A program made the translations under genes and the position numbers. Source: Accumulibacter sp. (GTDB lineage Bacteria; Pseudomonadota; Gammaproteobacteria; Burkholderiales; Rhodocyclaceae). From it: DNA of 64,000 bases. This document shows, in pieces, positions 1-64,000 of the stretch (position 1 is its first letter; every line of letters begins with the position of its first letter). The stretch is taken from contig NZ_JAMTDQ010000006.1 of assembly GCF_023806635.1 (NCBI RefSeq), positions 62,001-126,000 on the forward strand, written 5' to 3'. The notes below the pieces were generated by a model. The model searched no databases. It was not told the DNA's origin and saw only the letters and a list, made by a program, of their open reading frames with translations.

Positions 1-88
1 CGCCTCGCGGCGCCGTACCGTCGGTCGTTGGCCGTGCGGCCGACCGCGAAGGATGCGACCCGGAAGAAGAAGTTCACCCGGAGGCAAC

Positions 89-670
89 ATGACCCTGCTG
101 ATCCTCGGCCTCGCGATTTTCCTCGGTGTTCATTCCACACGGATCTTCGCCGACGGGTTTCGCGACGCCCAGGTGGCGAAGCTCGGGCTGAACGGCTGGA
201 AGGCCGTCTACTCGATCGTCTCGATCGCCGGCTTCACGCTCATCGTGTACGGCTACGCGACCGCGCGGATGACTCCGGTGGTGATCTGGAGTCCGCCGCT
301 GTGGTCCACACACGTCGCCGCCCTGCTGACCGTTCCGGCATTCGTCCTGCTGGCAGCGGCGTACGTACCCGGTACGCGAATCAAGCGGGCGGTCGGCCAT
401 CCGATGGTCGCGGGCGTCAAGGTCTGGGCCTTCGCGCACCTGATCGCCAACGGCACCCTGGCCGACATCCTGCTGTTCGGCAGTTTTCTGGCGTGGGCGA
501 TCCTCGATTTCGCTTCCGCCCGTCGCCGCGACCGCGCCGCGGGCACCGAGTACGCCAGCGGGCCGCTGACGCGCGACCTGACCGCGCTGGTCTTCGGTCT
601 CGCGGGCTGGGCCGCGTTCGCCTTCTGGCTGCACGCCTGGCTGATCGGCGTACGGCCGTTCGGCGCCTGA
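89..670 (+). CDS. NnrU-family integral membrane protein
   Basis: This 193-residue protein is almost entirely hydrophobic, with about six membrane segments and short loops. It opens with a hydrophobic helix followed by the HSTRIFAD segment typical of NnrU (PF07298). NnrU proteins are associated with nitric oxide or nitrite metabolism in denitrifiers, but their biochemical role is not settled. I chose the ATG at 89 because GGAGG lies just upstream (79-83); the frame stays open upstream to 53, but that part is polar and unlike the family. No nitrite or NO reductase gene lies nearby, so the context adds no functional support. Family assignment is fairly secure; function is not. Confidence 0.75.
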   Translation: MTLLILGLAIFLGVHSTRIFADGFRDAQVAKLGLNGWKAVYSIVSIAGFTLIVYGYATARMTPVVIWSPPLWSTHVAALLTVPAFVLLAAAYVPGTRIKRAVGHPMVAGVKVWAFAHLIANGTLADILLFGSFLAWAILDFASARRRDRAAGTEYASGPLTRDLTALVFGLAGWAAFAFWLHAWLIGVRPFGA

Positions 671-1195
671 GATCGCCGCCGACCGACGCGCACTTCGGCA
701 CCGGTCAAGGCCAGCGCAACGGGTGACGCGCGCCATTGCTACCGTGGTCGCCGGTCGCGAGACGGTCGGCGCGCCCGGTCGGAATTCCAAGCGGAAGGCG
801 ATGGCGCATCGACGAATCCGGTGGCTGCGATTTGACCCGGAAGCCGGAGCGTTCCCGGGGCGCTGGATGCCTGCGCCCGGCAACCGGCCAGGGGCCGAGG
901 GCCGCAACGCTTGCCCGCAGCGAAAGTCCGCCGCGGGGCGATCGATCGCAAGCGGTCAGTTGACAACGGGCCTCGGTGTTCCCGGCGGACCGGCGGACCG
1001 GCCGAACGATCGCAATGGTCGGCAAGGCAGCCTGTGGGTGTAGGATGCGGCCTGGAGTCGACCGGTCGGGAGCTGCCGCTTGACGCGCCGGATCGTGAGC
1101 GCGCCTCGTTCCTTTCGGCTGCCTGTCGATTCCACATGCCTCTGGTCGACCGGATCTGGGGGGACGACCCCCTGGGTACCGATGGGAGTACTGAA
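671..1195. other. Intergenic stretch without recognisable gene
   Basis: These 525 bases separate the NnrU-like gene from the VOC-family gene. Open frames exist on both strands, as expected at this GC content, but none resembles a known protein or has a convincing ribosome binding site. I see no clear terminator or promoter. Confidence 0.5.
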
Positions 1196-1675
1196 ATGGT
1201 CACGAAGAACACGGTTTGCCTGTGGTACGACGGTGCTGCCCTGGACGCCGCCCGGTTCTACGCCGAGACCTTCCCGGACAGCACGGTGGGCGCGGTGCTG
1301 CGCGCACCTGGTGATTATCCGGATGGCAAGGAGGGCGATGTCCTGACGGTCGAGTTCACCGTGGCCGGGATTCCCTGCATCGGGCTCAACGGCGGCTCGC
1401 AGTGCAAGCACAACGAGGCGTTCTCCTTCCAGATTTCGACTGACGATCAGGCCGAAACCGATCGCTTGTGGAACGTGATCGTTGGCAACGGCGGCCAGGA
1501 AAGCGCGTGCGGCTGGTGCAAGGACAAGTGGGGGTTGAACTGGCAGATAACGCCACGCGCCCTCATCGAGGCGATCGCCGACCCTGACCGCGCGGCGGCC
1601 AAGCGTGCGTTCGAAGCGATGATGACGATGGGAAAGATCGACATCGCAGCGATCGAGGCGGCGCGGCGGGGCTGA
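1196..1675 (+). CDS. VOC-superfamily (PhnB/YjdN-like) protein
   Basis: This 159-residue protein belongs to the vicinal oxygen chelate group often annotated as 3-demethylubiquinone-9 3-methyltransferase domain (PF06983) or PhnB-like. Typical family features are the opening strand with ARFYAETFPDS, a central GIPCIGLNGG segment, and the C-terminal GWCKDKWGLNWQITP stretch. The family is small, cytoplasmic and dimeric; most members have no proven substrate and the methyltransferase name is misleading. The ATG at 1196 is preceded by GGGAG at 1184-1188, seven bases away. The frame runs upstream to 911, but that region looks non-coding. It appears monocistronic. Confidence 0.8.
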   Translation: MVTKNTVCLWYDGAALDAARFYAETFPDSTVGAVLRAPGDYPDGKEGDVLTVEFTVAGIPCIGLNGGSQCKHNEAFSFQISTDDQAETDRLWNVIVGNGGQESACGWCKDKWGLNWQITPRALIEAIADPDRAAAKRAFEAMMTMGKIDIAAIEAARRG

Positions 1676-2150
1676 AGGGGAAAGTGGCGCACGACGATCG
1701 CGTGCAGCGTGCAGGCGCGGTAGGCCGCCCATTGGAAAGTGATTGACTGCGCGATCCCTGTGACGCCCACTGCCGGTCGGTTGCCGTCAGCCGACGACGG
1801 GAACGCCGCGACCGCCATCGGTTCGGTGCGGCCTGCCAGGCGAGAAACTGTTGCAGCGAAGCGCGAAGGGCCGGTTCAGATTGACAGCGGTCGTTCGGGT
1901 TCCCCGGGGCACTGGCAGCCAGCGACCCAGAGCAGGGTCGAGGTTGGTGAAAGCAGCCGTTCGCCGTACCCCCGCGACAAGTCGAAGGCCGCCGTTCGAT
2001 ACTGAGAGTGCCACGCTTGCGTGATCGGCAGCCTGGAAGCGGGAGCGGTCAGTGACTGCACGATGGCGGGTGGCGGCAGTCGGCCAGAAGCGGAGGTTGC
2101 CCGCACGCCGGTTCCACGTCTGGTACATGTAACAAATGAGTCACGGAACT
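1676..2150. other. Intergenic stretch, no gene seen
   Basis: About 475 bases between the VOC gene and the promoter of the permease unit. I find no convincing coding region or RNA gene. The GC content falls towards the right end, where the permease promoter lies. Confidence 0.45.
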
Positions 2151-2178
2151 TTGCTTGATAATTCGACAATGCTAGAAT
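2151..2178 (+). promoter_or_regulatory. Probable sigma-70 promoter of the arsR-stub/permease/thioredoxin unit
   Basis: TTGCTT (2151-2156) and TAGAAT (2173-2178) are separated by 16 bases, and TGC precedes the -10, giving an extended -10 element. The start codon of the arsR-like stub is two bases downstream of the -10, so either the stub is not translated from this promoter or this is a relic of a promoter that served a leader-containing transcript. Confidence 0.45.
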
Positions 2179-2179
2179 C

Positions 2180-2233
2180 ATGGAAACCTTGAAGGCCGCA
2201 GAACTTCTCGCCACACTGGGACATGAATCCTGA
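2180..2233 (+). pseudogene. Remnant of an ArsR-family repressor N-terminus
   Basis: The 17-codon frame from the ATG at 2180 reads METLKAAELLATLGHES and then hits TGA. That string matches the opening helix of many short ArsR/SmtB repressors, in which the LGHE(S/T) motif is followed by RL and the winged helix. ArsR genes commonly sit directly upstream of permease/thioredoxin pairs like the one here. The stop falls within the perfect inverted repeat TGAATC-CT-GATTCA (2224-2237), and only about 50 bases remain before the permease start, too few for the rest of a repressor. I infer a deletion of most of the gene; a translated leader peptide is the alternative. Confidence 0.5.
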
Positions 2234-2284
2234 TTCAGGTGTTCTTCAAACGACGCAGCAAACCAGGGCAACGGGGAGTCAAGA

Positions 2285-3715
2285 ATGAACTGGATGATGA
2301 CCGCGTTTCAGGGTGGCCTCGATAGCCTGGCCTCCTATTTGGCAGCCCACGTGCTGCTCTGCCTGGTGCCGGCATTCTTCATTGCCGGGGCATTGTCGGC
2401 GCTGGTGCCGCAGCAGCCCATCATCCGCTTTCTCGGCCCGGATGCACCCAAGTGGAAGTCCTATTCCGCCGCCGCTGGTGCGGGTAGCTTGCTTGCCGTT
2501 TGCTCCTGTACCATCCAGCCGCTGTTTGCCGGCATCTACAGGAAAGGCGCCGGTCTTGGCCCGGCCATTACCTTCCTGTTCTTCGCGCCAGCAGCCAACA
2601 TCCTGGCCCTGGCCTATACCGGCGTCGCACTGGGCGCTGAATTCGCCATCGCCCGCATCCTGTTGGCGCTGTCCTTTGGTATAGGCATCGGGATGATCAT
2701 GGCCATCGTCTTCCGCGAGACGGATGTCGCCCGCCTTACTGACGCCCAGACCTTTGCCGAAGGTGGCGGCATTCCAGGCAAGACGCTGCTCTTTGTCGGG
2801 ACGCTGGTCGCCCTGCTGATGTCCGGCACCCTGAAGCTGGATTTCCTGAAGGCGGTGTTGTTCAGTACCCATCTGCCTTGGCAAGGGGCACCGGCCATCC
2901 AGCAAACCCTCGACCTGTGGGTGCCGGTCAATGAGGCCATCGGTGCCGAAGGCTTGAGCCTCCATGGCGCCCTGTTGATCGCCTTGCTGGCAGGTATCGG
3001 CGTCTTTGCCTGGCGTGGGCTGGGCAAGGTCGATGAGGGCTTCAATCGCTGCACGCCCATAGCGCTTGGCCTGACCATACTGACCCTTGTCTTTGCGGCG
3101 CTGGGCTTCAAGGTGATCGATGCCGGTATCGCGCTGACGGTGACCGGCCGAACCCTGGCGGTGACTTTGTTCTGCCTGGCACTCTTTCCGTTGGCCCGCA
3201 GCTTTGATGACTGGGATGTGCAGCAATGGCTGTGCGAAACTTGGCGGTTCGTGAAGATGATATTTCCGCTGCTGGTTCTTGGCGTGTTCTTGGTCGGCGT
3301 CATCAGGGTATTCATCCAGCCTGAGTGGATTCGGTCGGTGGCTGGCGAGAACACCGTGCTGGCTAACCTGGCAGGCGTCGTGTTTGGCGTGTTCATGTAT
3401 TTCCCCACGCTGGTCGAAGTCCCTATTGCCAAGATGTTCCTGTCACTGGGCATGCATCCGGGGCCGCTGATTGCCTACCTGATGGCCGACCCGGAATTGT
3501 CGCTGCAGAGTATCCTGATTACGGCAGCCATCATCGGTAGGTTGCGGGCCTGGACTTACGTCGGTCTGGTCGCCCTGTTCTCGACAGTCTCGGGATTGAC
3601 CTACGGTGCCTGGGTCAATGGCATGTCGTTGTGGATGCTGGTCGGAGTCATCGGCAGCTTCGTTGCGCTCATCATCGGCACCCTGCACTTGATTGAAACC
3701 CGCCGCAAGGCATAA
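2285..3715 (+). CDS. Permease of the PF03773 (ArsP_1-like) family
   Basis: A 476-residue polytopic protein with two blocks of membrane helices separated by a less hydrophobic middle. It carries the family hallmarks: an early CSC motif in the GSLLAVCSCTIQPLF segment, an FFAPAANILAL helix, and a second-half FPTLVEVPIAKMFL segment. Relatives export arsenicals or other soft metals or are of unknown substrate; the cysteine pair and the adjacent CxxC protein suggest a thiol-reactive cargo. The start has GGGGAG at 2273-2278, seven bases upstream. The thioredoxin-like gene follows after 11 bases. Base composition is visibly lower in GC than the surrounding genes, which suggests acquisition. Substrate is not predictable from sequence. 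Confidence 0.8.
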   Translation: MNWMMTAFQGGLDSLASYLAAHVLLCLVPAFFIAGALSALVPQQPIIRFLGPDAPKWKSYSAAAGAGSLLAVCSCTIQPLFAGIYRKGAGLGPAITFLFFAPAANILALAYTGVALGAEFAIARILLALSFGIGIGMIMAIVFRETDVARLTDAQTFAEGGGIPGKTLLFVGTLVALLMSGTLKLDFLKAVLFSTHLPWQGAPAIQQTLDLWVPVNEAIGAEGLSLHGALLIALLAGIGVFAWRGLGKVDEGFNRCTPIALGLTILTLVFAALGFKVIDAGIALTVTGRTLAVTLFCLALFPLARSFDDWDVQQWLCETWRFVKMIFPLLVLGVFLVGVIRVFIQPEWIRSVAGENTVLANLAGVVFGVFMYFPTLVEVPIAKMFLSLGMHPGPLIAYLMADPELSLQSILITAAIIGRLRAWTYVGLVALFSTVSGLTYGAWVNGMSLWMLVGVIGSFVALIIGTLHLIETRRKA

Positions 3716-3726
3716 CGGAGAACATC

Positions 3727-3963
3727 ATGCTTATCAGGATCCTGGGAAGTGGCTGCGCCAAGTGCAGTCGTCTGGAACAACTGACTCGTGATGTCGTCGC
3801 CGAACTCGGCGTGGATGCCACTTTCGAGCACGTGAAGGAGCTGGACAAAATCATGGGCTATCCCATCATGACCACGCCGGCCTTGGTTGTCGATGAAAAG
3901 GTCCTGGTGTCTGGGCGGATGCCGAGCAAGGATGAATTGCTGGGTTGGCTGAAGGACCGCTGA
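3727..3963 (+). CDS. Mini-thioredoxin/glutaredoxin-like protein (Thioredoxin_3 family)
   Basis: This 78-residue protein matches the TM0996/MTH895 group of small thioredoxin-fold proteins (PF13192). The active-site motif is GCAKC (C-x-x-C) near residue 10, and a TTPALVVD segment supplies the cis-proline next to the active site. It lies 11 bases after the permease and is preceded by the weak ribosome binding site GGAG, so the two are almost certainly co-transcribed. A role in reducing or handing over a thiol-bound metal or organometal to the permease is an inference from this pairing. Confidence 0.85.
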   Translation: MLIRILGSGCAKCSRLEQLTRDVVAELGVDATFEHVKELDKIMGYPIMTTPALVVDEKVLVSGRMPSKDELLGWLKDR

Positions 3964-3989
3964 CAAGCTGGTTGCGGTCCTTCAGGTTG

Positions 3990-4019
3990 AATCGACCCAA
4001 AGACAGCTTTGGGTCGATT
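3990..4019 (+). terminator. Strong hairpin after the permease/thioredoxin unit
   Basis: A perfect 13-bp stem (AATCGACCCAAAG and its complement) with a four-base ACAG loop begins 27 bases after the thioredoxin stop. No U-run follows, so it may act as a transcript-stabilising end or a bidirectional barrier rather than a classical intrinsic terminator. Confidence 0.6.
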
Positions 4020-4170
4020 GCCGCCACACGGTATCCTGCACCACCTGGCCGCTTTGCCGAAGGCAGCGGTCGGTCCGCCGCGGAAAGCCGCGATCCGCAG
4101 ACCAATGGCCCGGGCGGCCGCTGCCGCTGGTTCAGGTGACACAGCGACCGGCAGCGGCTCGTCCGCGCTC

Positions 4171-5538
4171 TCAGGGCCAGCTGGCGATCGAATCGGCAGC
4201 GGCTTCGAGCATGCCGCCGATCTCGTCGCCTTCGGGCATCGGGCCCTCGGCGGTGGCTTTCCAGTGGCGCTTGTTGAACACCGCCGCGAAGACGATGCCG
4301 CCGCTGTGCCAGCGCAGTACCGCGGTCGTACCCGGCAAGGAGCCGGTGTGCGAGATCGGCGCGGCGTCGCCCATGTTGGGCCGGCCGTCGTACTTGAAGC
4401 GCAGCGCGAATCGCACCAGGTCGGGCGCCGAGAAGATCAGACCGCCGTGCGAGTCCATCGCTTCGATGTGGAAGCCGCCGTCGCACAGCGGCCCGGGCGG
4501 CTGCGAGCGGTCGACGACGTTGGGCACCGGCGGCCCGGGGCTCGAGTAGACCGGCTCGCGCGGGTGGCGGTCGCGCGGCAGGCTGCGCGCCAGGCGCACG
4601 CTGGTGTTGTTGCCGGGTCCGAGCAGGTCGTCGCGGACGAAGTCCAGGTACGGCTTGTTCGCCACCTGCTCGATCACGCGGCCGAGCACGCAGTGGCCGA
4701 AGTTCGAGTAGGCCTTGCGGCTGCCCGGATCGAAGTCGAGCCGCCGGCCGAGCATGAAGCGGATGATGTCCACCGCGTCGGCCGGCCAGTGCCCGACCCG
4801 GGCCGAGATCAGCGCGGTCTGGAACATCGGGTCGAAGAGTGGCGCCTTGTCGCTCTCCCAGCCGCCGCGGTGATCCGCCAGGTGCTGCACCGTGACGTCC
4901 TGCAACCGCGCGTCGAGCTTGGCGCGCGGGCTGCGCAGCGGACTCAGTCCGAGCAGTGGAAAGGCCAGCGTCGCCGGCGTCAGCCGGCCCTGTGCGATCA
5001 GCAACTGGATCGCCGCTCGCGTCACCGGTTTGACGACGCTCGCCACCCGCATCGGCGTATCGGGCTGCACTGCCTCGCTGCGCCGGGTGTTCAGCCAGCC
5101 ATAGCCGCGCTCGAGCCGGATCACCCCGGCACGCGCGACCGCCAGCACGCCGGCTTCGATCCGGTGCCGCTCCATGTACTCGCGCATCGCACGATCGAAC
5201 GCTGCGAGCGTCGCTGGCAGCGTGCCGGTGGCGACCAGTTCGGGACGAGGCGCTTCGATCTCGATCGGCGGCGGGGTGACGGTCAGCGGTGGCGGATCGA
5301 TCGTCAGCGGCGGCGGGTCCACCGTCAGAGCGGGTGGCTGAACGACGAGCGCCGCCGGCGTGACGGTGATCGGCGGCGGGACGACGGTGATCTGGCCCGC
5401 GCGCAGTGGCGGCGGCTGCACGGTGATCGCCGGTGGCTGGACGGTGATCGGCGGTGGCGTCACCGTCAGCGCGGGCGGGTCGACGGTGACCGCGGGCGGG
5501 TCGACGGTCAGGGGCGGCGGCTGGATGCGGATCGTCAA
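4171..5538 (-). CDS. Serine hydrolase of the beta-lactamase/PBP fold with proline-rich repeat N-terminus
   Basis: The catalytic part carries the three motifs of the class C/esterase group (PF00144): SVVK (about residues 167-170), YSN (about 277-279) and HTG near the C-terminus. Such proteins are D-alanyl-D-alanine peptidases, esterases or beta-lactamases; the substrate cannot be told. Ahead of it, roughly residues 6-95 are about twelve tandem units of the form P-P-x-h-T-V-x. The start is uncertain: I chose the TTG at 5538 because GGAG lies ten bases upstream and because the open frame beyond it (to 5658) does not look like protein. No signal peptide is visible from either start, which is odd for this family; a mis-set start or a cytoplasmic or non-classical location are both possible. 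Confidence 0.7.
   Translation of the reverse strand: MTIRIQPPPLTVDPPAVTVDPPALTVTPPPITVQPPAITVQPPPLRAGQITVVPPPITVTPAALVVQPPALTVDPPPLTIDPPPLTVTPPPIEIEAPRPELVATGTLPATLAAFDRAMREYMERHRIEAGVLAVARAGVIRLERGYGWLNTRRSEAVQPDTPMRVASVVKPVTRAAIQLLIAQGRLTPATLAFPLLGLSPLRSPRAKLDARLQDVTVQHLADHRGGWESDKAPLFDPMFQTALISARVGHWPADAVDIIRFMLGRRLDFDPGSRKAYSNFGHCVLGRVIEQVANKPYLDFVRDDLLGPGNNTSVRLARSLPRDRHPREPVYSSPGPPVPNVVDRSQPPGPLCDGGFHIEAMDSHGGLIFSAPDLVRFALRFKYDGRPNMGDAAPISHTGSLPGTTAVLRWHSGGIVFAAVFNKRHWKATAEGPMPEGDEIGGMLEAAADSIASWP
5254..5520 (-). repeat. Tandem 21-bp coding repeat (PPxhTVx units)
   Basis: About twelve degenerate copies of a 21-base unit lie inside the serine hydrolase gene, one with an insertion. At protein level each unit reads PP(P/A)(L/I/V)T(V/I)(D/T/Q). 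The regular 7-residue period with paired prolines suggests an extended, stiff stalk or a repeated binding surface. Confidence 0.8.
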
Positions 5539-5666
5539 GGGATGGCTACTCCAACGGGGGTGGAAGGACGCGGACTGCAAGCCTGGTAGAGCAGGCAGCC
5601 GCCACCGTGTTCCCGGCTGGTCATCATCCCGGCGCCCCGCGACTCGGGCGCACGGCAACCGGGCGG

Positions 5667-6278
5667 CTATCTGACGGCATCGGACACGCCGAGGAGGCGC
5701 TCACAATAGCGTGCGATGAGGTCGACCTCGAGATTCACCCGGCTGCCGGGAGCCAGCCGGCCGAGCGTCGTCGCCGCCAGGGTGTGGGGAATGAGGTTGA
5801 TGCTGAAGCTCGCGCCATCGACGCTGTTGGTCGTCAGGCTGACGCCGTCGACGGTGACCGAGCCCTTGCGCGCGATGTACCGGGCGAGCGACTCGGGAGC
5901 GCGGACCTCGAGCCGGCGGTTGTCACCGACGGCATCGAAGCGCAGCACCTCGCCGACGCCGTCGACATGACCGGAGACGAGGTGGCCGCCCAGGCGGTCG
6001 GCAAGCCGCAGCGCCTTCTCCAGATTGACCGGACCACCCGCCTGCGCCAGGCCGACGGTGCAGTCCAGCGTCTCGGGCGACACGTCGACCGAGAACGACC
6101 GGCCGGCCAGGTCGACCACGGTCAGGCAGACGCCGTTGCAGGCGATCGAATCGCCGCGGGCCACATCATCGAGCGCGAGCCCGCCGGCGTCGATGCTCAA
6201 CCGAACGGTTGCCGCACCGTCTCCGCGGGGCGTGATGGCGGTGATCCGACCGACCGCTGCGATGATTCCTGAAAACAT
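5667..6278 (-). CDS. ribE: Riboflavin synthase, alpha subunit
   Basis: A 203-residue protein that starts with the near-invariant MFSGI and consists of two lumazine-binding repeats, each with the GDSIACNGVCLTV or GSVTVDGVSLT type signature. It converts two molecules of 6,7-dimethyl-8-ribityllumazine to riboflavin and ribityl-aminouracil in the cytosol. Length matches the family. It stands alone here without ribD, ribBA or ribH, so the rest of the pathway must be elsewhere. No FMN riboswitch is evident in the short upstream gap. Confidence 0.95.
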   Translation of the reverse strand: MFSGIIAAVGRITAITPRGDGAATVRLSIDAGGLALDDVARGDSIACNGVCLTVVDLAGRSFSVDVSPETLDCTVGLAQAGGPVNLEKALRLADRLGGHLVSGHVDGVGEVLRFDAVGDNRRLEVRAPESLARYIARKGSVTVDGVSLTTNSVDGASFSINLIPHTLAATTLGRLAPGSRVNLEVDLIARYCERLLGVSDAVR

Positions 6279-6339
6279 CCGTATGACCTCGACGAAGGAA
6301 TGGAGAAGGCGGCTGCGTACGTGCCCGCAAACGACGGCA

Positions 6340-7461
6340 TCAGCCGTTCGGCCGCCCTGTCGCCGGCGGGCGAGGCACCGTCGCGGGAGACCTGCCGACC
6401 TCGCGCGGCACCTCGTTGATCCAGGCCTCGAGCAGCGTGTAGGCGACCGCCAGGACGACCGGGCCGACGAAGAGACCGACCAGTCCGAAGGCCAGCATGC
6501 CGCCGATGACCCCGGCGAGGATCAGCAGCAGCGGCAGGTCGGCTCCCTGGCGGATCAGGACCGGACGCAGGAAGTTGTCCATGGTGCCGACGAAAATCGT
6601 CCATACCAGGAGGAAGCTGCCCCAGCCGGTCTGGTCGCCCCAGTACAGCCAGACCACGGCCGGCGCCAGGACCAGTGTCGGACCGAGCTGCGCGATGCAG
6701 AACATGAACATCACCGCCGTCAGTACCGGCGCGAACGGCACACCGGCGATGGCCAGGCCGATACCGCCGAGCAGCGACTGGACGATGGCGGTGACGCCAA
6801 CGCCGAGGGCGACCGCACGCGCCGCCTGGCCGGCGAGGATGACCGCACCCTCGCCGCGTTCACCGGCGAGGCGATAGCCGAAGCGGCGAACACCCCTGGC
6901 CGCCTTCTCGCCCGAAGCGTAGAGGACGGCAGCGAGGGCAACGGTGAGCAGGAACTGCACGAAGACCAGTCCGAAACTGCCGATCTCGCTGACGAACCAG
7001 CGCGTCAGGTTGCCGGCGTAGGGCGCGACCTTGCCTGCCAGCTCGGCGGTGCCGGTCGCGGCGACCTGCCGCCACGCGTGCTCGAGCCGCCCGCCGAGCA
7101 ACGGCACCTCGCCGACCCATTCCGGTGGCGACTGCGGCACGCGCAGTCCGCTCAGCGCCTTGCCCCATTCGGCGATCTGGTCGGCGTTGTCAACGATGGT
7201 GGCGATGGCCACCGACAGCGGCACGACCAGGCCAAGGAGAACCAGGAAGGTCATCAGGATCACCGCCGGCAGACGACGATTGCCGAAGCATTGCTGCGCG
7301 CGGAGCAGCAGCGGCCATGAGGCGACGACGACCATCGTCGCCCAGATCAGCGCTGGCAGGAATGGCTGCAGGATCCACAGCGATGCCGCGATGAGGACGC
7401 AAAGGAAGAGCACCGCCAGGGTCGGCCGGGCCATTTCGAAAGGCCTGTCGGGGGAGTTCAT
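6340..7461 (-). CDS. AI-2E family transporter (TqsA/YdiK-like permease)
   Basis: A polytopic membrane protein of 373 residues from the ATG at 7461. It shows the PF01594 layout: two or three helices, a long amphipathic stretch, then a block of about five helices with a PFAPVLTAVMFMF region and a C-terminal FVGPVVLAVAYTLLEAW helix. Family members export quorum signals or act as Na+(H+)/solute antiporters; many have no known substrate. The frame is open to a GTG at 7527, but that extension is charged and the hydrophobic start fits 7461 better. It lies downstream of a separate operon and 61 bases before ribE, so read-through into ribE is possible. Confidence 0.85.
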   Translation of the reverse strand: MNSPDRPFEMARPTLAVLFLCVLIAASLWILQPFLPALIWATMVVVASWPLLLRAQQCFGNRRLPAVILMTFLVLLGLVVPLSVAIATIVDNADQIAEWGKALSGLRVPQSPPEWVGEVPLLGGRLEHAWRQVAATGTAELAGKVAPYAGNLTRWFVSEIGSFGLVFVQFLLTVALAAVLYASGEKAARGVRRFGYRLAGERGEGAVILAGQAARAVALGVGVTAIVQSLLGGIGLAIAGVPFAPVLTAVMFMFCIAQLGPTLVLAPAVVWLYWGDQTGWGSFLLVWTIFVGTMDNFLRPVLIRQGADLPLLLILAGVIGGMLAFGLVGLFVGPVVLAVAYTLLEAWINEVPREVGRSPATVPRPPATGRPNG

Positions 7462-7625
7462 CAGTGGTTCATCCAGGTTCTCGCCATCGTTGTCGGCGCG
7501 CTTGGCGCGCCGGGGCGGCAACGCCACCGCGCCGGCACAGGGCGCATGGTAGCCGATTTCACCGTCGCGATGTCTGCCACCCCAGCCCCTTCGCCGCCGG
7601 CACGACGCCGATGGGACGCCCCGGA

Positions 7626-8069
7626 TCAGGACCTGACGCCGGCGACCGGTGCCGCCAGCACCCGGCGCAAGCCGCGCAGCAGCATGCCGACGACGGGAAG
7701 CTTCATGTAGAGTTCCTCGGCCGCGTCCCAGTAGTCGCGGTGGTGACTGACCTTGCCGGCGGCGTCGAAGCGCAGGTGGGAAACGCCGCGGATGATCTGC
7801 GTCCTGCCGCCGCCCCAGCGCGCAGCCCGGAAGCTGAAGGTCCAGACCAGCATGGCGCCGCCTTCATCGGCCACCCTTTCGCTGACGACGAAGCGCGGCT
7901 CGCCGACCTGCTCGAACATGTGGGCGAAGATGCGCTGGATCGCGGCGACCCCACGCACCTCGTTGAACGGGTCCTTGAAGCAGGCATCGGCGCTGTAGAA
8001 CTCGGGAAAGCGGGCGACGCTTTCCGGCGTCAGGCCGTGGAAGAATTCGATCAGCTCATCCAGGTTCAT
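7626..8069 (-). CDS. NTF2-like (SnoaL/DUF4440 type) protein, last gene of lipid-stress operon
   Basis: A 147-residue protein with the cone-shaped NTF2 fold pattern: N-terminal helices with FHGLTPESVARFPEFY, then a sheet with CFKDPFNEVRG and a C-terminal HHRDYWDAAEELY segment. NTF2-like proteins of this type are found with the DUF3833/DUF1365/CFA set in many proteobacteria; some relatives are isomerases or small-ligand binding proteins. Its start is one base after the SDR stop codon, so translation is coupled. Function unknown; possibly it shields or isomerises a lipid intermediate. Confidence 0.8.
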   Translation of the reverse strand: MNLDELIEFFHGLTPESVARFPEFYSADACFKDPFNEVRGVAAIQRIFAHMFEQVGEPRFVVSERVADEGGAMLVWTFSFRAARWGGGRTQIIRGVSHLRFDAAGKVSHHRDYWDAAEELYMKLPVVGMLLRGLRRVLAAPVAGVRS

Positions 8070-8070
8070 C

Positions 8071-8826
8071 TCAACTTCCGGTCAGGCGACGGACGAGGGG
8101 AAAATACCAGCGGTAGGGCAGCAGCGCGAGCAACTTCATGATGCGGGTGAAGCGCCGCGGGTAATGGATCTCGAAGCTGCCCGCCCGCCAGCCTTCGACG
8201 GTGGCGAGCGCCGCCTCCTCGGGCGTCAGCAGAGCCGGCATGGCGAAATCGTTCCGCGCGGTGAGCTGCGTCGCAACGAAGCCGGGATTGACGAGCCAGA
8301 CGCCTATCCCCTGTGGCGCGAGATCGAGGTGCAGGCATTCGGCGAAGTGGATCAGCGCCGCCTTGCCCGGCCCGTAGGCCAGCGCCCTGGGCAGGCCGCG
8401 GTAGCCGGCGACGCTGGCGACGAAGGCGATGCCGCCGCCGGCCCGCAGGTCGGGCAGCACGGTCGCCGCCAGGCGCATGGCGCCGTTGAAGTTGACGCTG
8501 ACGATCCTTTCGGCGGCCGCCAGGTCGAAGTCCGCGGTGCGCATCGGCACGTAGTCTCCGGCCAGGTAGATCACCAGGTCGACGCCGCGCCACGCCGCCA
8601 GCAGGCTCGCGCGGGCAGCCGCCAGGCTGGCGCTGTCGGTGGCGTCGCAGGGCAGCAGCAGCGCGCCGTCGATGCCGAGCGCGCGCAGCCGGTCGGCGCT
8701 GCGCGCGGAGAGCGCGACGCGCGCGCCGCGCCGCGCCAGCTCGCCTGCCAGCGCGGCGCCGATCCCGCTCGACGCGCCGACCAGCCAGACGCGCCTGCCG
8801 CACCAGTCGGTGATCTTTGGGTTCAT
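8071..8826 (-). CDS. Short-chain dehydrogenase/reductase
   Basis: A 251-residue classical SDR. The nucleotide-binding motif is VGASSGIG near residue 15, the catalytic serine lies in the FVASVAGYRG strand, and YGPGK supplies the YxxxK pair. The start ATG at 8826 overlaps the DUF3833 stop by four bases, which fixes the start; an upstream in-frame extension is not needed. It probably reduces or oxidises a carbonyl on the lipid or chromophore handled by this operon. Substrate is not known. Confidence 0.85.
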   Translation of the reverse strand: MNPKITDWCGRRVWLVGASSGIGAALAGELARRGARVALSARSADRLRALGIDGALLLPCDATDSASLAAARASLLAAWRGVDLVIYLAGDYVPMRTADFDLAAAERIVSVNFNGAMRLAATVLPDLRAGGGIAFVASVAGYRGLPRALAYGPGKAALIHFAECLHLDLAPQGIGVWLVNPGFVATQLTARNDFAMPALLTPEEAALATVEGWRAGSFEIHYPRRFTRIMKLLALLPYRWYFPLVRRLTGS

Positions 8827-9344
8827 CGCTTGACGAAGGTGAGCGTGACTTCGCCGAGATCGAAGCCCCACTTGCTCATGTAGGAGCGGTTCAGCATCAC
8901 CTTGTCGTCCATCAGGAACATCCAGTCGTCGAAATCGACGTGGTACACCGTGCCGTCGACCGGCAGCGCCAGCACGTAGCGCCAGCGCAGTGCATTGCCG
9001 GCCACCTCGCCGATCGCCTCGCCGACGACGTCATCGGCCGTGCCGCGGAAGCTGCCGTCGGCCTGTTTCGTCAGGGTCCAGACGCGGTGCGAGGTGCTGC
9101 CGTCCGACCAGCTGAAGCGCTCGTCGAGGATGCCGGTATCGCCGGTCCATCTGGCGTCGATGACGACGTGGAAGCGCTTCTGGACGTCGCCACGCCGCCC
9201 CTGGAAGATGCCCCAGGCGTCGAGGGTGCCGTTCAGGTAGGCCTTGAGGTCGAGGACCGGCTGTTCGGCACGGTACTGTTCGACTCCCGGCGAGGCGCAG
9301 GCGGTCAGACCGAGGGTGAAGGCGGCGGCGATGAGAAGCTTCAT
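8823..9344 (-). CDS. DUF3833 family lipoprotein
   Basis: A 173-residue protein with a lipoprotein signal peptide ending in the lipobox LTAC, so it should be lipid-anchored, probably in the periplasm. The body matches DUF3833: the LDLKAYLNGTLDAWGIFQ segment and the C-terminal DDWMFLMDDKVMLNRSYMSKWG block are very conserved in this family. It has no biochemically proven role but is a regular member of gene sets with DUF1365, CFA-like methyltransferase and SDR genes. Its start follows the MFS stop by one base and its stop overlaps the SDR start. Confidence 0.88.
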   Translation of the reverse strand: MKLLIAAAFTLGLTACASPGVEQYRAEQPVLDLKAYLNGTLDAWGIFQGRRGDVQKRFHVVIDARWTGDTGILDERFSWSDGSTSHRVWTLTKQADGSFRGTADDVVGEAIGEVAGNALRWRYVLALPVDGTVYHVDFDDWMFLMDDKVMLNRSYMSKWGFDLGEVTLTFVKR

Positions 9345-9345
9345 T

Positions 9346-10563
9346 TCAGATCTCCAGGGAATGACGCCAGCGCCAGAGCAGCGCTGCGGCCAGCGCCTTG
9401 AAGGCCAGCGGCAACAGGGCGTAGGCGAAGGTCAGCGAGGACAGGCCGTCGCCACCGCCCGGCACGTAGCCGAGCAGGGCGAGGAGCGGCAGCGCCAGCC
9501 CGGCGGCCAGAGCCAGGTTGAGTTTGGCGATGAAGTTCCAGACGCCGAAGCACGCCCCGGCCTGCCCCTGACGCTCGCCGAGGTCGGCGGCGATGGCGGC
9601 GGGCAGGGCCAGGTCGGCACCCAGCGCCAGTCCGGAAGCGACGCAGATCGCCGCGAATGGCCACAGGTCGCCGGCGCCGAGAAGGCTGGCGCCAGCGAAG
9701 GCGATGATCGACAGGCCCATCGCCGCCAGCCAGGCAACCACCCGCCCGCAGCACGCCGCCAGTCTGACCCAGAGCGGCAGCGAGGCGGCGCCGGCGACGA
9801 AGTACGACGCCAGCAACGGGCCGCTCGCCCGCTCCAGTTGCAGCACGTCGGCGACGAAGAAGAGGAACAGCGTCGCCGGCAGGGCGGCGGCGACGCCGTT
9901 GGCGATGAAGACGCCGAGCAGACGGCGAAAGGCACGGTCGCCGAGGATCAGACGCAGGCTCGGCAGCAGCGGCTGTCGCGGCGCGTGCACCGGCTGGCCG
10001 GCGCCGACCCGGCTGAAGGTCGTGGCAGCGGCGAGCAGCAGCAGCGGCGGCAGGATCCATGAGAGGCGCCTGATCCCCTCGCCGAGGTCGCTGGCGAGCA
10101 GCGCCGGCAGGGCGGCGGCGAGGACGACGCCAAGCAGCCCGAAGCCCTCGCGGGCGGCGGTCAATCGCGTGCGCTGCGCGGAATTGGCGCCGACGTCGGC
10201 GCCCCATGCCTGGTAGGCAACCGATGCGGCCGAGAAACCAAGGTAGGTCAGCGCCAGCGAGCCCGCCAGCCAGAGCGCCGCGTGGTCGATCGGCGGGTTG
10301 AGCAGGGCGACGAAGCCGGCCGCAAAGGGCACGAGGGCCAGCGCGACCATGGTCGGGCGCGGCACGCGATCGGCGAGCCAGCCCAGCCACGGGTCGATGC
10401 CGGCGTCGAGCAGCCGCGTGCCGAGCAGGATGGCGCCGAGCAGCGCGAGTTCCAGACCGGCCACCTCGGCGTAGAGGCGCGGCACGTGGACGTAGATCGG
10501 CAGCGCCGCGAAGGCCAGTGGCAGACCGAGGAGGCCGTAGGCGAGCGTGTGGCCGGCGTTCAT
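9346..10563 (-). CDS. MFS transporter of the GPH (MelB-like) type
   Basis: A 405-residue carrier with about 12 membrane helices. The loop GIDPWLGWLADR after helix 2 resembles the D-P-x-x-G-x-x-x-D-R signature of glycoside-pentoside-hexuronide cation symporters. The start lies four bases after the stop of the chalcone-isomerase-like gene. In related gene sets a GPH-type carrier is common and may move a lipid precursor or sugar-like head group; that is inference. Confidence 0.8.
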   Translation of the reverse strand: MNAGHTLAYGLLGLPLAFAALPIYVHVPRLYAEVAGLELALLGAILLGTRLLDAGIDPWLGWLADRVPRPTMVALALVPFAAGFVALLNPPIDHAALWLAGSLALTYLGFSAASVAYQAWGADVGANSAQRTRLTAAREGFGLLGVVLAAALPALLASDLGEGIRRLSWILPPLLLLAAATTFSRVGAGQPVHAPRQPLLPSLRLILGDRAFRRLLGVFIANGVAAALPATLFLFFVADVLQLERASGPLLASYFVAGAASLPLWVRLAACCGRVVAWLAAMGLSIIAFAGASLLGAGDLWPFAAICVASGLALGADLALPAAIAADLGERQGQAGACFGVWNFIAKLNLALAAGLALPLLALLGYVPGGGDGLSSLTFAYALLPLAFKALAAALLWRWRHSLEI

Positions 10564-10567
10564 CGCC

Positions 10568-11110
10568 TTACGATTCCAGGCGCGTCAGCAGCGCGGCGCG
10601 CAGGTCGGGAGCGCTGGTTCCGGCATCGAGCCAGATGGCGAAAAAGGCCCGGGCAAAGGCGGGGTCATCGATCGAGCCGATGCTGCGGTCGTTGAAGTAG
10701 AAGCGCGCCGCCTCGGGCAGCTGCACGCCGACGATACGGTCGCCGCGCCGGACATCGGGAAAGATCGCGAGCATCCGCTCGCCCCACGCGCGCAGGCGGG
10801 CCTCGCCGGCAACGCCGAGTTTGCGCATCTCACCGATGCTGGCGTCGGCGATATCGCGGCCCTTGATGGTCCGCTTGTAGGTCAGCTCGAGCGCCAGCGG
10901 CGGCTGCAGCGGATCGTCGCCGCTGGCCCACAGCGTCGCCGCGTAAATCAGCAAGCCGAAGCGGCGGAACTCGCCGCTTCCCCAGCGCCGCAGGCCGGTG
11001 GTCGGTGCCGCGGTCGCCGTTCCGGTCATCGCCAGCCCTGCCAGCGGCGATGCGGCCAGCGCCAGCAACAGGCGGCGCCTATTGATGAGCAAGTTCGAAC
11101 TGGACGACAT
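10568..11110 (-). CDS. Chalcone-isomerase-like protein with Tat-type signal
   Basis: A 180-residue protein. Residues 1-33 form an export signal with a twin-arginine-like INRRRLLLALAAS core and a cleavage region before the mature part. The rest fits the Chalcone_3 group (PF16036): FGLLIYAATLWASG, then LELTYKRTIKGRDIA, and FYFNDRSIGSIDDPAFARAFF. Bacterial members bind fatty acids rather than flavonoids in the cases known. The start at 11110 has GGGAG five bases upstream and overlaps the methyltransferase gene by 32 bases. A fatty-acid-binding or isomerising role outside the cytoplasm is likely. Confidence 0.8.
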   Translation of the reverse strand: MSSSSNLLINRRRLLLALAASPLAGLAMTGTATAAPTTGLRRWGSGEFRRFGLLIYAATLWASGDDPLQPPLALELTYKRTIKGRDIADASIGEMRKLGVAGEARLRAWGERMLAIFPDVRRGDRIVGVQLPEAARFYFNDRSIGSIDDPAFARAFFAIWLDAGTSAPDLRAALLTRLES

Positions 11111-12263
11111 CGATGCTCCCGGCGAGGAAGCCCGCCTCGCAGTAAGAGAGATAAAGACGCCAGAGGCGCCGGAACTGCTCGTCAAAACCGAGCGCGGCGA
11201 TCTGCGGCCAGTTGGCTTCGAAGGCGCGGCGCCATTCGCCCAGGGTGCGCGCGTAGTCGGCGCCGAAAGCGTATTCGCCGTGCACCGCCAGCCCCTGCCT
11301 CGCCGCGGCGGCACGGAAGGCCGGGCGCGACGGCAGCATGCCGCCCGGGAAGACGTATTGCTGGATGAAGTCGGTTCCCTTGCGGTAGTCGGCGAACAGG
11401 TCGTCGCGGATGGTGATGCTCTGGATCACCGCCCGGCCGCCCGGCTTCAGCGCCCGAGCAACCGAACGGAAGTAGGTCGGCCACCAGCGCTCGCCGACGG
11501 CCTCGAACATCTCGATCGAAACGACGTGGTCGAACTGCCCGCAGGTATCGCGGTAGTCCTGCAGCCGGAGATCGGCTCGTGGCACCCGCTGTCGTGCCCA
11601 TTCGAGCTGTGCCGGCGACAGGGTCAGTCCGGTGACCTGCAGTCCTGCCGCGACCGCGATCTCGGCGAAGCCGCCCCAGCCGCAGCCGATTTCGAGGACG
11701 CTCTGCCCCGGTCCGGCCTGCAGGCGGCGCAGGATGCGGCGGTACTTGGCGCGCTGGGCGCCTTCCAGGTCGCCGCAGTCGGTCGCGGGGTAGATGGCCG
11801 CCGAATAGCTCATGCCGGGATCGAGCCACAGCCGGTAGAAGTCGTTGCCAAGATCGTAGTGGGCCATGATGTTGCGCTTGCTGCCGGACCGGCTGTTGCC
11901 GTTCAGCCAGTGGCGCACGCGCGCCGCGAGCAGGTTGCGCCACGAACCGTACACCGCCTTGCGCAGGGCGTCGCGATTGCGCGCCAGCAGTGCCAGCAGG
12001 CCGGCGACGTCGGGCGAATCCCAGTGGCCGTCGAGATAGGCTTCGGCCAGGCCGATGTCACCGCGCGCCAGAACCTGCCCGAACATCGCTTCGTCATGCA
12101 CCTGCAGGGTGACGCCGTGATCGCCCGCGCCATACAGGCGGCAAGACCCGTCGGGCAGGCGAACCTCGAGAATGCCGCCGGCAATCCGCTCGAGGAGCGC
12201 GAGAACGCGGGAGGTGGCTGGCGCCGGGCCTTGGCCGCTGCGCAGGATCATCGTCTCATTCAT
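11079..12263 (-). CDS. CFA-synthase-like SAM-dependent fatty acid methyltransferase (non-canonical active site)
   Basis: A 394-residue protein of the Mycolic_acid_cyclopropane-synthase family. The SAM-binding motif VLEIGCGWGGFAE is at residues 189-201, and FIQQYVFPGGMLPS at 299-312 is typical. Compared with E. coli Cfa from memory, E239 and Y317 are kept (E254, Y337), but the bicarbonate-coordinating C139 is Ala155 (in SYSAAIY) and H266 is Gln281 (in IQSIT). Those residues are essential in classical cyclopropane synthases, so this enzyme may methylate unsaturated acyl chains without ring closure, as UfaM does on the way to furan fatty acids. The start overlaps the DUF1365 stop by four bases. 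Confidence 0.88.
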   Translation of the reverse strand: MNETMILRSGQGPAPATSRVLALLERIAGGILEVRLPDGSCRLYGAGDHGVTLQVHDEAMFGQVLARGDIGLAEAYLDGHWDSPDVAGLLALLARNRDALRKAVYGSWRNLLAARVRHWLNGNSRSGSKRNIMAHYDLGNDFYRLWLDPGMSYSAAIYPATDCGDLEGAQRAKYRRILRRLQAGPGQSVLEIGCGWGGFAEIAVAAGLQVTGLTLSPAQLEWARQRVPRADLRLQDYRDTCGQFDHVVSIEMFEAVGERWWPTYFRSVARALKPGGRAVIQSITIRDDLFADYRKGTDFIQQYVFPGGMLPSRPAFRAAAARQGLAVHGEYAFGADYARTLGEWRRAFEANWPQIAALGFDEQFRRLWRLYLSYCEAGFLAGSIDVVQFELAHQ

Positions 12264-13033
12264 TTGGTTGATTCCTGAAGGGGTTGCCGTTGATCGGAAG
12301 GACGCGCGCCAAAGAAGGGCACGCCCTTGATCCAGAGCCGGAGCGCCTGCCAGTGGATGCGGAGGACGACGCCGGCGGTCAGCAGCGGCATGCGCAACAG
12401 GGTGCCGAGCAGGGCGCGGGTGGACCAGGTCGTCGGTCTGCCGGTGATCGAGGTCAGCAGCAGGGCACCGGCGGTGTCGTCGTAGTCGATGCGGACCAGC
12501 GGACGCTCACGCTCGACAAGGAAGCGGAAGCGGTAGCCGCCTGTCACTTCGCAGAACGGCGAAACGTGGAAGGTCTTGCTCGCCCTGACCGTCTGCGCCG
12601 CGCTTAGCGGAGCGCCGTCGGCGTTGTGCAGCAGGTAGCAGTGGCGACCGCCAAAGGTATTGCTGACTTCGGCGAGGACGGCGAGCAGTTCGCCGTCGCG
12701 GTTGCGGCAGAACCAGAAGCTGACCGGATTGAAGACGAAGCCGAACACCCGCGGGAAGCACTGCAGGACGACCTCTCCGTCATCGGGCAGGCCGCGGCTG
12801 CGCAACTGCGACTGGATCCAGGGCAGCAGCGGCGAACCATCGCGTGGCCCGTGGTCCCTCTGGTGGAAACTGAGCAGATTGAAGCGATCGACCGAGAAGA
12901 GTGGCCCGCTGGCCGCCGCCAGGTCGGCCAGCGGCAACTGGACGAAAAAGACCGGGTAGGTGAAGGCATTGACCACCGGGCGCAGACGGCGGTGCATCAC
13001 TTGGCCGATCAGCAGTCGAGGACGGGCAGGCAT
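12260..13033 (-). CDS. DUF1365 family protein
   Basis: A 257-residue protein matching DUF1365 over its whole length: GQVMHRRLRPVVNAFTYPVFF near the start, an FGFVFNPVSFWFCRN block, an EVSNTFGGRHCYLL segment and a KTFHVSPFCEVTGGYRFRF stretch. The ATG at 13033 follows the amine oxidase stop by seven bases and has GAGG upstream; the frame stays open further upstream only as a shadow. DUF1365 proteins nearly always accompany the FAD oxidase and CFA-like methyltransferase; no reaction is established. A short hydrophobic C-terminal segment suggests membrane association. Confidence 0.9.
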   Translation of the reverse strand: MPARPRLLIGQVMHRRLRPVVNAFTYPVFFVQLPLADLAAASGPLFSVDRFNLLSFHQRDHGPRDGSPLLPWIQSQLRSRGLPDDGEVVLQCFPRVFGFVFNPVSFWFCRNRDGELLAVLAEVSNTFGGRHCYLLHNADGAPLSAAQTVRASKTFHVSPFCEVTGGYRFRFLVERERPLVRIDYDDTAGALLLTSITGRPTTWSTRALLGTLLRMPLLTAGVVLRIHWQALRLWIKGVPFFGARPSDQRQPLQESTK

Positions 13034-13040
13034 GTCGGCC

Positions 13041-14351
13041 TCAGGCGCTCGCCCGTGCGCGGACGCGCCGCGCGCCCTCGCCCTGCCACGGAGCGGCGAT
13101 GCCCATGGCGTTGGCGACGCGCAGGGCCGACTTGAGGCCGTCTTCGTGGAACCCGTAGCTGCCCCAGGCGCCAGCGAGCCAGATGCCGCCCTCACCCTGC
13201 ACCTCGGCGAGTCGCTGCTGCGCGGCGATGGCCGGGCCGTCGAAGATCGGGTGGGCGTAGTCGAATTCGGCGATGACCCGGGCCGGATCGGGCGCGCGCA
13301 CCGGATTGAGGGTGACGACGACCGGCGTCGCGAAGGGCAACGGCTGCAGGCGGTTGATCAGGTAGGAAACCGCCACCGGCTGCTCGCCCGGCGTGCCGCT
13401 GCCGGCACTGTAGTTCCACGCCGACCACAATTTTTCGTCGCGCGGCAGGAGGGCTCGGTCGGTGTGCAGGACGGCACGGTTGGGCTGGTAGCGGATCGCC
13501 GCCAGCACTTCGCGCTGCGCCTCGCTGGCGGTGCCGCCGAGAATGGCTCGCGCCTGGTCGCTGTGGCAGGCCATCACGACCCTGTCGAAGCGCTCGACGC
13601 CGCCGGCGTGGGTCAGGCGCAGTCCCTCGCCATCGCGGCTCACCGTGCTCACCGGGCAGGCGAGGCGGACGTCGTCGAGCTGTTGCGCGATGCGGCGCAC
13701 GTACTCGCGGCCGCCACCCCTGACGGTACGCCACAGGGGGCGGTCGAAGACCTGCAGCAGGCCGTGGTTGCGGCAGAAGCGGACGAAGGTGGCGAGCGGC
13801 GTATCGAGCATCTGCCCGGTCGGGCAGGACCAGATCGCTGCGGCCATCGGCAACAGGTACCATTCGGAGAATGCCGCGGAGTAGCCACCCGCGCCCAGGA
13901 AGTCACGCAGGCTGCGCTGGTCGTCGGGGTACGCGTGCAGCCACGCGACGGCCTCGCGGTTGAAGCGCAGGATGTCGGACAACATGGCCCAGAACTGCGG
14001 GCGCACCAGGTTGCGCTTCTGCCCGAAGATGGTGGCGAGGTTGCTGCCCGACCATTCGATGTCCGGGTCCTCCAGGCTGACCGCGAACGACATCTCGGTC
14101 TCGACGCTGTCCACCCCGAGCAGCGCGAAGAGCGCGATCAGGTTGGGATAGGTCTTGTCATTGAAGACGAGGAAGCCGGTATCGACCGGATGCGTCCTGC
14201 CTTCAAGGGTGACGTCGACGGTGTTGGTGTGACCACCGAGATGGCTGCCGGCCTCGAACAGGGTCACCGCGTGCCGGCGGCCAAGCAGCCAGGCTGCGGC
14301 GAGACCGGAGATGCCGGCGCCGACGACGGCGATTCGTTGCGTGTCGCGCAT
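13041..14351 (-). CDS. FAD-dependent amine-oxidase-like protein (fatty acid desaturase candidate)
   Basis: A 436-residue flavoprotein. The dinucleotide-binding motif VVGAGISGLAAAWLL starts near residue 9, followed by the EAGSHLGGHTNTV second FAD motif typical of NAD(P)-binding amine oxidases (PF13450/PF01593). The C-terminal IWLAGAWGSYGFHEDGLKSA closes the FAD site. Relatives always occur with DUF1365 and a CFA-like methyltransferase; in Rhodobacter a flavoprotein of this type (UfaD) dehydrogenates a methylated acyl chain during furan fatty acid synthesis. The same role here is inferred from family and context. Confidence 0.85.
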   Translation of the reverse strand: MRDTQRIAVVGAGISGLAAAWLLGRRHAVTLFEAGSHLGGHTNTVDVTLEGRTHPVDTGFLVFNDKTYPNLIALFALLGVDSVETEMSFAVSLEDPDIEWSGSNLATIFGQKRNLVRPQFWAMLSDILRFNREAVAWLHAYPDDQRSLRDFLGAGGYSAAFSEWYLLPMAAAIWSCPTGQMLDTPLATFVRFCRNHGLLQVFDRPLWRTVRGGGREYVRRIAQQLDDVRLACPVSTVSRDGEGLRLTHAGGVERFDRVVMACHSDQARAILGGTASEAQREVLAAIRYQPNRAVLHTDRALLPRDEKLWSAWNYSAGSGTPGEQPVAVSYLINRLQPLPFATPVVVTLNPVRAPDPARVIAEFDYAHPIFDGPAIAAQQRLAEVQGEGGIWLAGAWGSYGFHEDGLKSALRVANAMGIAAPWQGEGARRVRARASA

Positions 14352-14360
14352 GACCGTCTC

Positions 14361-15161
14361 CTACGCGTTGGCGCCGAAGAGTTCAGCGTAGGCCGAATGG
14401 TTGTGGATCGACTCGAAGTTCTCCGAGGCGACCTTCCATTCGGCGATGCGTGGCTCGCCCATCAGACGCAGCGCGATGTCGCGCACCAGATCCTCGACGA
14501 ACTTCGGGTTGTCGTAGGCGCGTTCGGTCACCCACTTTTCGTCGGGGCGCTTGAGCAGGCCGAAGACTTCGCACGACGCCTCTTCCTCGGCCACGCGGAC
14601 GAGTTCCTCGATGGTCATGGGCGAGCGCAGTTTCGCTTCCAGCGTGAGGTGCGAGCGCTGGTTGTGCGCTCCGTAGTCGGAGATCTTCTTCGAGCAGGGG
14701 CAGAGACTGGTCACCGCCGCCGTCACGCGCAGCGTCAGCGCTGCGGGCTGCCCGTGCGGCCGGTCGATGAGCAGCGTCGCGTCGTAGTCGAGCAGGCTTT
14801 CGACGCCCGACACCGGCGCCGTCTTGCGGATGAAGTAGGGAAAGCTCATCTCGATGCGGCCGCTCGTCGCGTCGAGGCGCAGCAGCATGTCCGCGAGCAA
14901 CGCGAACAGGCCCTCCTGCGTCAGCGCGCCGCTGCGACCCTCGAGGAGTTCGACGAAGCGCGACATGTGGGTACCCTTGACCTCGGGCGGCAAGCCGACG
15001 GTCATCGTCAGGCTGGCCACGGTGTTCATGATCTCGCCACTGGCGGTCTGGATCTGCAACGGGTAGCGCAGCCCCTTGACGCCGACGTTCTGGATCGCCA
15101 GTCGGCGGCCATCGGCGGCCGACTGGACGTCGGGCAGGAAGAAGTGTTCTGGTGCGTTCAT
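14361..15161 (-). CDS. folE2: GTP cyclohydrolase IB (FolE2)
   Basis: A 266-residue protein of the FolE2 (COG1469) family. The catalytic cysteine lies in the SLCPCSK motif (C154), followed by [13 protein letters not shown] and the conserved [30 protein letters not shown] type block near the C-terminus. It opens GTP to 7,8-dihydroneopterin triphosphate, the first step to folates and other pterins, and unlike FolE it does not need zinc. It sits second in the operon, 33 bases after the peroxidase and 9 bases before the FAD oxidase. Its presence here links pterin supply to the light or oxidative response. Confidence 0.93.
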
Positions 15162-15194
15162 TACAATCTCTCCATGTGGGTGGGGGCGGTCGAG

Positions 15195-15752
15195 CTACTT
15201 GAGGAACTCGTCGATCTTCTGCAGCAGCTCGCGGTCATCCGGCCTGGTCGCGCTGGCGTAGGCGACGACCCGCGAGGCATCGCGGTTGATCAGGTACTTG
15301 TGGAAATTCCAGCGCGGCTTGCTGCCGGTGGTTTCCGCCAGCATGCGGTAGAAGGCATTGGCGTTGCCGCCACTGACCGTCGTCCTGGCGAACATCGGGA
15401 AATCGACGCCGTCGGTCAGGCGGCAGAACTCTGCGATCTCCCTGTTGCTGCCGGGCTCCTGCTCGCCGAAGTCGTTGGACGGGAAGCCGAGGACGACCAG
15501 CCCCTTGTCCTTCAGCCGCTCATGGAGCTTCTCCAGCCCGTCGTACTGCGAGGTAAAGCCGCAGAAGCTCGCCGTATTGACCACCAGGATGACCTTGCCG
15601 GCGTACTGGCAGAGTGGCACCGGCTTGCCATCCTGCAGAGCGGGAAACGTGTGGTTGAGCAAGGGCGGGCAAGCGCTGGCGGACGACGGCGCGACGATCC
15701 CCAGCGTCAGCAGGGCGGCGACCAGCGTGGAACGTTTCCAGTCAGTGACCAT
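15195..15752 (-). CDS. Periplasmic glutathione peroxidase-like protein
   Basis: A 185-residue protein with an N-terminal signal peptide of about 27 residues. The catalytic cysteine is C64 in NTASFCGFTSQYDGLE; the FPSNDFGEQEPG segment supplies the conserved glutamine and WNFHKYLI the tryptophan. It is a cysteine-type thiol peroxidase of the GPx family, reducing lipid or hydrogen peroxides, here outside the cytoplasm. It is the first gene of the ten-gene operon and lies downstream of a good promoter (TTGACA, 17, TACATT), divergent from the B12-type MerR gene. An envelope-located peroxidase fits a defence against lipid peroxidation. Confidence 0.88.
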   Translation of the reverse strand: MVTDWKRSTLVAALLTLGIVAPSSASACPPLLNHTFPALQDGKPVPLCQYAGKVILVVNTASFCGFTSQYDGLEKLHERLKDKGLVVLGFPSNDFGEQEPGSNREIAEFCRLTDGVDFPMFARTTVSGGNANAFYRMLAETTGSKPRWNFHKYLINRDASRVVAYASATRPDDRELLQKIDEFLK

Positions 15753-15770
15753 GCCGAACCTTTCTTCCCT

Positions 15771-15857
15771 TTGTCCTGGACATTTTCGTCATTTGTCGCT
15801 AATGTACGCGCCGAAGTTCCCAGTGTCAACAGTTTGTCTAACTTTTGTTCAGGACAA
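15771..15857. promoter_or_regulatory. Divergent control region with gpx-operon promoter and palindromic operators
   Basis: On the minus strand TTGACA (15824-15829) and TACATT (15801-15806) are 17 bases apart, a near-consensus promoter for the ten-gene operon. TGTCCTGGACA (15772-15782) is a perfect palindrome around one base; TGTTCAGGACA (15846-15856) is the same element with one mismatch and overlaps the ribosome binding site of the MerR gene. Further TTGTC half-sites start at 15793 and 15834. Starts of the four half-sites (15771, 15793, 15834, 15845) are 22, 41 and 11 bases apart. I infer these are the binding sites of the divergent MerR/CarH-type regulator, giving autoregulation and control of the operon. 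Confidence 0.65.
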
Positions 15858-15859
15858 TT

Positions 15860-16768
15860 ATGATCAATCCCGGCTTCAACATTGCTGCCGTCGAACGCGA
15901 TACGGGTCTGTCCAAGGATGTCCTGCGCGTCTGGGAGCGGCGCTACGGCTTTCCCGCCCCTGCCCGCGACGACCATGGCGAGCGCATCTATCCGGCGGAT
16001 CAGGTGGAGCGTCTGCGCTTGGTGAAGCGCCTGATGGATGCCGGGCACCGGCCGGGCAAGCTGCTGGCCACCCCCAGCGAGGAACTGAACGCGCTGGCGC
16101 CGCGGCGTCCGCAACCGGCGCTGGCGGTCGCCGGCGCCAGCGCCGGCGAGGAACTCGGTGACCTGATTTCGCTGATCAAGCGGCATGACGGCGCCGCCTA
16201 TCAGGAGGCGATGCAGCAGCGATTGGCGCGCCAGGGGCTGGTGCGTTTTGTCCAGGACACCGTTGCTCCGCTCACCCGCCTCGTCGGCGCAGCCTGGGAG
16301 GAAGGCCGCATCGAGGTATTCGAGGAGCACCTGTTCACCGAACTGACCATGCGCCTCCTGCGCCAGGTGATCGGCAGCCTGCCCGGAGGCAGGCGAAGCC
16401 CGCGGATCATTCTCACCAGCGTCCCGGACGAACTGCACGGCCTCGGACTGCTGATGGCCGAGGCCCTGTTCGCGCTCGAAGGTGCCGAATGCATTCCGCT
16501 TGGCACGCAGATGCCACTGCTTGAAATCGCCAGTGCCGCCGGCGCCCACCGCGCCGACATCGTCACCCTGTCGTTCTCGGTCGCCTTCCCGCAACGCCAG
16601 ATCCCCGGACTGCTGCAGCAGTTGCGCGCGCTCCTGCCCACCGCAGTGGGACTGTGGGCCGGCGGCGGCGGCGTCAGGCGCCTGCCCGAGGTGGCGGGCG
16701 TCGAACTTCTCGCTTCACTCGAACAGTCCATCGACGCGTTGGCAGCGTGGCGAGGGAAACAGACCTGA
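15860..16768 (+). CDS. MerR-family B12-binding photoreceptor-type regulator (CarH/LitR-like)
   Basis: A 302-residue regulator. Residues 1-65 form a MerR winged helix (VLRVWERRYGFPAP). Residues about 100-175 are a four-helix cap with W146 followed nine residues later by E156-H157, the W-x9-EH signature of light-sensing CarH proteins. Residues about 180-295 form a Rossmann-like cobalamin domain with ELHGLG, an E-x-H-x-x-G motif whose H193 should ligate cobalt. In the CarH/LitR family, adenosylcobalamin-bound tetramers repress in the dark and light breaks the complex. The ATG at 15860 has AGGA five bases upstream. It is divergent from the operon it presumably controls. Confidence 0.85.
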   Translation: MINPGFNIAAVERDTGLSKDVLRVWERRYGFPAPARDDHGERIYPADQVERLRLVKRLMDAGHRPGKLLATPSEELNALAPRRPQPALAVAGASAGEELGDLISLIKRHDGAAYQEAMQQRLARQGLVRFVQDTVAPLTRLVGAAWEEGRIEVFEEHLFTELTMRLLRQVIGSLPGGRRSPRIILTSVPDELHGLGLLMAEALFALEGAECIPLGTQMPLLEIASAAGAHRADIVTLSFSVAFPQRQIPGLLQQLRALLPTAVGLWAGGGGVRRLPEVAGVELLASLEQSIDALAAWRGKQT

Positions 16769-17098
16769 ACCGCCCCGCGCCGGACGGGGACTGCCGGACT
16801 GTTGAGCATCCGGCAGGCGCTTCGGCCGCGTCCGTGCCTGGCGCGCCAGGAAGCAGATCTCGCGGAATCGGTCGCTTGCCTGGCGGACGCCTCCCCCGCC
16901 GGCCGACGGCATCGCCTTGCGCCCACCGCTGGCGCATGCGCATAGAATGCCGGGCATGCCCCCTTCTCCGATCGCCCACGAACGACGTCGCCCGCGCATG
17001 CGCAGCACCAGCCGCTGCCTGCCGGCGGCGGCACGGACGCGGGGCGCGACGGCGCGCCGTCGTCGCAGCTGTCGGCGCGCTGCGCCGGCCGGCGGAAG
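16769..17098. other. Intergenic stretch upstream of the aminopropyltransferase gene
   Basis: These 330 bases hold no recognisable gene. TAGAAT at 16943-16948 could be a -10 box for the downstream gene, with a poorly spaced TTGCGC upstream. I see no terminator hairpin with a U-run after the MerR gene. Confidence 0.4.
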
Positions 17099-18598
17099 AT
17101 GAAACGGGCGCTGCTCCTCTCGGTCTTCGTCATCGCCTCCTGCGGGCTGGCGTATGAACTGATCGCCGCGACGCTCGCCAGCTACCTGCTCGGCGATTCG
17201 GTGACGCAGTTTTCGACGGTCATCGGCAGCTACCTCTTCGCCATGGGCGTCGGCTCGTGGCTGTCGCGCTACGTCGGCGAGCAGCTCGTCCAGCGCTTCA
17301 TCCAGGTCGAGCTGCTGGTCGGCGTGCTCGGCGGCTTCTCGGCAGCCCTGCTGTTCTTCTCCTTCACCTGGTCGCCGGCGCCCTTCCAGCTGCTGCTCTA
17401 CCTCGTCGTCTTCGCCGTCGGGGTGCTCGTCGGCCTCGAGATCCCGCTGGTCATGCGCATCCTCAAGCGGGACCTGGCGTTCCGCGAGCTCGTCTCGCAG
17501 GTGCTCACCTTCGACTATCTCGGTGCGCTCGCGGTATCGATCCTCTTCCCGATCCTTCTCGTGCCACACCTCGGGCTGATCCGCAGCGCGCTGCTCTTCG
17601 GCGTCCTCAACGTCGGCGTGGCGCTCTGGACGTGGTGGCTGTTCCGCGAACAGTTGCCGAACGCCGGCTGGCTGCGGGCGCAGGGCGGCTTCGCGCTGCT
17701 CTCGCTGCTGACGGCGTTCGCCGCCGCCGGCGAACTGACGACGCTCGCCGAAAGCCAGCTCTATGCCGACGAGATCGTCTACAGCGAGAGCACGCCGTAT
17801 CAACGCATCGTCCTGACGCGCTGGAAGGATGATCTGCGCCTGCACCTGAACAACAACCTGCAGTTCAGCTCGCGCGACGAGTACCGCTACCATGAGGCGC
17901 TGGTGCACCCGGGCCTGGCGACCCTGCCGTCGGCGCGGCGCGTGCTCGTCCTTGGCGGTGGCGACGGGCTGGCGGCACGCGAGATCCTCAAGTACCCGCA
18001 GGTCGAAAGCATCGTCCTCGTCGACCTCGACCCGGCGATGACGCGCCTGTTCGCCAGCGCGCCGCCACTGCGCAGACTCAACCAGGACGCGCTGAACTCG
18101 CCGCGCGTGCGGGTGATCAATGCCGATGCGCTGCAGTGGCTGGAGGAGAACGACGAAAGCTTCGATTTCGTCGTCGTCGACTTCCCCGACCCGTCCAACT
18201 TCTCGCTTGGCAAGCTGTACAGCGCTTCGTTCTACCGCCTGCTCGACCGGCACCTGGCAGCGAACGGGCTGGCGGTCATCCAGTCCACCTCGCCGCTGTA
18301 CGCCCGCCGCTCGTTCTGGTGCGTCGTCACGACACTGGAAAGCGTCGGCCTGCTGGCAACGCCCTACCATGCGCTGGTCCCCTCGTTCGGCGAGTGGGGC
18401 TTCGTCATCGCCGGTCGCCGCCCGTACCGGCCGCCGCAATCCTACGACGTCGACACCCGTTTCCTGACGCGCGAGACGACGCCGGCACTGTTCGTCTTTC
18501 CGCGCGACATGGAGCGTGTCGATGCCGAGGTCAACCGCCTCAACAACCAGGTCCTGGTGCGCTACTTCGAGCAGGAGTGGCGGCAGGTGATCCGTTAG
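17099..18598 (+). CDS. Membrane-anchored spermidine-synthase-like protein
   Basis: A 499-residue fusion of a membrane domain and a spermidine/spermine synthase fold. Residues 1-225 hold about seven membrane helices, starting with CGLAYELIAATLASYLLG. The soluble part carries the SAM-type motif VLVLGGGDGLAAREI near residue 281, VDLDPAM, NADALQW and DFPDPSNFSLGKLYS, which matches the aminopropyltransferase active site. Such proteins are annotated as polyamine aminopropyltransferases, but the membrane fusion and the partner gene suggest a specialised role. The FAD oxidoreductase gene follows after four bases. Substrate unknown; aminopropyl transfer is inferred. Confidence 0.82.
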   Translation: MKRALLLSVFVIASCGLAYELIAATLASYLLGDSVTQFSTVIGSYLFAMGVGSWLSRYVGEQLVQRFIQVELLVGVLGGFSAALLFFSFTWSPAPFQLLLYLVVFAVGVLVGLEIPLVMRILKRDLAFRELVSQVLTFDYLGALAVSILFPILLVPHLGLIRSALLFGVLNVGVALWTWWLFREQLPNAGWLRAQGGFALLSLLTAFAAAGELTTLAESQLYADEIVYSESTPYQRIVLTRWKDDLRLHLNNNLQFSSRDEYRYHEALVHPGLATLPSARRVLVLGGGDGLAAREILKYPQVESIVLVDLDPAMTRLFASAPPLRRLNQDALNSPRVRVINADALQWLEENDESFDFVVVDFPDPSNFSLGKLYSASFYRLLDRHLAANGLAVIQSTSPLYARRSFWCVVTTLESVGLLATPYHALVPSFGEWGFVIAGRRPYRPPQSYDVDTRFLTRETTPALFVFPRDMERVDAEVNRLNNQVLVRYFEQEWRQVIR

Positions 18599-18602
18599 CG
18601 CG

Positions 18603-20255
18603 ATGCACCGGCGCGACTTCCTGGCCTCGATCGCCGCCGCCGGCGCGGCATCGCTCGCCGCCTGCCGCAGCCAGCCGCCAGCGCTGCCGCCCGGCGAACT
18701 GCTCGGGACCGCGCTCGACATCGGCCATCGCCTGCGCGAACAGGCGCTGCCGGCAGCCAGCGAGACGCGCAAGGTGCCGGTGCTGATCGTCGGCGCCGGC
18801 GTCGCCGGACTGGCCGCCGGCTGGAAACTGGCGCAGGCGGGCTTCGCTGATTTCCTGCTCGTCGAACTCGAAGGAGAGGCCGGCGGCAACTCGCGCGCCG
18901 GCCGCAACATCGTCAGCGCCTACCCCTGGGGCGCGCACTACCTGCCGCTGCCGACCCGCGAGTCGACCGCGGTGCGCGAACTGCTGGCGGAACTGGGCGT
19001 CCTGCAGGGAGATGCGCGCGCCGCGCGCCCCGTGTACGACGAACGCCATCTCTGTGCGACACCGCAGGAGCGCCTCTACCTCGACGGCCGCTGGCAGGAA
19101 GGGCTGCTGCCGCTGACCGGGGTCGGCGCCGGCGAGCGCGCGCAGTACCGCCGCTTCGCCGACATCATCGCGGCCTTCGCGCAGCGGCGTGACGCCGCCG
19201 GCCGACCGGCCTTCGCGCTGCCGATGGCGTTGTCGAGCCGCGATGCGGATCTGGTTCGGCTCGACCGCGTCAGCATGCGCGACTGGCTGCTGGCACAGGG
19301 ATTCGACTCGCCGCAGCTGCACTGGTACGTGAACCACGCCTGCCGCGATGACTACGGCACCGCCAGCGCTGCCGTCTCGGCCTGGGCCGGGATTCACTAC
19401 TTCGCCAGCCGCAGCGGCGAGGCGGAGAATGCGGCCAGCGACACCGTCCTCACCGCGCCCGAAGGCAACGCCTGGCTGACCAGCGGCATGCTGCGCTCGA
19501 TCGAGACGCGCGTCGGCCAGCGCCTGCTGACCGGTGCACTCGCCTTTCGCGTCGAGGGGGGGGAAGGCGGCACCGGCAGCGGTCCGCTGGCGGTCGACCT
19601 CTGGCTGCCCGGCGAACGGCGGACGCTGCGCGTGCTCGCCGAACAGCTGATCTGGGCGGCACCGCTGTTTCTCGTTCCCTGGGTGTTCCGCGGCCACACC
19701 CGGCTCAAGGACGCCGCGCGCCGTTACAGCTACGCGCCGTGGCTGATCGCCAACCTGACGCTGTCGCAGCTCCCGGCCGAGCGCAGCGGCGCGCCGCTGG
19801 CCTGGGACAACGTCCTCCATCGCGGCAGCGGCCTCGGCTACGTCGTCGCGACGCACCAGCAGATGCGCCTCCGGCAGGGCGCCACCGTGCTGACCTGGTA
19901 CCGGAGTCTGGACGAACTCGCCCCGGCGATCGCCCGCGCCGCACTGCGCGAGACGCCGCGCGAGGCCTGGGCGGAGCAGATTCTCGCCGAGCTCGAGAAG
20001 CCGCATGCGGACATCCGGCACGTGACCAGCCGCCTCGATGTCTTCCGCAATGCGCACGCCATGGTCCGACCGCTGCCCGGACTGATCTCGAGCGACGCGC
20101 GCGCGCTCTTTGCCGCCGATGGCGAGCGCCTGCGCTTCGCGCACGCCGATGTCAGCGGCTTCTCGTTGTTCGAGGAGGCGCAGTACCGCGGCATCCTCGC
20201 CGCCGAGCGAACGCTGCGCCGGTTGCGGGTGCGCTTCGTCTCGTCGCTGGCGTAG
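18603..20255 (+). CDS. Exported FAD-dependent oxidoreductase (Tat signal, possible lipoprotein)
   Basis: A 550-residue flavoprotein. The N-terminus MHRRDFLASIAAAGAASLAAC has a twin-arginine motif and a lipobox-like LAAC, so it should be exported folded, probably with FAD bound, and anchored in the envelope. A GAGVAGLAAGWKLA dinucleotide motif starts near residue 63, followed by ELEGEAGGNSRAG. It belongs to the NAD(P)-binding/amine-oxidase superfamily. It is co-transcribed with the membrane spermidine-synthase-like gene, a pairing that suggests polyamine oxidation or a coupled polyamine modification at the membrane; that is inference. Confidence 0.8.
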   Translation: MHRRDFLASIAAAGAASLAACRSQPPALPPGELLGTALDIGHRLREQALPAASETRKVPVLIVGAGVAGLAAGWKLAQAGFADFLLVELEGEAGGNSRAGRNIVSAYPWGAHYLPLPTRESTAVRELLAELGVLQGDARAARPVYDERHLCATPQERLYLDGRWQEGLLPLTGVGAGERAQYRRFADIIAAFAQRRDAAGRPAFALPMALSSRDADLVRLDRVSMRDWLLAQGFDSPQLHWYVNHACRDDYGTASAAVSAWAGIHYFASRSGEAENAASDTVLTAPEGNAWLTSGMLRSIETRVGQRLLTGALAFRVEGGEGGTGSGPLAVDLWLPGERRTLRVLAEQLIWAAPLFLVPWVFRGHTRLKDAARRYSYAPWLIANLTLSQLPAERSGAPLAWDNVLHRGSGLGYVVATHQQMRLRQGATVLTWYRSLDELAPAIARAALRETPREAWAEQILAELEKPHADIRHVTSRLDVFRNAHAMVRPLPGLISSDARALFAADGERLRFAHADVSGFSLFEEAQYRGILAAERTLRRLRVRFVSSLA

Positions 20256-20330
20256 CCTGCCGGAAGAACCTGGCTGGAATCAGGCGGCGCAATGGCGGCG
20301 GCCGTCTTGCTGCCCGGACGCCGGGACACA

Positions 20331-21962
20331 TCAGACGCGAAAGAGCCCGACCGACTGCCGCAGCTGCGCGGCCGTTCCCGCCAGATCCCTGGCCGTGCCG
20401 GCAAGCCGGTGTGCCGCCCCGCTGTTCTCGCCGGCCCCACTCGCCATCTTCTCGACGGAACGGGAAATGTCGCCACTACCCTGCCGCTGCGCCGCGAGTC
20501 CCTCGGCGATCTGCCGCATGTCGGCAACCAGGAGGCGAGCCAGGGCGACGATGTCCGCCATCGTCGCGCGCGCCCGGTGAACGGCATCGGTGCTGGCGCG
20601 CGCGCGCGCCGAACCCTCGCGCATCCCCTGCATGGCACCCTCGACGCCGGACTGGATCTGGGTGATCATCGTCGCGATGCGGTCGGTCGAATGCGCCGTT
20701 CTCTCCGCCAGCTTGCGCACCTCGTCGGCGACGACGGCAAAGCCGCGCCCCTGCTCGCCAGCCCTCGCCGCCTCGATGGCAGCATTCAGCGCCAGCAGGT
20801 TGGTCTGATCGGCAATCTCGCGGATCACGCCGACGATACCGGAAATCTCCCGCGAATGCTCGCCGAGCACCAGCATCGAATCGGCGGTCGCCTGGACATC
20901 GGCGGCAAGAGTCTCGACGACGGTCGCCGTGGCGGTGATCTCCTCACTCCCCTGATCGCAACGGGCACCCGCCTGCTGCACCCGCTGCTCCACCGAAGCA
21001 GCCTGGCCCGCCATCAGCGAAATGCCGTTCGAGATCTGGTCAATTGCGGCAACCATCGCACTCGCTGCGGAATCCTGGCTGCGCGCGCCTTCGGCGACAG
21101 CGTCGACGGTTTCCCCGACGCGTGCCGCCGAGTCACTGACCGTTTCCGCCGCAGCGCGAATCTCCCGGACGGTCTGTGCAATGTGCTCACCGGCCACCTC
21201 GATCGACCGCAGCAGGTCCCCCACTTCGTCACGACGGCTGGCGGCGCGCGTTGCCGCAGTCAGATCGCCGCGCGCCAGATCGCCCAGACGCCTCGCCGCT
21301 TCACTCATGCCGGCGAGCAGCGAGCGGTCGAACAGGTAATTGGCGACGATGGCGAGCGAGATGCTGGCGACGAACACGGCCAGCAACACCCACAGGTCGG
21401 TATGCAGATCCGCCGTCTCGTTCGCCTCGACCTCCTGCAGCTCGCGCGTGCTGAGGGCGACCACATCGTCGATCGCCTGCCGATGTTCGAGATAGCGCTC
21501 TTCGAGCCTGCGCAGCGCGTCCTGCGTCGCCACGCGGTCGCCAGCACGGATGGCAGGCAGGAGCTGGCGATCCGCCAGATCGAAGAACCCCACCGCGGCC
21601 TGGTGGGCATCCTTGAGGAAACGGGCCTTGATTCCCTGCGGCAAGTCCTGTTCAAGCCAGAACCTGTGGCGCTGCTCGTAATCCTTGCGCAGCTGTCCCA
21701 TCTTGGCGACGAGGGCTTCACGCTGGCTCGCCCGCTCCGGATCGGCGAGCTGCAGGACACTGAGGTACGTTTCGATGATGTAGTTCGGTGGCGGCAGGAT
21801 GTCGGCAACCAGATCCTTGTAAAGCACGATGCGATTGTAGCCAGGACCGCCGATCCTGGTCTGGCTGATGGTGTGCCACGTCCAGGCGCCGAAGACCGTG
21901 AAACCGACCGCCAGTGCAAGGCACACCAGGAAGAGCTGCATGCGAAGAGGAAATCTGCTCAT
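20331..21962 (-). CDS. Methyl-accepting chemotaxis protein
   Basis: A 543-residue chemoreceptor. Membrane helix 1 is at about residues 9-29 and helix 2 at about 205-225, enclosing a helical periplasmic sensor of some 175 residues that I cannot assign to a ligand. A HAMP segment follows ([18 protein letters not shown]), then the coiled-coil signalling domain with the conserved tip [20 protein letters not shown] and [18 protein letters not shown]. It lacks a C-terminal NWETF-type tether. No che or flagellar genes are nearby. The start has GGAG nine bases upstream. Confidence 0.93.
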
Positions 21963-22034
21963 CGGAGGGTCTCCAGAAGTTGGCGACGCAGGATGTTAAC
22001 AGATTTGGTCGGCACATCGATCCGGCTTCGGCGG

Positions 22035-22056
22035 GCGCGCCCCTCACGGGGCGCGC
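22035..22056. other. GC-rich hairpin between chemoreceptor and vapBC
   Basis: A perfect 9-bp stem (GCGCGCCCC and its complement) with a TCAC loop lies in the 262-base gap between the vapC stop and the chemoreceptor start. No U-run follows on either strand. It could end the vapBC transcript, but the evidence is weak. Confidence 0.35.
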
Positions 22057-22224
22057 GTTGATTGAAGCCAGCGGGAAGCACAGCCCTCTGTGGCAGCAGA
22101 GGGAAATCAGCGACAGACCACGGTTTCCACTGCCAGTACGAACCGAGCGCGGTGAGAGTCTGGCCCGCGCGCCTTTCGTTCCCGCGATGCCTCAAACGGA
22201 ACCTTCTGCGCGGGCAAAGCTGCC

Positions 22225-22605
22225 TCAGTGCCCGGTGGGCCGGTGCATCACGCCAAAGCGGTTCGCCAGCGCACCAAGCCGTTTGTCCAGCGTCCACAGC
22301 TCGGCGTCTGGCGTCATCAGGGTGGAGGCGAGCAGCAACAGGTCGACCAGCCCGCAGCCCAACCCAAACAGCCGTTCGTGCTCGATGAAGTCGATGACTT
22401 CCCGGACGCTGGCCTGCTGGGTCAGTTGCAAGGCGCTGAGATCGAGCAGTGTTCGATTACGCTGCGGTGGCGCTCCGCACGCGATTTCACCGACGATCAG
22501 TGGATGCACCATGACCCGGTCAAGCTCAAGTAGAACGGCCAGCGCGTCGTTGCGTTGGCGAAAGTGATCGACCCATACTGAGGTATCGACGAGTACGCCG
22601 GTCAA
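22225..22605 (-). CDS. vapC: VapC-type PIN-domain toxin
   Basis: A 126-residue PIN-domain protein. The first acidic residue is in [11 protein letters not shown], the second in IVGEIACG, the third in [14 protein letters not shown] and a fourth in LWTLDKRLG, which together form the metal site of a ribonuclease. VapC toxins cleave tRNA or rRNA when the antitoxin is degraded. The start overlaps the antitoxin stop by four bases, the normal vapBC arrangement. Confidence 0.92.
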
Positions 22606-22802
22606 CGGGTTTCCTCGCGGCGGCGAGGAATCTCCGGCATGCCCGGCATTTCGGCGCCCAAGGCGGCAAGCCGTTTCGCGGCCTGAACTCGCACGAAGGT
22701 CTTGATGGCTTCGCGAAACAGATCGGCTTTGTCCATCGCCGGATCAGCAACTTCCAGCGCCCTCTCGTACAGGGCATCATCAATCGTCACGGTCGTTCTC
22801 AT
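22602..22802 (-). CDS. vapB: VapB-type ribbon-helix-helix antitoxin
   Basis: A 66-residue protein starting [15 protein letters not shown], the beta strand and first helix of a ribbon-helix-helix fold; residues about 26-40 ([14 protein letters not shown]) form the second helix. The C-terminal tail, rich in P, R and E, should wrap the toxin. Two ATGs lie two codons apart; I chose the one at 22802 because GGGAG is six bases upstream, whereas the first ATG overlaps that site. It should bind its own promoter with the toxin. Confidence 0.85.
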
Positions 22803-22831
22803 GGGCATCTCCCGTCATCTCTATGGATGGC

Positions 22832-22860
22832 ATTGTGCATCGGAAGTGATGCCGAAACAA
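22832..22860 (-). promoter_or_regulatory. vapBC promoter with inverted repeat
   Basis: On the minus strand TTGTTT (22855-22860) and CACAAT (22832-22837) are 17 bases apart. The spacer contains the inverted repeat GCATC-N6-GATGC (22837-22852), well placed for autorepression by the VapBC complex. Confidence 0.5.
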
Positions 22861-23008
22861 ATGGTGATCGGGGCGACGCCCGGAGCGCAGCCTGAATTTC
22901 CTCTGCCTGCAACGGTCCGGAGCCACTTCTGCGGACAGGAGCGGCGATGCTGCGCGCCGTGCTCAACGCTCTATCGAGCCGTGGCTGACAGTGATCCCGA
23001 CACCACAT

Positions 23009-23051
23009 TTGACACTCGCGGCGATGACGGCTATATTACTGACCGGTCAGT
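23009..23051 (+). promoter_or_regulatory. Promoter and TetR operator of the efflux operon
   Basis: TTGACA (23009-23014) and TATATT (23032-23037) are exactly 17 bases apart. Immediately after the -10 lies the perfect 14-bp palindrome ACTGACCGGTCAGT (23038-23051), covering the expected transcription start. This is a classic autorepression layout for the TetR-type gene that starts at 23067. Confidence 0.8.
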
Positions 23052-23066
23052 CACTAAACAGAACCC

Positions 23067-23738
23067 ATGCCCTCCACGGCCCACATCGAGTCTTCGTCCA
23101 CCGCGCCGGGCGCGCCAGCGACTCGCCGTCGGCGCAAGGACGCGCGGCCGTCCGAACTGCTGGCGGCGGGACTGGAGATCTTCGTGGACAAGGGCTTCGC
23201 CGCCACCCGGCTCGACGATGTCGCGCGCCGCGCCGGGGTCGCGAAGGGCACCCTCTATCTCTACTTTCCGGGCAAGGAAGCGCTGTTCCAGGCGGTCATC
23301 GAGGACGGCATGGTGGCGGCGCTGCTGGCCGCCGAGGAACGGATGGCGACCCATCAGGGCAGCAGCGCCGACCTGTTGCACGAGTTGCTGCTCGGCTGGT
23401 GGCAGCACATCGGCAGCACGGCGCTGGCCGGCGTCAGCAAGCTGATCATTTCGGAGGCGCGGAACTTCCCCGAGATCGCCGACTACTATCGCGAACGGGT
23501 CATCGGCCGCGGCCGCGCGCTGCTGCGCCAGGCGCTCGAACGGGGCATCGACCGTGGCGAGTTTCGTCCGCTGAACGTCGAGGCGGCGATCGACGTCATC
23601 ATCGCGCCGCTGCTGATGCTGGCCATCTCGCGCTCCTCGCTGCGCCTCTGCGGGCAACAGGTGTCGCCCGAGGACTATCTGGAGACGCATTTCGAGCTGC
23701 TGCTGCGCGGCCTGCAACCCGCCGGGGAACGGGCGTGA
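23067..23738 (+). CDS. TetR/AcrR-family repressor
   Basis: A 223-residue regulator. After a basic N-terminal tail the DNA-binding domain runs to about residue 75 (GFAATRLDDVARRAGVAKGTLYLYFPGKEALF). The C-terminal helical domain is of the type that binds efflux-pump substrates. It heads the operon with the MFP and RND genes and should repress the promoter at 23009-23051. The stop codon overlaps the GTG start of the next gene. Confidence 0.92.
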   Translation: MPSTAHIESSSTAPGAPATRRRRKDARPSELLAAGLEIFVDKGFAATRLDDVARRAGVAKGTLYLYFPGKEALFQAVIEDGMVAALLAAEERMATHQGSSADLLHELLLGWWQHIGSTALAGVSKLIISEARNFPEIADYYRERVIGRGRALLRQALERGIDRGEFRPLNVEAAIDVIIAPLLMLAISRSSLRLCGQQVSPEDYLETHFELLLRGLQPAGERA

Positions 23739-24847
23739 GAGCCGGCGACGGGCGCTCCGCCCTTGCCCGGCCGCTGCCTGCCCTGCTGCCCGCGCTGCTG
23801 CTGCTCGCCGCGCTCGCCAGCTGTGGTCGGGAGGAGCCGGCGCCCGAGCCGGCGCGACCGGTGCTGACACGCGTCCTCGGCGAAACCGCCGGCGAGGCGA
23901 CGCTGAGCTATTCGGGCGAGGTCCGCTCGCGCCATGAGACGCCACTCGCCTTCCGCATCCCCGGCAAGATCACGGCCCGGCCGGTCGATGCCGGCGCCGT
24001 CGTCAAGGCGGGCGAGATCCTGGCCCGCATCGACCCGGCGGACAGCCTGCTGTCGGTCGAAGCCGCCAGCGCGCAACTCGAACTCGCCGCCGCCGACGTG
24101 CAGCGCTGGCGCAACCTGCGGGCGCAGAACTTCGTCAGCCAGGCGGCGCTCGACGGCAAGGAAACCGCCTACCGCGCGGCCCGCGCGCAGGCCGAGCTGG
24201 CGCGCAACCAGTCGGCGTACACCGTGCTGCGCGCCGACCAGGCGGGAGTCATCGGCCTGGTGACGGCGGAGGTCGGGCAGGTGGTGGCTGCCGGCCAGAC
24301 GGTCATGCGCCTGGCGCGGGCCGACACCCTCGAGGTGGCGATCTCGATCCCCGAGGCGCGCATGCCCGAGGTGCGTTCGCTCGGCAGCGCGGAAATCAGC
24401 CTCTGGGCCGACCCGCAGGCGCGCTACAGCGGAACGCTGCGCGAACTGTCGCCAGTGGCCGATCCGGTGACGCGCACCTATGCGGCCAGGGTGGCGATCG
24501 GCGAGCCCGATGCGCGCGTGCTGCTCGGCATGACCGCGACGGTCCGCTTCCTGCGCCAGGACGGCAGCAACCGGCTGAGCGTGCCGTTGACAGCGATCTT
24601 CCAGCACGCCGGGCAGCCGGCGCTCTGGGTGGTCGACGCGGCGCAGTCCGTCAGCCTGCGACCGGTGACCATCGCCGCCTACCGCGAGGACAGCGCCGTT
24701 CTCGCCAGTGGCGCGACGGTCGGCGAGCGCATCGTCGTTGCCGGCGTGCACAAGCTGAGCGAGGGCGAACGCGTGCGCGTGATCGAGCAGCCCGACCGCC
24801 GCGGCACGCCGCCGGGTAGCCGCGCGGCCGATGCGGCGGCGCGATGA
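23735..24847 (+). CDS. RND efflux membrane fusion lipoprotein (periplasmic adaptor)
   Basis: A 370-residue adaptor. The GTG at 23735 overlaps the tetR stop as GTGA, which fixes the start. A lipoprotein signal ends in LASC. The mature part has the two biotinyl-lipoyl halves (FRIPGKITARPVDAGAVVKAGEILARID and the later VLRADQAGVIGLV), an alpha-helical hairpin between them and the beta-barrel segment YSGTLRELSPVADPVTRTYAARV. It links the inner-membrane pump to an outer-membrane channel. No channel gene is present in this operon, so a channel encoded elsewhere must be used. Confidence 0.92.
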   Translation: MRAGDGRSALARPLPALLPALLLLAALASCGREEPAPEPARPVLTRVLGETAGEATLSYSGEVRSRHETPLAFRIPGKITARPVDAGAVVKAGEILARIDPADSLLSVEAASAQLELAAADVQRWRNLRAQNFVSQAALDGKETAYRAARAQAELARNQSAYTVLRADQAGVIGLVTAEVGQVVAAGQTVMRLARADTLEVAISIPEARMPEVRSLGSAEISLWADPQARYSGTLRELSPVADPVTRTYAARVAIGEPDARVLLGMTATVRFLRQDGSNRLSVPLTAIFQHAGQPALWVVDAAQSVSLRPVTIAAYREDSAVLASGATVGERIVVAGVHKLSEGERVRVIEQPDRRGTPPGSRAADAAAR

Positions 24848-27800
24848 CGCTGCCGAATCTTTCCGAGTGGGCGTTGCGCCACCGCTCGCTGGTGGCCTAC
24901 CTGATCGTCGTCCTGATGCTCGCCGGCATCTTCTCGTACTTCCGGCTGGGCCGCGCAGAGGACCCGGACTTCACCTTCAAGGCGATGGTCGTGCGCACGC
25001 TGTGGCCCGGCGCGACGGCGCCGGAAGTGCAGTTGCAGATCACCGAGCGCATCGAGAAGAAGCTGCAGGAGGTGCCCTGGGTGGACGTGCTGCGCTCGCA
25101 GACCCGACCCGGCGAGTCGCTGATCACCGTCCTGCTGAAGGATTACACGCCGAAGAGGGAAGTGCCGGAAGCGTGGTACCAGGTGCGCAAGAAGATCGGC
25201 GACATGCGCCACACGCTGCCGCAGGGCGTCGTCGGCCCGTTCCTCAACGACGAGTTCGGTGATACCTTCGTCACCATCCTGGCGCTGACGGGCGACGGCT
25301 TCGACCTCGCCGCGCTGCGCCGCGAAGCCGACCGCATTGGCCGCGAGCTGCGGCAGCTGCCGGATGTGAAGAAGATCGAACTGTTCGGCGTGCAGGACGA
25401 GAAGATCTTCATCGAGGTGTCGCACGCCAAGCTGGCGACGCTCGGTCTCAACCCGCTGGCCATCTTCGATGCCCTGCAGCGGCAGAACGCGATGACGCCG
25501 TCGGGTTTCTACGAAACGCCGTCCGACCGCGTCCGCATCCGCGTCTCGGGGGATTTCGAATCGGTCGCGAACATTCGCGAAATCGGCATCCAGGCCGGCG
25601 GCCGCCTTTTCCGCCTCGGCGACATCGCCAGCGTCAAGCGCGGCTTCGCCGACCCGCCGGCGCCGCGCATGCGGGTGCAGGGACACGATGCGATCGGCAT
25701 CGGCATCGCGATGAACCGGGGTGGCGACGTGATCAGGCTCGGCGAACGGCTGCACGCCGCACGCGAACGCCTGCAGCGGCAGTTGCCGGTCGGCATCGAC
25801 CTGCACGTCGTCGCCGACCAGCCGGAGATCGTCCGCCAGTCGATGAACCTCTTCATGTCGTCGCTCGGCGAGGCGGTGGTGATCGTCCTCATCGTCTCCT
25901 TCATCAGCCTCGGGCTTCGCACCGGCGCCGTCGTCGCGCTGTCGATTCCGCTGGTGCTGGCGGTGACCTTCCTGCTGATGTACGCCTTCGGCATCGACCT
26001 GCAGCGCATCTCGCTCGGCGCGCTGGTGATTGCCCTCGGCCTGCTGGTCGACGATGCGATCATCGCCGTCGAGATGATGGTGGTGAAGATGGAGCAGGGC
26101 TGGGACCGCTTCCGCGCCGCGACCTTCGCCTACACCTCGACCGCCTTCCCGATGCTGACCGGCACGCTGATCACCGCCGTCGGCTTCATGCCGGTGGGTC
26201 TGGCGAAGTCTGGCGCCGGCGAGTACACGTTCTCCATCTTCGCCGTCGTCAGCATCGCGCTGCTGGTGTCCTGGGTGGTGGCGGTGGTCTTCACGCCGTA
26301 CCTCGGCCATCTGATACTCGATGCGGCGAAGCTGCAACGGGCAGCAGCGAAGCATGGCGCGGATCCCTACGACACGCCCATCCATCGTCGCGTGCGGTCG
26401 AGCGTCGACTGGTGCCTGCGTCACCGCTGGCTGGTCATCGTCGCGACGCTGCTCGCTTTCGTGGCTGCCCTGGCCGGGCTGACCCTCGGCGTGCAGAAGC
26501 AGTTCTTCCCCGCCTCGAGCCGGCCCGAGGTACTGGTCGACCTGTGGTTGCCGAACGGCTCGTCGCTGCAGGCCACCGAGTCCTACGCCAGGCGCGTCGA
26601 GGAACTCCTCGCCGAGCCGGAGATGGCACGTTCGATCCGCCATTACGCGAGCTATGTCGGCAACGGCAGCCCGCGCTTCTACCTGCCGCTCGACCAGCAA
26701 CTGTTCAACGACGGCTTCGCGCAGTTCGTCATCACGACGCACGACATCGCGGCACGCGAGGATCTGCGGCGCCGCCTGGAGCAGCGCTTTGCCGATCCCG
26801 GTGGCGAATGGAGCAACCTGCGGACGCGCGTGCTGCGCCTCGAGAACGGCCCACCGGTGGGTTTCCCGGTCGTCTTCCGCGTCTCCGGCGAGGATATCGG
26901 CGAATTGCGGCGGGTGGCCGCCGAGGTGGCGGCGGTGATGCGCGACAGCCCGCACCTGAAGGAGGTCAATTTCGACTGGAACGAACTCGGCAAGTCGATC
27001 CGCGTCGACATCGACCAGGACCGAGCGCGCGCACTGGGCATCAGCTCGCAGGAACTGGCCGCCTTCCTCAACTCGATGCTGACCGGCGTCGCGGTGACGC
27101 AGATGCGCGAGGGCGACCAGTTGATCGACGTCGTCGCGCGCGCCGCCGGCGACGAGCGCGCCCGCATCTCGGCGCTGGCCGATATCAACATCCACACCGG
27201 CAGCGGCCGCTACGTGCCGCTGGCGCAACTGGCGAAGATCAGCTACGAACTGGAAGAACCGGTGATCGCCCGCCGCAACCGGCTGCCAACGGTGACGGTG
27301 CGTGCCGACATCCGCGACGGCATGCAGGCGCCGGCGGTCACGGCGCGCATCGATCCGCTCCTCGACCCGCTGCGCGAGCGCCTGCCACCGGGTTTTCGCA
27401 TCGAGGCCGGCGGCGCCACCGAAGAGTCGGCGAAGGGCGAGAACTCGATCAAGGCGGTGATGCCGCTGATGCTGGTCAGCGTCGTCACGCTGCTGATGAT
27501 CCAGTTGCAGAACGTCGGCCGTACGCTGCTGGTGCTGCTGACGGCCCCGCTCGGGCTGATCGGCGTCGCGGCGGCGCTGCTGGTCTTCCAGGTTCCCTTC
27601 GGTTTCGTCGCCAACCTCGGCGTCATCGCGCTCTCCGGAATGATCATGCGCAACTCGGTGATCCTCGTCGACCAGATCGAACAGGACGAGAAGGCCGGCA
27701 AGGCTCCCTGGGAGGCGATCGTCGGTTCGACCGTGCGCCGCTTCCGGCCGATCATGCTGACCGCCGCGGCGGCCATCCTGGCGATGATCCCGCTGACGCG

Positions 27801-27927
27801 CAGCGTCTTCTGGGGCCCGATGGCGGTGGCGATCATGGGCGGGCTGATCGTCGCCACGCTGCTGACGCTGCTTTTCCTGCCGGCACTCTACGCGGCGTGG
27901 TATCGCGTGCAAGCAGGCGAGCGCTGA
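24844..27927 (+). CDS. RND-family efflux transporter (AcrB superfamily, HAE1-like)
   Basis: A 1027-residue pump with the 12-helix, two-large-loop RND design. Helix 4 carries the proton-relay pair in GLLVDDAIIAVEMM (about D402-D403), and the second-half equivalents are in FGFVANLGVIALSGMIMRNSV. It starts with the usual NLSEWALRHRSLVAYLI amphipathic helix and overlaps the adaptor gene by four bases. Substrates of this VexF/MexK-like subgroup are drugs, dyes or bile-like compounds and cannot be read from sequence. Length is normal. Confidence 0.92.
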   Translation: MTLPNLSEWALRHRSLVAYLIVVLMLAGIFSYFRLGRAEDPDFTFKAMVVRTLWPGATAPEVQLQITERIEKKLQEVPWVDVLRSQTRPGESLITVLLKDYTPKREVPEAWYQVRKKIGDMRHTLPQGVVGPFLNDEFGDTFVTILALTGDGFDLAALRREADRIGRELRQLPDVKKIELFGVQDEKIFIEVSHAKLATLGLNPLAIFDALQRQNAMTPSGFYETPSDRVRIRVSGDFESVANIREIGIQAGGRLFRLGDIASVKRGFADPPAPRMRVQGHDAIGIGIAMNRGGDVIRLGERLHAARERLQRQLPVGIDLHVVADQPEIVRQSMNLFMSSLGEAVVIVLIVSFISLGLRTGAVVALSIPLVLAVTFLLMYAFGIDLQRISLGALVIALGLLVDDAIIAVEMMVVKMEQGWDRFRAATFAYTSTAFPMLTGTLITAVGFMPVGLAKSGAGEYTFSIFAVVSIALLVSWVVAVVFTPYLGHLILDAAKLQRAAAKHGADPYDTPIHRRVRSSVDWCLRHRWLVIVATLLAFVAALAGLTLGVQKQFFPASSRPEVLVDLWLPNGSSLQATESYARRVEELLAEPEMARSIRHYASYVGNGSPRFYLPLDQQLFNDGFAQFVITTHDIAAREDLRRRLEQRFADPGGEWSNLRTRVLRLENGPPVGFPVVFRVSGEDIGELRRVAAEVAAVMRDSPHLKEVNFDWNELGKSIRVDIDQDRARALGISSQELAAFLNSMLTGVAVTQMREGDQLIDVVARAAGDERARISALADINIHTGSGRYVPLAQLAKISYELEEPVIARRNRLPTVTVRADIRDGMQAPAVTARIDPLLDPLRERLPPGFRIEAGGATEESAKGENSIKAVMPLMLVSVVTLLMIQLQNVGRTLLVLLTAPLGLIGVAAALLVFQVPFGFVANLGVIALSGMIMRNSVILVDQIEQDEKAGKAPWEAIVGSTVRRFRPIMLTAAAAILAMIPLTRSVFWGPMAVAIMGGLIVATLLTLLFLPALYAAWYRVQAGER

Positions 27928-28133
27928 CAGCCACGGCGCGGCAATCGCCCGGATCGCTGGCCCGCGCCAACCGCTTTGGCATTGGCCCCGCCGACAGCCC
28001 CTGCCACATCGCCGCACGCAGGACGGTCACCGCCGGCAGAGTGGCTGGTCTCAACCAGGCACTCCCCCCAAGAGCGGCCTTGCCGGGGCGAACCGAACTT
28101 CGGGATGCCCCCGAAAAGGCTGCCGGAAACGGT

Positions 28134-28163
28134 TTGACTCGGCCCGCAGATGTCGGCGATACT
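28134..28163 (+). promoter_or_regulatory. Possible promoter of the V-ATPase operon
   Basis: TTGACT (28134-28139) and GATACT (28158-28163) are 18 bases apart and lie 51 bases before the first V-ATPase gene, in the 286-base gap after the RND gene. The -10 matches consensus at four of six positions. Confidence 0.4.
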
Positions 28164-28213
28164 GCCGCCGAACGGCAGGCACATTTGCCATCTGGATCGG
28201 GCAGAGGCTCTTC

Positions 28214-28852
28214 ATGGCTATAGAATTGCAACACCTGATTGATCGAATCAATCAGGAAGCGGTGGAAAAGGGTGAGCAGGAAGCCAATCGCATCGTTGCG
28301 CGGGCACGGGAGCAGGCCGCTGCCCTGGTAAGGGAAGGCGAAGCGGCGGCCCGGGCGCACCTCGAGAAGGCAGAGAAGGACTCCGAGGTCTTCGTTGAAC
28401 GGAGCACGCGGACCCTCGAGCAGGCGGCGCGAGACCTGCTGATCAGCGTCGGACAAGCTGTGGAAAACATCATTGCAGACATCGTCAGCGACGCCACCGA
28501 CGAGGCCCTCGACCCCGACACCCTGAAACGCATGATGGTGAAGATGGCGCAGGCTTACGCCGAAAAGAACGGTACCGAGAGCCGCATCGAAGTCCTCGTC
28601 GGCAAGGAGGACCAGTCGGAACTGGTACGATTTTTCGCCCGCCAGTACCGGCACCGCCTGGTCCGGGGACTCAACATCCGCGCCGACGCCGGCGTGCACC
28701 GGGGCTTTCGCGTGATTCTCGACAACGACCGCGTGCACCACGATTTCACCCGGCCAGCTATCGCCGAAGCTCTCGGCAACTTTCTCCGCCCTCACCTGGC
28801 CGAGATCGTCTTTCGTGCTGCGCGTGCGGCGAGCAGCAGTGAGCCCGGCTGA
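28214..28852 (+). CDS. ntpE: V-type ATPase subunit E (peripheral stalk)
   Basis: A 212-residue protein. The N-terminal half is a long charged coiled coil (EAVEKGEQEANRIVARAREQ onwards), the C-terminal half a globular domain with VLVGKEDQSELVRFF. This is the pattern of V/A-ATPase subunit E, which forms the peripheral stalk and binds the top of the A3B3 head. It is the first gene of a seven-gene V-ATPase operon and has AGAGG upstream of the ATG. Confidence 0.88.
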   Translation: MAIELQHLIDRINQEAVEKGEQEANRIVARAREQAAALVREGEAAARAHLEKAEKDSEVFVERSTRTLEQAARDLLISVGQAVENIIADIVSDATDEALDPDTLKRMMVKMAQAYAEKNGTESRIEVLVGKEDQSELVRFFARQYRHRLVRGLNIRADAGVHRGFRVILDNDRVHHDFTRPAIAEALGNFLRPHLAEIVFRAARAASSSEPG

Positions 28853-28870
28853 TCCGCGCACCGGCTGACC

Positions 28871-29458
28871 ATGTCCTACCACTACCTGGTCGCCAGCCTG
28901 CCAATGTTGTCCCTGGATGCGCCGCCGCCGTTCTCTTCGCTAGACTTCCTGTCACGCTGTCACGGCGTGCTGAAGTCGAGCGATCTTGCCGTCCTCGAGG
29001 CCATCGTCAGCGGCAGTGTGGTGGTCGGGAATGCCGTTGCTGCCACCTGGACGGCACGCGAGACGCAGACACGCAATCTCATTGCACAGTTTCGCGCTGC
29101 GCGTCTGGGGGTCGACCCCCGTCCTTTCCTGCGCGATCACAGTGGCTACGACGTGGCCCTGGCGCAGGCGGTCACCGACGCGCTGGCCGCAGCCACACCG
29201 GTCGAACGTGAGCAGGCCCTCGACCGGTGCCGCTGGCGCATTGCCGAAGAGCTGTCCCTCGCGGATCCCTTCGGCTTCGCTTCGATCCTGGCTTTCGCCA
29301 TCAGGCTGCGCATCGCCGAACGCTGGGCCCGGCTGACCGAACCGGCAGGCGAGCGCCAGGCCGAGGCGCTGCTGGCGACCATGAGTCAGGCACCGGATAC
29401 TGCAGCGCACGGCGACACTCCGGACAATCCGGCGCGACCGGCAGCGCCACGAGAATGA
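28871..29458 (+). CDS. DUF2764 protein, V-ATPase operon component
   Basis: A 195-residue protein starting MSYHYLVASLPML, the usual opening of DUF2764. These proteins are found only in bacterial V-ATPase operons of the chlamydial/spirochaetal layout, between subunits E and A, where other operons carry subunit C. It may therefore act as a short replacement for subunit C, which couples the rotor to the membrane ring; this is an inference from position. It is rich in alanine and helical throughout and lies 18 bases after ntpE and 7 before ntpA. Confidence 0.82.
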   Translation: MSYHYLVASLPMLSLDAPPPFSSLDFLSRCHGVLKSSDLAVLEAIVSGSVVVGNAVAATWTARETQTRNLIAQFRAARLGVDPRPFLRDHSGYDVALAQAVTDALAAATPVEREQALDRCRWRIAEELSLADPFGFASILAFAIRLRIAERWARLTEPAGERQAEALLATMSQAPDTAAHGDTPDNPARPAAPRE

Positions 29459-29465
29459 GCAGACC

Positions 29466-31199
29466 ATGAGTGAAAACAGCGGAACGATCATTGGCATCAA
29501 CGGCAATCTGTTGACCGTGGAGTTCACCAGGGCAGTGGTGCAGAACGAAGTCGCCTACGCGGTGATGGCTGACCGACGACTGAAGGCCGAGGTGATCCGC
29601 ATCCGCGGTTCCTACGCCGACCTGCAGGTATTCGAGGACACCACCGGACTCAAGGAGGGTGACCGGGTCAGGTTCACCGGCGAGTTGCTGGCTGTCGAAC
29701 TGGGTCCCGGCCTCCTGACACAGGTCTTCGACGGTCTCCAGAACCCGCTGCCACAGCTGGCAGAGCATTGCGGCTTCTTCCTGCAGCGGGGCGTCTATCT
29801 CGATGCCTTGCCCCGCGACCGCCTGTGGGCCTTCTCGCCGACGGCCGCACCGGGCGACCGTGTCACGGCCGGCGAGGCGCTCGGCAGCGTCCCCGAGGGT
29901 ATCTTTCAGCACCGCATCATGGTCCCCTTCGGACTCCGCGGAGCGTTTACGGTCGAGCGAATCGCCGCGCCCGGAGACTACACCGTCAGCCACCCGATCG
30001 CCACACTGCGGGGGGCCGACAATGAGGTGGTCGAGGTGACGCTGATGCAGCGCTGGCCGGTGAAGATGCCCATCCGCGCGTACAGGGAGCGACTGCGTCC
30101 GGGCGAGCCGCTGGTGACCAAGGTGCGCATCATCGATACCTTCTATCCCGTGGCACGCGGCGGCACCTACTGCATACCTGGGCCCTTCGGCGCCGGCAAG
30201 ACCGTTCTGCAGCAGATCACCAGCCGCTACGCGGATGTGGACATCGTCATCATCGCGGCGTGTGGCGAGAGGGCCGGCGAGGTCGTCGAGACGCTGCGCG
30301 AGTTCCCGCAACTGACCGACCCGCGAACGGGCAAGAGCCTGATGGATCGGACGCTGATCATCTGCAACACCAGTTCGATGCCGGTTGCAGCGCGCGAAGC
30401 ATCGGTCTATACAGCCGTCACGATCGCCGAGTATTACCGCCAGATGGGCCTGAACGTACTCCTGCTGGCCGACTCGACTTCGCGCTGGGCGCAGGCCCTG
30501 CGCGAGATGTCGGGTCGGCTCGAGGAAATTCCCGGCGAGGAGGCGTTCCCCGCCTACCTCGAATCGGTGATCGCCGCCTTCTATGAGCGCGGCGGCATCG
30601 TCCGGCTGAAGGACGGCAGCCTGGGCTCGGTAACCATTGGCGGCACGGTCAGTCCGGCCGGTGGCAACTTTGAAGAACCCGTCACCCAGAGCACGCTCAA
30701 GGTCGTCGGCGCCTTTCACGGTCTTTCCCGCGAACGCTCGGACCAGCGGCGCTTCCCGGCCATTGATCCGCTCGATAGCTGGAGCCAGTATTCCGGGGTG
30801 GTTGCTGCCGAGCAGGTGAGTCTCGCACGCGGCATCCTGCACAGCGGCAACGAGGTGAAGCAGATGATGAAAGTGGTTGGCGAGGAAGGCACTTCGATCG
30901 ATGACTTCGTCGTCTTCCTCAAGAGCGAGTACATCGATGCGGCCTACCTGCAACAGGACGCCTACCACGAGGTGGATGGAGCGAGCAGCGCCGAACGCCA
31001 GCGCTACGTGTTCGAGCGCATCCACCGTCTGCTGGGCAGCAGGATGAGCTTCAACGACAAGGACAGTGCACGCCGCTTTTTCCAGAGCCTGACGCAGACG
31101 ACCAGAGACTGGAACCGGGTGGACCAGAATGACGCAGACTTCCTGCAGATCGAGCGGCAGCTCGAGCAGATGATCGCGGAGGTGTCACAAGATGCATAG
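29466..31199 (+). CDS. ntpA: V-type ATPase catalytic subunit A
   Basis: A 577-residue catalytic subunit. The P-loop [12 protein letters not shown] begins near residue 239, followed by [11 protein letters not shown] with the catalytic glutamate region and [20 protein letters not shown]. The bulge domain typical of A subunits sits between the N-terminal barrel and the P-loop. It hydrolyses or makes ATP in the A3B3 head. Its end overlaps the start of ntpB by eight bases. Confidence 0.96.
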
Positions 31200-32487
31200 G
31201 GTATACCAAGGCGTCGATCGCATTGCCGGCAACGTCATCACCGTCAGGGCAACCGGCGTCGGCTACCGTGAACTGGCCCAGGTCAGCTCACGTCATGGCA
31301 GCTCGCTGGCACAGGTGATTCGCCTGCAGGGCGGCAGCGTCGATCTGCAGGTATTCGCCGGCGGTCGCGGCATCGCCACCGATGCCGAGATCCGCTTTCT
31401 CGGACGGACGATGCAGGTGCCCTTCTCACGCTCCCTGCTTGGGAGGGTGTTCAACGGCAGCGGGCAACCGCGGGACAACGGGCCGGAGATCAACAAGAAC
31501 CTCATCGACATCGGCGGTCCATCGGTCAACCCGGCGCGGCGAATCATCCCGCGGCGCATGGTACGCACCGGCATCCCGATGATCGATGTCTTCAACACTC
31601 TCGTGGAATCGCAGAAGCTTCCCATCTTCTCCGTCGCCGGCGAGCCCTACAACCAGCTGCTGGCGAGGATCGCCATGCAGGCCGAGGTGGACGTGATCAT
31701 CCTCGGCGGCATGGGACTGAAGCACGACGACTACCTGTTCTTCCGCGATCTGCTCGAGGAGAACGGTGCTCTCTCGCGCGCCGTTCTCTTCATCCACACC
31801 GCCTCCGACCCGGTGGTCGAATGTCTTCTGGTACCGGACATCGCACTGGCCGTGGCCGAGCATTTCGCGCTGCTGAACCAGCGTGTCCTGGTCCTGCTGA
31901 CCGACATGACCAACTTCGCCGATGCAATGAAGGAGGTCGCCATCACGATGGAGCAAATCCCTTCGAATCGCGGTTACCCCGGCGACCTGTACTCGCAGCT
32001 CGCGGCCCGCTACGAGAAGGCGGTCGACTTCGATGCTGCCGGCTCGATCACCATCCTGGCAGTGACCACGATGCCGGGGGACGACGTCACGCACCCGGTA
32101 CCGGACAATACCGGCTACATCACCGAGGGACAGTTCTATCTGCGCAATGGCCGCATCGAGCCCTTCGGTTCGCTGAGCCGACTGAAGCAACTGGTCAATG
32201 ACCAGACGCGCGCAGACCACCGGACGATCATGAACACCATGATCCAGCTTTACGCCTCCTACATGGAGACGCTCGAGAAGCAGTCAATGGGCTTTCGCAT
32301 GAGTGCCTGGGACAACAAGCTGCTTGCCTACGGCCAGCGCTTCGAGAACGAGCTGATGGACCTGAAGGTGAACATCCCGCTCGAACAGGCACTGGATCTC
32401 TGCTGGCAGATCCTTGCCGACACTTTCGAGCCGGCGGAGACGGGAATCGCGTCGAAACTGACCGACCAGTTCTGGCCCAGCCGCTGA
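31192..32487 (+). CDS. ntpB: V-type ATPase regulatory subunit B
   Basis: A 431-residue subunit of the non-catalytic type. It has the F/V-ATPase alpha/beta core but no working P-loop (the site reads [14 protein letters not shown]). [18 protein letters not shown] and the [17 protein letters not shown] signature are plain. It alternates with A in the head and contributes to the nucleotide site at the interface. Length fits the chlamydial-type B subunit. Confidence 0.95.
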
Positions 32488-32520
32488 CATCCGGCAAGAC
32501 AAGGACGCTGACCACCACCG

Positions 32521-33126
32521 ATGGCGACCATCAAGCACACCAAGAACGAGTTGAAGGCGCAGCGGGAAGCTCTGAAGCGCTTCCAGCGCTACCTGCCAAC
32601 CCTGCAGTTGAAGAAGCAGCAACTGCAGCTGGAGGTTCGCCAGCTCGAAGCCACGCTCGAGCTGGCGCGCGCTGCCGAGCAACAGGACCGTGCGGAGCTT
32701 GCGAAGTGGGTTCGTCTCTTCGCCGAACCGGTGGAATGGAAAGACTGGCTGAGCGTGCGGGACGTTCGCCTCGGTCAGGGGAACATCGCCGGAGTGGCGA
32801 TCCCCGTGCTCGCCGGCGTCGATTTTTCCCGCCAGGTGCCCGACCTGTTCACCACGCCGGCCTGGCTGGACGACGCCCTCGACATGCTGCAGCGACGCAT
32901 CCGGAGGCGCCTGGAGCTGCAGGTGCTCGAAGAGCAACTGCGCCGGCTGGCTGCCGAGTTGCGCACCACCAGCCAGCGCGTGAATCTTTTCGAGAAGGTC
33001 AAGATACCCGAGGCCCGAGAACACATTAGGGTGATTCGAATATTCCTCGGCGACCAGATGACCGCCGGAGTGGCACGCTCGAAGATGGCCAAGGCGAAGG
33101 CCGTCGAGCAGTTGACCGCCACCTGA
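32521..33126 (+). CDS. ntpD: V-type ATPase subunit D (central shaft)
   Basis: A 201-residue protein with long N- and C-terminal coiled-coil helices. KHTKNELKAQREALKRFQRYLPTLQ at the start and NLFEKVKIPEAREHIRVIRIFLGDQ near the end are the usual signatures of subunit D, the rotating shaft. The gene lies 33 bases after ntpB. No subunit F gene, which would normally accompany D in archaeal-type operons, is visible; this matches the chlamydial layout. Confidence 0.92.
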   Translation: MATIKHTKNELKAQREALKRFQRYLPTLQLKKQQLQLEVRQLEATLELARAAEQQDRAELAKWVRLFAEPVEWKDWLSVRDVRLGQGNIAGVAIPVLAGVDFSRQVPDLFTTPAWLDDALDMLQRRIRRRLELQVLEEQLRRLAAELRTTSQRVNLFEKVKIPEAREHIRVIRIFLGDQMTAGVARSKMAKAKAVEQLTAT

Positions 33127-33134
33127 CGAAGCCC

Positions 33135-33290
33135 ATGGCCGCCCATCCAGTTAGCTCGTCCATGCAGGCCGACGGCACCGACCACTGCACGTGCGCCGGG
33201 CGCGACCAGCGCGCGCAGTGGGGCGACGGTGACCGGCCCATTGTCCTAGCGGCCTGCCCGCAACCCCCAGGAAGAGGTGCGAGTCAATGA
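33135..33290 (+). CDS. Possible 51-residue ORF coupled to ntpI
   Basis: In the 160-base gap between ntpD and ntpI an ATG at 33135 opens a 51-codon frame whose TGA overlaps the ntpI ATG as ATGA. Overlap of this type is common among real neighbours, and the frame has several cysteines, but it has no clear ribosome binding site and I recognise no family. It is far shorter than subunit F. It may equally be chance. Confidence 0.25.
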   Translation: MAAHPVSSSMQADGTDHCTCAGRDQRAQWGDGDRPIVLAACPQPPGRGASQ

Positions 33291-35047
33291 TCGTCCCGAT
33301 GCAGAAGGTAATCGTCCTCTCCCGTGCCGCCGGCCGCGAAGCGGACCTGCTGTCGCTGCGGCAGCTTGGCGTGCTGCACCCAGTACTTGAGCAGGCCGTC
33401 GAACACGAAGACATCGAGGACGGGCGACGGCGTCTCGAATACATCAGGCGCGCCGCCGAAATCCTGCCCAACCTGCCACGCGCGCAGCCTTCAGGAAGAA
33501 GCCCCGGCGAGGTGGTCGACGAGTTGTCGCGGCTCCTTCGGCTTCGTCGGGAGACGGCCGAGGAACTCGAACGTCTGCGTCAGGAGTGCGCGCGCGTGTC
33601 GCCGTTCGGCGACTTCTCGCCCGAGGATCTCGCCGCTCTGGCCGAGAAGAAGGTGAGCATCCGCCTTTTCCAGGCGGCTCCGGACCGTCTGCCGGTGGTG
33701 CCGGCGGAGGCGGTATGTCTCGAAACGTCCCGCACTCGGGCCGCTGTATCGTTCGTCATCGTGACGGTCGGCGAAACGCCCGAGATTGCCGCCCAGGACG
33801 TGCGCCCGCCGGCGATGTCGCTGGCCGAGGTCAAGAGCCGGATCGGCGAACTGGAAGCGACTCAGGCCAGGATCGCCGACCAGATAGGATGCTTCGCCGG
33901 CGATCGTGCCGCTCTGGCCGACATGCGGGCCGAGGCGGAGGAGGCGGTCCAGATGGCCGAGATCCGCGCCGGCATGAGCTGTGCTGCGGCCGAACTGGTC
34001 TACCTGCAGGGCTATTGCCCCAGCGATGACGTCCCTCGCCTGCGCGACGCTGCAGGGAAGAACGGCTGGGGGCTGGTCATCGACGAACCTGCAGACAGCG
34101 ACTTGGTGCCGACGTTGATCCGCAACCCGCGCTGGCTGAAGCCGATCGAGTCGGTCTTCGAACTGATCGGCATCCTGCCCGGCTATCGTGAGATCGACGT
34201 CAGCCTGTGGTTCCTGCTCTTTTTCAGCCTGTTCTTCGCCATGCTGGTGGGCGACGCCGGCTACGGGGCGATCTTCCTCGGGCTGACGCTTTGGGCGCAG
34301 CGCAGATTCCCCGCGAGTCCGGCCCATGCCTTCTCCCTGCTCAAGATCACCAGCGTCGCGACGATCGCCTGGGGCGTGCTGACCGGCACCTACTTCGGGA
34401 TTCCCGACCTGCCGGCACCACTCGCTGCCCTGAAGCTGAGCTGGCTGGGCGACGAGGAGCACGTCAAGGACCTGTGCTTCTGGATTGCCGCCATCCACCT
34501 CTCGATCGCGCACGTGTGGAACATCGCCAACCTCATCCGCAGCCCGCAGGCGCTGGCCCAGGTCGGCTGGCTGTGCGTCGTCTGGTTCATGTTCTTCAGC
34601 GCCCGTTCGGTGGTACTCAACCTGCCGTTTCCGTCGATCATGATCTGGGTGTTCGGCGCGGGCGTCGTGCTCATCGTGCTTTTCATGACACCGCGCCGGA
34701 ACCTGAGGGACGAATGGTTCAACCACGTGATGCTGCCACTGAATCTGGTCGGCAGCTTCGTGGACGTGATTTCGTACATCCGGCTCTACGCCGTCGGCAC
34801 CGCCAGCTTTGCCATCGCATCGACCTTCAACATCATGCTGGCACCGATGTTCGACGGCTGGCTGAGCGGGCTGCTCGCGGCATTGCTGTTGTTCGTCGCG
34901 CACACGGTGAACATCGTCCTCTCGGTAATGGGCGTGATGGTGCACGGCATCCGGCTGAATACGCTGGAATTCGCCAGTCATCTCGGGCTGCAGTGGAGCG
35001 GTTTTCCCTACCGGCCGTGGCAGCGCATGCGGCCAACGTCCCCTTGA
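33287..35047 (+). CDS. ntpI: V-type ATPase subunit I (membrane stator)
   Basis: A 586-residue protein. The first half is soluble with coiled-coil segments that join the peripheral stalk; the second half, from about residue 295, has seven or so membrane helices. The signature DVSLWFLLFFSLFFAMLVGDAGYG and the helix with an essential arginine, DVISYIRLYAVGTASFAIAS, provide the half-channels for ion passage. GGAAGAGG lies about ten bases upstream of the ATG. Length is close to the shorter bacterial I subunits. Confidence 0.93.
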   Translation: MIVPMQKVIVLSRAAGREADLLSLRQLGVLHPVLEQAVEHEDIEDGRRRLEYIRRAAEILPNLPRAQPSGRSPGEVVDELSRLLRLRRETAEELERLRQECARVSPFGDFSPEDLAALAEKKVSIRLFQAAPDRLPVVPAEAVCLETSRTRAAVSFVIVTVGETPEIAAQDVRPPAMSLAEVKSRIGELEATQARIADQIGCFAGDRAALADMRAEAEEAVQMAEIRAGMSCAAAELVYLQGYCPSDDVPRLRDAAGKNGWGLVIDEPADSDLVPTLIRNPRWLKPIESVFELIGILPGYREIDVSLWFLLFFSLFFAMLVGDAGYGAIFLGLTLWAQRRFPASPAHAFSLLKITSVATIAWGVLTGTYFGIPDLPAPLAALKLSWLGDEEHVKDLCFWIAAIHLSIAHVWNIANLIRSPQALAQVGWLCVVWFMFFSARSVVLNLPFPSIMIWVFGAGVVLIVLFMTPRRNLRDEWFNHVMLPLNLVGSFVDVISYIRLYAVGTASFAIASTFNIMLAPMFDGWLSGLLAALLLFVAHTVNIVLSVMGVMVHGIRLNTLEFASHLGLQWSGFPYRPWQRMRPTSP

Positions 35048-35108
35048 ACGGCACGCTGCGGTTGTTGGAGACCACGATTGGCAAACACCTGACATAAAGG
35101 AGATTGAG

Positions 35109-35594
35109 TTGGATACAGATGTGATGGTCAGCCTTGGGCGTCTGGGAGCGGCAGCAGCCGTCGGCCTGGCTGCCGCCGGTTCGTCTCTGGGCGTTGGCGC
35201 AGCCGGACCGGCCGCTGTCGGCGCCTGGAAGAAATGCTACGCGCAGGACAAGGCAGCTCCTTTCGTGCTCTTCGCCTTCATCGGGGCGCCGATGTCGCAG
35301 ACGATCTACGGCATGATTCTGATGGGCTGGATCAATACCGCACTTGATGCCTCGCTGGCTGCACATCAGGCGATCAACTGGGGGGGAATGCTTGGCGCCG
35401 GGATCTTCGGTGGTCTCGGCATGGGTGTCTCGGCTTGGTATCAGGGAGTCATTGGCGCCGCGGCAGCGGATGCGATGGCTGAAACGGGCAAGGGTTTCGG
35501 CAATTACCTGATGACCTTGGGCATCATCGAGACGTTGGCGATCCTGGTGCTGGTATTCATCCCGCCCGCGTTCCGTCTTGCTGGTGGCGCCTGA
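35109..35594 (+). CDS. ntpK: V-type ATPase subunit K (rotor ring proteolipid), Na+-type signature
   Basis: A 161-residue double-hairpin proteolipid with four membrane helices. E141 in LGIIETLAIL is the ion-carrying glutamate of helix 4; the first hairpin has no such residue. S63, Q64 and Y67 in APMSQTIYG and Q112 in WYQG line up with T64, Q65, Y68 and Q110 of Enterococcus NtpK, the ligands of sodium. This suggests a sodium rather than proton ring, an inference from residues recalled from the known structure. The TTG start at 35109 is set by AAGGAG seven bases upstream. Confidence 0.92.
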   Translation: MDTDVMVSLGRLGAAAAVGLAAAGSSLGVGAAGPAAVGAWKKCYAQDKAAPFVLFAFIGAPMSQTIYGMILMGWINTALDASLAAHQAINWGGMLGAGIFGGLGMGVSAWYQGVIGAAAADAMAETGKGFGNYLMTLGIIETLAILVLVFIPPAFRLAGGA

Positions 35595-35948
35595 CCGATT
35601 GTCACGAAATCGTCGCAAGCAGAGACAGAACCTACCGTTGGATCGTCGGCACGGCATCTGTCAACGATCCGCCGAGAGCCGGCGGAATCCCTGCAAGGCA
35701 TCCGCGAGAAGGATCATCTTGCTGATTAATAATCAGTTTGGTGATCCGGCAGCGGACTGCATGCGAGTCGCCAAACCGTTCTCCCACGCATCGCAGATGT
35801 GCCATAATCGCTGACGCTGCTTACGGCCTCCGTGGCAGCAAGTTCGTGTCTGACGGCACAGCCCGATGATTCGCCCATCAAGAGGCGAAGCGCAGGCAAT
35901 CGGGTCCGGGAGGAGACGCATGTTCTGTCGTCCATGGAGGGATGTCCG
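35595..35948. other. Intergenic region between V-ATPase and TRAP genes
   Basis: These 354 bases hold no recognisable gene. The right half is lower in GC and contains the long dyad at 35711-35747. The ribosome binding site of the TRAP small subunit, GGAGGG at 35936-35941, ends this stretch. I see no classic intrinsic terminator after ntpK. Confidence 0.5.
35711..35747. promoter_or_regulatory. Long dyad-symmetric element upstream of the TRAP operon
   Basis: The 15-base core CTGATTA-A-TAATCAG (35722-35736) is a perfect palindrome, and the outer arms GGATCA (35711-35716) and TGATCC (35742-35747) are also exactly complementary, around the same centre at 35729. Overall 14 of 18 positions pair. The AT-rich core stands out from its surroundings. 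It looks more like an operator or a transcript hairpin than chance; which protein would bind is unknown. Confidence 0.5.
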
Positions 35949-36536
35949 GTGAATGGTTTGCTCAAACTCTCGCAGCTGATCGACGGGCTCACCGAGCGCG
36001 TCGGCAAGACACTGATCTGGATCGTCCTGATCGTCACCCTGATCGCAGCCGGCAACGCGGTCATGCGCTACGTCTGGAACTACAGCTCGAACGCCTTTCT
36101 CGAAATCCAGTGGTACCTGTTCTCGGCGATCTTCCTGCTCGGCGCCGGCTACACGCTGCTGCGCAACGAGCACGTGCGCATCGACCTGATCGCCGGCCGG
36201 CTGAGCCCCCGCGGCCAGGCGTGGATCGACATCTTCGGCATCATCTTCTTCCTGATGCCGATGGCGATCGCCGTCATGTACATGTCGTGGCCGATCTTCC
36301 TCCTCGCCCTGCACACCAACGAACAGTCGAGCAACGCCGGCGGCCTGACGGTCTGGCCGGTCCGCCTGCTGGTGCCGATCGGCTTCTTCCTGTTGGTCCT
36401 GCAGGGAATCTCGGAACTGATCAAGCGCTTCGGCTTCCTGCAGGGTCTCTGCCCCGACCCGACGGCGAAAGGGCACAAGCCGACCGCAGAAGAGGAACTG
36501 GCCCTGGCAATCAAGGCGCAGAAGGGAGAGATCTGA
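35949..36536 (+). CDS. dctQ: TRAP transporter small membrane subunit (DctQ type)
   Basis: A 195-residue protein with four membrane helices; the FLEIQWYLFSAIFLLGAGYTLLRNEHVRIDLI stretch, which I give by its key elements W-Y-L-F and NEHVRID, is the DctQ/YiaM signature. It is the small integral subunit that contacts the large permease. The GTG start at 35949 has GGAGGG seven bases upstream, better than any start in the open extension to 35832. The stop overlaps the dctM start by one base. Confidence 0.92.
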   Translation: MNGLLKLSQLIDGLTERVGKTLIWIVLIVTLIAAGNAVMRYVWNYSSNAFLEIQWYLFSAIFLLGAGYTLLRNEHVRIDLIAGRLSPRGQAWIDIFGIIFFLMPMAIAVMYMSWPIFLLALHTNEQSSNAGGLTVWPVRLLVPIGFFLLVLQGISELIKRFGFLQGLCPDPTAKGHKPTAEEELALAIKAQKGEI

Positions 36537-38035
36537 TGACCGACTTCCTGATCGCCAACATGGCGCCGATCATCTTCGCCTCGATGGTCGTCTTCCTCCT
36601 CGTCGGCTTCCCGGTCGCTTTCGCACTGGCGGCGAACGGCATCGTCTTCGGCCTGATCGGCATCGAGCTCGGGCTGCTCGGGCCGCAGCTGTTCCAAGCC
36701 CTGCCGGACCGCATCTTCGGCATCATGAACAACGACACGCTGCTGGCGATCCCGTTCTTCACCTTCATGGGCCTGATCCTCGAGCGATCGGGGATGGCCG
36801 AGGATCTGCTCGACACCATCGGCCAACTCTTCGGGCCCCTGCGCGGCGGCCTGGCCTTCGCGGTGATCTTCGTCGGCGCCCTGCTCGCGGCGACGACCGG
36901 CGTCGTCGCCGCGTCGGTGATCTCGATGGGCCTGATCTCGCTGCCGATCATGCTGCGCTACGGCTACGACACCAGGCTCGCGACCGGTGTGATCGCAGCG
37001 TCCGGGACGCTGGCGCAAATCATTCCGCCGTCGCTGGTGCTGATCATCATGGCCGACCAGCTCGGCAAGTCGGTCGGCGACATGTACAAGGGTGCTTTCA
37101 TCCCGGGGCTGACGCTGACCGCCTTCTACGTCGGCTACGTCATCCTGGTCGCCATCTTCAGGCCGCGCTGGGCACCGGCGCTGCCAGCCGCAGCACGCAC
37201 GCTGCACGGCGCCAGGTTGCTGATGCGCGCGGTGACGACACTGCTGCCACCACTGTTCCTGATCTTTCTCGTCCTCGGGACGATCTTCCTCGGCATCGCG
37301 ACGCCGACCGAAGGCGGTGCCATGGGTGCGACGGGCGCCCTGATCCTGGCGCTGGCGCGCCAGCGCCTGAACTGGGGCCTGCTGCGGCAAGCCATGGAAA
37401 CGACCGCCAAGCTGACGACCTTCGTCGTCTTCATCCTCGTCGGCGCGCGCGTGTTCTCGCTGACCTTCTATGGCGTCGATGGCCACCGCTGGGTCGAGCA
37501 TCTGCTGACCGGGCTGCCCGGCGGCGAGGTCGGTTTCCTGATCGTCGTCAACGTGCTCGTCTTCCTGCTCGCCTTCTTCCTCGACTTCTTCGAACTCTCG
37601 TTCATCGTCGTGCCGCTGCTCGGGCCGGTGGCGCAGGCGCTGGGAATCGACCTGATCTGGTTCGGCGTGCTGCTGGCGGTGAACATGCAGACTTCGTTCA
37701 TGCATCCGCCTTTCGGCTTCGCGCTCTTCTACCTGCGGTCGGTGGCGCCGGCATCGGTCAAGTCGACCGACATCTACTGGGGGGCAATCCCCTTCGTCTG
37801 CATCCAGATCATCATGGTCGGCATCCTGATCTTCTTCCCGCAGCTGGTGACCTTCGGCCTCGACCAGGACGCCAAGGTCGATCTCGATTCGGTGCAGATC
37901 GAAGTGCCGGCCTCGGACTACGGCACACCGGCCACCCCGCCCGGGCTCGAAGCGCCGAAGGACGCGGCTGCCGGCGGGGAGGATGCCGCCAGCAAGGCGA
38001 TCCGCGATGCGATGAAGCAGGATCAGGCGAAGTAG
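36536..38035 (+). CDS. dctM: TRAP transporter large permease subunit (DctM type)
   Basis: A 499-residue polytopic protein. Helical repeats with GVVAASVISMGLISLPIMLR and GVIAASGTLAQIIPPSLVLI are typical of the Na+-coupling and elevator regions of DctM. A charged tail of about 55 residues at the C-terminus (from DQDAKVDLDSV) is longer than in many homologues. It takes up substrate delivered by the solute receptor, driven by a sodium gradient in the characterised members. Confidence 0.93.
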   Translation: MTDFLIANMAPIIFASMVVFLLVGFPVAFALAANGIVFGLIGIELGLLGPQLFQALPDRIFGIMNNDTLLAIPFFTFMGLILERSGMAEDLLDTIGQLFGPLRGGLAFAVIFVGALLAATTGVVAASVISMGLISLPIMLRYGYDTRLATGVIAASGTLAQIIPPSLVLIIMADQLGKSVGDMYKGAFIPGLTLTAFYVGYVILVAIFRPRWAPALPAAARTLHGARLLMRAVTTLLPPLFLIFLVLGTIFLGIATPTEGGAMGATGALILALARQRLNWGLLRQAMETTAKLTTFVVFILVGARVFSLTFYGVDGHRWVEHLLTGLPGGEVGFLIVVNVLVFLLAFFLDFFELSFIVVPLLGPVAQALGIDLIWFGVLLAVNMQTSFMHPPFGFALFYLRSVAPASVKSTDIYWGAIPFVCIQIIMVGILIFFPQLVTFGLDQDAKVDLDSVQIEVPASDYGTPATPPGLEAPKDAAAGGEDAASKAIRDAMKQDQAK

Positions 38036-38079
38036 TCCTGCGGCGATCGGCAAGCGCAGCGCGCAGCGAACGGCGGCAG

Positions 38080-38114
38080 AAAAAAAGCGGGGGCGGGGCA
38101 ACAGCCCCGCCCCC
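38080..38114 (-). terminator. Intrinsic terminator of the TRAP receptor gene
   Basis: A perfect 11-bp GC stem (38089-38099 with 38104-38114, loop AACA) is followed on the minus strand by CGC and then seven T residues (38080-38086). It ends the dctP transcript and lies between the convergent dctM and dctP genes, so it may also stop the dctM transcript. Confidence 0.85.
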
Positions 38115-38176
38115 CTTCCACTGTGGTCGATCTGCGCGCCGCGGGCAAGCAACGGCCGCGGCGCGGGAAAGACCTG

Positions 38177-39256
38177 CTAGCGCTTGCTGAAGATGTAGTT
38201 GGTGTACGAACCCTCGGCGACCCGCAACCAGAGGATCTGGTCGTCCATGAACTTCTTGTAGTCGTCGTACACCTTCTTGAACTCGGCATTCTTCGCCGAT
38301 GTCTCGGCGTAGAGATCCATCGCCGCCTTGTAGCACGCGTCCATGACTTCCTTCGGGAACTGCTTCAACACCGTTCCCGAGCCGACGAGTTGCTTGAGCG
38401 CCGTCGGGTTCCTGGCATCGTACTTGGCGACCATGTCCACGTGCGCGTCGGCGCAGGCGATCTGCAGGATGGTCTGGTACTCCTTCGGCAGTTCGGCCCA
38501 CTTCTTCAGGCTGACGTAGGCCGACACCTGCGGACCACCCTCCCACCATCCCGGGTAGTAGTAGAACTTGGCGACCTTGTTGAAGCCGAGTTTCTGGTCA
38601 TCGTACGGGCCGATCCACTCGGCCGCGTCGATCGTCCCCTTCTCGAGCGCCGGATAGATGTCGCCACCCGGGATCTGCTGCGGTACGGCGCCGAGCTTGC
38701 TGAGGACGGCGCCGGCGAAGCCGCCGATGCGGATCTTCAGGCCATTGAGGTCAGCAACGGTCTTGATTTCCTTGCGATACCAACCGCCCATCTGGGTCGT
38801 CGTATTGCCGCAGGGAATGGTCATGATGTTCGACTTGGCGAAGAACTCGCCAAGCAGCTTGCCGCCGTTGCCGTGGCGCATCCAGGCGTCCATCATGCGG
38901 TTGGTCATGCCGAAGGGAACCGCGGTCTCCAGCGCGTAGGTCGGGTCCTTGCCGAAGAAGTAGTAGGAAACGGTATGCCCCATTTCGACGGTGCCGTCCT
39001 TGACCGCATCGAAGACGGCCGGACCGGGAACGATCTCGCCGCCGGCGAAGACCTGGATCTGGAACTTGCCGCCGGTCGCTTCGGCAACCCGTTTGGCCAT
39101 GACTTCGGCACCACCGTAGATGGTGTCGAGGCTCTTCGGGAAGCTCGAGGCCAAGCGCCACTTGATCGTCGGCGCATTCTGGGCGATCGCCGGCATGGCC
39201 ATGGTGCCGGCAGCCAGGCCGGCACCGGCATTCTTCAAGAACGAACGTCTTTCCAC
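38177..39256 (-). CDS. dctP: TRAP transporter solute receptor, TakP-like (2-oxoacid type)
   Basis: A 359-residue periplasmic receptor. The signal peptide begins VERRSFLKNAGAGLAAG, a twin-arginine type leader. The mature protein shows WRLASSFPKSLDTIYGGAE, the MGGWYRKEI segment, then DIYPALEKGTIDAAEWIGPYDD and YYYPGWWEGGP, closely resembling Rhodobacter TakP, which binds 2-oxoacids such as pyruvate through a bound sodium ion. The GTG at 39256 is preceded by AGAGGAG eight bases upstream, better than the ATG seven codons earlier, which lies before that site. It is transcribed towards dctM rather than with it. Confidence 0.9.
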   Translation of the reverse strand: MERRSFLKNAGAGLAAGTMAMPAIAQNAPTIKWRLASSFPKSLDTIYGGAEVMAKRVAEATGGKFQIQVFAGGEIVPGPAVFDAVKDGTVEMGHTVSYYFFGKDPTYALETAVPFGMTNRMMDAWMRHGNGGKLLGEFFAKSNIMTIPCGNTTTQMGGWYRKEIKTVADLNGLKIRIGGFAGAVLSKLGAVPQQIPGGDIYPALEKGTIDAAEWIGPYDDQKLGFNKVAKFYYYPGWWEGGPQVSAYVSLKKWAELPKEYQTILQIACADAHVDMVAKYDARNPTALKQLVGSGTVLKQFPKEVMDACYKAAMDLYAETSAKNAEFKKVYDDYKKFMDDQILWLRVAEGSYTNYIFSKR

Positions 39257-39300
39257 GACTTTGTCTCCTCTCAGCATTGTTGTCAGGGAATTGCACGGTG

Positions 39301-39331
39301 ATTATAGCCAAAGCAGCCGTGCCTGCAGCAA
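39301..39331 (-). promoter_or_regulatory. Promoter of the TRAP receptor gene
   Basis: A consensus TATAAT (39301-39306 on the minus strand) lies 45 bases before the dctP start; TTGCTG (39326-39331) is a possible -35 at the rather long spacing of 19. Confidence 0.5.
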
Positions 39332-39377
39332 GGACATGCCACCGCAGGTGGCGGCACGCCTTGATCGGCGTCGCAGG

Positions 39378-40751
39378 TCAGTCACCCGCCACCTTCATCT
39401 GCTCGATCAGGATCGAACCGACCTGCTTCGAGCCGCGCACGACGACGTCGGTGCCGACTGCCGCGATGTTCCGGAACATGTCGCGCAGGTTGCCGGCAAT
39501 GGTGATCCCTTCCACCGGATGCGCGATGACACCACCGTCCACCCAATAGCCGGCAGCACCGCGCGAATAATCACCGGTCACATAGTTGACGCCGTGGCCG
39601 AGCAGTTCGGTGACCAGCAATCCGCGCCCCATCTTGCGCAGCAGCCCTGGCAGGTCGCGCTTGCCCGGCCGGACGATCAGGTTGTGACAGCCACCGGCAT
39701 TGCCGGTGGTCTGCATCCCCAGCTTGCGGGCACTGTACGCGCTGAGGAAATAGCCTTGCAGTCGTCCGCCTGCGACCACTTCTCGGTCATGCGTGGCGAC
39801 GCCGTCGTTGTCGAAATGGCTGCTGGCGAGCGCGCGCGGCAGGTGTGGCCGCTCGCTGATGTGCAGCCTGCGCGAGAAGACACGCTTGCCCAGGCTGTCG
39901 ATGAGGAAGGAGGTGCGGCGATAGAGGCTGCCGCCGCTCGCCGCGTGCACGAAGTTGCCGATCAGCGATGCCGCCAGGGGCGCCTCGAACAGCACCGGCA
40001 CCTTGCAGGTTCGGATCTTGCGTGCGCCGAGACGCGACAGAGCGCGCTGCGCAGCGCGCTCGCCAATCGCCTCGGCTGCAGCAAGCGCCGACGGGTCGCG
40101 TGCGACCTCATACCAGTCGTCCCGCTGCATGCCGTCGTTCGTTCCGGCGATCACCGAACACGACAGGTAGTGGCGCGAACTCGGATAGCCGGCGATGAAG
40201 CCGAGGCTGTTGGCGGCAACGAACTGACCCTCCTGGATGGAAACCGTCGCGCCTTCGGAATTGCTGATGCCGGGACCGACGGCGAAGGCGGCCTGCTCGC
40301 AGCGGCGAGCGATCGCCACGGCGTCTTCGACCGAAAGCATCCACGGATGGTAGAGGTCGAGGTCCGGCTGGCGGTCGGCATCGGTCGCCAGCAGCGCGGC
40401 ATCGGCGAGACCGGCACTGGGGTCCTCAGCGGTGAAGCGGGCGATGTTCAGCGCCGCCTCGACGGTTTCGCGAACCGCCTTGGGCGAGAAATCGGAGGTG
40501 TTGGCATGCCCCTTGCGCTGGCCGAGGTAAACCGAAACGGAGACACCCTTGTCGCGGTTGTACTCGATGGTTTCCACCTCGCCGCAGCGCACCGTCACCG
40601 ACTGCCCGAAGCCGGTCGACACATCGACCTCGCAGGCGCTCGCTCCCTGCCGGCCGGCCTGCGCGAGGACATCGCTCGCCAGCTCGCGCAACGTATCGAG
40701 GCTGTGACTGAAACGTGATTCGCGGCTGGCGGGCGGCTGCGGACGGGTCAT
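39378..40751 (-). CDS. pmbA: Metalloprotease PmbA/TldE
   Basis: A 457-residue protein of the TldD/PmbA family, close in length to E. coli PmbA (450). SVYLGQRKGHANTSDFSPKAV near residue 90 and the C-terminal GHGVNYVTGDYSRGAAGYWVDGG and ITIAGNLRDMFRNI segments are diagnostic. With TldD it forms a heterodimeric protease that matures peptide antibiotics and acts on CcdA; TldD carries the metal site. The ATG at 40751 starts the family-like sequence; the open frame upstream is not protein-like. tldD is not in this window. It is divergent from darP. Confidence 0.93.
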   Translation of the reverse strand: MTRPQPPASRESRFSHSLDTLRELASDVLAQAGRQGASACEVDVSTGFGQSVTVRCGEVETIEYNRDKGVSVSVYLGQRKGHANTSDFSPKAVRETVEAALNIARFTAEDPSAGLADAALLATDADRQPDLDLYHPWMLSVEDAVAIARRCEQAAFAVGPGISNSEGATVSIQEGQFVAANSLGFIAGYPSSRHYLSCSVIAGTNDGMQRDDWYEVARDPSALAAAEAIGERAAQRALSRLGARKIRTCKVPVLFEAPLAASLIGNFVHAASGGSLYRRTSFLIDSLGKRVFSRRLHISERPHLPRALASSHFDNDGVATHDREVVAGGRLQGYFLSAYSARKLGMQTTGNAGGCHNLIVRPGKRDLPGLLRKMGRGLLVTELLGHGVNYVTGDYSRGAAGYWVDGGVIAHPVEGITIAGNLRDMFRNIAAVGTDVVVRGSKQVGSILIEQMKVAGD

Positions 40752-40845
40752 GAGGTCTGCTGTGCGGCGAAAGCCGCTATCATAGCAGTTCCGGTAGCGG
40801 CCGCCTGACCAGCCGGCGGTCGACCACAACCATCGCACGGTGATC

Positions 40846-41403
40846 ATGAGCAGGGACAGCGCAGCCGCAGACAGACACGACGATCCGCAACCGCAGTCGA
40901 AGACGAAGCGCAAGCGCGCCATGCTGGAACTGCAGGAACTCGGCGAGGAACTCGTCGCGCTGCCCGCCGACCGCCTGCGCCAGGTCGAACTGCCCGAGGA
41001 TCTGCGGCTGGCCGTCGAGCAGGCACGCGGCATGGCGCGTCACGATGACGCGCGCCGCCGACAGATGCAGTACATTGGCCGCCTGATGCGGTCCGTCGAC
41101 CCGCAGCCGATTCGTGCCGTCCTGGCAGCGGTGCGCGGCGACTCCGCCGACGAGACGGCGACGCTGCACCGGATCGAGCGCCTGCGCAGCGAGCTCCTCG
41201 CCGATGAGAGGCTTCTTTTCACGATCGCCAGCCGCTCGCCGTCGGTCGACCTGCAGCAGTTGCGCTCGCTGCGGCGGGCAGCCCTCGCCGAGCAGGAGCA
41301 GGGCAGGCCGCCGCGCAGCCAGCGTGCGCTGTTCCGGCTGCTGCGCGAGATCCACCGGAAAACGGCCACGACAGAAGGGGGTGCGGACGATGAGCGGGAA
41401 TGA
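40846..41403 (+). CDS. darP: Ribosome-associated protein DarP/YjgA (DUF615)
   Basis: A 185-residue basic, helical protein (187 if the GTG two codons earlier is used). SKTKRKRAMLELQELGEELVALP and MQYIGRLMRSVDPQPIRAVL are the family signatures. DarP binds late 50S ribosomal precursors and promotes assembly. It commonly sits next to pmbA in proteobacteria, as here. The last 14 bases overlap the start of the mog-like gene. Confidence 0.92.
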   Translation: MSRDSAAADRHDDPQPQSKTKRKRAMLELQELGEELVALPADRLRQVELPEDLRLAVEQARGMARHDDARRRQMQYIGRLMRSVDPQPIRAVLAAVRGDSADETATLHRIERLRSELLADERLLFTIASRSPSVDLQQLRSLRRAALAEQEQGRPPRSQRALFRLLREIHRKTATTEGGADDERE

Positions 41404-42019
41404 AGAGTTGCTGGTCGGCCTGGTGTCGATCAGCGATCGCGCCTCGCAGGGCGTCTATCGGGATCAGGGGCTGCCGGCGCTCGAAGAGTGGTTGCGGCTT
41501 GCGATCAGCAGCGCCTGGCGAAGCGAAGCGCGCCTGATCGCCGATGATCGCACGACGATCGAGCAGACGCTGATCGAGCTCGTCGACCACCTCGGCTGTC
41601 ATCTCGTCCTGACCACCGGCGGTACGGGACCGGCCGCCCGTGACTTGACTCCAGAGGCGACGCTGGCCGTGGCCGACAGGCTGATGCCCGGCTTTGGCGA
41701 GGAGATGCGGCGCATCAGCCTGCACTTCGTGCCGACGGCGATCCTGTCGCGCCAGGTGGCGGTGATTCGTCGTCAGGCCCTGATCGTCAACCTCCCCGGA
41801 CAACCGAAAGCCATCCGCGAGACCCTCGAAGGACTCAGGGCGGCAGATGGCAGCGTCCAGGTCAACGGCATCTTCGCCGCCATACCCTACTGCATCGACC
41901 TCCTTGGCGGTCCCTGCATCGAGACGCGACAGGAGGTCGTCAAAGCCTTTCGGCCGAAGTCGGCGCAGCGGTCGCAGCCCGGCGGTTGCGCCCCGGTTTC
42001 TCAGCCGGCCGGCTCCTGA
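41390..42019 (+). CDS. mog: Molybdopterin adenylyltransferase (MogA-like)
   Basis: A 209-residue protein of the MoCF-binding family. The LTTGGTGPAARDLTPEAT motif and the NLPGQPKAIRETLEG segment bind molybdopterin and AMP, and the starting VGLVSISDRASQGVY is typical for MogA. It adenylylates molybdopterin before molybdenum insertion. It follows darP with a 14-base overlap and has AGGGGG upstream; pairing of darP and mog is frequent in betaproteobacteria. It overlaps the convergent PilZ-like gene by 19 bases. Confidence 0.9.
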   Translation: MSGNEELLVGLVSISDRASQGVYRDQGLPALEEWLRLAISSAWRSEARLIADDRTTIEQTLIELVDHLGCHLVLTTGGTGPAARDLTPEATLAVADRLMPGFGEEMRRISLHFVPTAILSRQVAVIRRQALIVNLPGQPKAIRETLEGLRAADGSVQVNGIFAAIPYCIDLLGGPCIETRQEVVKAFRPKSAQRSQPGGCAPVSQPAGS

Positions 42020-43533
42020 CGAAAGCGGGCGATCTCGAAATCACCGCCGCTCTCCTCGACCTCCAGCGGCACGAGCGCGATGAGGCGGCCATCGAGGCTC
42101 AGGTCGAGGTTGTCGCGAACCTGAAAACCGCCAAGCGGCAGGAGGACGCGCAGCACGTCGGCAGCGCCATGTTCATCGCCAAGATGGATGCCGGGAATGG
42201 CCACGGCGGCGGCGAAGCCGCTGCGCCGCGGCCGCAGGTCGATGCTTCTTGCCCGCCTCGACAGCACCTGCACGCCGACGGTGGCGGCACCATCGGGCAA
42301 TGAGCCGAGCCGCCTGACGACACCGAGAAGCCAGTTGTCGCTCCCTTCGGCGCGCATGCAGAGCAGGGCGCCCAGGCGCACTCTGCCCTCGGACGAGCGG
42401 TCGAGCAGCGCCCGGAAACCACCGAGGCTGATATCGTCGACCAGCCATTGTTGCCGCGCCGGATCCTCCTGCAACTGCAGGGTGGCCCCGGCGAAAACCA
42501 TGTAGCACTGCTCGAAGCCCTCGAACACCGTCATCTGCGTCCTGATGGCGTGTCGTCGATGCTGCCGCTGCGGCGGCTGCAGCGCCCAGTAGGGACGCAG
42601 GTGGCGCATCACCGCCAGCACCGTCTTCGGCGGGTACTCGCCGCCGAGATTGAGGTCCGTCGGCAACTCGCCATGTTCGAGGCGGTGGATCAGGTCGTTG
42701 AGAGCAGTCAATGCCGGCACCGGTGAGAGATAGCGCAGGCTGGGGCTGATCACGCCCGGTCGCCGGCCCAATCGGGAGGGTGGATCGCCCGTGGCTGCGT
42801 CGACCCAATAGACACTGTCCGCACGCGGCGTCGGCAAGAGAACGAAAGCCGAGAGGAAGTGTGCGATCAGGCGGTCGGCGATCTCGATCTGCTCCGGCAG
42901 GAGGCCGTCCATCGACGACGAGCCGAAGACCAGGGCATGGATGTACTGCTGCTGGGCGCTGGTCAGACCGTGCTGTGCCGGATAGAGCGGCAACGACTTC
43001 TGCGCGTAGCCAGCTTGCTCGGCTGCCAGATAGCTCGCTCCCAGCGCCTGCCAGACCTCCGCGCCGGCGGCTGCGTAGCGGAACGCGAGCCACTTCAGCT
43101 GACAGCGACGCGCCGCGAGCAGGCGCACCTCGATCAGCGGCAGTGACGCCTTGAGCGCATCGCTGCCCCTGCCGCGCGGATCCAGCCGCGCCCGCGACAG
43201 GCACAGCGAGTAACTCGCTGCCACTTCGCTGCAGAAGACGTGGCAGCGCGTCCAGATGCGGTCTCGCTCGGCCGGTGAGAGGTGTTGCGACTGCACGTAG
43301 TCCCGCCCCAGGCGACGCAGATGCGGCTGGGCAGCCTCATCGAGCTGGCGCAGGACATCGAAGTAGCGATCGACCCGGAAGTTGCGGGCATGCTTGAGCG
43401 ACTCGAACCAGGTCGTCACTTCCTCGATGGCGTTTGTCGGCCGGGCGACCAACAGCTCGGCGACGATCCGCTTCAACTCCTTGCCATCGGCCAGCGGATG
43501 GTCGGGACGCTGCGGGAACAGGTTGAGAATCAT
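42001..43533 (-). CDS. Large protein with C-terminal PilZ-like c-di-GMP-binding domain
   Basis: A 510-residue cytoplasmic protein. The N-terminal 320 residues are mostly helical and I do not recognise a domain there. Near the C-terminus RHAIR (R327-R331) and DDISLGG (D367, S369, G372) fit the RxxxR and DxSxxG elements of a PilZ domain, so it may bind cyclic di-GMP. The ATG at 43533 is chosen because a TACAAT box lies at 43576-43581, downstream of the alternative start at 43587. It is divergent from thyA and convergent with mog. Output unknown; control of motility or surface growth would be typical. Confidence 0.65.
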   Translation of the reverse strand: MILNLFPQRPDHPLADGKELKRIVAELLVARPTNAIEEVTTWFESLKHARNFRVDRYFDVLRQLDEAAQPHLRRLGRDYVQSQHLSPAERDRIWTRCHVFCSEVAASYSLCLSRARLDPRGRGSDALKASLPLIEVRLLAARRCQLKWLAFRYAAAGAEVWQALGASYLAAEQAGYAQKSLPLYPAQHGLTSAQQQYIHALVFGSSSMDGLLPEQIEIADRLIAHFLSAFVLLPTPRADSVYWVDAATGDPPSRLGRRPGVISPSLRYLSPVPALTALNDLIHRLEHGELPTDLNLGGEYPPKTVLAVMRHLRPYWALQPPQRQHRRHAIRTQMTVFEGFEQCYMVFAGATLQLQEDPARQQWLVDDISLGGFRALLDRSSEGRVRLGALLCMRAEGSDNWLLGVVRRLGSLPDGAATVGVQVLSRRARSIDLRPRRSGFAAAVAIPGIHLGDEHGAADVLRVLLPLGGFQVRDNLDLSLDGRLIALVPLEVEESGGDFEIARFRQEPAG

Positions 43534-43575
43534 CGGTGAGCCGTCCTCGTCACGGGTCGCCAGGTTGGAGGAGCA

Positions 43576-43670
43576 ATTGTAATGCATGCGCGCAGGGCCG
43601 AGGTCGCAGCCATGTGGCTCGGCAGCGCCCGGGGCCTGGGGCAGGCCGGCGCTCCAGCATCGCTTACAAT
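43576..43670. promoter_or_regulatory. Divergent -10 boxes for the PilZ-like gene and thyA
   Basis: TACAAT appears on the minus strand at 43576-43581, 43 bases before the PilZ-like gene, and on the plus strand at 43665-43670, 30 bases before thyA. No good -35 boxes are seen for either. Confidence 0.35.
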
Positions 43671-43699
43671 GCGGCCTGGGACATCGGCCGGGACAAGGG

Positions 43700-44521
43700 A
43701 TGAGGCAGTATCTGGACCTGATGCAGCACGTGCTGGACAAGGGATGCGTGAAGGGGGACCGTACGGGCACCGGTACGAGGTCGGTGTTCGGCTGGCAGAT
43801 GCGCTTCGCGCTTGACGACGGCTTTCCCCTGCTGACGACCAAGCGGCTTCACCTGCGCTCGATCGTGCATGAGTTGTTGTGGTTCCTGCGCGGGGAGACG
43901 AACATCCGCTACCTGCGGGAGAACGGGGTCCGCATCTGGGACGACTGGGCCGACGAGAACGGTGATCTCGGGCCGGTCTACGGCCATCAGTGGCGTCATT
44001 GGCAGACGGCAGACGGCCGACACATCGACCAGATGGCGCAACTGGTCGATGGACTCAGGCACCATCCCGACTCACGCCGCCATCTGGTTACGGCGTGGAA
44101 CCCGGGCGACGTGGAGCGCATGGCGCTGCCGCCCTGCCATGCCTTGTTTCAGCTCTACGTCGCGCCCGCGCCGGCCGACGACGCGGACCGACGATTGCGT
44201 TTGTCCTGCCAGTTGTACCAGCGCAGCGCCGACATCTTTCTCGGCGTTCCCTTCAACATCGCATCCTATGCCCTCCTGACACTGATGCTGGCCCAGGTCT
44301 GCGGCTACCGTGCTGGCGAATTCGTGCACACCTTTGGCGATGCGCATCTTTACAGCAACCATTTCGATCAGGCGCGGCTGCAGTTGACCCGCGAACCACG
44401 CGGCCTGCCGCGGATGCGGCTGAACCCGGCGGTCGGCGACCTGTTCGCCTTCCGCTTCGAGGATTTCGAGCTCGAGGGCTACGATCCGCATCCGCACATT
44501 GCCGCGGCTGTTGCCGTCTAG
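43700..44521 (+). CDS. thyA: Thymidylate synthase
   Basis: A 273-residue enzyme. The catalytic cysteine is C146 in [10 protein letters not shown], matching the E. coli position; [45 protein letters not shown] and the HTFGDAHLY segment complete the active site. It methylates dUMP with methylene-tetrahydrofolate. The ATG at 43700 begins the family sequence; the frame is open upstream to 43586 without homology. folA follows within ten bases, the standard pairing. Confidence 0.97.
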
Positions 44522-44530
44522 GCGGTGGCG

Positions 44531-45061
44531 ATGATCTCGTTGATCGCCGTCGTGGCACGAAACCGGGCGATCGGCAGTGGTCAGCAGTTGCTTTGGCGCC
44601 TGCCCGAAGACCTGCGCCATTTCCGCGCGACGACCGGAGGCAAACCGGTGATCATGGGCAGGAAAACCTGGGAATCGTTGCCGGAGGCCTTTCGTCCGTT
44701 GCCCGGCCGGCACAACATCGTCGTCAGCAGGAATCCGGCCTACCAGCCGCCCGGGGCCAGCCGGGCGTCCTCGATCACGGAAGCGCTGCAGCTCGCCGGC
44801 GACGCCGGCGAGGTCTTCGTCATCGGCGGTGCCGAGATGTATCGTCAGACGCTGCCGCTGGCCGACCGTCTCTACCTGACCGAGGTCGCTGCCGAAGCCA
44901 GCGGCGATGCGTTCTTTCCCGACCTGCCGGCGGGGCAATGGCGGGAGGTTTCACGCCGCGTCGGTTCTTCGCAGGGCACCAGGGATGGCAGCGTGCCCGA
45001 TTTCGACTTCGTCATCTACGAACGGGCGCAGCGACAGGTCTCCCTGCCAGCAGCCCCATGA
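44531..45061 (+). CDS. folA: Dihydrofolate reductase
   Basis: A 176-residue DHFR. ISLIAVVARNRAIGSGQQLLWRLPEDLRHF holds the substrate-binding acidic residue, MGRKTWESL and LPGRHNIVVSR the NADPH site, and VFVIGGAEMYRQ the later nucleotide motif. It regenerates tetrahydrofolate from the dihydrofolate released by ThyA. A GTG two codons earlier is an alternative start. Confidence 0.96.
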   Translation: MISLIAVVARNRAIGSGQQLLWRLPEDLRHFRATTGGKPVIMGRKTWESLPEAFRPLPGRHNIVVSRNPAYQPPGASRASSITEALQLAGDAGEVFVIGGAEMYRQTLPLADRLYLTEVAAEASGDAFFPDLPAGQWREVSRRVGSSQGTRDGSVPDFDFVIYERAQRQVSLPAAP

Positions 45062-45149
45062 ACGGGGTTGCTGGTTGGCGGTGCTGATTGCCAGGTGCTC
45101 GGCAAGCAGGATAGCATGCGTCCATCGTCCTTCGTGAGGGCTGCGGCAA

Positions 45150-45584
45150 ATGGCCGAAACGCTGCACCGCTTTCTCACCGCGCCAGATGGCGCGGCAAAG
45201 GTCATGGCGCACGCGCAACTGTTGCGCCGGCTGGACGACATCTTCCGGCGCGTCGCGCCGGCGCACCTCGTGCAGGCGAGCAACCTGGCGAATTTCAAGT
45301 CGGGCATCCTGGTCATACACGCGCACAACGGCGCGGTCGCGGCGAAACTGCGCCAGCTCGCGCCAACGCTGGCAAACGAGGTCACGGAACGGGGCATCGA
45401 CTGCCGCGGCCTGCAGATCCGGGTCCATGCACCGCAGACGCGCATCCCGACGGCGATGCCGCAATCCAGGCCGCTCTCCGCCGGTAGTCGCGAGCGCCTG
45501 GCGGCCCTGCGCCAATCGCTCCCCGCGTCTCCCCTGCAGCAGGCCGTCGAGCGCCTGCTGGCGCGGTCGGCTAAACAGGAATGA
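45150..45584 (+). CDS. dciA: DUF721/DciA-like protein
   Basis: A 144-residue basic protein matching DUF721: LDDIFRRVAPAHLVQASNLANFKSGILVIHAHNGAVAAKLRQLAP. In bacteria without DnaC, DciA interacts with the replicative helicase DnaB and is thought to help load it. Its position near ftsZ-lpxC (and usually secA) is widespread in betaproteobacteria. Its end overlaps the end of the convergent small membrane protein gene by 14 bases. The helicase role is by homology. Confidence 0.75.
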   Translation: MAETLHRFLTAPDGAAKVMAHAQLLRRLDDIFRRVAPAHLVQASNLANFKSGILVIHAHNGAVAAKLRQLAPTLANEVTERGIDCRGLQIRVHAPQTRIPTAMPQSRPLSAGSRERLAALRQSLPASPLQQAVERLLARSAKQE

Positions 45585-45759
45585 CGGCGACACGCTCGAT
45601 GATCATCAGCGCAAAGACCAGCAGCGCGATTAGCAACGAGTAGCGAAGGAGCCGCCAGGAGAAGGTCAGGTAGCGCCTGTCACGGGTGAAGACGAAGAGC
45701 GCTGCCCCCGCAGCCACTGCCAGCACCGTCAGGACGGCGAGCAGGCGCAGCAGCCACAT
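45571..45759 (-). CDS. Small two-helix membrane protein downstream of lpxC
   Basis: A 62-residue protein with two hydrophobic segments (LLRLLAVLTVLAVAAGAALFVF, shown by its L/A/V-rich run, and LLIALLVFALMIIERV) and a basic loop RDRRYLTFSWRLLRY between them. The ATG at 45759 lies four bases after the lpxC stop, so it is translated from the same transcript. Short membrane proteins occur at this spot in several betaproteobacteria, but I know of no function. Confidence 0.7.
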   Translation of the reverse strand: MWLLRLLAVLTVLAVAAGAALFVFTRDRRYLTFSWRLLRYSLLIALLVFALMIIERVAVIPV

Positions 45760-45763
45760 GCGC

Positions 45764-46693
45764 TCAGAAAGCCGGCGATTCCAGCCAGCGCGCGACGGCC
45801 TGCGGCGCCAGGTCGCCGTTCTCGAAGCTGACGAACTCCCACGCCTCGGGGCTGGCCAAAAGCCTGCGCGCAAGCAGGTTGTTCAGGGCGTGTCCCGACT
45901 TGTGCGCGCTGAAGGCCGCCAGCAACGGGTGGCCAAGCAGGTACAGGTCACCGATCGCGTCGAGCACCTTGTGCTTGACGAACTCGTCGTCGTAACGCAA
46001 GCCGTCGGCGTTGAGCACGCGGTACTCGTCGAGGACGACGGCGTTGTCGAGCCCGCCACCCTGCGCCAGACCGTTCTCGTGCAGCCACTCGACTTCCTGC
46101 ATGAAACCGAAGGTCCGCGCCCGTGCCACTTCGCGCACATAGGAATGGGCGGCAAAATCGATCGTCACGTGCTGCCCCGTGCGATCGATCGCCGGGTGGT
46201 TGAAGCCGATCGAGAAAGACAGCCGGAAGCCGTCATGAGGATCGAGCCGGGCCCACTTCGCGCCGGCCGGATCGTCCTCGCGCACTTCGACGGGCGTCTT
46301 GATGCGAATGAATCGCTTGGCCGCCGGCTGTTCCTCGATGCCGACCGACTGGATGAGGAAGACGAAGGGCGAAGCCGACCCGTCGAGGATCGGCAGTTCG
46401 GCAGCATCGACGTCGACGAAGGCGTTGTCGACCCCGAGGCCGGCGAAGGCTGACATGAGGTGCTCGACCGTCCCGACCTTGGCGCCGTCGCGCTCGACGC
46501 ACGAGCACATGCGGGTGTCGGTGACGAGCAATGCGGATGCCGGCAGGTCGACGGGCGGGTCGAGATCGACCCGGCGAAAGACGATGCCGGTCCCCGGCGC
46601 CGCCGGACGCAGGCTCATGTTAACCTTGACGCCGGAATGCAGACCGACGCCAGCCGCGCTGACGACAGCCTTGAGCGTTCGTTGCTTCAACAT
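45764..46693 (-). CDS. lpxC: UDP-3-O-acyl-N-acetylglucosamine deacetylase
   Basis: A 309-residue enzyme, close to E. coli LpxC (305). Zinc ligands lie in [15 protein letters not shown] (His) and [15 protein letters not shown] (His and Asp); [11 protein letters not shown] holds the catalytic histidine. It removes acetate from UDP-3-acyl-GlcNAc, the committed step of lipid A synthesis. The ATG at 46693 begins the conserved MLKQRTLK; the upstream open frame is not related. It closes the dcw cluster and has its own extended -10 promoter. Confidence 0.97.
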
Positions 46694-46721
46694 ATGTCTG
46701 AAAAAAGGAGGGAATCGGCTG

Positions 46722-46730
46722 ATTCTAGCA
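46722..46730 (-). promoter_or_regulatory. Extended -10 promoter for lpxC
   Basis: TGCTAGAAT on the minus strand is an extended -10 element 29 bases before the lpxC start, between ftsZ and lpxC. The adjacent palindrome CCGGGC-G-GCCCGG (46734-46746) may form a hairpin at the end of the ftsZ message, but it has no U-run. Confidence 0.5.
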
Positions 46731-46787
46731 CAGGCCGGGCGGCCCGGACAGACGCCGATTCCCGCAGAGGAGTGATGGGGATCGCGT

Positions 46788-47954
46788 TCAGTCCGCCTGC
46801 TTGCGCAGGAACGCGGGGATGTCGTAACGGTCGACGCCGCTGTTGGCCAGCGCTTCGACGGTGGCGCTGCGTCCCTTGCGGACGATCGCCGGTACCTGGT
46901 CGAGCGACGAGTAGTCGATGGCACCGCCGCCAAACGGTCCATCGGTTCCGGTTGCCTGACGGTCGATGTTGCGGATCACCTCGAAGGGACGCTGCCTGGC
47001 TTGCGCCTGACCGAGGCCCGTGGCCACCACCGTGACGCGGATCTCCTCAGCCATCTGCTCATCGTAGACGGCGCCGAAGATGATGTGCGCATCGTCAGCG
47101 GCGAACGCGCGGACGGTGTTCATCACTTCGTTGACCTCCTTCATCTTCAGCGAGCGGGAGGCCGTGATGTTGACCAGCACGCCCTTGGCGCCGGAAAGGT
47201 TCACACCTTCGAGCAGCGGCGACGAAACCGCGCGCTCGGCAGCAATCCGCGCGCGGTCGACACCGGCGGCGTTCGCTGAGCCCATCATCGCCATGCCCAT
47301 CTCGCCCATCACCGTCCGCACATCCTCGAAGTCGACGTTCACCAGGCCCGGGAAGTTGATGATCTCGGCAATGCCGCCGACGGCGTTGCGCAGTACGTTG
47401 TCGGCCGCGCGGAAGGCTTCATCCATCGAAACGTCCTCACCGAGGACGTCCATCAGGCGGTCGTTGAGGATGACGATGAGCGAGTCGACGTGCTTCTGCA
47501 GCTCGGAAATCCCGACCTCGGCGACCTTCAGCCGCTTGCCCTCGAAAGCGAAGGGCTTGGTGACGACGGCAACCGTCAGTACGCCGAGTTCGCGCGCCAC
47601 CTCGGCGACGATCGGCGCGGCACCGGTACCCGTGCCACCGCCCATGCCGGCGGTGATGAACACCATGTGCGCACCCTGCAGTGAAGCGGCGATCGCCTCG
47701 CGCTCCTCGATCGCCGCACTCTTGCCGGCTTCCGGCTTGGCACCGGCGCCGAGGCCGGTCTTGCCAAGCTGCAGCTTCTGCAGGGCAATGCTGCGGCCAA
47801 GCGCCTGCGAGTCGGTATTGGCGGTGATGAAGTCCACGCCATTCACCCCCTCGCGGATCATGTGATCGACGGCATTGCCGCCGGCGCCGCCGATGCCGAT
47901 CACCTTGATCACGGTATCGCGCTCGCTCTGTTCCTTCTCGATGATTTCAAACAT
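46788..47954 (-). CDS. ftsZ: Cell division protein FtsZ
   Basis: A 388-residue tubulin homologue. [13 protein letters not shown], the GTP signature [10 protein letters not shown] and the T7-loop region [11 protein letters not shown] are intact; the conserved C-terminal peptide reads [10 protein letters not shown], for FtsA and ZipA binding. It polymerises into the division ring. The ATG at 47954 has AGAGGAGG seven bases upstream, a very strong site fitting its high expression; the upstream open frame of 12 codons is excluded by this. Confidence 0.98.
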
Positions 47955-48018
47955 TGTCGCCTCCTCTGCAAAAAAGTTCACCAACTGCAAGAAACGCCTC
48001 TCGTCATCGCTGACAGGC

Positions 48019-49248
48019 TTAGAAGTTCTTTTCGAACCACGACTTCATGCGACCGAACACCTGCTTCACATCGCGCGTCTCGCGCACCTTGAGACCGCGC
48101 TTGCGCTGCGTGTGGGCCTCGAGCAGCAGACCACAGGCAGTCGCGAAACGCGGGCTCTGAACCACATCGGCAAGCGCCCCCTGATACTTCGGCACGCCCA
48201 GACGCACCGGCATGTGGAAGATCTCCTCGCCGAGTTCGATCATCCCGGGCATCACCGAGGCGCCTCCGGTGAGGACGATTCCCGATGAGAGGACATCCTC
48301 GAACCCCGAGCGCCGCAGTTCCGCCTGGATCAGTTCGTAGAGTTCCTCGACGCGCGGCTGGATGACATCGGCCAGCGCACGGCGCGACAGCTTGCGCGAG
48401 GGACGGTCGTCGACCCCGGCAACGTCGAGGACGTCCTCGGGATCCGCCAGATGCGCCAGCGCACACCCGTACTTGCGCTTGATGTCCTCCGCCTCGCGTG
48501 TCGGCGTGCGCAGCGCCATGGCGATGTCGTTGGTCACCTGGTCACCGGCAATCGGGATCACCGAGGTGTGGCGGATCGCCCCCTGTGTCCACACCGCGAG
48601 ATCGGTCGTGCCGCCGCCGATGTCGATCAGGCAGATGCCGAGATCCTTCTCGTCATCGGAAAGGACCGCGCAGCTCGACGCCAGGGGTTGCAGGACCAGG
48701 TCATTGACTTCGAGGCCGCAGCGGCGCACGCACTTGACGATGTTCTGGGCGGCGGAAACGGCACCGGTGACGATGTGCACCTTGACTTCGAGGCGGAAGC
48801 CGCTCATGCCGATCGGCTCGCGTATGCCGTCCTGGTCGTCGATGATGAACTCTTGCGTCAGGATGTGGAGGATCTCCTGGTCGGCCGGGATCGGCATCGC
48901 ACGAGCCGTCTCGATGACCCGTTCGACATCCATCGGAGTGACTTCCTTGTCCTTGATCGCCACCATCCCGTTCGAGTTGAAGCTGCGGATGTGGCTGCCG
49001 GCAATCCCGGTGTAGACGTCGCGCACCTTGCAGTCGGCCATCAGCTCGACTTCCTGCAGGACGCGCGAGATCGTCGCTACGGTCTCCTCGATATTGACGA
49101 CGACCCCCTTCTTGAGCCCCCTCGACTCCTGTGAGCCCATGCCGATGACGTTGAGCCGCCCCTCGGGAGTGAGCTCGGCAACCAGCGCAACAATCTTGGA
49201 CGTACCAATGTCGAGTCCAACGATCAGATCCTTGCTATCCCTGCTCAT
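48019..49248 (-). CDS. ftsA: Cell division protein FtsA
   Basis: A 409-residue actin-like protein. VGLDIGTSKIVALVAEL is the phosphate 1 motif, ICLIDIGGGTTDLAVW phosphate 2, and GIVLTGGASVMPGM the adenosine motif; KSWFEKNF at the end is the amphipathic membrane-targeting helix. It anchors FtsZ to the membrane and recruits later proteins. It overlaps ftsQ by four bases at the 5' end. Confidence 0.97.
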   Translation of the reverse strand: MSRDSKDLIVGLDIGTSKIVALVAELTPEGRLNVIGMGSQESRGLKKGVVVNIEETVATISRVLQEVELMADCKVRDVYTGIAGSHIRSFNSNGMVAIKDKEVTPMDVERVIETARAMPIPADQEILHILTQEFIIDDQDGIREPIGMSGFRLEVKVHIVTGAVSAAQNIVKCVRRCGLEVNDLVLQPLASSCAVLSDDEKDLGICLIDIGGGTTDLAVWTQGAIRHTSVIPIAGDQVTNDIAMALRTPTREAEDIKRKYGCALAHLADPEDVLDVAGVDDRPSRKLSRRALADVIQPRVEELYELIQAELRRSGFEDVLSSGIVLTGGASVMPGMIELGEEIFHMPVRLGVPKYQGALADVVQSPRFATACGLLLEAHTQRKRGLKVRETRDVKQVFGRMKSWFEKNF

Positions 49249-49997
49249 CTCTTTCCTTTGACTTCCTGAACCGCACTGGCCGCGAAGCGGAGTGCGAAAC
49301 CATTCGGATACCGCATGTCTACCGCGACCGGCCGCCCGTGGCGGGCGTCCGGCATGGTCGGGTAGTACTCGACGAATCGTTGCAGGCGCATGCGGATCGG
49401 CGCCTTTGCCTGCTCGCGTCCCAGCTCAACCAGCATCCCGTCCTCCAGCTTCACCGTCCAGGCCAGGCGCGGCGACAGGCTCAGCTGCGCCGGGCGCAGG
49501 CTGGCCGGTTTGAGCAGCTCGACGAACTCCCCATGGCGACGCAGGACTTCGCGTGAGGAGCCGCTCGGTCCACTGAGTCTGGGCAGCCGCTGCTCGTCGG
49601 GAAGTGAGGCGGCGAAGACCTCGCCAAAGATGTTGACCAGCTCGCCATGCCCGTCTCCCCAATGCGCTGCAGCTTTCTGCTCCTCGATGCGCACTTCGAT
49701 GCGCGATGGCCAGCGGCGCCACAGCTCGGCGCGGCGCACCCACGGCAGATCCTCGAGTGCCCGGCGCAGTGCCTCGAGATCGACGGTGAAGAAGTTGCCA
49801 CGCAACAAGCCGGCCAAGGTTTCCTCCAGCTCGTGTCTCTGCACGACCCGCAGCTCGCCCAGCACCTGCACCTCGGCGAGCGGGAACAGGCGCAGGCGCG
49901 CCGAGCCCCAGACGACCGCAGCCGCCAGGAAGGCTGCCGCGGCGCCGAGAAGGAGCAGGTCGGCGATTGCTTTCAGCAGGTGTGGTTTGTGCCACAT
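49245..49997 (-). CDS. ftsQ: Cell division protein FtsQ
   Basis: A 250-residue single-pass protein: cytoplasmic tail, one membrane helix (about residues 13-32), a POTRA domain beginning LAEVQVLGELRVVQRHELEE, and a beta domain with WPSRIEVRIEEQKAAAHW. It binds FtsB and FtsL in the divisome. Gap to ddlB is three bases. Length is typical for betaproteobacteria. Confidence 0.93.
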   Translation of the reverse strand: MWHKPHLLKAIADLLLLGAAAAFLAAAVVWGSARLRLFPLAEVQVLGELRVVQRHELEETLAGLLRGNFFTVDLEALRRALEDLPWVRRAELWRRWPSRIEVRIEEQKAAAHWGDGHGELVNIFGEVFAASLPDEQRLPRLSGPSGSSREVLRRHGEFVELLKPASLRPAQLSLSPRLAWTVKLEDGMLVELGREQAKAPIRMRLQRFVEYYPTMPDARHGRPVAVDMRYPNGFALRFAASAVQEVKGKR

Positions 49998-50000
49998 CGT

Positions 50001-50918
50001 TCATCCCAGTGTGGCCAGCGCCAGGACGCGGACCACCAGCTCGTCGTAACCGATGCCGGCGGCGCGAGCCGCCATCGGCACCAGCGAGTGGTCGGTCATT
50101 CCTGGCGAGGTGTTCACTTCGAGCAGGTACGCCCGACCGCCGCAGGCTTCGTCCATCAGGAAGTCCACCCGCCCCCAGCCGCGACCGCCGAGGACGCGAA
50201 AGGCCTCCAGCGCCAGTGCCCGCAGCTCGTGCTCGCGCTCCTCGGGCAACCCGCAGGGGCAGCGATAGACGGTGTCATCACGCAGGTACTTGGCCTCGTA
50301 GTCGTAGAAATCCCTGCCCGGCTCGATCTTGATGATCGGCAACGCCAGGTCACCGAGGATCGCCGCGGTGTACTCGCCGCCGAGAATTGCCCGCTCGGCG
50401 AGCACCAGCGGATCGTGGCGAGCGGCTGCCGCATGCGCGGCGGCCAGTTCGCTGCTGTGCCGGACCTTGGTGATGCCGATCGAAGAGCCTTCGCAGGCCG
50501 GCTTGACGAAGAGGGGCAGCCCCAGTTCCGCCGCGACGCGCGCGAAGTCTCCGCCTGCTTCCAGCAACCGATACTCGGGGATGGGCAACCGTGCCGCCTG
50601 CCACAGCAGCTTGCTGCGCCACTTGTCCATCCCCAGCGCCGAAGCCATCACGCCACTGCCGGTGTAGGGGACGCCCATCAGCTCGAGCGCGCCCTGGATG
50701 GTTCCGTCTTCGCCGTAACGCCCATGCAGGGCGATGAAGGCACGATCATAGGCGGCCAGTTCGTCGAGACGACGTGTCGCCGGATCGAAGGCATGGGCGT
50801 CGACTCCCTGCCGCTGCAGCGCGGCGAGAACCCGCGCGCCGCTGTTCAGCGAGACATCCCGCTCGGCCGAGTGGCCACCGAAGAGCACTGCCACCTTGCC
50901 GAATTCCGTGCGGCTCAT
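50001..50918 (-). CDS. ddlB: D-alanine--D-alanine ligase
   Basis: A 305-residue ATP-grasp enzyme. [17 protein letters not shown] at the start, [25 protein letters not shown], the [11 protein letters not shown] loop and [15 protein letters not shown] near the end are the family markers. It joins two D-alanines for the peptidoglycan stem. Two adjacent ATGs exist; the second, at 50918, is better spaced from GGGAG. murC lies ten bases upstream. Confidence 0.96.
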
Positions 50919-50928
50919 CATTCTCTCC

Positions 50929-52317
50929 CTAGGCGGCCAGCAGCTTGCCGGGAATCGTGCCGATCGATCCCGCACCCATCGTCATCACCACGTCGCCATC
51001 GCGCGCGGCATCGCGAATCGCCTGCGGCAGATCGGCAACGTGCTCGACGAAGACCGGTTCGACCTTGCCGACGACACGCAGCGCACGGGCAAGCGCGCGG
51101 CCATCGGCAGCGACGATCGGCTGCTCGCCGGCAGCGTACACTTCGCCAAGTACCAGTGCGTCGACGCCGCTGAGTACCTTGACGAAATCATCGAAGCAGT
51201 CGCGTGTGCGCGTGTAGCGGTGTGGCTGGAAGGCGAGCAACAGGCGACGTCCGGGAAACGCACCGCGGGCGGCGGCAAGCGTCGCCCGCATCTCGACCGG
51301 GTGGTGGCCATAGTCGTCGATCAACGTGACCGATCCACCCTGCGGCAGCGAGAGCTCACCGTAGCGCTGGAAGCGACGCCCAACGCCACGGAACTCGGCC
51401 AGCGCGGTGCTGATCGCGGCATCGGCGACACCGAGTTCACTGGCGACGGCAATCGCTGCCAGCGCGTTGAGGACGTTGTGGTGACCGGGCAGATTGAGCC
51501 GTATCGGCAAGCGGCTGACACTGCCATTGACGCGCACGCAGTCGAAGTGCATCTGGCCAGCGACCGCGGCGACGTTCTCGGCGTAGACGTTGGCCGCCGG
51601 ATCGAGACCATAGGTGACGATCTGCTTGCTGACGAGCGGCATGATCTCGCGCACGTTCGCGTCGTCGGCGCAGAGTACCGCCACGCCGTAGAACGGCAGA
51701 CGCTGGATGAAGTCGACGAAGGCCTGCTTCAGCCGGCTGAAGTCGTGGCCATAGGTTTCCATGTGGTCACTGTCGATGTTGGTGACGATCGACAGGACCG
51801 GCGACAGCAGGAGGAACGACGCGTCGGATTCGTCGGCTTCGGCGACGAGGAAGTCACCCGACCCGAGGCGGGCATTGGCACCGGCCGCGTTCAGCCGACC
51901 GCCGATGACGAAGGTCGGATCCATGCCACCGGCGGCGAGGATCGAAGCCACCAGACTGGTCGTCGTGGTCTTGCCATGGGTACCGGCGACGGCAATTCCC
52001 TGCTTCAGGCGCATCAGCTCAGCGAGCATCTGTGCCCGCGGCACGACCGGCACCTTGCGGGCCCGCGCGGCGATGACCTCCGGATTGTCGGAGCGGACCG
52101 CCGACGAAATCACCACCGCGTCGGCCATGCTGACGTTTTCGGCGGCGTGACCGATGACGGTGCGGATTCCAAGCTCGCCCAGGCGACGCGTCGTCGAGCT
52201 GTCGGCAAGATCGGAACCGCTGACCGTGAAGCCGAGATTGGACAGGACCTCCGCGATGCCGCTCATGCCGGCACCACCGATACCGACGAAATGAATGCTC
52301 TTGACCTTGTGCTTCAC
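50929..52317 (-). CDS. murC: UDP-N-acetylmuramate--L-alanine ligase
   Basis: A 462-residue Mur ligase. [18 protein letters not shown] binds the UDP substrate, [17 protein letters not shown] is the P-loop, and [16 protein letters not shown] is in the C-terminal domain. It adds L-alanine to UDP-MurNAc. The start is GTG at 52317, overlapping the murG stop as GTGA. Confidence 0.97.
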
Positions 52318-53369
52318 TCGACAAGCTCCTCACACATCCTGGCCAGAGCGGCGGTCGCTTCCGGCCTGGCGAGCGCACGCGCCTTCTCGGCCATCGACTG
52401 CAGCTGCGCACGCGACAACTCCTGCAACTCGGCGATCGCCTCGGGGCTCAGATCACCCTGCGGCAACAGGCGGGCGGCACCGGCTGCCGAAAGGAAGCGG
52501 GCGTTGCGCGTCTGGTGGTCGTCCACCGCATGCGGAAACGGTACCAGGACGCTGGCCACACCAACTGCGGCGAGTTCGGCGACGGTCAGCGCTCCGGCGC
52601 GGCAGATCACCAGGTCGGCCCATTCGTAGGCAGCCGCCATGTCTTCGATGAAGGCCACACACTGCGCCTGCACGCCCGCGGCGGCGTAGTTCTGTCGCAG
52701 CTTCTCGAGATGCCGCTCGCCGGCCTGATGGACCACCTGCGGTCGCTGGCCGGCAGCCAGCATGGCAAGGCCGCGCGGCACGACGTCATTGAGCGCCGCG
52801 GCCCCCTGGCTGCCACCGAGCACCAGCCAGCGCAGCGCGTCGGCGCGCCCGGCGAGACGCTCCGCCGGCGCGGGCAGGGAACTGACTTCCGGACGCAGGG
52901 GATTGCCTACCCAGACAGCACGCGGCAGCGCTTCCGGAAAGCCGCAGGCAACCCGCTGCGCCCAGCGGGCAAGAACCCGGTTGGCGAGGCCGGCAATCGA
53001 GTTCTGCTCGTGAATGATCAGCGGCCAGCCGGACAACGCCGCCATCAGGCCGCCCGGGAAGCTGACGTAGCCACCGAGACCAAGAACCACGTCCGGTCGC
53101 AGGCGGCGGATCTCGCGCCGCGCCTGGCAGCACGCGGCGAACAGATGGAAGGGCAGCATCAGCTTGCGCAACAGGCCCTTTCCCCGCAACGCCGCGAAGC
53201 GAACCCAGGCCATCTCGTAGCCGCGCGCCGGCACCAGCCTGGCTTCCATGCCGTCCGGAGAGCCCATCCAGACGACACGCCAGTCGCGCTGGCGCAGGAG
53301 GTCGGCCACCGCCAGGCCGGGGAAGACATGGCCACCGGTACCGCCAGCCATGACCAGCAAGGTTCTCAC
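52314..53369 (-). CDS. murG: UDP-GlcNAc:lipid I N-acetylglucosaminyltransferase
   Basis: A 351-residue GT-B enzyme. [19 protein letters not shown] opens the protein, [14 protein letters not shown] is the second glycine-rich loop, and [20 protein letters not shown] the donor site. It makes lipid II at the inner membrane surface. The start is GTG at 53369, overlapping the ftsW stop as GTGA, with GGAG upstream; the longer open frame beyond is excluded because it covers ftsW. Confidence 0.96.
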
Positions 53370-54526
53370 AGCTTCGCTCCACGCATCAGCTGACGATTCT
53401 CCCAATCGATCCGCATGAGCACGGCGAGTGCCACGCAATTGGCCAGGATGCCCGAGCCGCCGAAACTCATCAGCGGCAGGGTGAGGCCCTTGGTCGGCAG
53501 CACACCCATGTTGACCCCCATGTTGATGAACGCCTGCACACCGAGCCAGACGCCGACCCCTTGCGCCACCAGCGCCGAGTAGTAGCGCTCGAGCGCCACC
53601 GCCTGTCGGCCAATGGCGAAGGCGCGCTGGATCAGCAGGCTGAAGAGCAGGATGACGACCAGTACGCCGACAAAGCCAAGCTCTTCGGCGATCACCGCCA
53701 GCAGGAAGTCGGTATGGGCCTCGGGCAGGTAGAACAGCTTTTCGACGCTCGCACCAAGCCCGACGCCGAAGAGTTCGCCGCGACCGAAGGCGATCAATGC
53801 GTGCGACAGCTGGTAACCGCGACCGAAGGCATCGGCCCACGGATCCATGAAGCCGAAGATGCGGTCGCGGCGATAGGGAGAGACGATGATCAGGGCGGCA
53901 AAGGCAACCGCCAGGACGATGATCAGGATGACGAAGAGACGCGCCCGCATGCCGCCGAGGAAGAGGATCGCCATGGCGATCGAGATGATGACGACGAAGG
54001 CGCCGAAATCCGGTTCCTTCAGCAGCAGCACGCCGACCGCGACCATGGCGCTCGCCAGGGGCAGGAAGGCCTTTTTCAGGTCGTGCATGTACGGCATCTT
54101 GCGCGCCGTGTAGTCGGCGGCGTAGAGCACCGCGAACAGCTTCATCAGCTCGGAAGGTTGCAGGTTGATCAGCCCGAGTGAGAGCCAGCGGCGCGCACCG
54201 TTGACTTCGCGACCGATGCCCGGAACCAGCACGAGCGCCAGCATCACGAAGCCGATGACGAAGAGCCACGGCGACCAACGCTGCCAGGTCGCCATCGGCA
54301 CCTGGAAGGCCATGCCGGCGGCGACCAGTGCCAGGATCAGGAAGACACCGTGGCGGATCAGGAAGTAGCTGGACTGGTTGCCGGTCTGGCGGGCCGCCTC
54401 GGCGGTCGCCATCGACGCCGAGTAGACCATGACCATGCCGATCACCAGCAGGACCAACGTGCTCCAGAGGAGCGCCAGATCGATCTCCGATGGCAGACGA
54501 CGCGGTCGATCCAGGGTACGCAACAT
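53366..54526 (-). CDS. ftsW: Lipid II polymerase FtsW
   Basis: A 386-residue SEDS protein with about ten membrane helices. The long periplasmic loop carries the catalytic region and the end shows [27 protein letters not shown], a SEDS signature given here by its [10 protein letters not shown] core. It polymerises lipid II with FtsI at the septum. The ATG at 54526 shares one base with the murD stop (TGATG). Open frame upstream is not part of it. Confidence 0.96.
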
Positions 54527-55893
54527 CAGGCAGCCTCCCTTTCGATGCCGCGCACGGCGTCTACGAAGACGCTCGCCCGGTGCGCATAGTCGCGATACAT
54601 GTCCATGCTGGCGCAGGCCGGCGAAAGCAGCACGGCATCGCCGGGATGCGCCTGGCCGGCGCACCAGAGCACGGCCTCGGTCATGTCGGCGCAGTGACGC
54701 AGCGGCAGCGGGCATCCGTGCAGGACCGCGGCGATGGCCGCGGCATCACGACCGATCAGCGCCACCGCGCGGGCATGGCGGGCGATGGCTTCGCGCAACG
54801 GGCTGAAATCCTGCCCCTTGCCGTCGCCGCCGAGAATGATCACCACCGGGCGACCGAGCCCTTCGACGGCCGCCAGGGTCGCACCGACGTTGGTCCCCTT
54901 GGAGTCGTCGTAGTAGGCGACGCCCTTGATCTCGGCCACCCACTCGAGACGATGGGCGAGGCCGCCGAAGGCGGCCAGAGCCGGCAGCAGCTGACGCGGA
55001 TCGATGCCGATCGCCTCGCACAGTGCCAGAGCCGCCATCGCGTTGGCAACGTTGTGCCGGCCGGCCAGACGCAGGTCGGCGGTGGCGATCAGCCTTTCAC
55101 TTCCGCGCACGATCCACCCCTCCTCGACACCATAGTCGGCAGGGCGGGGGGGTGGGCCGAAGCCGAAGGTGACCGTCGCCCGGCCCGGCGGCACGGCTGC
55201 CAGGCTCAGCGGATCGTCGCGATTGAGCACCGCGGCACCCCGCCCCTGAAAGATGCGCGCCTTGCTGGCGGCGTAGCTCGCCATGCCGCTGTAACGATCG
55301 AGGTGATCCTCGCTGACGTTGAGGACGGTGGCGGCGTCGGCATCGAGGCTGTAAGTCGTCTCGAGCTGAAAACTGGACAGCTCGAGAACCCAGGTGTCCG
55401 GCATGCGAGCACACTCGACGGCCGCGAGCAGGGCCGTCAGCGCCGCCGGGCCGATGTTGCCAGCGACAGCCGTGGCGCGCCCGGCAGCTCGGCAGAGCGC
55501 GCCGGTGAGCGCGGTGGTGGTGGTCTTGCCGTTGCTGCCGGTGATTGCGATCAGCCGTGCCGCAGGGCTCGACTGCCGCAGAGCAGAGGCAAAGAGCTCG
55601 ATCTCCGAGACCACCGGCACACCGCGCGCCATCGCTTCGCCGATCAGCGGCTCGGCGACCGGGACGCCCGGTGACAGGGCGATCAGCTCGACACCGGCCA
55701 GCGCTTCGCGCTGCAGCGGACCGGCGAACAACGGTGCGTCGGGAACGATCGCGCGCAGCAGGTCCACGTGGGGTGGTACCTGGCGGGTATCTGCCACCCG
55801 CAGCCGCACGCCCTGACGCGCCAGCCACCGGACCATCGCCAGGCCGCTTTCGCCAAGACCGACCACGAGTGTCGATTTCCCCTGCAGTTCCAT
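54526..55893 (-). CDS. murD: UDP-N-acetylmuramoylalanine--D-glutamate ligase
   Basis: A 455-residue Mur ligase. [16 protein letters not shown] binds UDP-MurNAc-Ala, [18 protein letters not shown] is the P-loop, and [19 protein letters not shown] the glutamate-binding region. It adds D-glutamate. mraY ends 13 bases upstream. Confidence 0.97.
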
Positions 55894-55906
55894 GTTCAGC
55901 GGGCCC

Positions 55907-56995
55907 TCACCGGAGTTTCAGGGTGGACAGACCGGCCAGCACCAGCATGATGGTGATGATCCAGAAGCGAACGACGACCTGTGTCTCCTTCCAGCCGCCC
56001 AGCTCGAAGTGATGATGCAGCGGTGCCATGCGGAAGATGCGACGGCCGCCGGTCATCTTGTAGAAGAGCACCTGCGCCGCCACCGAAAGGGTCTCGGCGA
56101 CGAAGACACCGCCCATGATCGCCAGCACGATCTCCTGCCGCACGATGATGGCGACCGTCCCGAGCGCGGCGCCGAGCGCCAGCGCGCCGACATCACCCAT
56201 GAATACCTCGGCCGGGTAGGCGTTGAACCAGAGGAAGCCGAGTCCGGCGCCGGCAATTGCGCCGAGCAGGATCGCCAGCTCACCGGCGCCCGGGATGTAC
56301 GGCAGCAGCAGGTACTTGGCATAGACCGCATTGCCGGCGACGTAGGCGAATATCGCCAGGGCGGCGGCGATCATCACCGTCGGCATGATCGCCAGGCCGT
56401 CGAGGCCATCGGTCAGGTTGACGGCGTTGCTGGTGCCGACGACGACGAGATAGCTGAGAACGACGAAGCCGAGCAGCCCGAGTGGATAGGCGACGGTCTT
56501 GAAGAAGGGGACGATGAGCTCGAGCTGCGCCGGTCCACTGGCTGTCAGCGCAAGGTAGAGCGCGACCATGAGGCCGAGCGCCGACTGCCAGAAGTACTTC
56601 CAGCGCGCCGCCAGCCCGCGTGGATTGCGATGCACCACCTTCTGCCAGTCGTCATACCAGCCAATGCTGCCGAAACCGATGGTGACGAGCAGCACGACCC
56701 AGACGTAACGGTTGCTGAGGTCACCCCAGAGCAGCGTCGTGATCAGGATCGCGATCAGGATCAGGGCGCCACCCATGGTTGGCGTTCCAGACTTCAGGAG
56801 GTGCGTCTGCGGACCGTCGTTGCGCACCGCCTGACCGATCTTCTTTGCCGCCAGCCAGCGGATCAGTCGCGGACCGGCGATGAAGGAGATGATCAGCGCG
56901 GTCATTGCCGCCAGCACCGTCCGCAGGGTGATGTAGCCGAAGACGTTGAAGGCCCGCACGTCCTGTGCCAGCCACTGCGACAGCCAGAGCAGCAT
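55907..56995 (-). CDS. mraY: Phospho-MurNAc-pentapeptide translocase
   Basis: A 362-residue polytopic enzyme with about ten helices. [36 protein letters not shown] and [15 protein letters not shown] hold the catalytic aspartates; [11 protein letters not shown] is the late conserved loop. It makes lipid I on undecaprenyl phosphate. Its start shares one base with the murF stop. Confidence 0.98.
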
Positions 56996-58374
56996 CAGAC
57001 GCCCTCCCCGGCTGGCGCACAGATCGCCTCGACCACCCGCTCCATGCGCATGAAGCGCGAACCCTTGACGAGCACGGTCGTATCCGGCCCGATCTCGCCA
57101 ACCAGCGCTTCGATGAGTTCCGCGAGGTGGAGGAAGTGCTCGCCGCCGCTACCGAAGTTGTGCGCGGCGAGGGCGCTCGCCTCGCCGAGGGCGAGGAGAC
57201 GGTCGATGCCCTGGCTCTTCGCATAGCCGCCGATCTCGTCGTGAAACTGGCCGCTCATCTCGCCGATCTCGCCCATGTCACCCAGCACCAGGATCTTGCG
57301 GCCGACTGTCGCCGCGAGAACTTCGATGCCGGCGCGTACCGAGTCGGGGTTGGCGTTGTAGGTGTCGTCCAGGAGCTGCGCGCCGTGCATGGCCCGACGC
57401 AGCTGCAACCGCCCCTTGAGGCCGCGGAAGCGGTTCAGGCCGGCCTGCACGGTTGCCAGCGGGATACCGGCAGCCAGCGCGGCGGCGGCGGCGGCAAGGG
57501 CGTTGCGTGCGTTGTGCCGGCCGGGCAACGACAGCGTGACCTCGGTCTCGTCGCCACCGCAGGCGAGCAGCAGGCGATTCTCGAGGCCATGCAACGCAAC
57601 CCTGCCGCTGACGTCGGCGGCCTGCTCGAAGCCAAAGGTCGTCCGACGCAGGCCCTGGCTCTGCTGCCGCCAGAGATCGGCCCAAGGATCGTCGGCGCAG
57701 AACACTGCGACGCCGTTCTCGTCCAGCCCGGAATAGATGGTGCCCTTCTCGCGGGCGATCGCTTCGACCGAGCCCATGCCGGCGAGATGGGCTCGCTGCG
57801 CGTTTGTCACGATGGCGATGCCTGGGCGGGCGATTCCCGCCAGGTAGGCGATCTCGCCCGGGTGATTCATTCCCATCTCGACGATCGCCGCACGATGGCC
57901 TTCATGCAGGCGCAGCAGGGTCAGCGGCAGGCCGATGTCGTTGTTGTAGTTCCCCTGGGTGGAGAGCACGGCATCACCGTATGCCGCCCGCAGGATGCTG
58001 GCGATCATCTCCTTGGTCGTCGTCTTGCCGTTGCTGCCAGTGACGGCGATCAGCGGCAAGGTGAAGCGACTGCGCCAGTCGGCCGCCAGCGCGCCCAGCG
58101 AGAGCCTGGTCTCGGCGACGACGACCAGCGGCAACCCGCTCGAGCGCAGCTGCGCGGCGGCGTCAGCGGCGACGACGGCCGCGGCGGCGCCGCGTTCCTG
58201 TGCCACTGCGAGGTAGTGGTGACCATCGAAGTGGTCCCCGCGCAGGGCGACGAAGAGATCACCGGCGGCGATGGTTCGGCTGTCGGTCGACACGCCGCTG
58301 AAGCTGCGGTTGTCGCCGACGAGGACACCCGCCGTCGCCCGTGCCGCCGCCAGCAGGTCCATCATGTCGCTCAT
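56995..58374 (-). CDS. murF: UDP-MurNAc-tripeptide--D-alanyl-D-alanine ligase
   Basis: A 459-residue Mur ligase. The P-loop reads [19 protein letters not shown], with [15 protein letters not shown] and [18 protein letters not shown] downstream. It adds D-Ala-D-Ala to complete the pentapeptide. It overlaps murE by four bases. Confidence 0.97.
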
Positions 58375-59879
58375 CGATGCAACTCCTGGCGCGCGAGGAG
58401 TGCGGTACGCGCCTGCGCGACGTCGGAGAACGGCCGGCGCACGCCGCCGATCTCCTGGTACGGCTCGTGGCCCTTGCCCGCGATCAACACCACTTCCGCA
58501 GGATGTGCCGAGAGAATCGTGCGCCGGATCGCTTCACCACGGTCGGCTATGACCTCGGCGGCCGGAGCGGCAACGCCGATCTGCGCGATGATCGCCTGCG
58601 GGTCCTCGCTGCGCGGATTGTCGCTCGTCAAGACGACGCGATCGGCACAGCGCTGGGCGACCTCGCCCATCAGCGGTCGCTTGCCGGGATCGCGATCGCC
58701 ACCGCAGCCGAAGACGGTCGTCAGGCCGGCACCGCGCGCCGTGGCGACGGGTCGCAGCGCGCGCAAGGCGTTCTCGAGGGCATCCGGCGTATGCGCATAG
58801 TCGACCACGACCAGCGGCTGCGCGTCACCGCCCACCTTCTCGAGGCGCCCGGGCGGTGGTTGCACGCCGGCGAAGCGCTCCGCAACCTCTCGCGGCGTCA
58901 GCCCGGCATCGAGCAGGACGGCGGCCACCGCCAGCAGATTGGCGACGTTGTAGCGACCGAGCAGCGCCGTCTCGACCAGGGCGCGACCGCCGGGCGCACA
59001 GAGCCGGAAGCGCAGGCCGGCGATCGTCTGCTCGACGTCCTCGGCACTGATCGTCCCCTGCCGGTCGCTGCCGCCGCCCTCCTGCGTATACGCGACCACC
59101 TTGCTGGCGGTCGTCATGCTGGCCAACTCACGCCCGAAGGGGTCGTCGACATTGCACACCGCCAGTCGCAGGCGTGGCCAGGTAAACAACTTGGCCTTGG
59201 CTGCCGCATAGGCCGCCATGCTGCCGTGATAGTCGAGGTGATCGCGGGTGAAGTTGGTGAACACCGCCACGTCCACCCGGGCGCCGTCGAGGCGGCCTTC
59301 GGCCAGACCGATCGAACTCGCCTCGAGCGCGCATGCCTGCACGTCGTCGGACGCATAGCCGGCGAGACAGCGCGCCAGCGTCGTCGCCTCGGGCGTCGTG
59401 TAACCGGTGTCTGCCAGCCGCCCCGGCAAGCCGGCGCCGAGTGTCCCGATGATCGCGCAGGAGCGCGGATGAGTGGCGCCGATCCACTGCGTGACGCTGG
59501 TCTTGCCGTTGGTTCCGGTGACGGCGATGAGCGACAGGCGCTCGCTCGGGCGACCATGGACGGCATGCGCGAGAGGTCCGCGCAGCCCGCGCAGCCCGCT
59601 GACGGGCACACCGGGGACAAGCCGGTCGCCACACCACGGGAAGGCATCCGCACGCTCGTCACCCGCTTCCCAGAGGACAGCCTCGGCACCACGGGCAATC
59701 GCGTCGGCGATGAACTGGCGGCCGTCGACGCGATCGCCGGCGCAGGCGAGAAACAGGTCCCCCGGCCTGAGCTGCCGGCTGTCGTCAGTTGCGCCATGCG
59801 CGACGACGCCAAGCAGCGACAGCCGCTGCAGGATCTCGGCGACCGCTTCGCTGGCGCCGTGACTGGCCGGAGTGATCAC
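58371..59879 (-). CDS. murE: UDP-MurNAc-dipeptide--meso-diaminopimelate ligase
   Basis: A 502-residue Mur ligase. AVTGTNGKTSVTQWIG is the P-loop and LTSDNPRSEDP contains the DNPR motif that selects meso-diaminopimelate rather than lysine. VVVDYAHTPDALENAL is in the C-terminal half. The start is GTG at 59879, overlapping the ftsI stop as GTGA. Confidence 0.97.
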   Translation of the reverse strand: MITPASHGASEAVAEILQRLSLLGVVAHGATDDSRQLRPGDLFLACAGDRVDGRQFIADAIARGAEAVLWEAGDERADAFPWCGDRLVPGVPVSGLRGLRGPLAHAVHGRPSERLSLIAVTGTNGKTSVTQWIGATHPRSCAIIGTLGAGLPGRLADTGYTTPEATTLARCLAGYASDDVQACALEASSIGLAEGRLDGARVDVAVFTNFTRDHLDYHGSMAAYAAAKAKLFTWPRLRLAVCNVDDPFGRELASMTTASKVVAYTQEGGGSDRQGTISAEDVEQTIAGLRFRLCAPGGRALVETALLGRYNVANLLAVAAVLLDAGLTPREVAERFAGVQPPPGRLEKVGGDAQPLVVVDYAHTPDALENALRALRPVATARGAGLTTVFGCGGDRDPGKRPLMGEVAQRCADRVVLTSDNPRSEDPQAIIAQIGVAAPAAEVIADRGEAIRRTILSAHPAEVVLIAGKGHEPYQEIGGVRRPFSDVAQARTALLARQELHR

Positions 59880-61627
59880 AGGCGAGCCTTCGGCAGCGGT
59901 GGCTTTGGCGTCTCGGCGACGACCAGTGGCGCGTCGGGTGAAATCCCCAGCGTGCGCAGCGAGCTTCCCATGACCGACGCGAAGACCGGCGCCGCGACCT
60001 CGCCACCATAATGCTTGCCAGCGCTCGGCTCATCGATCATGACGGCGACGATCAGGCGGGGATCGGACACAGGTGCAAATCCGACGAAGGACGAGACGTA
60101 CTTGTTGGCATAGCGTCCGGCTACCAGCTTGTGCGCCGTGCCGGTCTTGCCGGCAACGCGATAGCCGGGAATCTGCGCCTTCGGTGCGGTGCCACCCGGC
60201 TGCACCGCCATCTCTAGCATCATCCGGACCTCGCGCGCGGTCTTGGCGCTGAACACCGCCGCGCCGCTGGCTACCGCGGAATCGACCCGGGTCAGGGAGA
60301 GCGGGACCAGGTCGCCGTCACGGGCGAAGACCGAGTAGGCCCGCGCCAGCTGGATCAGCGACACCGAAATCCCGTGCCCGTACGACATGGTGGCCTGCTC
60401 GATCGGCCGCCAGCTCTTCCAGGGACGAACGCGCCCGGTGACTTCTCCCGGAAATCCGAGGCGGGGCGCCTGGCCGAATCCGACGTCGTCGAACATCTGC
60501 CACATCGTCTGCGATGGCAGCATTGCCGCGATCTTGGCGGCACCGACGTTGGACGACTTCTGAATCACCTGGGCAACGCTCAGCGCACCATGCGGATGGG
60601 CGTCGGCAATCGTCGCGTTGCCAATCGTCAGGCGGCCTGGAGCGCAGTTGATGATCGTCTCCGAACGGACCTTGCCCGTTTCGAGACCGAGGGCGATCGT
60701 GAATGGCTTGAGCGTCGAGCCAGGTTCGAAAGTGTCGGTCAACGCGCGGTTGCGCAACTGCGCACCCGACAGCGACTCGCGATTGTTCGGGTTGTAGGTC
60801 GGCCAGTTGGCGAGGGCGACGATCTCGCCGGTACGCGCATCGATCACCACCACCCCACCCGCCTTGGCATTCTGGTCGCTGATCGCCTGCTTGAGGTGGC
60901 TGTACGCCAGGTACTGGATCTTCGAGTCGAGCGCCAGTCGGACTTCCTTGCCGTCCTGAGGCTGCTTGATCGAGCCGACGTCCTCGACGATCTGGCCGCG
61001 GCGATCCTTGATGACGCTGCGGCTTCCCGGCTGACCGAGCAACTGGCCGTGGAATGCCAGTTCGACACCCTCGAGCCCGCGGTCGTCCACGCCGGTGAAG
61101 CCGACCATGTGCGCGGTCATCTCGCCGGTTGGATAGAAGCGGCGGTACTCCTTGTCCTGGCCGATGCCGGGGAGCTTGAGGGCTGCCACACGCTCGGCCA
61201 CCGCGGGCGGAATCTGCCGCCGCAGGAAGACGAAGGTCTTTTCGGTGTCGAGCTTCTGTGCCAGCTGCCGCGGGTTCATCTCGAGCACCGACGCCAGCTC
61301 GACGATCTGTTCCGGAGTCAGTCGCGCGACCTGCGGCACGGCCCAGATCGACTTCATCGGCGTCGATATCGCCAGCACGTCGCCATGACGGTCGGCGATG
61401 CGCCCGCGCGAGGCACTGATCTCGATGTCGCGCCGATAGCGGGACTCACCCTTCTCCTGCAGGAAGTCGTTGTTGAGCACCTGCAGATAAAAGGCGCGGC
61501 CGATCAGGACGACGAATGAGCCGATGATCAGCAGGCCGAGGAGGCGCGAGCGCCAGGTCGGCAAACGCATCTGCAACAACGGATTCTCGGCGAACTTGTG
61601 CGCCACCTTCCCCTTGAAACGCATCAT
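59876..61627 (-). CDS. ftsI: Septal transpeptidase FtsI (PBP3)
   Basis: A 583-residue class B penicillin-binding protein. One membrane helix lies at about residues 29-49. The transpeptidase motifs are STLK in FEPGSTLKPFTI, SSN in IQKSSNVGAAK, and KTGT in VAGKTGTAHK. It crosslinks septal peptidoglycan with FtsW. Its ATG overlaps the ftsL stop; a second ATG follows directly. Confidence 0.97.
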   Translation of the reverse strand: MMRFKGKVAHKFAENPLLQMRLPTWRSRLLGLLIIGSFVVLIGRAFYLQVLNNDFLQEKGESRYRRDIEISASRGRIADRHGDVLAISTPMKSIWAVPQVARLTPEQIVELASVLEMNPRQLAQKLDTEKTFVFLRRQIPPAVAERVAALKLPGIGQDKEYRRFYPTGEMTAHMVGFTGVDDRGLEGVELAFHGQLLGQPGSRSVIKDRRGQIVEDVGSIKQPQDGKEVRLALDSKIQYLAYSHLKQAISDQNAKAGGVVVIDARTGEIVALANWPTYNPNNRESLSGAQLRNRALTDTFEPGSTLKPFTIALGLETGKVRSETIINCAPGRLTIGNATIADAHPHGALSVAQVIQKSSNVGAAKIAAMLPSQTMWQMFDDVGFGQAPRLGFPGEVTGRVRPWKSWRPIEQATMSYGHGISVSLIQLARAYSVFARDGDLVPLSLTRVDSAVASGAAVFSAKTAREVRMMLEMAVQPGGTAPKAQIPGYRVAGKTGTAHKLVAGRYANKYVSSFVGFAPVSDPRLIVAVMIDEPSAGKHYGGEVAAPVFASVMGSSLRTLGISPDAPLVVAETPKPPLPKARL

Positions 61628-61902
61628 CTGGACGATCCCCCGGCGGGTGCGGCGGCGATCACCCGGGACGACTCGGGCGTGCTCATCCTCAGCTTGTCGC
61701 GCGCGATTTTCTCGATCCGCGGCGCCGCGCCCCAGGTCGAGAGTTCCAACTGCAATTGTCCATGCTCGACCTCGAGCTGCCGCGCGTGTTCCTGCTCGGC
61801 CTCGAGCGCCATGAAGATCCTGCGTGCCTTGTGCTGCGAAGTGACCACGCCAAGACTGCAGAGCACCATGACGAGCAACAGGAGGACGTTCAGACGAACC
61901 AT
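61624..61902 (-). CDS. ftsL: Cell division protein FtsL
   Basis: A 92-residue protein with an N-terminal membrane helix (LLLLVMVLCSLGVV) followed by a leucine-zipper-like coiled coil (EAEQEHARQLEVEHGQLQLE). This size and place between rsmH and ftsI identify FtsL, which joins FtsB and FtsQ. Sequence conservation of the family is low, so the call rests on form and position. It lies one base after rsmH. Confidence 0.9.
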   Translation of the reverse strand: MVRLNVLLLLVMVLCSLGVVTSQHKARRIFMALEAEQEHARQLEVEHGQLQLELSTWGAAPRIEKIARDKLRMSTPESSRVIAAAPAGGSSR

Positions 61903-61903
61903 T

Positions 61904-62854
61904 TCAGGCGGCCTTCAAGGCAATCTTTTCCGCTACCCGCATGACGGCACTGCGCGCGCGGGGATTGCTGGCCACCTCGGCGGCGCTCGCCCGGACCGGC
62001 TTGCCCACCAGACGCAGCCGCGGCTGCGGCAGCTCGGCGGCGCGCAGCGGCAGTCTCTTCGGCGCCTCGTCCGGCGCCGCCTGCGAACGCATGAAACGCT
62101 TGACGATGCGGTCTTCGAGCGAGTGGAAGCTGATCACCACCAGACGACCGCCGCACTTGAGGACGGCCATCGCCTGCGGCAGGACTAACGCGAGCTGCTC
62201 GAGCTCTTGATTGATATGAATCCGTAGAGCTTGAAAGGTACGCGTCGCCGCATCCTGGCCGGGCTCACGGGTGCGCACGGTCGCGCGTACGAGCGCGGCG
62301 AGCTCCCCCGTGGTTGCAAGAGGCCGCTCTCCCCGAGCAGCCACAATCTTCTTTGCAATCTGGAAAGCAAACCGTTCTTCACCATAGCTCCTGATTACCT
62401 CCGTGATCTCCTGCACGCTGGCCCGCAGGAGCCACTGTGCCGCCGTTTCGCCCTCTGTCGTGTCCATCCGCATGTCCAGCGGTGCGTCGTGGCGAAAACT
62501 GAAACCGCGCTCGCCCTGATCGAGTTGCGGCGAGGACACGCCGACGTCGAGCAAAACGCCGTCGACGCCTTCGTCCACTGCGAACTCCTCCTGGCGCAGG
62601 GCTTCGAGGAGATCACCAAAGCACTGGTGCCGAACCAGCAAGCGCCGGTCGCCGATCGCCGATGCAGCGGCTACCGCCTGCGGATCGCGGTCGATGGCCA
62701 GCAGGCGGCCCTCCGGCCCGAGCCGTTCGAGGATCGCCAGCGAATGCCCACCGCGGCCGAAAGTGCCGTCGATGTATCTGCCTGCGGACTGGATTCTCAG
62801 CGCCTCGACCGCCTCCCGCAACAGGACGGTCTGATGCTGCAGCGGTGCGCTCAC
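61904..62854 (-). CDS. rsmH: 16S rRNA m4C1402 methyltransferase RsmH
   Basis: A 316-residue SAM-dependent enzyme (formerly MraW). [13 protein letters not shown] at the start, [19 protein letters not shown] as SAM motif I, and [27 protein letters not shown], given here by its key SSPQLD and PLDMRMD elements, are diagnostic. It methylates C1402 of 16S rRNA. It overlaps mraZ by four bases. Confidence 0.97.
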
Positions 62855-63297
62855 AGCGCCAGATCTTCTAGGCCGGGAGGCAGGAACTGCTCACCCAATG
62901 CGAAGACGGCCTCCTGCTGCTGCTGCCAGCCGGCATCCGACCAGATCTCGAAATGGCTGCCCTGGCCAACGAGCCAGATCTGCTTGTCGAGTTGCGCGAA
63001 ATGACGCAACTCGGGAGCCACCAGTAGCCGCCCGGCCGCATCCATTTCCTCTTCGCGGGCGTTACCGACCAGCAGCCGCTTGATCGCGGCAGACTGCGGA
63101 TTGAAGCTTGAAGCAGCCAGCACCTTGTCACGGATCGGTTCCCAGGCTGGCTCGGGATAGAGCAGCAGACAGCGGTGGGGATGTGCGGTGAGGACCAGGC
63201 GGCCATTGGCGGCAGATGCGAGCGCCTCCCGGTGGCGTGCCGGAATGGCAAACCTCCCCTTGACATCAAGACTCAACGCTGCCGCACCCTGAAACAT
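62851..63297 (-). CDS. mraZ: Transcriptional regulator MraZ
   Basis: A 148-residue protein of two SpoVT-AbrB-type halves: [17 protein letters not shown] in the first and [19 protein letters not shown] in the second. MraZ forms rings that bind repeats upstream of its own operon and repress it. The ATG at 63297 begins the conserved MFQGAAAL; the open frame upstream covers the MraZ box and is excluded. It heads the dcw cluster. Confidence 0.95.
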
Positions 63298-63340
63298 CAA
63301 ACTGACTCTTTCCCTGCCCGCAGGCCGCTCGAACGGCAAA

Positions 63341-63395
63341 CTTCCCACTTTCCACCACTTGCCCCCACTTTAAGGCAAAGATTCTCTCAAAGCAA
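63341..63395 (-). promoter_or_regulatory. MraZ box and dcw promoter (Pmra)
   Basis: Read on the minus strand, three consecutive 10-bp repeats, AAGTGGGGGC, AAGTGGTGGA and AAGTGGGAAG, fill 63341-63370, the direct GTGG repeats recognised by MraZ. Just upstream TTGCTT (63390-63395) and TAAAGT (63367-63372) are 17 bases apart and form a plausible promoter whose -10 touches the first repeat, so MraZ binding would block it. A further AAGTGGTGC lies at 63403-63411. Confidence 0.8.
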
Positions 63396-63411
63396 GGGTC
63401 ATGCACCACTT

Positions 63412-63661
63412 TCCTCAATTTGGACAAGCACTTATCAGCGACAAGCGGAAACCGTCGAAAAAGGAGCGATAACCTCGGCAAAACAATCGCTAAGGATCGT
63501 TATTTAAAGTGCTTTATGAAGAAGTGGCGTGAAGGTCACGCGACTGCGGCCGCGGCGAATGCTCGATGTGTGCCGGACGCCGCCGGTAGCGACTGTGGCA
63601 GAGGGGACAGGCGACTGACAGCCAGCGATCGCTGACCGTCACTGTGGTGGCGGCGGTGACG
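63412..63661. other. Intergenic region between mra promoter and rnpB
   Basis: No recognisable gene is present in these 250 bases. An imperfect dyad around AGCGATCGCT (about 63616-63641) lies just beyond the rnpB 3' end and may fold in that transcript, but no U-run follows. Confidence 0.4.
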
Positions 63662-64000
63662 GGGTGGGAAGTCGGTCGATAAGCCGGGTTCTGTCGTGGA
63701 CAGCCATTCATCTAGGCGTACTGTCACCAGCACGCTCAAGCAGCCTACCCGGAAGCAGCGCGAGCCACGCCCATGCTTCCCTATTTGGCCTTGCTCCGGA
63801 TGGGGTTTGCCGTGCCGTCCGTGTTGCCACGTCCGCGGTGAGCTCTTACCTCACCGTTTCACCCTTACCTGCCCCGGTCTGCACCGGGACATCGGCGGTC
63901 TGCTTTCTGTTGCACTTTCCGTCACCTCGCGGTGCCCGGTCGTTAACCGGCATCGTGCTCTGTGGAGCCCGGACTTTCCTCTCGGCGCCAGGTTTGCACC
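63662..64000 (-). ncRNA. rnpB: RNase P RNA (class A), 5' end outside the window
   Basis: On the minus strand the sequence contains the conserved core GAGGAAAGTCCGGGCTCC near the right edge, followed by the GGTTAAC and GGTAAG regions, and ends with ACAGAACCCGGCTTATCG, the 3' strand of the catalytic core. These are invariant blocks of bacterial type A RNase P RNA, the ribozyme that trims the 5' leader of tRNAs. About 340 nt are present; some 50-70 nt of the 5' end lie beyond 64000. The 3' end is estimated from the E. coli pattern. Confidence 0.93.

Follow-up and report, generated by a model that had tools for sequence, protein, structure and literature searches.

A divergent B12-domain regulator and a candidate operator pair beside a probable ten-gene lipid operon in Accumulibacter

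The window analysed here (the whole stretch of 64,000 nucleotides) contains ten co-directed genes on the minus strand at 7626–15752 and, divergent from them, the gene for a MerR regulator with B12-binding domains (15860–16768, plus strand). Two 13-bp palindromes, TTGTCCWGGACAA, flank a sigma-70-type promoter between the operon and the regulator gene. The locus probably encodes a repressor circuit of the CarH type that serves to defend the membrane against photo-oxidation. The cassette is already known: it corresponds to UfaM-UfaO-UfaD, the furan-fatty-acid genes, with accessory genes, as found in the singlet-oxygen regulon under RpoE-ChrR (PMC7074977, PMC7380195 and PMC9758184). What looks new is the regulatory anatomy, namely the palindrome pair around the promoter and the divergent B12-domain regulator. 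The observations concern gene content, order and conservation, the operator pair and its spacing, regulator residues and predicted folds.

Operon content and conservation

The features are as follows.
15860..16768, plus: carH-like MerR regulator with B12-binding domains (MerR_1 4.4e-13, B12-binding_2 5.3e-7, TtCarH 1.5e-26)
15845..15857: candidate operator 1, TTGTCCTGAACAA (minus-strand reading), directly preceding the -35 element and the carH ATG
15801..15829, minus: sigma-70-type promoter TTGACA-N17-TACATT, between the two operators
15771..15783: candidate operator 2, ATGTCCAGGACAA (minus-strand reading), downstream of the -10 element; spacing to operator 1, 74 bp
15195..15752, minus: gpx, Cys-type glutathione peroxidase (GSHPx 2.4e-33), N-terminal signal sequence, export judged by eye
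14361..15161, minus: folE2, type I GTP cyclohydrolase (GCHY-1 1.6e-85; NCBIfam FolE2 above cut-off)
13041..14351, minus: FAD amine-oxidase-type protein (Amino_oxidase 1.7e-21), probable UfaD (methyl-acyl desaturase)
12260..13033, minus: DUF1365 protein (3.5e-78), probable UfaO (O2-dependent furan-forming step)
11079..12263, minus: CFA-like SAM methyltransferase (CMAS 2e-77), probable UfaM
10568..11110, minus: chalcone-isomerase-fold exported protein (Chalcone_3), Arg-rich signal judged by eye
9346..10563, minus: GPH/MFS_2 carrier (MFS_2 5e-45; melibiose carrier 7.2e-7)
8823..9344, minus: DUF3833 lipoprotein, signal judged by eye, predicted ten-stranded lipocalin/nitrobindin/FABP-like barrel
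8071..8826, minus: SDR oxidoreductase (adh_short 1.6e-35)
7626..8069, minus: NTF2/SnoaL-like protein (SnoaL_2 6.8e-17)

A preliminary description of this DNA had listed the ten genes in this order and on this strand, and ORF positions and Pfam families bear it out. All ten products fall in a Pfam family above cut-off, the weakest being Chalcone_3 (33.7 bits against 27), and the closest PDB match of the gpx product is yeast HYR1 (7.1e-38). The gaps in transcription order from gpx to ntf2 are 33, 9, 7, -4, -32, 4, 1, -4 and 1 bases, using re-chosen starts for the SDR (8826), chalcone-isomerase-like (11110) and DUF1365 (13033) genes. With overlaps and no gap above 33 bases, the packing agrees with the single putative unit proposed earlier. 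The AI-2E and riboflavin-synthase genes were considered as further members and rejected, as just 1 of the 40 loci from relatives has them adjoining ntf2. Nothing resembling a terminator was detected between ntf2 and AI-2E, so read-through from the operon may occur.

Among 40 loci fetched from relatives, 28 carry eight or more of the ten genes in this order and 13 carry all ten; among 80 named loci the corresponding numbers are 44 and 7. Identical operator contexts are kept in these counts, and the relatives share ancestry and are hence non-independent (one contig appears as both G011 and L121). This recurrence argues that the arrangement is not due to chance, and gives the conserved order for which a survey of related genomes had been proposed. 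A hand tally over 61 genomes (E<=1e-20) finds carH and DUF1365 together in 38, DUF1365 only in 4, carH only in none and neither in 19. In Eleftheria and Comamonas there is a regulator homologue with no cassette in the fetched stretch.

The regulator and its candidate operators

The regulator aligns to TtCarH over residues 6–296 (1.5e-26), and has the MerR helix-turn-helix, four-helix and Rossmann B12-binding domains of class I CarH/LitR. MerR_1 and B12-binding_2 score above the Pfam cut-off, while the Pfam Rossmann model lies under it (5e-6, 26.8 bits against 32.1), as does the NCBIfam CarH equivalog NF052513 (112.5 bits against 400). Class II LitR has the four-helix domain only, whereas the C-terminal half here aligns with the TtCarH Rossmann domain. 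TtCarH W131, E141-H142 and H177 correspond to W146, E156-H157 and H193, the residues named in the preliminary description, which are right when counted from the ATG at 15860; an alternative upstream TTG start, at 15845, falls within operator 1. Among 46 aligned regulators (coverage above 80%, identical operator contexts kept) W146 and E156 are found in all 46, H157 in 44 and H193 in 45. Where the published motif is GxxH, the window's regulator has DxxH. An adenosyltransferase is present.

The position of TtCarH His132 is occupied by E147. No His was found there in any of the 46 regulators, nor in any of an alignment of 40 matched over at least about 200 residues, the window being included in both sets. 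His132 is critical for disassembly of the TtCarH tetramer, and is the light-state upper ligand, variable in the family. Since the AdoCbl-contact residues are kept and the His132 equivalent is absent, the light state would differ. The earlier argument from the CarH signature thus stands for the signature residues and both B12-binding domains, but it missed the absence of His132.

The promoter at 15801..15829 is the one promoter-like site seen in 7400–17200. The two-site pattern has a single match in the organism's own 4.47-Mb genome, at the operon promoter, and matches in 20 of 61 genomes, compared with 0 for the reversed pattern. By hand count, 30 of 41 promoter regions have two sites 60–77 bp apart (background 0.027 sites per kb), and the pair is absent from the other 11. 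The pair is found in 22 of 40 named divergent loci, identical contexts kept, where shuffles give an expectation of 0; 13 of the remaining 18 hold at least one site at up to one mismatch, and five none. After removal of identical operator contexts, the 92 spacings between adjacent sites cluster at 62–64 bp (22) and 72–75 bp (45), equivalent to six and seven helical turns. A promoter-like match of at least 10/12 lies inside 43 of 68 pairs 60–77 bp apart, compared with 1 of 68 when shuffled.

In six genomes the regulator and the operon lie apart, and the pair is kept at both in four of these. In one single-contig genome (G015), carH is about 163 kb from the operon promoter, with a 74-bp pair at each. 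The exceptions are a single site at carH (G025) and a spacing of 86 bp (G010). These observations support a specific pairing of regulator and candidate operator, a feature absent from the preliminary description. No site was found at the second regulator homologue in G008, and no pair at the TetR-type, rpoE-chrR and Rhizobium loci. On an Eleftheria terrae plasmid, a perfect 62-bp pair separates the regulator homologue from a fasciclin gene; the published table of the RpoE regulon of R. sphaeroides also lists a fasciclin, RSP_1409 (PMC7074977). Within the organism's own genome there are four sites at up to one mismatch, three within 490 bp at the operon locus and one on contig C43. A wide regulon was rejected, the C43 site being a lone one before a gene, with no partner. 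When up to two mismatches are allowed, sites are not in excess (94 against 88 for the reversed pattern), and no site was found in 11 kb fetched around the photolyase on C85.

Lipid enzymes and known regulons

UfaO is a DUF1365 protein, and in proven furan clusters the DUF1365 and FAD genes are adjacent, as they are in the window, in RSP1091–1090 and in RPA2571–2570. A CFA-like methylase occurs here with an FAD protein and a DUF1365 protein, and on the basis of family and gene order they are probably UfaM, UfaD and UfaO. PMC10940516 gives the UniProt accessions Q3J4I7, Q3IYV7 and Q3IYV8 for UfaM, UfaD and UfaO. E. coli Cfa C139, E239, H266 and Y317 correspond to A155, E254, Q281 and Y337, so that the Cys (C139) and the His (H266) of the canonical cyclopropane synthase bicarbonate site are replaced, a comparison qualified by cotton cyclopropane synthases, which also show the S and Q active-site changes. 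Among 108 operon-type methyltransferases (CFA hits above 60% coverage, six low-identity hits set apart, identical operator contexts kept), Ala replaces the His after E239 in 108 and Gln replaces H266 in 107, with one gap. Two non-operon CFA homologues retain Cys/His/His.

The link to singlet-oxygen and furan-fatty-acid genes made in the preliminary description agrees with the gene families and with the order in R. sphaeroides and R. palustris. R. sphaeroides RSP1091–1087 match the order fad-DUF1365-(cfa-chi)-GPH-DUF3833-SDR of the window, and R. palustris RPA2571–2569 match fad-DUF1365-cfa. In the table of PMC7074977, the RpoE regulon includes cfa/ufaM, RSP_1091–1087 and folE2, with RSP1091–1087 listed as two fatty-acid proteins, a GPH symporter, a hypothetical protein and an SDR; the same text has gpx adjoining rpoE-chrR in R. 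capsulatus. The Shewanella RpoE2 regulon contains gpx, and RSP1087–1089 are dispensable for furan lipid synthesis. The Rhodobacter RpoE-ChrR (ECF11) regulon is dispersed and uses an ECF sigma factor, whereas in the window a single putative unit lies behind a sigma-70-type promoter, with a CarH-like gene divergent from it. ChrR was found above cut-off in 0 of 61 genomes, with weak sub-cut-off matches in 35 and the Caulobacter positive control detected; in the 80 named loci it was sought with one Azospirillum query. Control by ChrR in the organism's own genome was rejected, the best score being 21.6 bits against a cut-off of 124.5.

Light control of ufaM and folE, or of a similar gene set, is attributed to Pseudomonas class II LitR in PMC7074977, PMC7380195 and PMC9758184. 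There, this MerR/LitR repressor (PplR/PmlR) governs a fol operon as well as a nine-gene polycistron whose members include SDR, FAD protein and ufaM. It lacks the B12 Rossmann domain, which the window's regulator keeps, and uses a short LOV protein; its sites are TGTACA-N12-TGTACA, with phrB in the same region, in contrast to two 13-bp palindromes. Class I CarH/LitR of Thermus, Bacillus and Myxococcus share with the window's regulator the MerR head, W-x9-EH and the axial His, and the repression of a primary-sigma promoter in the Myxococcus case has its counterpart in the proposed circuit. Their targets are carotenoid genes, whereas here they would be lipid genes, under a regulator without His132; in Thermus and Bacillus the operators consist of 11-bp direct repeats in tandem, as opposed to two palindromes spaced by six or seven turns in relatives. 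A close arrangement is found on plasmid pAZKH of Azoarcus sp. KH32C (AZKH_RS25985–26025), where a MerR gene is divergent from FAD-DUF1365-CFA-CHI-MFS-DUF3833-SDR-NTF2 in the window's order, with two operator sites 74 bp apart as in the window but without gpx and folE2. The combination had been called little described. This has to be qualified, as one published RpoE regulon holds folE2 and lipid genes together (PMC7074977) and gpx and LitR have precedents; we found no published case of all ten genes in one unit controlled by a B12-domain regulator. One lipid-defence cassette appears beside different local regulator genes: rpoE-chrR in Azospirillum, TetR-type in Cupriavidus (rejected as a class III LitR, its domain being TetR_N) and CarH-like in the window.

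Proposed circuit, alternatives and exported folds

We infer AdoCbl binding, release by light, the lipid product and its handling as follows. In the dark, an AdoCbl-loaded regulator oligomer would occupy the two palindromes from the same side of the helix, spanning the sigma-70 promoter, and prevent transcription of both the operon and its own leader. Exposure to light, or too little AdoCbl, would release it, and all ten genes would be made. UfaM, UfaD and UfaO would then convert cis-vaccenoyl chains to a methyl-furan acyl chain, the exported peroxidase would remove lipid hydroperoxides, FolE2 would supply pterin, and the GPH carrier, chalcone-isomerase-fold protein and lipocalin-like lipoprotein would probably serve to transport or bind the altered lipids. 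The locus offers a concrete candidate operator for a B12-type regulator without the textbook ligand switch, and furan fatty acids are predicted in Accumulibacter, which removes phosphate in wastewater treatment.

The activated-sludge habitat is dim. This, together with the consistent absence of His132 beside retained contact residues, would fit a regulator that senses the level of AdoCbl and not light, turning the operon on when AdoCbl runs low or is broken down by oxidants. Illumination has little effect on TtCarH H132A, and a methylmalonyl-CoA-mutase-type B12 enzyme lies near the unlinked carH in L078–L080 (L078 checked with Pfam). This reading is nevertheless unlikely: CtMerR responds to light with Arg at the His132 position, the gene set is part of photo-oxidative regulons (PMC7074977), and paired sites occur near a short LOV gene in two relatives, in one of them also near ergothioneine-type genes. 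A blue-light signal could alternatively come from a separate short LOV protein antagonising the regulator, as in Pseudomonas mendocina, where PmSB-LOV is described as an anti-repressor of PmlR2. The organism does have a short LOV homologue with an NCRFLQ motif (C71; 79% identity with the protein of L094), but close homologues (E<1e-70) occur in just 8 of 61 genomes compared with 38 for carH, no site at up to two mismatches was found in 3.4 kb fetched around the LOV gene, and the Rossmann domain is kept, which makes this very improbable.

On the lipid side, the methyltransferase belongs to the CMAS family and might make cyclopropane instead of methyl-furan chains, the operon being a cyclopropane/membrane-fluidity module. 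Among the cyclopropane synthases is cotton CPS, which has Ser and Gln at the corresponding positions, and for Halomonas UfaM overexpressed in E. coli cyclic fatty acids are reported besides the 11-methyl product. The adjoining DUF1365 and FAD genes and the Ala and Gln of the operon-type enzymes, set against Cys/His/His in the non-operon homologues, make it a rather remote prospect. A more specific version of the light-responsive repressor circuit can be offered only tentatively: a betaproteobacterial branch of B12 photoregulators without the His132 switch, bridging two palindromes at integral turns, over an operon that makes furan phospholipids and carries an outer-membrane trafficking set. 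That set would comprise the GPH carrier, the exported chalcone-isomerase-fold acyl-binding protein and the lipocalin-barrel lipoprotein.

AlphaFold predicts a chalcone-isomerase/fatty-acid-binding fold for the chalcone-isomerase-like product, and structure comparison confirms the Chalcone_3 family fold despite the weakest Pfam score. For the DUF3833 product it predicts a lipocalin-like barrel of ten strands. These folds suggest what DUF3833 proteins and the chalcone-isomerase-like proteins of bacteria may do, namely bind lipids after export.

The ten-gene unit and its conservation

The operon extends from 15752 to 7626 on the minus strand, and its ten genes belong to the Pfam families GSHPx, FolE2, amine oxidase, DUF1365, CMAS, Chalcone_3, MFS_2, DUF3833, SDR and SnoaL_2. 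With gene starts re-chosen, no intergenic gap exceeds 33 bases and overlaps are found at three junctions, which bears out the preliminary description of ten packed, co-directed genes. The assembly that carries the window comprises 119 contigs and 4.47 Mb. The window also contains a class A RNase P RNA (63664–64000), cut by the window end.

The preliminary description had proposed a survey of gene order, and the order proves to be conserved. DUF1365 matches were found in 42 of the 61 genomes searched, and 40 loci were fetched around them (all except the own genome, G000, and G057). The order ntf2-sdr-DUF3833-gph-chi-cfa-DUF1365-fad-folE2-gpx is kept for at least eight of the ten genes in 28 of these 40 loci, several of which stop at contig edges, and for all ten in 13. 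By hand tally at E<=1e-20, DUF1365 and the regulator occur together in 38 of the 61 genomes, DUF1365 without the regulator in four (G029, G040, G049 and G054), neither in 19, and the regulator without DUF1365 in none. One relative (G019, L094:3149-6928) has a second, partial operon copy, which includes a fragment of the regulator and still has its paired sites intact.

A scan with the FAD protein gave 579 loci, the best 80 of which form the named set. At least eight genes are in order in 44 of these 80, and all ten in seven. The regulator is present at more than 80% coverage in 45, divergent in 40 of them, with linked examples in Zoogloea, Thauera, Janthinobacterium, Caldimonas and Leptothrix, among others. 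A TetR-type gene is found in 14 of the 80, ChrR in one, and none of the three in 20. Within the same 80, gpx occurs in 22 loci, folE2 in 16 and both in 11, all 11 of which also carry the regulator. Five of the TetR-type loci (L133, L135, L141, L147, L188) have an additional chalcone-isomerase-like gene ahead of the FAD gene. Judged by sequence comparison, the operon is a real, conserved and specifically regulated unit.

According to PMC7380195, UfaO is a DUF1365 protein, UfaD is an NAD/FAD protein, and these two with UfaM are enough to make the methyl-furan chain; the gene order of the window operon agrees with both clusters published there (R. sphaeroides RSP1091-1087 and R. palustris RPA2571-2569). 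The window methyltransferase, a probable UfaM, has A155 and Q281 where E. coli Cfa has C139 and H266. Among 108 operon-type methyltransferases, the C139 position is Ser in 88 and Ala in 20, Ala follows E239 in all 108, and the H266 position is Gln in 107, with one gap; two non-operon homologues retain Cys/His/His. These residues distinguish the operon type from the cyclopropane synthases of bacteria, though not from the cotton enzymes (PMC3132707, in part).

Known regulons and other regulators

The lipid cassette is found beside different regulators: it adjoins a MerR gene in Azoarcus sp. KH32C, rpoE-chrR in Azospirillum lipoferum 4B and a TetR-type gene in Cupriavidus pinatubonensis, and Rhizobium johnstonii 3841 has a related set with folE and lipocalin near chrR. 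ChrR exceeded the cut-off in none of the 61 genomes, with weak matches in 35.

The preliminary description considered the combination of genes little described. This holds only in part. The parts of the cassette and their link to light are already known, because the RpoE regulon of R. sphaeroides and the targets of class II LitR in Pseudomonas have been published. The former is reported to include, among others, rpoE, chrR, cfaS, phrA, RSP_1091 to RSP_1087, a fasciclin gene and folE2, and thus shares with the window operon a cfa-type gene, the RSP_1091-RSP_1087 set and folE2; in R. capsulatus, rpoE-chrR is flanked by gpx (PMC7074977, in part). LitR of P. putida and P. mendocina places ufaM, FAD, SDR, phrB and fol genes under light control (PMC9758184, in part). 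One ten-gene unit governed by a regulator with B12 domains was not found in the open-licence PMC literature, and the unit is a variant, not previously found, of a known regulon.

The regulator and its possible response to light or B12

The regulator is predicted to contain MerR, B12-binding_2 and B12-binding domains, the last below cut-off, and its residues 6–296 align with Thermus CarH (TtCarH). The CarH-type residues picked out earlier, W146, E156-H157 and H193, align with the AdoCbl contacts of TtCarH. The position of TtCarH His132, next after W146, is however Glu, and His is found there in none of 40 sequences and none of 46 in the named set (both including the window).

In TtCarH, the H132A mutant is reported to undergo minimal light-induced change (PMC10442372, in part). 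This result and the consistent absence of His132 favour the alternative that the regulator may read AdoCbl status. Yet CtMerR has Arg at this position and is nevertheless light-responsive (PMC11796333, in part), which keeps light control plausible, though through some other light state than that of TtCarH.

The own genome encodes a cobalamin adenosyltransferase. In three relatives (L078, L079, L080) a gene for a fused methylmalonyl-CoA-mutase-type B12 enzyme is found within a few kb of an unlinked carH (Pfam on L078 only). The own genome also has a short LOV protein with an NCRFLQ motif (G000:C71:44010-44435; L107:1486-1950), the gene for which lies downstream of one of the Polyketide_cyc2 family; counting the own genome, 8 of the 61 genomes have a close homologue.

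The predicted operator pair

Comparison of intergenic regions identified a shared motif, TTGTCCWGGACAA, two copies of which flank a promoter-like sequence in front of the operon.

Predicted elements at the operon–regulator junction
15845–15857: operator 1, predicted motif copy
15829–15801: promoter-like TTGACA-N17-TACATT, between the two operator copies
15771–15783: operator 2, predicted motif copy
15860–16768, plus strand: regulator gene, divergent from the operon

This is the only promoter-like site in 7400–17200, where 0.4 would be expected. Two sites 60–77 bp apart are present in 30 of 41 regions (hand count), against a single-site background of 0.027 per kb, measured over 751,660 bases. 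The paired pattern matches once in the own genome and in 20 of the 61 genomes, and its reversed control gives no matches. When as many as two mismatches are allowed, the own genome holds no surplus of single sites (94 vs 88 for the reversed pattern), and the signal therefore resides in the pair. The pair is found in 22 of the 40 named divergent loci and in no shuffles; of the other 18, 13 keep one or more sites with no more than one mismatch, and five have none.

Spacings between adjacent sites (n=92) are 62–64 bp in 22 cases, 72–75 bp in 45 and 70 bp in one, the remainder being 32–33 (two), 52, 85–86, 96 or 107 (six), 115 (one) and 146–181 (15). Close pairs thus differ in steps of about one helical turn. 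A promoter-like match of at least 10/12 lies inside 43 of 68 pairs 60–77 bp apart, and inside one of 68 when shuffled. This phased pair of predicted operators, tied to a CarH branch without His132, is the strongest new element.

A third operator-like palindrome, with one mismatch, lies within the regulator gene over FVQDT codons (16248–16260); the Azoarcus and Eleftheria homologues also carry a one-mismatch site within the gene. The palindrome could act as an auxiliary site or simply reflect codon coincidence.

In six genomes of the same genus the regulator is away from the operon, on the same single contig in G010 and G015 and on separate contigs in G006, G013, G023 and G025. The operon region has the pair in all six. 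At the unlinked regulator there is a pair 73–75 bp apart in four (G006, G013, G015, G023), sites 86 bp apart in G010 and one site in G025; in G015 about 163 kb separates the two promoters. In G010 (L077) a remnant FAD gene adjoins carH. The Azoarcus plasmid agrees with this pattern, having a pair 74 bp apart. No pair was found at the Cupriavidus, Azospirillum and Rhizobium loci.

On an Eleftheria terrae plasmid (L096:10406-11882), a perfect pair 62 bp apart separates a homologue 65% identical to the regulator from a divergent fasciclin gene, with no cassette in the fetched 11 kb. The stretch fetched from Comamonas endophytica lacks the cassette and carries single sites. In relatives, paired sites also lie upstream of a lipocalin gene (L092) and of an SDR gene with a short LOV gene nearby (L090, L094), L094 holding in addition an EgtD-family and an EgtB-like gene. 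The lipocalin, SDR/LOV, Egt and Eleftheria fasciclin neighbours fit a photo-oxidative theme.
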